Assembly: GCF_036370855.1 (NCBI RefSeq)
Contig: NC_088100.1
Coordinates: 106,684,387-106,748,386, forward strand
Length of the DNA: 64,000 nucleotides
From: Dromaius novaehollandiae
Lineage: Eukaryota; Chordata; Aves; Casuariiformes; Dromaiidae
Direction: 5' to 3'
In this document: positions 1 through 64,000 of the stretch, in pieces
How the letters are laid out: every line of letters starts with the position of its first letter
Numbering within the stretch: the stretch's first letter is position 1
The notes under the pieces: generated by a model
Told to the model about the DNA's origin: nothing
Database searches by the model: none
Seen by the model: the letters and a program-made list of their open reading frames with translations, nothing else
Position numbers and translations under genes: made by a program

Positions 1-690
1 GCCATAGGCTGAGGGACATTAGCCGAGATGATACAAATTCCCAAACACAGGTCCACTTGTAACTTATTGGCCAGAACGCAGCTTATTTCTTACAGTGTAT
101 TCTCTGTGATTTAGACACAATCAAAGGAAAAAAAACAGGCATAACTAATACCTCCTTCTTATTGATCATTACTAATAGAAATGTTATATGAGCAAGTAGA
201 GACTCAGACATGATAGGGCAGGAGAGAGGAATGCATGAGGCCCCCTCCACGACTGCAGCTCCTAGAGCCACAGCTCACTTTGGGGGAGCTGGGAGCCTCA
301 GCAGCCGTTGCTGGAGACCTCAGCCGACAGCAACCACCTCAGCTTGCAGCGCTAGGTAGGGCTCGTCTGGGATCTTCCTAACAGGGAGTCAGGACGTGTT
401 CAAGTCATGAAACCCAGACACAAGAATCGCAAAGCTCCCCTGAGCACGATCATACACACGTGTGTATCTCCACAGACAGTGGCATCCTTGCAGACACACA
501 CACACACACCTGAAAGATGCAGAACTGCATTGCAATCAGAGAAAGCAGAAGAGCTGTTTAGCAGAAACTAAACACTGAATCAGCAGGCATAAACTGGCAG
601 AGCTATGTAGTGATGCAACATTCGCAGTCTGCAAACACCACATCAGGTTGCAGCCAATACTCTTGTCTAGTACCCCGGAGTTACAAGCTC
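1..690. other. Spacer downstream of SLC30A10
   Basis: No coding region is recognised. There is a short CA dinucleotide run at about 494-509. The short open frame at 83-271 on the minus strand resembles no protein I know and is taken as chance. Confidence 0.5.
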
Positions 691-3600
691 AGTACAACAG
701 GTTCTTATTTAAAAATATACTTTATTTACAGCACATTCAAACTTCATTTTGAAAAAAAATATAACTGTACATAAAACTTTAAGGAATTTTTCCACTCATA
801 GTTAATAAAAACACAGTGATATTTACACTTCATTGATTCAGCAATCATGGAAATTATATTTTGGCACCTTATTTAAATCACACAACAAGCAGAAAAACCT
901 GGAGGAAACTTAAGCAACATAACTCCATAAACGTAACAACTTTATACAGTGACGTCCTCATATCAAGGTATCACAGTTCAAATAAAGTATTTACCATTGA
1001 AAGTGCTACCACTGTACAGCAGAGTAAGTAGTGGAATCTGTAGAAATCTTCATAGTACTTTGATTATCTTTTCTGAAAAGATTTTACCCACATTCCAATT
1101 AGTGTTCCAAATTTTCCCCACAGGTGTTAACTAAATGAACTCCAATTTCATTATACCTTCTCAGGTTTAGAAACCAACTTTCTTTGAAAGCTGGTTCAGG
1201 TGGAACGCCCACAAGAACTCCAGTGATGCATACCAGGCTGACCACTTAGCGCTTCTGCGCAGTCCAAAGGACATAAAACAGCCCTCGAGGTAGCTCACAT
1301 CAGGCCAGGCTATTCACCACCTTGCGCAGTGAATTTCACCTCAGGGAAAATATAGGTGCCAACACGTCACCTTCAAGGTTCAGAATAAAAGGTAACTTTC
1401 AGGAAGGTGAACATTATAATTGAGTGAGAGAGTGAAGAAACAAGAAAAAACAAAACAAAAAATGGAGAGCAGGTAGAAGTAAACATGGTCAAAAATTAGT
1501 TTGCAATGGTAAAGTGTATCACTGAGCAAGACCAAAAAGCAGATTAATTTGAATAAAATGGAGTGCAAAAATTAAACCAGTGCATAAAAGAGGTATTTGT
1601 AAACTGTAGTATACGTACATCACCACCACCAGGAGCTAGCAAAACCTTACTGTCTTTATCGAAAAGACAAAGAACGAAAAATACTAAAAGGAAAAATGGT
1701 TGCATCACAAGTCAAAATAAGTATCTGAAAAAGAATATAAGGAAAAGGAAGTCAACTGAAAACTTGGTAAAGCAAAGGAAACTGCTATAAATATCATAAG
1801 AAGAAAGAAGAGCAAAGGCAAGATCTGCATTAACAGAGATACAGAAGAATGAAAAATTAAAAGTCAAATGGGTATGTTTGGTCAAAGGATAACATATGAA
1901 AAGGCAACAAAAAAGGCCCGCAACTGATGAAGGCCAGGAAACTGCTTTCGCAAACAATGTCAGGTTAATCTATCGCAGCCACTACTCTTGGTCCAAACAC
2001 TATCTTCCTTGGCCAGCAAACGTGTCATGCTCATATGACTTGGTCACATGTGTGACTGGTTATGGATCAGAGGGCCACACAAACTGAACAATTGTTTAAA
2101 AGTCACCTGCGTTTTAAGCAGAATTCCTTTACTACGGACAACAGTGATGGCCATAAAGGGGGAATACTGCAAGAGAAAGTGAACGCCATCACGGTGCAAG
2201 TGGAAAGGAAATGCTGAAGAAGAGAACAGGGTGGCACAAGCAACTGCAGTAATCAGAAATTTTACATTATTGAAATGAGGGGGAAAAAGCAATGAGGTTA
2301 AAGAGGCCAAAAAAAGAATTTAGCAAAATGTAATATGCTACAGAACTGAATCCAGAACAAGTGCCCTAGATTAGGGCGAATACTGAAATATATTTTGAAA
2401 TGAGGTAAACGTACTTCAAGAGAATGAGAAAAAAATATGCCAAGAACTTAAGGGAAATAAGCCAATAAAAAGTACATGCTGACTGCAATGATATCTTCTA
2501 CAAAAGTATCAAAGCACCATCCAGTAGAGCCTAGTTTTGACACATTTAAAACCAGAGGAGAAAAAAAAATTGTTGTAGGATCCAAACGAAGACAAAGATA
2601 CTGGGACAGGGACCTTTGTGGGATACCCCAAAAGTCTCTCCACAGAAAAAGCACGGTTCACCTACTCAGTAACACTGTTCTGTTGGTTTTGTTTGCTTAA
2701 GTAATTTGAACGGATTTGATGCAATAAAACAAAATTTGAATATACTTGTTTTCTAGACCTGAAGATTTCTATAACCCCTGGTATTTTCCTATTTATTCAC
2801 AGGCTACAGTACATTCAGTACATAATTACAGTACATTTGACCAGACAGGCAAAAAAGTTTAAGAATGTTACTTCATTGTATATTCAGGTTACAACACTTT
2901 TAAAGACTTAAGAAATAGATAACCACTGTTTTAACAAGTATTAGAAGAATAAAGAAAAAGACAGTCCATTTTATCAAATACCTCAACATTAAACACCTCT
3001 AATTCCAGAGTAAAACAATACTGCTATTACATCTTTCAACAATTTAATACAGAAAAAAAGGCTACCTGATTTAAGACACAAATGCATGAGCATGAAAGAG
3101 TGCTTTTTATTAAAAGGATATCTGGGAGCTGAGCAGGAGGTGAGTTCACCCATAGACTTTGTTATTATTTTGAGAGCCTTCTCTTCTGGTTCTCAAAGGA
3201 GGGGGGGGAGAAGCACACAACCCTATAAATATATTATATAGATCTAAAACCCTACATTTAAACATCATCATAGCTGAAAATAAAAAAGACAGAAAAACAG
3301 AACATAAGCAAAGGCTGTCTTACCTCATGCCATACACTTTTAAATGGCAGAGTAATTCTTGTGTTTCCTGATTTACATTAATTTGTTCAACTGTGAAGCA
3401 AAATCCTGCTGCTTTCACCTCTACTGCTGCCAACAGGGTCAAAGAGACTGCAGGATCAAGCTATTAGTGCTATTAACATATAGTTTAACATATTTAATAC
3501 AAACCTACCATGGAAGGTTATAAAAATATATTCATTTACTCAAGAATCTGCTCAAAAGGGGTAAATACAAATCTAGAAATGTGCTATTTAGATTGCAATC

Positions 3601-5210
3601 ATTCCTTCAGTAAATATCATTTACCAAGCAGCAAAACATCCTGCTGTGTCTTTTAATATTCATTGACTTAATGTAATCATCCTTATTAATAAGGAGTTGG
3701 CTACTTTCAAGCTAGCCTTACAAGAAAGTCCTGGTATTTTCCCAGCCCAGGCAGGAAATCTCTTTGCCCTTTCTGCTAAGGTGCCATTGAGGTAAAGAAC
3801 ACCACTATTTTATAAAGGTGTCCTTGCAAACAAATAAATAGCTTGTCCAGGCTAGGTGCAGCACTGAAAGGCTGCTTTTGATAGCAAAACTCATTTGAAA
3901 GCTTCTGGATCGGATCTGCCTAGCCAGGTGAGGCCATGTGCTTTGCTCGGTGAGGATCTGGTGGTGACAGGGCATGTCGTGTTGTTTTCCTTAAAGCACC
4001 CTAGCATGTCCTCAAGAAGTATAAGTAGCAAAAAGATAATGGAAATGCTTCACTAAATACATCCCTTGGTGGGGAGAGGGGGGCTTGAATGTTTAAAATC
4101 AATCTACAAGAGGGAATCTAGATTAAAACAGGAAAAATTCCCCATACTCTAAACAGCTCCCTTTAAGTGGTAACACTGCATATAAAATTTTAAAGGGACT
4201 TTCTTAATTAATGCAATATTAAATTGTGTCTTAATGGCAAAATGGAGTTGCAGAATTTTAACTATTCCTGATAGCTACATTAGCTTATTTATTCAGTATG
4301 AATAATGACAGACACTCAGTGTTAAAGATTCATTATCATGTGGAATGATTGCAGTATTATGACTGTAGCGATTATAACGTCTGTTGTCAAGAAAAAAAAA
4401 AAGAAAAGGAGTTGTATAATCACAACAGTGAACAAAAAAAGTTGATGACTGCCCGCATTTTCATTTACTAGAATCAGCAGAGACAATATTAGCTAGTAAG
4501 TACCCTTTAGCTTTCATAAGAGGAAGTATATTCGTTAGCACACTTATCTGTAATTAAGCTAAGACTCCAGTATTATTAGTAGAGAAGTAGGATCAGCTTC
4601 TGCTCTGACCCTAAATACAGAAGTCAATCAAGAAAATAATGCAAGCCAAACTTTCCTGAGTGCTTCCTCTCCCTATTAGACACTCTTAACTTCATTCACA
4701 AACTCACAGTACAGAAGCACAAGAGTTACTGTTAAAAATGAACTCCTGTTTATGCAAAATGGGCTTTAAGGATCAGTAAAACATCTCTACTGAAGTCCTT
4801 TATAAATATACAGTACTTCAGTCCAGTACTCACTACACTCACTTGCTATAGGGCTTTCAGGACACAGCCCACTTCAGTAGAAAAGCCAGAGTTCAATTTG
4901 CAGTGCCACTGGCCATAAACTGCAAGCATCAGTGTAGGCTGCAGTACACCCGGTTTGCCCTAATAATAGAAGTGCACGCATAGTTTGATAAGGAACTGTG
5001 TTAGGCTGTATCAGAAAACTCTTAGACGAGCACAAGACTCATCATGAAAATATTAATTCTTATTTCAGATGCAAGCTTTTTAAGTGTATTTTGGTTTACA
5101 GCTAAAGTACAGATTTCTCTTTGCCACACCAACTTAGCTACAACCTGTGATGGCCCGCTTTTCGGCCAGGATACTTTTGTTCTAAGGAAAGATTACGCAG
5201 AGTGAACTGC
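691..5210 (-). other. SLC30A10: Probable long 3' UTR of SLC30A10
   Basis: The sequence is AT-rich, with no recognisable coding. Minus-strand AATAAA signals (TTTATT on the plus strand) occur at 4288-4293, about 3104-3109, 2792-2797 and 721-726. The most distal one is followed within 30 bases by a plausible cleavage zone near 690-700. Which sites are used cannot be told from sequence. The region could also end much earlier, leaving plain intergenic DNA. Confidence 0.4.
721..726 (-). terminator. Candidate distal polyadenylation signal of SLC30A10
   Basis: AATAAA on the minus strand, the furthest downstream of the in-order signals after the SLC30A10 stop. Use is inferred, and nearer signals could be used instead. 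Confidence 0.3.
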
Positions 5211-5686
5211 TTAAAATCGCGTACTGCTCAACCGCGATTTGTCATCAGACATTGTACAATTTTTCTTGTTTTTAATAGTATCCTCTGTCAGTGGGTACTC
5301 AATAGGGATTTCAATATCATTTTTGCTTGAGCCATTGTCTTTACGCACTGCAGAAAGGCCACTCTCATTTTTCTCGACATAGCCATTAGTTTGGGGGAGT
5401 GATGCCTCCTGCTGACTGCAGCAGAGCTGAGAGTCACACTCTTTTGAGATGCAGGGCGAGCTGCACAGGAGCTGGGAGGTCTTGTGGTCAAGGTACTCCG
5501 GTTGGATGGTCACAGAATGGATCCCTGCTTCATGGAAAACCTTCCGTATTTTATAAGCAGCATCTTGGTAAACAGTAGGGGTTTGGCACTTGACATGAAG
5601 AGTAGCAATATTCTTCCCACCTGCAAGCTCCCAGACGTGCACCTCATGGAGGTTGCTAACCCCTGGCACATGAGCTAGTCTGTCAG
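5211..5686 (-). CDS. SLC30A10: SLC30A10 coding exon 4: cytosolic C-terminal domain and stop
   Basis: This 476-nt terminal coding exon has acceptor TTTTCCAG. It encodes the CDF C-terminal domain (VSNLHEVHVWELAGG; IHSVTIQPEYLDH). A Cys-rich segment follows (LLCSSPCISKECDSQLCC), then a polar tail ending SRLSSTRF before the stop. The Cys-rich segment matches human ZnT10 in position. Confidence 0.93.
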
Positions 5687-8600
5687 CTGGAAAACATAAG
5701 AGAAAGTTATTAGAGGCTTTGGTGCATGGGCTGGTGACCAGCTGTCTCACTCTTATGAAGACGCTTATCTGAAAGCAGCAGTCTCTTTTCTAAAAGAGCT
5801 GCACTTTATCAATATCTCCGTTGCCAGCTGACTTCAGTTCAGACTCGCAGCGACCATGTGAGCAGGGCCTTCTGCGCCTGTGGCTTCATACGCTCTCGTT
5901 GACTCCCTAGCAGCAATTAATCAGCACTTTGTGGAAGATCGATTCAACGTGAGACTACCATTTCCTCGGCCGAGGCCTGCATCCTCTGGTGTGTTTAGTC
6001 CTGAGCACGACGGGCTTCCAGAAATAGACAGTGTTACACGGTAACTAGCCAACGTGTTAGCCAACAACGCCAGAAAGCTTGGCATCGTTCACGCTGGATA
6101 ATTAACTGATCTTAATTGGAATTTCTAAGGTGTTTTGGAAGTCTTTAGAAGGAAGCACTGCAGGGTTGGGAAATACTAAAATTCAATGTTGTTTCTCTCA
6201 CAAGCACCCCACACAAAGCATTAGCAGTTCAAGACCTGCTATTTTTTGCATATTGCTGGAGTACCACATTCTCAAAATGCACGCTTTAACTAATCCAGAG
6301 AGATTTGAGTCATGTTGCTAGGACACAGGCATGTGACTATTGCTCATGGTTCTTGAGAATTTAGAGCTGTTATGAGCACCTAATCCAAACATATCATTCC
6401 AGAAACAACATATGCATCGCAGTATATCATTAAAATTAATAGCATTTCAACAACAAATTTGACTTACTCAGTAGTTGCATATTAACACCTTTGGGAACCA
6501 TCTGCAATAAAATAACCGAGGTCTCTTTGATAAGCGGGAATGCAGAAGACAAAATGATGAACACCATAATTATTGTCAGGCTTGGATCGATATAGCACTG
6601 CCAGTTACATGGCGCATCAGCACTCAGAGGAAGTAAATGAAAGATTGTAGCTGTAACTACCACAACCACAGATCCAAGTGCATCTCCCATAACATGCAAA
6701 AGAACACCTAAAAACAAATGACACAACAAAGCCTTATATTAGTATTTTTTTGTGGGGGGGTACAGTTTATAAGAAAATGTTATATTTTTCAAATCTATTT
6801 TACTTTACATGAAAGTTATGTATTTCAGATGCTAGTACTACAAGCAAAGTTTTCAACAACAGCTTTCAGAACACAACAGAGAGGAAAATATTGACTCTGA
6901 GCCACAGCTGTGTAAGTGCGATGCGTTATTAAGCATTGAGGGTATGCTAGCAACTGTGGTGCAACTGCAACACCATGGCAACGTAAAAGGTGCTTGCTTA
7001 AATGTCTGCCAATTATTAAGAAATCTGGCACATTTAAATGGCATTCTCAATTAAAAATTGACGATTAAATCTACCAGTTCTATCCTGGAAGCTAAGAGAG
7101 CCACAAACCACCACTAAAAAGTAATAATTGCTCGTCTCTCAGCTTCTGTGACTTTTTTGAAATCTGAAAAATTACCTAAGGTAAGCCAAGGAGCCCTCGG
7201 TCTTATGGTTCCAAATGCCTCAAATTCTGATTTTTAGATTAAGTTTGATTTCTTATCAAATTAATCTTTGCCCCACCAATGCCACTAGCCTTCAGACTCA
7301 AAGAAGTTCTGAGTCTGGTCTGAATTTTTTTTATGTGCCTGTGCTACTCTAAGTGGAGAGGAACACTGCATACAACTTTTTACATCTGTACATATGTCTT
7401 CACATTCAAGGTAACAAAAAGAGACAAGAGAGGGCCTTGGTAATAACATATTTTTAGTCCCACTTTGAAGTATAACGACCAAGCAATGTTCTTGCTACCC
7501 TGTTACAATAATTGGAGACCCTTCATTGTTTTTTCACTATTTCAAATAGTCTTTCCTCTTCTTGTCATTACTAGAAAGCACTCCAGTTTTGTCAGCCTTT
7601 ACTATTCACACCCAGATTTCACTTCAGCCCATGCTTAATTTGTATTATCTCTAAATGTATAAAGTTAACTCCTTTGTCAACATTTTTCTTTTCATTTCGA
7701 GTACATGAGAGACTAAAATTGGCCACTTCTCCTTAACATCCCTGTAACAGCACTTTTGAAGGCTTCACTCCAATTTAATCCCTTCCTCTGGGCTAGAAAA
7801 GACACAGATGGCTCCCCCTGAAATGCATTAACAGCTCAGCTGAGCGAGCTTCAACCCTTCAGTGATGCTAGACACTGAATTTCTTCAGGCCCAGAGCCCT
7901 CCCTGCCTTTGCTGCTGGTCCTTGCCAGCTCGGTGCCTGAACACCTCTGTGCGCAAAATGAAAGCGATAATCATTAAGAGTTCCTTGGTTCATTTGAGGA
8001 AGATAAGAAAGTACAAACTTTCAATGAATCCAGCTCTTTCTGCTAGAGTCAAGAGTATTCTGTCTGACTGGCAAACTCCCATATAGTTTGCCTGTTGCAA
8101 CACTGTTGCGGTATTTCTTTTTTTTTTATAGGTAATCTGGATTTCTTGTTAACCCTGACAAGAGGGATAGACAAGACAATTTCTAAGGTAACTGATTAAA
8201 AGAGCTTAACTTAAAAAGAGTAAGAAAATGTTTCATAACTTTTTTTGATTAAAAAAAGTTACAAATATGTAGGAATTGTGATAAACTATGAATTGAGAAG
8301 ACAGAATTTGGGAAACGCTTATTTAATTGACATGCAAAATTAACCTGGTTAGTATGTGTGTCTTAATTATGCCTCACATAATGAGGGCCCAGAGGGAAGT
8401 GAACTCATTTCCCTACAGACCCCGAGGAGCTGTGGTTATAAAATAGAACTGAAAATGCCTTTTTATTAAATAAAGTCACTATGATAATACCATAGATAAC
8501 CCATAGACATAGCTTGTGTTTGAACTAACAAAGTGAAAATATATTTTTACAAAAATATTTAATTTTGATAAATGCCAGTTAGTCTAAGGCTACTATTCTG

Positions 8601-10769
8601 CATATGCTCATGAAATAAAAAGGAATAATTTTACAGTATAATAATTAGTGCAGCTAGGCAGAATGTCTGAATTTCTGTTCCTATCATGTTAAAATCAAGG
8701 AAGAATTATCTCTATCAATCCATTTTGTCCAGCCTCATTTTCCAGGAAGAAACTAATTCTATAATGTATATCATTTTTTACAAGATGATTATGAAGTTTT
8801 AAGTATGGATATATAACTAACTTCCAGCAGCAGAAGATAAAACATAGATTTTGAATCAGGCAGAATTTTAGAGATTTATCTGTAACACTGGCCAAAGCAG
8901 GAAGGAATATTAGTAAGGACAATAAGAATAGATAGATCTTACAAAGACAATATAATTTAAATAGTGCTTGAAGAAAAGTTCTCTTTTTAAAATAGAAGAG
9001 GACAGGTATCTTAAAATAACTGACACAAAACTCCTTATCCTTCAGACATTTTTGCTAGTTTCCCAACATTACTATGCCCAAGCACTGCCATCTAGGCAAG
9101 TAAGCCTTTCTTTAAAATACACTCATTGTTTGGTTTTCTCCTTCTCTTCTCCACCCCTGAAGATGACAGATTGCTTGTCCTGCTCCAATACAGTTGCCTG
9201 AACTCTGACATAAAATCCTCTGATAGCGGTTTCTAGATATTCAGGCATGTGTCATTGTTGTAGGATGCAGTTCAATTTGCAACGTGTCTTCTCCTCCCCT
9301 GCACACGCATATCTGCATAACACTGAAAAGACTTTTGAAAAGTCTTTATATATACATTAAAAACAGGTGCCTGACTGCCACATCCACCTAATGTGATGCC
9401 ACCTACATAACTTACTTTGGAGGAATATCACATGTCCATAAGAGTGTCTATAAGAAACCTGAAACTACTGTTCTTATTACAGCTTTGTAATGGTCCTTTC
9501 GCTGAAGAATGAAGTTACTGTTCAATATACTCAAAGATACCCAGTTCTGGTCCTGTTTGGAACACACATGTATATATGTATGCCTACACACATATACAGA
9601 TATTCTGTTTAATTTATTCCTAAAAGTAGCCTTCCTGTTTGCCTCAGTAGCTACCCAGAGATCTGCTGAATCCTGTGCTGTAAAAGGGCTGACTCTGCAC
9701 ACGCTCAGGGAGTGGTTCACAGTTCAAGGACCTGGAAAGCCACTGTGCTAGGGTTTCAGTTTCAGCACTTGTTCCTCGTGTTGACTACAATTACAGTGTT
9801 AACCCTGGGATTTAAAGAAACTCTGATTTCTGCCTAAAAGCACGTAAAAGTTGAAAACTGTGTGACTACTAAAGCTGTGATACCCAAAGAGGTGTCTCAA
9901 AGACAGGTGCTTTATCTCCCTATAAAGCCTGTAGTGACTGCAACCTAGTGCAAGAGGCTTTGCATCCTTTCCAAAAGGTTCACCTGCAACTTTTTGAAAA
10001 GGATTAAAATCAAAGCATGAACACATGTAAAGAACCAAATCAGCACATGGTTTACATCAGCATCACCCTATTTTGTTATTCATATCCATGCAACTTCACA
10101 CAACCAACACCTTTATGTTAAAGACAACCAGGCCCAAATACATAGAAAATTCCTGTACTTTTGCTCTGGTATTTGCTGACATTTGAAAAAAATAACGTGA
10201 AGGGGAAACCAGAAGATGTTTACATCTAATATAATATTAGCCTTATGATCCCATCACTGTACCTCTGATGTTCAAGGCTTCGGATTTTTTCTCTGTTTTC
10301 CTCTCAGACCTCTCCTCAGGCCTCTTTTGGTCATTTGGTGAATCACCTGCATTCAAAGAAGAAACGCTGTGTTGTGTATAAGTTCTACAAACAGAAAAAA
10401 CATCGACCTTCTCAAAACCAACGAATTTGAACGAATAAGGAAAAATAAAAAGACAGAAACACACTCACGCTCACACACACACAGGGACAAAGCCACGTTC
10501 CAATGGCTTTTGGGGCGCACACACCCCCCCTCACACCCCCCAGCCGGGACGCGGTGCAAAGCCCGGGGGAGGCGGCGGCGGGTTTGGGGGTCGGAAACGG
10601 CCCCTTCGTGGCAGAGGCTGGGCAGGGCGGTGGCGCCGGGGCAAGCAGCAGCAGCAGCAGCAGCAGCAGGGAGGGGAGCGGGCCGGGGCGAGGCGAGGCT
10701 GCAGCCGAAGGGCACCTGCTGCGCCGGCGGCGGGGGGCTCGGCGGCGGCGGCGGCGGCGGGGGGGGGCT

Positions 10770-10808
<39 letters not shown>

Positions 10809-11265
10809 GCCCGGGCCCGGGGGGCGGCGGGGGACGGCGGCGGCAGCAGGCGGCCCAGTCCTGGAAGACGAGGAGCCCCACGAGGTTGACGGCTAGGCCG
10901 AGGGCGCCGACGATGAGCACCAGCTCGGCGTCGTCGATGCGCTCGGGGCGGGCGAGGCGCAGCACGGCCTCCACGAAGATGGTGAAGCAGAGGGCGGTGA
11001 GGAAGACGGCGTTGCTGAGCGCCCCCACCGCCTCGGCGCGGCTGTAGCCGTAGGTGGCGCGGGGCCCGCGGCGGCTGCGGCGGGCGATGCGCCCCGTGGA
11101 GAGGCCCACGCAGAGCGAGATGAGGTCCGAGAGCATGTTGAAGGAGTCGGACACCAGCGCGATGGAGTTGCCCAGGTAGCCCGACACCAGCTCGGCCACG
11201 AAGAAGCCGACGGTGAGCACCAGCATGAAGATGAGCCGGCACGTCTTCCCCGAGTACCGCCCCAT
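5211..11265 (-). CDS. SLC30A10: SLC30A10, zinc/manganese transporter 10 (CDF family), four coding exons
   Basis: Joined coding exons on the minus strand are 11265-10716, 10346-10263, 6707-6468 and 5686-5211. They total 1350 nt, or 449 aa plus stop; human is 485 aa. All three junctions are phase 1 with GT-AG ends. In mammals this is a plasma-membrane exporter that removes Mn2+ from cells, mainly in liver, brain and intestine. Exon 1 holds TM1-TM4 and starts MGRYSG. Exon 3 holds TM5-TM6. Exon 4 holds the cytosolic CDF C-terminal domain (HEVHVWEL) and a Cys-rich tail. TM2 carries Asn43 and Asp47, the ZnT10-type site, where ZnT1 has His43. TM5 carries His216 and Asp220 (HVMGD). The loop between TM4 and TM5 is a Pro/Ala low-complexity tract rather than a His-rich loop. 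The gene lies downstream of EPRS1 on the same strand, as in human. Identification is firm; the exon 1 donor is the least certain boundary. Confidence 0.93.
5687..6467 (-). other. SLC30A10 intron 3
   Basis: A 781-nt GT-AG intron with no coding or repeat structure that I recognise. Confidence 0.85.
6468..6707 (-). CDS. SLC30A10: SLC30A10 coding exon 3: TM5-TM6
   Basis: This 240-nt, phase 1 to phase 1 exon begins GVLLHVMGDALGSV. It contains the TM5 His-x-x-x-Asp metal site, the conserved PCNWQCYIDPSL loop, and TM6 ending PLIKETSVILLQMVPKGVN. The acceptor is TTTTTAG and the donor is GTAAGT. Confidence 0.93.
6708..10262 (-). other. SLC30A10 intron 2
   Basis: A GT-AG intron of about 3.6 kb, AT-rich with scattered short homopolymers. 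No exon-like conserved frame or recognised mobile element was seen. Confidence 0.8.
10263..10346 (-). CDS. SLC30A10: SLC30A10 coding exon 2: charged part of the TM4-TM5 loop
   Basis: This 84-nt exon encodes a Lys/Glu-rich stretch that ends KKSEALNIR, which matches the residues before TM5 in human ZnT10. The acceptor is TTTGAATGCAG and the donor is GTACAG. Both ends are phase 1, so either first exon (1a, or the distant 1b) can join in frame. Confidence 0.88.
10347..10715 (-). other. SLC30A10 intron 1, short, GC-rich at its 5' end
   Basis: A 369-nt intron. Its 5' part is the GC-rich tail of the CpG island and includes a pure CAG/CTG run near 10646-10669. Its 3' part is AT-rich with a CA/GT-rich stretch near 10461-10482. 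A second consensus donor (GTGAGT) lies with its GT at 10468-10467, but using it would place the in-frame stop at 10531 inside the exon. Confidence 0.7.
10716..11265 (-). CDS. SLC30A10: SLC30A10 coding exon 1 (exon 1a): TM1-TM4
   Basis: The ATG at 11265 sits in a GC-rich leader (GCGATGG), and the product begins MGRYSGKTCR. About 140 residues match ZnT10 closely, including SDSFNMLSD in TM2 and YGYSRAEAVGALSNAVF in TM3. After FQDWAACC the frame enters Pro/Ala repeats. I place the donor at GCAGCAG followed by GTGCCC, last exon base 10716. The 550-nt exon then ends in phase 1, and joining exon 2 restores a Gly-Asp-Ser junction like that of human ZnT10. Without splicing the frame runs to a stop at 10531. 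Confidence 0.88.
10739..10850 (-). repeat. GCC trinucleotide repeat coding Ala/Pro tract in SLC30A10 exon 1
   Basis: Nearly pure GGC/GCC repeats on both sides of a G-run. In the SLC30A10 frame they read as about 12 alanines, then EPPP, then about 6 alanines, flanked by Pro-rich sequence. They lie in the cytosolic loop between TM4 and TM5. Such tracts vary in length and are prone to sequencing or assembly error. Confidence 0.85.
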
Positions 11266-11600
11266 CGCGGCGCACGGGCTCTGCCGCTAGCGCCGGCGCA
11301 TGCCGAGGCCGCTGCCGCCGCCGCCGCCGCCCGGCTCCGCCGCCGCGCAGCCACCGAGCGCCGCCCGCCCCCGCCCTTAACGCCGCCGCCGCCGCCTGGC
11401 TCCGCCCGCGGCCCGGCCCCGGCCCGGCGCGGCCGCCCCTGCCCGCCCCGCGCGGCCCGGCCCGGCCCGGCGCGGCGGTGAGGGCCGCGGGGCCGCAGGC
11501 GAGAGCAGGGGCCCGCGCAGGGAGGGCAAAAGCGGGCGCGCCCGCCTGACCGTGCCCCTCCCGCAAAGACACGGAGCTCTGGGCAAAGGCAGCATGTTGG

Positions 11601-14600
11601 CCTGGGCTCTGCTGCGCGCCGGGTACCGGTGTTTCGTGGGCTGTCCCAGCACAGCGAAGTTGTAGTGACAGGCCCGATAAATGCGCTCCTTTGGTACTTC
11701 ATTGATGGCGTGAGTGCCAAATCAAAGCATAGACTGCCATCTACTGAACCACCAGATTAGTTCCTGTCAATACCTGTCAATACTCTAAAAAGAGTCACGC
11801 TCAAACCGCACGTAAATGTGCGCGAATCCAGCATAGCCGGGGGGAAATTAATATCATGCAGTTATTTTACCCCGCAGACTGTAGGGAGCATAATAAATGA
11901 GGACACCTCTACTCCATGTTCGCAGAATTTTTTCATTCTTTGGAAAGCGGCACCCATGCATGCAATTGGAAAAGGGCGAGAGCATCGCTATTAAAATGGC
12001 ATTTTGAGATGATGAGAGCAATAGGGTAATTAAAGGAGCTGCCAGAAATTAAGCCATTTCCAACTGCTGGGTTCTTAAGAAACAACTGCTGTCACTACAT
12101 TTTCAGAGATCTCACACTGGACTTTCAATGTGTTTCTTGCCAGAAATAAATAAGAAAGAAAATCAGTATCGAGCTCAAGAAGAATAAACTTAAATAAAAG
12201 ACAGAAGAACTGGAGAAAACAGTGTCCTGAAATTACTACTTCAGCTACTACGATTCACACCAAAGTGTCACTAAATTTTTCACTGCTCTTGATAAAGTGT
12301 ATACTGGTCTAACTATCAGATTATAAGCAGACAGGACGGGGGAACACTATCATGCCCCTCCCACCAAAGTCGTGGTTCTCTACGACTAAAAATTAAAGAC
12401 CTAGAGGAAGATTCCTCTTTTATTCTAACTCTCAAGAGATATTGCATTGTTACTGCCATTGACAAGGTTTCGTCCCATGCTGGAGTACAGCCTTTACACG
12501 AGGCACCTCAATTCCATCTAAATTCTGTGTGCACAGCCAACACCTGTATTGCATACAGCCTGGGGCAGAGCTCAGCTGCTTGAGCGGACATATGGAGCCA
12601 TTTGGGCGATAACCTCCCTCATCACAAGGGTTAACACGCACAACTCCCAATTAACTGGAGGGTCTTGTATATGCCCTTCGCACATTCAATGCCCAAGCAA
12701 TAAAAGTATCCTGCAATATTCAAAATGATCAACTATATAAAACTAAATGTATTGAAGAGAACACTTTAATCTCACCATAACAACCAACGCAATAATGGGA
12801 GCAGATAACATAATTAAATCAATGCATATTTCAGCTTTAATATTAAATCTACCAGCATATGATGAGAGATTTTAAACAATACTGTCAAATAAAAAGTCGT
12901 ATGACACAACTGGAATAAAAAGCAGAAACATATATGAATTACAGGAAGCTTAACTAGAGTATTAGAGAAAAACTTAAAAATGACAGACTATATCTTCTTT
13001 AATGCAACTAATTATAGCAAATGCTGCCTCTTGCACTTCACTTACAGTGAGAAAATTTGCTGAAGCCCACCTCATTACAGCTGCATAAAACTGAAGTGAA
13101 TTACCCATGGATCTTATTTTAGGAATATGTATAATACAGTTCCTGGAACATCATTCATTCTCCGTTCAAAAATATGCATTAATTCCCTTTGAAACAAAAA
13201 CACACCATAGCCCTGCACTCACTTCAAAAACATATAAAAATACATTAGTTATTCTCAAGAAGCAGTACTAAAAATATTATTTTCAGCAAATAGCTCAAGA
13301 CCATGACTAAGTCCTCTTACATGGAGCACAATTAAAGATGACTCACTGGAATAGTCAGAAGCAGTATGTATGCAGAAGCAGTACATAGTCAGACCCTCAG
13401 CTCTGAATCTTTCTCTCCAGCCACTGATTTCTCCTCGTTCTGCATGTTAAGTTTATGCATCTTGATCTTCTTCTCAAGACCTGGCATTAGTTTGAAATTC
13501 ACCCTTTAACAAGTGTGACCAAAGAGTGTCTCTACTGGGTTAGAGCATAGGTCCATCTCTGAACCACTTGCAGGTCTAGTCTATGGTTTTGGAGATGAGG
13601 GAACCAAATTGCACAGTCTTCAAACCGCAGGTGAATCACAGATTCATACAGGAGCATAACAGTGGTACCTACTGTATCCTCTGTTCCTTTCACAGTGCTG
13701 CCTAATGTTTGATCAGTATTTTGTCTTCTGGGTGTTTAGCAGACATAGTCATGGAACTGAACATTTTCTCCCACTTTCTGCAAACAATCCTCTTGCCTCT
13801 TTTGTTTGCTTCTCACTCCCCACTCTGAGTTTTCACTTACACCAGCATGCGTACAAGCCTCCTCTGGCCCTGCATATCAAGGTACCACAACTACTCACAC
13901 AAATGACTCCTGAAACTTTCATCTGAACAAAGTTACCTCAGTCATTCTTTCTTGTCTGGTAAGTCAAGTCATTTACAGTAACAAAAAAAACTAATTTAAC
14001 TGAACCTTCAGAATGAAGTACGTTATCTCTATAACTCTCTTGGACTTTGATCCTCTTCCACGCAGTTCAAATGAAAGTCTTGATCCTGCAAGTAGGAGGC
14101 ACCAAGCTATTACTAGGGTTTCCATAGAGGGTTTTCCCTCATGAGCACCACACTTCTGCCTCCATCAGTCCACTTGCAGTACCAGAACACTTGGCCTTAA
14201 ATTGTTTTAGAAAGGGACCGTGTTTCTGATTGTTTTGCAAAGGGAAAGAAGGGAAAAAGCGTGTTTTATATTGACTGCAGACATTCAATTATACAGTGCT
14301 ATAGCCCCTTTAACAAAGTTCAGGAACTGAACTTCGTTCAATTCTTCTTCTTATGAACAAGACTAGTTTTATTTTGAACCCTAAAGACCCAAAGCAGTCC
14401 TGTAAGCTTCCAGATTTTTGTGTGCCAAGTTTTGAAGTTTCTCTACTCACAAATTGCTAACACTTTTATGTCAGCCAGGCAGCCAGCCAGCAGCCCATCT
14501 GCCCCTGTGGCCATAAGGGGAGGCTTAGGCAGCAGTAACAACAGGGTAAACATATATGATACTTTCCCAGGATACTCTTCCATCCTTCAAGTATTTTCAG

Positions 14601-17600
14601 CTGAAGTGAATTTCTGAGCTAGATATTTCCATATTTAGTAGCACTCAGTAGATTTCTCTTGCACATACTTGTTCAGCCTTTCACTCACCACAGTAAACTG
14701 TAACGTTGTTTGGCAACAAGAGCCAATAGCTTCTACCCGTGGTGCATGGTCTTTTTCTTTGTTTCAAACCTTGATCCTGCTGGTTTCATTTGATATCGCC
14801 TAGTTCTCGTACTAGAGGACAGAATGAACAGTCCATGACTATTGACCTTCTCTATACCACTCATGATTTTGCAAATATCAGTCGCATTCTCCTTAAGTCA
14901 TCCATTTTCAAGTTGACAGGTTAAAATCTACGTAGTTGTTCCTTATAGAAAACTATGAAGTTTTCTATATTAAAAAAACTAAAGCCTAAAAACTAAAAAT
15001 AAAGCCATTACCAGCCTTTGAAAAAAGGATGTCTCTCTAATATAATGTCCAATATCTTACAGTATCAGACAACAATAACAATAGTGTTGTTCTTCCGCTA
15101 CTGGATGAAGAAAGAAAATAAAATAAAATTTAAATTAAATTAAAAATAAAATTACTTATAACCCGATGTTGCTACAGAAAGTAAATAGAAGAATTTGAAT
15201 AGTAACAAAAACATCGTGATAATAAAGAACTAATTAAAGATACTATAATTAAGAAGGTTCACTCTTCATCCTGCTCATCAAAGTCCTGGCAGAGATTACT
15301 TTTCGACTCATTATAAAAGTAAAATGATTAATGAAAGAGATTTCAGGCATGATCTGGAAGAAACTAAACAGTGAAAGAAAGGAGCACTCACACACCACTG
15401 TACATTATAAAGAAGAGACATGTTTCTTTAAGACTATGGGAAGAAAATTACTACATTTGCACTAAAAAGCTGCGATTGCCACTAAGCACAGTGCATTTAA
15501 AGACAGCATCCTCATCTGCAAGAGCCTAAAATCCAATGGGTGGGTGAAACGGGACCTTTAAGCTTATGTTCCTTTCCTTGTACAGAGTCTAAACCATGTT
15601 TGGTCCAACAATATCTAGTGACAACCTTGAGAGACTCTATTTCCATTTCAGACAGCAAATTGATCTGAAGGAGTCTGTAAGATGAAAATTTTTTTTGTAA
15701 ATCTTGTTTCTTTAAATTAGGATTACTGGACCAAACTCATAGCTAATGTAAATGGAAACAGCTTGGTTGGCTTCCATCACAGACAAATGTGATCACCCAA
15801 TGAATCACAAAATAAACATCAGCAGACCTTCTTGTGGAATATGATTAGTACAAGAGTACCGTTTGTGGGGTTTTTGTTCCTAGCTATTTGTTCATTTTAT
15901 TTATTGCACCTTCTAATTCTACACAGAACTCTACCTGAAAGAGGAAGAGAGAGCTTCTTGGTGTACTCTGAAGGGCTGAAGGATTGGGAAATTAGTTCAT
16001 TAGGTCTGTTTGCACCCAGCCAAGAGTGTGGCAGTCTGGGAGAAGCTTCACTGGCCTCCTCTGCAGAGCACAGAGGTGAATGTCACGGTTACAATAATCA
16101 CTCTCCACAACACTCCTGAAACTGTCCCAGAGGAGAGACCAGGGGCTGACGGGACATGAACAACAGATTTTTTTGTTCCCATCCAAAGAGGGCTGAGATA
16201 TACTGGTAAGTGAATCTGAAATGATGAATGTGAGATGACTTAGTTCCTAGTCTGGAATGCCTTTTTATTAGTTTTTTTCTGGTTTTAGGTGGTTGTTCAG
16301 TCTGTTAGTTACCAACCACCATTCTCTACTCTTAATACCTAGCCTAAAGAAACTTTGTACATACCTTAAGACATATCCAGGTAGTATCTGCTCTAGCACC
16401 TGGATAGTGTTTCCCTGAATATTTCAGCAACTTGCTAACTCACCTTTTAAAATGTGTAGTTCACCTAAATTTCCCTTATAACCTTTCCAATCCTGATTTA
16501 ACTTTGGTATCAGGAGGTACCAAAACATGGTACGAGGAACATGATGAGGAGAGAGCGAGTCATTGATTTCATCATTGTAAATTATACTGAGTCCTATGGT
16601 AAAAAATTAATTTTCTGTCCCACCAGCGACTCTAGTGTGCAGCTCATATCAAACCTGTGCCTTTAGCAAACTTTCTGCAGAATAGCTGTCCAAATAAAAC
16701 AATTCGAATTCATTTATGTAACAAATCAACCTTGAAGTTCTCTATTGTACTAAAGCTGTTTATGACTTTGAACTTGGTTATCTTTCAGTCCTTTTATTTC
16801 CTTACAGCTCGCAACACTTACTGTAATGTAACTCAGGCAGCCTGCCTTTGCCATCAGTATGAAATTAGTTCAAGGTTGAGAGCAAATGTAGCTACCCAAA
16901 GTTCAAGAGGACTAGTATTGTTGGAATATAGGTCCATAAGTTTTGATATAACTCTTTTGCTATCGTATTTGTCATTCAGAGATGTTTGGATCTCTTTACT
17001 TACAGACCTGAAAATTTTCCTTCTGTACTTTTTATTTTGGCCAAAGTGTAGTCCCAAAATGTTTGTTTTTGCTTCTTTTGATGTAGAATTGTTCTCCTTT
17101 AACATGGTTGAGGAAAACAAAATGTGTCCCCCTTACATTAGCTTTTGAGGTTTTTTTGAACAGAACACAGCATTCACAAAAAAAAAATCTGAAGAAAATT
17201 TAGTGAAACGTGCTTCTTAACAGACTTTCGCAGTCTCTTCCCATCTGTCCTGTCTTTCTTAAAAATTATGGATTAGAGCTTTTAACTGGCATAAGTTAAC
17301 ATAGATCTGGCCACCTTTCTAGGTACCTGCTTAGAGAAAGAGATTCCAACATATAAGCCTTGGAAGAATTTGGTGAGGATGATTTGGCACATTATTAAAA
17401 TAAAGACTGCCTGCAGAAAAGATGTGTGTTCAGTCTTTGGTATCCAATAAACACTTAAAATTACTTTGAGAGTTTCCCTCAGCTCTTTTGTTCAGTTCGA
17501 GAGGACTGCCTCCAGTAATGCTATTGAAATCAAAGCCAGAAAACCTGAATCCTTGATTAGAGTAGGCTTTGGTTACCTGCATGCCAACACACTAATACCT

Positions 17601-20600
17601 CTGGGGTTTATGGAAACAACTGCATAGAGCATATGTCCCCTCATTGATACATACTGTGTTGGCAAGCGTGTAGGAGTTGGATATCGTGGTGCACAATACC
17701 AGCAACATAAACACATGAGGATGCACTGGGTGAATCAAGCAACCATTTGCTGGTGAACTCAGGTGCTGCATGTTTGACAAGCATCCGTCTATGATTGTAG
17801 CACGGGCAGGGATTGGCATGAGGTGTTTACTAAATGGTTGGTGCTTTTAGGGAAAAGTAGCATCTGCATGATGAAGAGATATTCAAACTAGAGGTAAAAT
17901 AGTAACAATCAGTAGTAATAATTAGTAGTAAAACCGATCTTGAGAAAATACTTTCAGAGCTGTGTGAGGAAAGCACAGTAAACTATGAGTTTGTTATTGT
18001 GGGTGCTATATCAAGGGCTCTTTCCTTTGCATTAGAAACACCTCCAAGCCATGGGACTGGCATAGTCAGTCACTTTGAGAGAGAAACTTATTCACACCAG
18101 GAAGTCATTTTTCTTTTCTTACATGTGGGTGAATTAAGTGATCATGAAAATCTCCTTGACAACCTGAGAAACTGAAAGCCTGTATTCTAGGAAGAGCAGG
18201 AAGGTGAAGCAGTGCCTGTTCTTACTACGCATTTCCACTGTGACTTGCGGCTTCGCTGCCCCCCTTCTGACACCATCTCTGGCGGTGCAAAATGGTCAGC
18301 AGTTGTGTATTAGGATACCTAATAGGCAGAAAAGACACCATTGCTGGACCTCCCCTACAGCAGACAGTTCCTACACCCCTGGAACCAGTACTCTTACCAT
18401 GTGCACCAGGCCTCATAATGCTTCTCATCGTTAGCTGGCTTCTCCGATATGGTTGCCATGCAAAGCAGTACAGAATATCACTCATTTGAGCTGGGTTTTA
18501 AGCTTTCACATGGAGACTTCTGTACTGCAGGGACAGAGCTGGGCATAGACTTGTTCCTTCCTTGAGCTCTTGCAGAAAGATAGCCAAATCACAGTTTCTT
18601 TATATCACTAAAAATGGGGATAAAGGAACAGTTCCCTGTGGGAGCTGTTTTGAGATCTACAGCTCAAGCTGATTTGTAAAGCAGATTTAATAGAAAGAGA
18701 ATGGAAAAGAAATTAAGTGGGATTTCAAGCCATTTCCCTTTCTAGTGTCTACCAACAGAGCACACGTTTCCCCATCCCCTACAACATCTGTGGTCACGCA
18801 GCAGCACTGCTCTAGGTGTCCATTTAAAGTAAGGTTTGAAGCATTTTAAAATGCTTTCTAATCCCTAGAGCACTTTAGTCTCCTGCAGGATTGTTTGCTG
18901 GATCTGTTGAATCAAAGAGTACAGCTAAAAATGCCATTGCTTTTCAACATGTACACACTTCTGCTTACCTGGTCTCCACTGGCATTACAGTATAGGTCAA
19001 GCAGCCACATGTCTGCTTATTTTGGCCTGTAAATGTCCTCCCTTTCCATGGAATCGATACATTTGCAACGATATAGACAAAATTGAGGTCAGACTACTAT
19101 AGCAACAAAGCCTTCCCAAAGCACCCTGCCAGTTAAAGCTGGTGTCTCTCTTCATCTCAGTCCATTCACGCACACATACCCTCAACCCATTCCTACTACA
19201 AAAGCCTGGAAATACAGGTAAGCCTCACAGCAAGCTTCAGAATAAACATACTCACTTTGCATTAGGCCCAGAAGGAGGAAGAAGTTGTTTTTCATTTAAG
19301 TGACAGCTGGCTTACATGCCATCTCCTATATCAGAGGCAGGTTGCAGGTGTACAGTGAGATAAAAAAATAAAGACCTAATGGTCTCATCACATATGAAGC
19401 TCATGTACATGCCTGCTCAGTCACACCTACCAGAATACAAGAGCAAGCCACTTGGCTGCAGACACAAAATGTGTTTTATTTAATGAACTGTGGGAAGACC
19501 AACAGGCCTTTCATTAGAAAATTAGATTTGTTTCTCATGGTTCCAACCATTTTGTGCATGACTTAAAATCAGACAGGTCGGGCTGGGCTGCTTCTCCTTC
19601 ATTTCCCAGTCCCCATCCCCAGCACCCATCACAGAATGACAGATCACATGTTCTCCATGTTAAATCTTTATTAGTTTTCTCAAGACAGACAGCAAAGAAT
19701 TACTGTAATCAGACTACTGTCATGCTTTCCCCGCAGTGGTCCCCTAACAGTTTTAAGTCACATCTAAATGAGTAGAAGAGATTAACACTGAGCACAAGAC
19801 ATAAGAATAAGCTGATCTCTACGTGTAATAAAACAATCTTCTATATTTTTACTACAGACTATAAAAGATATGGCCTGTATTAAAGTTATCTGGTATTTAT
19901 TACAAGAGTCTGATTTTTTTATTCAGCTGCTTATTACTTTGACTCTTAATTAATCTTAATTTTTGTGCCAAAATTTTCTGTGATACGGAACCTCAGAACT
20001 GTCAGAAAACCCTGGCTGAAGCCGCTCCATCGTTCCCAGCAGCAAGTGTAAGACAAGCGTTTTGTGAATGTTTACATTCCAGCATACGTTTCTTAGGGAA
20101 GCTTTTGTATTTCTATGTTTTAACAAAATCCAGGAAATACTCGCTAAGCCAAAGCAAAAACTGGTCTGTGCTGCCCTCCGCGGTGCTATGGACAGCCCAG
20201 CTGGCCTAAGTACCTCTACACAGCAATTCCCGCAGCTGGTATAGAAGTATTTGATATATGTAACGCTGCTTTGGGCCGGCACCAGGAGAGAGAAGGGGGC
20301 ACGTCCCCCCCTGTTCTCGCTGACCTCCGCTGCCAGTGCTAACGTAGCACAGAGGTCTGGGCTGCCGGAGTCAGGTGCCAAGAGGGGAGCAAAGACGCAA
20401 CTAGAGGGCAGAGAAAGGGCATTTTTGGACAAGATAGCCCTGTGGGGAGAGCAGGTGGCAGATGAATTGAGCTGGAGCTAGAGCCAAAGGGGAAATGGAG
20501 TAGATGAAAACTTGGGAAATTGGAGCAGAGAGCCGAAGGGGAGCGAGAAGCAGAGAGCAGGCAAGAGCAGCAGCGGGGACAGACGTGCGAGGGGCAAAGG

Positions 20601-22397
20601 GGCAAAGCAAACCCATGCTACGAGTGGAGGGGGAACCCGGGCCTGGCTGGGTCACGGCACTGATACCAGAGCAAGTTTGGAGGCTGCGGATCGCAACTCA
20701 AAAAATCAAGTTTATACTTGCTGGACAAAAATATGTGGACTAAGATGGGAATCTGAGGAGTAGATACTGGAACTAAAACAAGGGAAAAGAGTGGAAAATT
20801 GGATCCACACATGTGAACAATATTGCCTGTGTCCATCGGACCTCGGCCTTGCCTGGCAACGTTCGCTGTCGGCAAGGCTCCCCCTTCTGCTGTCCGCAGC
20901 GCCCGGGAGACCCACCAGCGCTTTTCCGTCCCCCATGCTAGATCACATGACAGGTGAACTAGGTGAACTGCTGGCTGTTGCTATTAATAGCAATACTAAA
21001 ACACGGCACTAATAAACAGGCGATAATTTGCTTCACTGGATTTAGAGACTCCCACCACTCTCAGCACCTGCAATACAACGCTTAGATGATTGAACTACTC
21101 TCTTTATTTTTTTGTTTATATTTTTTCAGAGCAATACAAGCAACCACACAGAAGATGTAAGAGGGCACTTCTCCCGCAAGTGAGGGGATAGTTCAAATCC
21201 ATTCCCTGCTTACAGGATGGAGATGCGGAGCCAGCGCTCCCACTCCTCCGGAGAGCCTGACACTCGGAGGGCTGGTCTACAAACCTTGGCCCTGCAGTGA
21301 ACTTTCATTGATATCAACAGCTTGCACAGGTGTCTCTGAGGGTATTGCCTGAGGACGGCTGGTCTGCACTAGCACAATTCAGACACCACGTTCATTCACC
21401 TGAATTTCTGTTAGTGGCACTGACGCATTGGAAAATTTGCCTTGACTTCTGCCTCCTAAGCCTGAGGAAAGAGCATCTTTTCCTCGTAAACAAGATAACA
21501 AGAAAGAGATGGAATCCCACATCATTATTCTCCTCTGTTTATATATATATAGATATAGATATATACATGCATATGTGCGTGCATGCATGTATATATATAT
21601 ATATATGCTTTTCAGAGTACTTCTATTTAGTAATAGCGTTTCTTCTAAAATAAATACAATAAAAAACCCACTCAGGTTAAATTTAGAGAACTAGAGAAAA
21701 TAAATGTGAAATTTTACCTAAGAGAGGATTATAAAATTAAGTCCAGATGAAAGGAGTATTCCCTCTACAGTAGACAATGACACTGCCTTGCCTGTTGGCA
21801 TTACTGCAGGCAAAGAAGATTCACCTTACTGAAAGTAAAAAGACAAAACCACGGACAAATCCATACACTATGTTTATGGGACAGAACAAAACTCATCACT
21901 GGCTTATGCGACCCACGTTCAGTTGAAAGCAAAGCGGAGCTGCCTTGCGTTTCTCAGGACAGAACCGGGACACGCACCTGCTGGCGGGAGAGGAATGGCT
22001 ACGGTGTGCCAGGGAGCTGCTAGCAGCATCCTGCAAATTCACCAAGTGACACATTTACCTGTGCAGCTGCCATTAATTTCAGTTAATATCCTACTTGCCC
22101 AGCATGCTCCATCTTCGGTTTTAAGCACTGCTGTGTTCCTCCTCTCTGACTTCACCCACAGGCACAATTTGCTGCCAGGATGAAACAGTCTTTCTTCCAG
22201 AGCCCACCTGGGACAGAGGCTGAGGCTGCGTGAGGAACTGCTGGCAGTTCCTAACATAGGATCCCATTAAATCCCCCACTAACGACATGCCACCACAATG
22301 CTTTACTTGCCCATCTCAGAGAAACAGCAAACAGTCAAGCCGCTAAGCAGAACTGCGGAGGGCTGGGAACGCTGAGTAACTGCGTTAGATTATTTAC
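11601..22397. other. Region between SLC30A10 exon 1a and exon 1b; no gene recognised
   Basis: I searched the minus strand here for copies of SLC30A10 exons 2-4 (HxxxD TM5, CNWQCYIDP, HEVHVWEL) and found none. It holds an AT-rich tract at 15111-15152, a purine-rich, GC-richer stretch at about 20260-20640, and a TA/TG microsatellite at 21539-21607. The longest open frame (16657-17148, plus) resembles nothing I know. If exon 1b splices to exon 2, this interval is its intron. Confidence 0.55.
21539..21607. repeat. TA/TG-rich microsatellite
   Basis: Alternating pyrimidine-purine sequence: a TA run, then GATATA units, a mixed TGCATGTGCGTG core, and a second TA run of about 18 bases. A simple repeat. 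Confidence 0.85.
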
Positions 22398-22842
22398 CTG
22401 TTCCAGTGTCTCCTTGGGGTGCATGACAGAAACAGCAGTCCATGAAGATAGCATAGTTTAACACATTGAAGAACAGACCTGAAAGCCCGACAATGAGGAC
22501 GAGAAATGCTTTTTCTGTCTTCTGAGGATTGAGATACCTCTTGATTGCCTCAATGAAGATGCTGAGCATCAGAGCAGTGGCAAAAACAGAGTTGCCAAAG
22601 GCTCCCAGCACATCCGCCCGGGAGAAGCCATAAGTGTTAGCCTTGTGCCATCTGATGCTGCTCAGCCTAACGCCGACCAAACCGATGATCATGGAGACAA
22701 AGTGAGACAGAACAGCAAAGGCATCTGAAGCTAAGCTAAGAGAATTGCCAAGGTACGCTACTGAGATCTCAACAGCGAAAAGCGCAAGGCTCACAACGCA
22801 CATAAGGATGAGCCTGCTGCTCCTCCCTGAGTAGCGGCCCAT
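22398..22842 (-). CDS. Exon 1b: diverged second copy of SLC30A10 first exon (CDF TM1-TM4)
   Basis: An ATG at 22842 (context GAAATGG) opens 148 codons with no stop. They begin MGRYSGRSSRLILM and end before a consensus donor (GGAACAG then GTAAAT) in phase 1. The product aligns without gaps to residues 1-134 of SLC30A10 exon 1a: MGRYSG start, YLGNSLSLASD in TM2, NTYGFSRADVLGAFGNSVF in TM3, VLIVGLSGLFFNVLNYAIF in TM4. It lacks the Pro/Ala loop. At the TM2 metal site it has Ala43 and His47, where ZnT10 has Asn43 and Asp47. A TATA box lies about 115 bases upstream. No own downstream exons are found within the window, and the donor phase fits SLC30A10 exon 2, which would give a 414-residue protein. 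It could be an alternative first exon, part of a paralogue, or a relic. Homology is certain; gene status is open. Confidence 0.75.
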
Positions 22843-22956
22843 TTCAATTGCTCTTTCACTTAGTTTGAGGTTCTGTAAGACGGAGCTGTGCAAGTAACAA
22901 CTCAATCTCAGCAATCCTGCCCTTCGCCTGTCAGCGCTGCTCACATGTGAGAGCCA

Positions 22957-22964
22957 CTTTTATA
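22957..22964 (-). promoter_or_regulatory. TATA box upstream of exon 1b
   Basis: TATAAAAG on the minus strand, followed by a palindromic E-box CACATGTG at 22942-22949. A start about 30 bases downstream, near 22934, would give a 5' leader of roughly 90 nt before the ATG at 22842. The flanks are not CpG-rich, unlike exon 1a. Function is inferred from position. Confidence 0.5.
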
Positions 22965-25900
22965 GGAAGCAGTAAAACAATAAATCAGTTTAAAGGGCAG
23001 TTTAGCAAGATTTGTCATGTGAAGACAACTTGAAAGCTGTATCTCCACTCCTGTAAGGGCTCCACCCTCGGGAGACTTTTTTTTTTTTTAACAAAAATAA
23101 AAATAAAACAATAGAGACTAGCAGAAGAACCAATAGGTTGCTACTACAGCTAATGGCATCATCCTCAAAAACAGAATAAGGCTCACACAGGAGAGCATGA
23201 GAAGGTGGCCCAGAATTTGAAGACACTAGAGAAGGCATTTCTTTTGCATAAAATTTCCTGTGTCATGTTTCAGCCATTTCTGTTGCCAGTAGCTTTAGTA
23301 CTGAGAAAATACTACATAGCTGCAGGAATAGTCATTTCAAATCCATATTGGGTTGACATTACTTTTAATAACATGGTAAACATGAACTGGCTGACAGGGT
23401 AGTTGAAAATGTTATCTAGAGTACTAGTTTTAAAGGTAATCAAATTGATATTCCAGTTTAGCAAGCACAGAGTTCTCTGCTGTTTGTACTCTTGGCAAGT
23501 TTTAAGGATTTCCCAATGAATACGGAGCAGAGTCGGAGAGTTGGAGACCATTTTCTGAATATATGAGCACTAGATGTTAAAGCTGAGCTTTAACAACAAA
23601 CCAAAAGGGCATTCTTCATTTTCTGTTCAGAAAACCCCGCCTATCTCAAAATTCCCAAAGCAATCCTCTTATATTTGCAAGGAAGAGATACAGAGATTTA
23701 GGTAAAGCATGACACGAAATTAAGGGAAAAATATGAGATGCAGAAGTCCTAGTTTATACTTTGTGCCACTTCTGGAACACAGTGAGAAGAACCTAAAGCA
23801 GTTAAGTGCTTTTTGTCAAACACTGCAGTAACTGTTGTGCTCTTGAGTGCACACATACGCATTTATGTGTGCACACAAATCCCAGTTAAGGAAATACAGC
23901 TGCTAAGAGCCCACTAGGCAATACGGATGATAAGACCAGGTGCCTTCCTTGCAAAGTTTATGATCTAGTTTTTGTTTGAAATGTCCATCTGGGTACATAT
24001 ACGAGCACGATTAGTTACAAGATAAAGCGGAAGGAAATGACACGAAACACAGCCACAGAAGGATAAGATAATGATATTGATGACCTGAATCAACCAAGTG
24101 TCCCTCCTGGCCTTAAACTTCGCAAGGTGAATCAACTTAAGGTCAAAAACTCAAAAACCCATCCCTAATTTTCATTTGTTTTTTGCTCATAGGGATTAAT
24201 CAGACAAAATATTTATTTTTAAAGTCCAGTCTGTTAGGAGCAATGCTTGCCAACAGCTGTAACATTTAACATCTGTCCATTTGTCCACACAAATACTGCA
24301 GCAGCAACACCTGAGGTTTCTTTTTCCACCTGAGTTATGACAACTTCTATTTCGGCTTCAGAATCTGCTTTGAATTTTGGTCCAATTTTAAGAAACTAAC
24401 AATCCTGGTAATAAATGCGTGTAGGGTAAATCGGTAGAACTAATTACAGCACTCAGATTGCTACTTCCTTGTGCTTGAATTGCCTTCGACCTCCTCCAGC
24501 TGCATTACTACTTCTACTCCAGCTATACTTACAGTATGCTCTTCACTCTTGTGCTAATGGTGATGCTCAACTACTTTATTATTTTACTATTGGAATTACA
24601 GAGCATGAAGAGTGAGATTTTCAAAAACTTACTTTCAATGGGAATAGACTAAGGTCAAAATTCAGAGCTCTCAAAAATCTTGTCTTATGCACTGTTCCAG
24701 TTACCAAAATACGAGCTCAAGATAAACGAAGTATTCCCTTTGCAGCATAACTAATGTGCTCAGAAGCATGCTCATTTTTGTCAATAGGGAGCAGCAGTAT
24801 ATAAGGCATTTGCACTGTATTCCACCATACTATGCTATTTAATACAGATTTGTCAGTATGCAGCTATAAGAAATAAGGAACCCTAAAGGGCTGCAAATCT
24901 GTTATAATCACGCAGTAATATAATTTAATCAATTGTAGTGTATTATTCTGATTCATTTATTTTCTCAAAGACACAATTTACTAACTTAAAGGTCTGTAAG
25001 TTTTCATATAAGTGTAATGATGTTTCTATAGGGCTTCACAGACAGCTCAGACTATGCTTTTGGGAGAAATGTATTTGAAATAAAAATCTTTCTCCCTAGA
25101 CGGCCACCAGGGAGAGATCTGGAGGTGATTCATCCACATTCCAGATGCTTTCAGCCCTACTATTACTACAAAAAAACATGCTAGGGGAGCAGAGGGGGAA
25201 AAAAAAATGTTTGCCCCTCCTTGAAAACCCCAGCTTCAAACAAGCTTGTGGCAGAATGAGAGCAACTGTTCTAAAAACAACACTGTCAACATGTTTACTC
25301 CTGTATTTGAGCAAGGCAACTGGTTGAAGGTTGACTGCTTGATCAAGCTGATAAGGTTGCAGTATTAGAGACTACATACAGTTTTGCCTTTCCTTATCCT
25401 GAGCATATTAGCGACTTCCACACCTCATTCTTAAAACAGCAGTGTTGCAGAATGTTTCAGTGAGAGGAAAAATGCTTGCCTGTTCTTACTAATTCGTTTT
25501 GCTCCAACATATCTTCTTTGTGCTCTTTTGTCTCTTATGCTTGAAATCATGGAAGGTGCCAGTTACTGCCCATTCTCCTCCCCCCAGCATCCAAGTGCTG
25601 CAGTAGGCAATGCCTTTAAGAACAGTCTCAACTACCCATCATCTGAGTCTGGGAGAACATCACTATTCTTACCACTTGCACTCTTTCTCGAAGTATACGT
25701 CCAGTCAGTGCTGGAGACAGGATACAAGGCTGGAAAAACCTTAGGGCCATTCTTTCATCTTTCTTTCTCAGTTAACATAATGTACGTATGCATTGTACTA
25801 TCATCCCCAAATCCGTTGATAAATATTACCCTTGAGACTTTGCCTACATAGTTAGAAAATATCTACATACATGAACGTCAGATAGCTGATTTTGAGACAT

Positions 25901-27084
25901 AACAGAAAAATGCTTCAGGACTAATCACAAAGCATTTCCAAGTGCTCAAGCTTTCTGAGCAAGTTCATTTGAAATAGTTCATTATTTTTGCACTTTACTT
26001 GAAACACTGGTACTATCCCAAGATGCATGATCCTAAGCTGGACAGGCCACTGCTTCAATTTGATATTCAACATTTTGACTAGAAAGGCTGGCTACATGAA
26101 TCTATGCAAGGGCAAACATCTTACATACTTCCGAAAAGCAGAGCAGTATGCAGATCTGGGAATAATATTGCAAGTCTCCTGTATGTTTAAGACCTTCAGA
26201 CTATTAAAAGGCTGGAGATGATTCTACTGGCCCAATTTTTTTAATTGTGGAGTTTTCATTCAACTCCTCAGGGAAAGGGGTTTAAGTAGACAGCCTCCAA
26301 ATATACAGGAAAAGCAGAAAACAAGTTAAGCCTGTGTGATATTGATAAGTCACTGCGTCATTTATTGCCAGCAGTATCTCATATTTTCTTAACTAATCTA
26401 TTGGTCAGAATAAAGTAGGGCTTTTTTTTTTTTTAATCATTTTGTACCTCCGCAACCTCTGCCTTTTCTCCTAAAGTAACATGTTGTAAGAGAAGGAAAA
26501 ATACAAGGGGTTTATGAAACTTGTTATACATAAAACCACAATCCATGATCTTTATCACTGCAAATACCTCTCCTCAGATTGTCTTTACATTACTCATTGC
26601 AGTATCACTGTGAGACAGCTATAACTGCCAGCATATAAGATAAGGGAAACGGGGCTTTGCAAAATGTCTACAAGAAATGTCATTCACCTACATTTGCCTA
26701 CCAACTTGGCATTTAGTTTAAGATGGCCTTTGAAACACATGTTTTAGGGTGGGAGGAATATATTCCTTGAAATACCTGACTCCAGAGGGAGTCTTGAATT
26801 CTACCCTCTCTGAAAATGAATAGCAGCAAGTCTGGATTGAAAACTGAAAAATTTACAAGCTTTTAAGCCAAAATTAAAAGCAAATGTTTTATCCATAAAG
26901 TTTATGTAGACACTCTATATTGTACTGCAGAGCATATATGACATTCTCTCCAATTTTCTAGATATTTTCTCAGAGTTAAAAGAACATATACACAAAAAAG
27001 GAGAGGAAAAAAAAAAAGACATGAGCAAAGAATATTCTATCCTTCCCATTAAGCAACACAGAAAAAAAATGACCAAAGCATGTT
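22965..27084. other. Spacer between exon 1b promoter and EPRS1 3' end
   Basis: About 4.1 kb of AT-rich sequence with short homopolymers (T run near 23080-23090, A run near 27008-27018). No protein-like frame, RNA gene or known repeat was recognised. Confidence 0.5.
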
Positions 27085-27101
27085 ACAGCTCACAATACAT
27101 G

Positions 27102-27107
27102 TTTATT
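27102..27107 (-). terminator. EPRS1: EPRS1 polyadenylation signal
   Basis: AATAAA on the minus strand, about 190 bases after the EPRS1 stop at 27296. It is the first canonical signal downstream, so the 3' UTR would be about 210 nt, ending near 27085. Confidence 0.7.
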
Positions 27108-27295
27108 AGAGATGTTTACAGAAAAGTCTGTGAATTACTGCTAGTCTAAGACTGACAACCGGGGATTTTATGGTTTATGGCTTTGTTTTTTGAATCATTT
27201 AAAAAGTTGCAAAACTGATAAGTTCTGGGGCTACTTCAGTCTTATTAAAAAAAGTTCAATTCAGAGATAAAGGAGAAGGTGGTTTCACTAGTAAT

Positions 27296-59573
<32,278 letters not shown>

Positions 59574-62500
59574 CTAGAGAAAGAAAGAGGTAAGATAAAG
59601 GTATATTACCATACTACTTCCAGTCCAATTTTAACTGTACACACATAGTTGAAAAAAGTGTAAAGCTAATGAAAAACCATTTCTGAGTGAGCCAACAGGA
59701 GGAAAAAAAAAAGGCAATCTTTGTTTTTACATCTGGTAACAATAAGCTTTTAAATATTAAACACTTTTTCTTTAAACAGACAGAAATGAAGGGTAATAAA
59801 ACTTTGACTGTTCCTTCAAAGTTAAAACTCCCCTTTCTCCACATCTGAGAGAATGCATAAGTATAACTTGAGCTATATACATTTTCCAGAGTGTAAGGAG
59901 CTCACTTGACATTTTCTTTTCTTCTTGTACCAAAGGATGACTTTGAAGAGGATTCCTAGAGAATCTGCAGAGGTGTCTATCCTGGCTCTAAGTCAGAGGG
60001 AAAAAAAATTTGTATGTTTGCTATTTACTTTTCACAATTCACACTTTATAAAGACTGTCCCCTGTTAAACAGACGTGGCTGCCTGTATGTTTATTTTTAC
60101 CCAGTCTTCTCCTCAGACAGAAGACTAATTTGTCCAAACATGGTAATCTAATGGCACTACCTAAGGTAAAGTGTATATATGCAACATTACAATAGCAGTC
60201 AAAGATCTTAAAGCACCCAGTACCATGTATGCACAAACACAGCCCCCTACCCATAACACTTCCTATGCCTTTTTTCCTCATTTAAGCTGTAAAATGAGTT
60301 GTCCACAGTTAAGTTTGCATCTCTGCTAAAAATCACATGGCAGTTTTTCTGATTCCAGTTAAATAAAGACTTGCTTTCCCCATTCAGCTGTTCAGAATTC
60401 TCACTTTACCTGTGTTTTAATCTTTCTTTTCCACCTCGCATACAGTATTACCAAAAGCTGCATACTGTGAGAAGTCTAGCTTCAAAACCATTTAAGGTAG
60501 ATCATTACTATTTACTAAAGAGCTTTGGAAGAAAGAAGCATCACAATCTTTAATTCTGCAGATAATTGTTATCTCCACAATCTTGCATAGGGGGAGCTTT
60601 CAAACTTAAAGCTCCAATTTCTTCTAAACAAGCATCAACATCAATAAAAAGAGCTAAGTGTTCTATTCCACTCAATTTAATGGACTGAGCATTACAGTGG
60701 AATTCGTCCAGACAAGGTTTCATTTCTGTCTTTGCCACTGTTTTGCTGAACAACCTCAAGCAAGTAATTTTCATCCTTGTGCACCTATCGTGTCCTTTAT
60801 AAAATGAAAAAAAAATTCAAAAAACCTTGCAAAGATCAATGAAAGTCCTGGAAAAGATATAAAAGCCTTCTTGATATATGAACCACTATAATGATTCCCA
60901 TTTTTAGCATAAATGGATTAGCCAGTCTCATTAGGTTAACTGTATTAAAATTTACAAGATCATAGTTCATTTCTGCTTTTTTCTTTTTTCTCTTCTTCTA
61001 ACTTTCCAAGCTTCTAGGCTCCAGTATACAGAAGATCCTTACATTATTATTAAAAACAAAAGCTAATCAGGGGTCAACATATACAAAGTATGTTCTGTTA
61101 TAACTCCACACTGCTATCACATCTTAATAAATCTTTTCCAGACTGAGAACAATAGAACACTTCACCAGTAAATAAGTGTGTGAAATGTGTTTTTATTGTT
61201 TTCACTAGTTCATACTAAAGGAAATGCACTTGGTCACTCAAGCAAAACTGAATAAATATGAGAAAGATACGTGTTATTCTGAGAAAAACTTTACCCGTGT
61301 CTAGAAAGTAGTTTATCTTCTTTGGGGAAAAAGCTTCCTGTTCAGCCCAAATATACCACTACTTAGCTTCCTTTCTCTGAAAAGGGTACAACACATTAAG
61401 GATGCTCTTTGCAGTTAGTGACTGCTAACTCCAGAAGCAAGTATAAGCAAAGAAATAATTACGTTTCTATAGATAATGATGTGAACTGCTACATACTAAA
61501 ATTCTTTGCATTTATGGGCCAAATATTCAATCAGATGGCAAGGCAAGATAGAAGAAAAATAACAATATATAAGACAAGACAAAACACAGAGGATCTCTGA
61601 TTGTAATAAATCACTATTTGAGTTCGTTTGTACAAAGCATTGCAGAATGGTTCTCTGCAGAGGTCAAATATATCTGCCTCTCTCAAAGAGCACCACTACT
61701 CTGAAGCATGCACATATTCACAACAAAATGGAAAAGCTGTACTGCAGTTTGTTACCTGATGAGATGCAGGTGTATTAAAACATTCTATAAAGCCATGAAT
61801 ATTTAGTTTGTTTGCTTTAGAGCTATTGCCACATGAAGTTTTGAAGCTAAGGTTTCAAAAATGAGCCTTAAAATACAACTCAGCACCTCAAATTAGTGAG
61901 GAGCTTTTCAGCTAGTTAGATGTTTAACTGCACTTCAAAGCATTACTTTAAAAAGATCAAATAAAATGTTCTCTCTTATTCAAGTCATGTCATTGAAACT
62001 AATGGTTTCCTGAAAATCACAGTCTAGGATACTCCAAGTGAATTTCAAGTCATGCCAAAGTAAGATAGCTTCAGCAGAATTCATGCCATAAGGTCCATTT
62101 ACCAAAAGCATTAGTTGAGATATCAGTTCAGCTGATGCTTCTCAAGTTACTAATACAATTGTAAGAGACTTTAAAATAGAAAAATCAATTTGTACAATCA
62201 TTGTACAAGCAGACAAAAGAAGATTAATGCATTATTGAGGGATGAAATAACTTCTTAAACATAATCTGAGACCAGGGTTGCGATGATACAAACACACAAA
62301 ACCCCCCATCAGATGGAATCATGATTCTAGATCTTCTCCACTTGGGACTGAAGTGCAAGTGTTTTACATTTTTGACCATGTCTATCACAGCTAAAATAAG
62401 CGTTGTTGCAATGCAGTCGTAATAAGGCATGTTAATATAAAATTATTTAATACAATACAATAAAAGAGCAGATTATTTCAAAGCTGACTACATGAATTTG

Positions 62501-64000
62501 TATTATCCCAAGATCATTTCCATGAGTTACACAAGGAGTATGTTCACACACGTCTATCAGTATACACAGACATATACATACATACACACTACCTAAACTG
62601 AGAAAGAAATGTTAAATCAAAACCTGACTAAGACTACTTAAGTGGAAAACTCACTCATGAAAGTGCAAAGAAGCATCCAATTAAGGTATTTTATATATGT
62701 TAAATCTCCCCATGTGCATAACATGCACTGAAAATTACCAGTGCTGTACAAACTAAATCCGAAAACAACCTGACACATTTATCTTGCTTCAATTGTAATT
62801 CAGAACCACAAACTCAGTACCATCAGCAGACACAGCAAAAGACAACATACAAGATCAGAGACTGCAGTAAGAACAGGACTCATATCTGAGTCCAAGACTA
62901 ACATTTTAAGCAGAAAACAACTTTTTTCAACCAATATAATCGTTATGATTGAAGACTGTGAATCATCCCTGGTGCTTTGATCTCTTGCAGATATATGTAT
63001 GCGGGGACAGGCTCGCTCTCTAAGGTCACGAGAGAGTGGAAAAGCTCAATCAGCATTAATTTATGAATATCATATCAGGATCCCCATGACACTGCATAAA
63101 AATATTGTGTTATTTTTACAATCATTCTACACCTCTGCAGGAATACCAATTTATGTTGCGTGAGTGACTAACAGCTACTAGAGTGGCTCACAAAACGCAA
63201 GTTTGTTAGTGAGTGAGTGAACAGCTCCATCTACTTAACACTACTTACAGAACACACACAGAACTTTTCCCCCCTCTTTTTTCCCCAAACACAATCAGGT
63301 ACTTGATTACAATATATAACTCTGAACTCACCAGTGTTAAAATGATTTCAGTTATGACTGTGATGTTCATGGCCAAAGTGTGTCCCTTACTAGAGATCCT
63401 AGACATCAGAGATTTCCACTGATTTGACTGATGCTTCAATGGGATTTAAGGTATCAGGAAATCTTCTCTTAATATGTCTGGATATCTTAAATGATACAGA
63501 ATCTAAGACAACAATACAGCTTCCTCAAAACTAATAGAATCAGTGCCATATTTCTGCTATGCATATGAACCTACTCAGATCAAGATGTATACAAAAAACC
63601 CTCACACCCCAAACTTGAAAATATTTATTCCAATGCTAGCCCATTTTTAGTAGAGCAAAACATTGCTTTCTACAAAATTTTGTGCACTTCTTTCCAGAGG
63701 ATGCAGATGGATATAGAGCATAGCAGGATGGAGTTTACTGGTACTTTTTTGAAATCACAGTGTGCCTTCACATCTTTTATGCAGCAGCCAGCCCAAAACA
63801 GTGCTTCACAAACATTTTAAAGTCATTCTATCACACATGTATAAGTCTGAGCAATCATGCAAACCTGAACACAGTCTTGTTTAATATAAAATGACTTTCC
63901 TTTTGATAATCCACAGCGCATGGAAAAGGAAATAACTAGACAAAGTGACTGGTACTACATAAGCGACTAGAGTAGGCAGATATAAATGCGTGCAAATAAG
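59574..64000 (-). other. EPRS1 5' intron, running off the window
   Basis: At least 4.4 kb with no exon matching the EPRS1 N-terminus (around DPPLGALL) and no promoter-like CpG island. The first exon or exons and the promoter must lie beyond base 64000. Small frames at 60550-60774 and 62224-62430 look like chance. Confidence 0.6.

Follow-up and report, generated by a model that had tools for sequence, protein, structure and literature searches.

The window analysed, a stretch of 64,000 nucleotides without any N, corresponds to positions 106,684,387-106,748,386 of NC_088100.1 in the Dromaius novaehollandiae assembly GCF_036370855.1, and the assembly searched comprised 1.47 Gb. On the minus strand of the window lie EPRS1, SLC30A10 exons 1a, 2, 3 and 4 and, between the two genes, an additional exon of SLC30A10 type that is named exon 1b here (Table 1). 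The EPRS1 stop is separated from the start of exon 1b by approximately 4.5 kb, and the end of exon 1b from the start of exon 1a by 11.1 kb. The location between EPRS1 and SLC30A10 on their common strand, proposed in an earlier sequence-only reading of this DNA, is borne out by the EPRS1 frame that ends above exon 1b and by exon 1a below it. Exon 1a is extremely GC-rich, with a GC3 of 0.99 in the aligned part, its TM4-TM5 loop has turned into runs of proline and alanine, and its best phase-1 donor is weak.

Table 1. Features of the EPRS1-SLC30A10 interval in window coordinates; "shared" denotes exons that would be common to both first exons.
Feature	Start	End	Strand	Remark
SLC30A10 exon 4 (cytosolic C-terminal domain and stop), shared	5211	5686	-	
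SLC30A10 exon 3 (TM5, TM6), shared	6468	6707	-	HVMGDALGS: His244, Asp248, Ser252 (human numbering)
SLC30A10 exon 2, shared	10263	10346	-	84 bases, both boundaries in phase 1
SLC30A10 exon 1a, coding part	10716	11265	-	donor at 10716 inferred, weak (CAG/GTGCCC)
Intron start after exon 1b (GTAAAT)	22392	22397	-	sequence
SLC30A10-type exon 1b, TM1-TM4	22398	22842	-	ATG to phase-1 donor, 445 bases = 148 codons + 1
TATAAAA, candidate core promoter of exon 1b	22958	22964	-	first base 122 bases above ATG; sequence match only
EPRS1 3' coding end, open frame	27296	27571	-	ProRS-C_1 (ProRS C-terminal domain) match at 27415-27299
EPRS1 glutamyl-tRNA synthetase catalytic domain (PF00749), four matches	51592	54658	-	domain match

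Exon 1b begins with MGRYSG, as does SLC30A10 exon 1, and its ATG has a purine at -3 and G at +4. The predicted TM1-TM4 region belongs by sequence match to the Pfam family Cation_efflux (PF01545) with an E of 2.6e-18 and 66.9 bits against a cut-off of 26.6. Of the human SLC30 proteins for which a structure has been solved, SLC30A10 matched best (111.4 bits, E 4.4e-31), followed by SLC30A1 (79.4 bits) and ZnT7 (39.5 bits). The Pfam and structure matches, both far above chance, indicate that exon 1b is real as a sequence and lies on the SLC30A1/SLC30A10 side of the family; together with re-reading of the frame, start and end they uphold the earlier description of an intact 148-codon frame of SLC30A10 type opening on MGRYSG. 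The AlphaFold2 model obtained from a two-row alignment contained four long helices and one short helix with a mean pLDDT of 55.9, which is too weak for a fold search. No relative was present among 11 pattern matches in viral contigs.

Exon 1b ends at the donor CAG/GTAAAT, which a frequency matrix placed within the best 0.7% of GTs on the minus strand of the window. On the same scale the exon 2 donor ranked at 14%, that of exon 3 at 5% and the inferred exon 1a donor at 12%. Joining exon 1b to exons 2-4 in silico produced a frame of 414 residues that remained open to a single terminal stop. Thus, both the consensus phase-1 donor and the in-frame continuation into exon 2 with a 414-residue product, as claimed in the sequence-only reading, held on re-examination. 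Exon 2 is 84 bases long and phase-symmetric, so that exon 1b could join exon 3 instead; the direct join to exon 3 was also in frame and encoded 386 residues. No consensus metal-response-element core was found in the 1 kb above the exon 1b ATG. The locus has the plan of UGT1A in that homologous first exons on the same strand stand above one common exon set with matching donor phase, the phase of exon 1a being dependent on its inferred donor.

In order to find exons that could belong to exon 1b alone, the window and the assembly were searched for further copies of exons 2-4. Local alignment with SLC30A10 and SLC30A1 pieces revealed no copies above shuffled controls in either the 22.39-11.8 kb or the 22.85-30 kb interval: all eight comparisons fell within the nulls, with a lowest P of 0.10, while exon 1a against exon 1b, the positive control, scored 367. 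The statement that exons 2-4 are not repeated between exons 1b and 1a was therefore confirmed for the 22.39-11.8 kb interval. The best extra exon 3 match among the tblastn matches listed for the window, at 13762-13914, had an E of 0.016 and was on the opposite strand. Searches of the whole assembly score the best candidates only, and among these the joined exon 3-4 protein gave eight matches, of which two were the SLC30A10 exons, one was SLC30A1 (E 5.1e-33) and five were weak (E 0.24-4.5). The weak match with E 0.24 adjoins the SLC30A1 match, and the other four had E 1.6-4.5. Hence confident TM5 and C-terminal exons of SLC30A10 type were found among the best-scoring candidates only in SLC30A10 and in SLC30A1, 3.7 Mb away. 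Private exons 2-4 for exon 1b were rejected on the combined outcome of the window tblastn, the assembly search and the shuffled-control alignments. Should exon 1b be part of a full-length transporter in this assembly, the searches point to exons 2-4 of SLC30A10 as its sole plausible partners.

When exon 1b itself was compared with the assembly, the best-scoring candidates comprised four matches: exon 1b, exon 1a, the exon of SLC30A1 and a weak match interrupted by stops (E 0.75). The array of first exons envisaged earlier thus reduces to two, 1a and 1b; a third in SLC30A10 was absent among the best-scoring candidates genome-wide. Separately, a weak match was noticed that recurs with identical translation and stops on two large contigs, G000:C33 and G000:C35 (72 and 86 Mb); these contigs may represent sex chromosomes, a Z and a W that have diverged little.

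Exon 1b is 44% identical to exon 1a over 138 aligned residues and 44% identical to human SLC30A10, whereas exon 1a and human SLC30A10 are 88% identical. Identity to SLC30A1 was 36% for the protein of this genome and 32% for the human protein. Of the 45 sites distinguishing SLC30A10 from SLC30A1, exon 1b resembles SLC30A10 at 14, SLC30A1 at 6 and neither at the rest; at the 17 sites where exon 1a differs from human SLC30A10, it sides with each at 5. The best tree of six rows placed exon 1b with SLC30A1 at an unsupported 61/68, and placement with SLC30A10 was not rejected (p-AU 0.455). The exon 1b branch was 0.76 long, while those leading to the two SLC30A10 rows measured 0.05 and 0.085. A tree in which exon 1b groups with exon 1a, as expected for duplication after the bird-mammal split, cost 5.8 log units and was not rejected (p-AU 0.09), and the same held for the tree joining exon 1b to human SLC30A10. 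Dating by silent sites was abandoned and no date was taken, dS between exons 1a and 1b being saturated (undefined by NG86, 28 by maximum likelihood), in part because of the GC3 of exon 1a. The equal distances of 44% would be expected of a duplication that predates the bird-mammal split, or of a younger copy that evolved fast, with the tree leaning to the former. In view of the p-AU for a recent duplication and the even split of 5 against 5 sites, exon 1b is described here as probably an old duplicate.

The pattern of substitution was compared with neutral simulations, which were run without indels, the 1a-1b alignment having one gap of one residue. The mean BLOSUM62 score at the 77 sites that differ between exons 1b and 1a was -0.04, while the simulations to 50% identity averaged -0.77 from 1a codons and -0.60 from 1b codons. 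None of the 400 runs to 50% identity from either set of codons matched -0.04. The share of runs reaching this value at 60, 70, 80 and 90% identity was 0, 0.3, 1.5 and 6.5% from 1a codons and 0.5, 3.3, 9 and 19.5% from 1b codons; with shares rising in this way, the test counters drift over most of the divergence and not over a short last stretch. Exon 1b retained 33 of the 54 residues identical across the two rows of SLC30A10 and the two of SLC30A1, compared with 23 of the 67 others that the SLC30A10 pair has in common (Fisher p 0.004). Identity to exon 1a at the three codon positions was 0.51/0.67/0.35. The hydropathy correlation was 0.73, a value exceeded in 1% and 5% of runs to 50% identity and in 24% and 36% of runs to 60%, and for this reason the hydropathy measure says little. 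The intact frame alone is likewise weak evidence of constraint, since 15% and 14% of the neutral runs to 50% identity remained free of stops. Overall, the conservative substitutions relative to the neutral simulations argue for selection on the protein, and exon 1b was probably under such selection during much of its evolution, past constraint being no proof of present use.

Alignment to the metal-site residues of the family, in human numbering, established a feature that is new in this analysis: exon 1b has lost Asn43 and Asp47, replaced by Ala and His respectively, and has kept Glu25, Asp40 and Asn127. Asp47 is present in all five other aligned rows (exon 1a, human SLC30A10, both SLC30A1 and ZnT7). 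According to PMC11633486, positions 43 and 47 and two TM5 residues hold zinc in SLC30A1. With Ala43 and His47 exon 1b lacks this canonical TM2/TM5 arrangement, and the tetrahedral site would be broken or rebuilt in the 1b product, the TM5 residues of which would come from shared exon 3. For SLC30A10, a review (PMC13272668) reports that Asn43 was once held essential and that a later cryo-EM study located Mn2+ at Asp40, Asn127, Asp248 and Ser252, with Asn43 having no significant effect. Exon 1b encodes Asp40 and Asn127 of this set, and Asp248 and Ser252 would be contributed by shared exon 3 only if the two are spliced. The loss of Asn43 and Asp47 makes an ordinary SLC30A10 transporter from exon 1b less likely; relaxed constraint could equally explain the loss of Asp47.

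The strand, phase, donor, TATA distance and lack of found private exons fit an alternative first exon, and we consider it somewhat more probable than otherwise that exon 1b serves SLC30A10 in this capacity, in the manner of UGT1A. We infer the promoter, splicing, dimerisation and function of the 1b form as follows. Transcription would start from its own promoter, marked by the candidate TATA box, and the transcript would read through exon 1a, with splicing across 12,051 bases from the end of exon 1b to exon 2, or else to exon 3. In the product the TM1-TM4 half would differ from that of the 1a form, whereas TM5-TM6 and the C-terminal dimerisation domain would be unchanged. Most likely the product would act either as a protomer whose selectivity and metal handling are altered, or as a ZnT6-like auxiliary subunit, weak or inactive, which dimerises with the 1a product by way of the C-terminal domain they have in common, much as ZnT6 pairs with ZnT5. 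If the 1b isoform is made, the gene would be one for a transporter that exchanges its N-terminal half by choice of promoter, and the isoform would have to be counted in studies of manganese handling in this lineage. It would also provide a natural experiment on the disputed question of whether positions 43 and 47 are needed for Mn2+ transport or whether Asp40, Asn127, Asp248 and Ser252 suffice.

The main rival, which we judge unlikely, is that a complete tandem SLC30A10 paralogue once existed and lost its exons 2-4 through deletion or decay, exon 1b being all that can still be recognised of it after a recent release from selection. The missing Asn43 and Asp47, the long branch and a stop-free frame of a kind not improbable under drift would all be expected of such a relic. 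More than one copy does occur in vertebrates, as indicated by Table 2 of PMC4281218, which lists two SLC30A10 genes for coelacanth and a single one for chicken but none for any of six teleosts; the second coelacanth gene is a possible full-length counterpart of the ancestor of exon 1b. Against a relic, the start codon, frame, donor and TATA box of exon 1b are all intact and its substitutions are conservative, and exons 2-4, of which neither the best-scoring candidates of the assembly search nor the shuffled-control alignments gave any trace, must have been removed cleanly while exon 1b stayed.

It is improbable that exon 1b forms a separate short gene, either unspliced and encoding TM1-TM4 only or joined to unrelated downstream exons. 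Without splicing the frame extends just two codons past the donor to a stop at 22392-22390, for a total of 150 residues, and one AATAAA at 21108 on the minus strand, approximately 1.3 kb downstream, could serve a short transcript with exon 1b at its end. These features have to be set against a strong donor whose phase matches SLC30A10 intron 1, a product that would be half a CDF transporter devoid of TM5 and the dimerisation domain, and a nearby search that gave no other downstream exons of SLC30 type. That splicing of exon 1b to exon 2 is low-level noise, or yields an untranslated or regulatory transcript without a role as protein, is very improbable: exon 1a is the conserved copy at 88% identity to human, but the conservative changes in exon 1b imply a protein selected for part of its history.

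Returning to the alternative first exon, a fuller version of this reading is offered tentatively and is on balance doubtful. SLC30A10 would then be a two-headed gene in which exon 1b predates the bird-mammal split and was lost by mammals, the TM2 ligands having gone while the Mn2+ site of Asp40, Asn127, Asp248 and Ser252 and the dimerisation domain were kept. Were this true, a cell could tune export of manganese (or zinc) by mixing active and modified protomers. No second SLC30A10 first exon was apparent in the titles and abstract openings listed for literature on alternative first exons, paralogues, synteny and sauropsids, and the predicted 1b isoform is possibly present and unremarked in gene annotation databases. 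The term "zinc transporter 10-like" occurs in two papers (catfish, soybean).

Compared with known transporters, exon 1b is most like SLC30A10 (ZnT10, a calcium/manganese antiporter), with homology of TM1-TM4 from MGRYSG onward and with exons 2-4 in common if spliced; it differs in Ala43 and His47, in a shorter TM4-TM5 loop and in the identity of 44%. SLC30A1 (ZnT1) is the next closest paralogue and is without the MGRYSG start that exon 1b has. As described in PMC7949119, ZnT6 is without two coordinating residues and pairs with ZnT5 via the C-terminal domains. The predicted 1b product would likewise be a CDF protomer missing two coordinating residues; ZnT6, unlike exon 1b, has a gene of its own and lost its residues to hydrophobic ones, whereas one has become His in exon 1b, and the suggested partner of the 1b product is the other isoform of the same gene. 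A 2016 paper cited in PMC7949119 concerns, by its title, SLC30A10 heterodimers. The closest parallel in gene plan is the UGT1A locus, in which, according to PMC5075577, several exon 1s are spliced to common exons 2-5 and nine human isoforms are named, the tandem first exons encoding the N-terminal part and the common exons the rest. That locus encodes a glucuronosyltransferase and has several first exons, whereas the locus described here has two and encodes a membrane transporter, and the resemblance is one of analogy, not homology.
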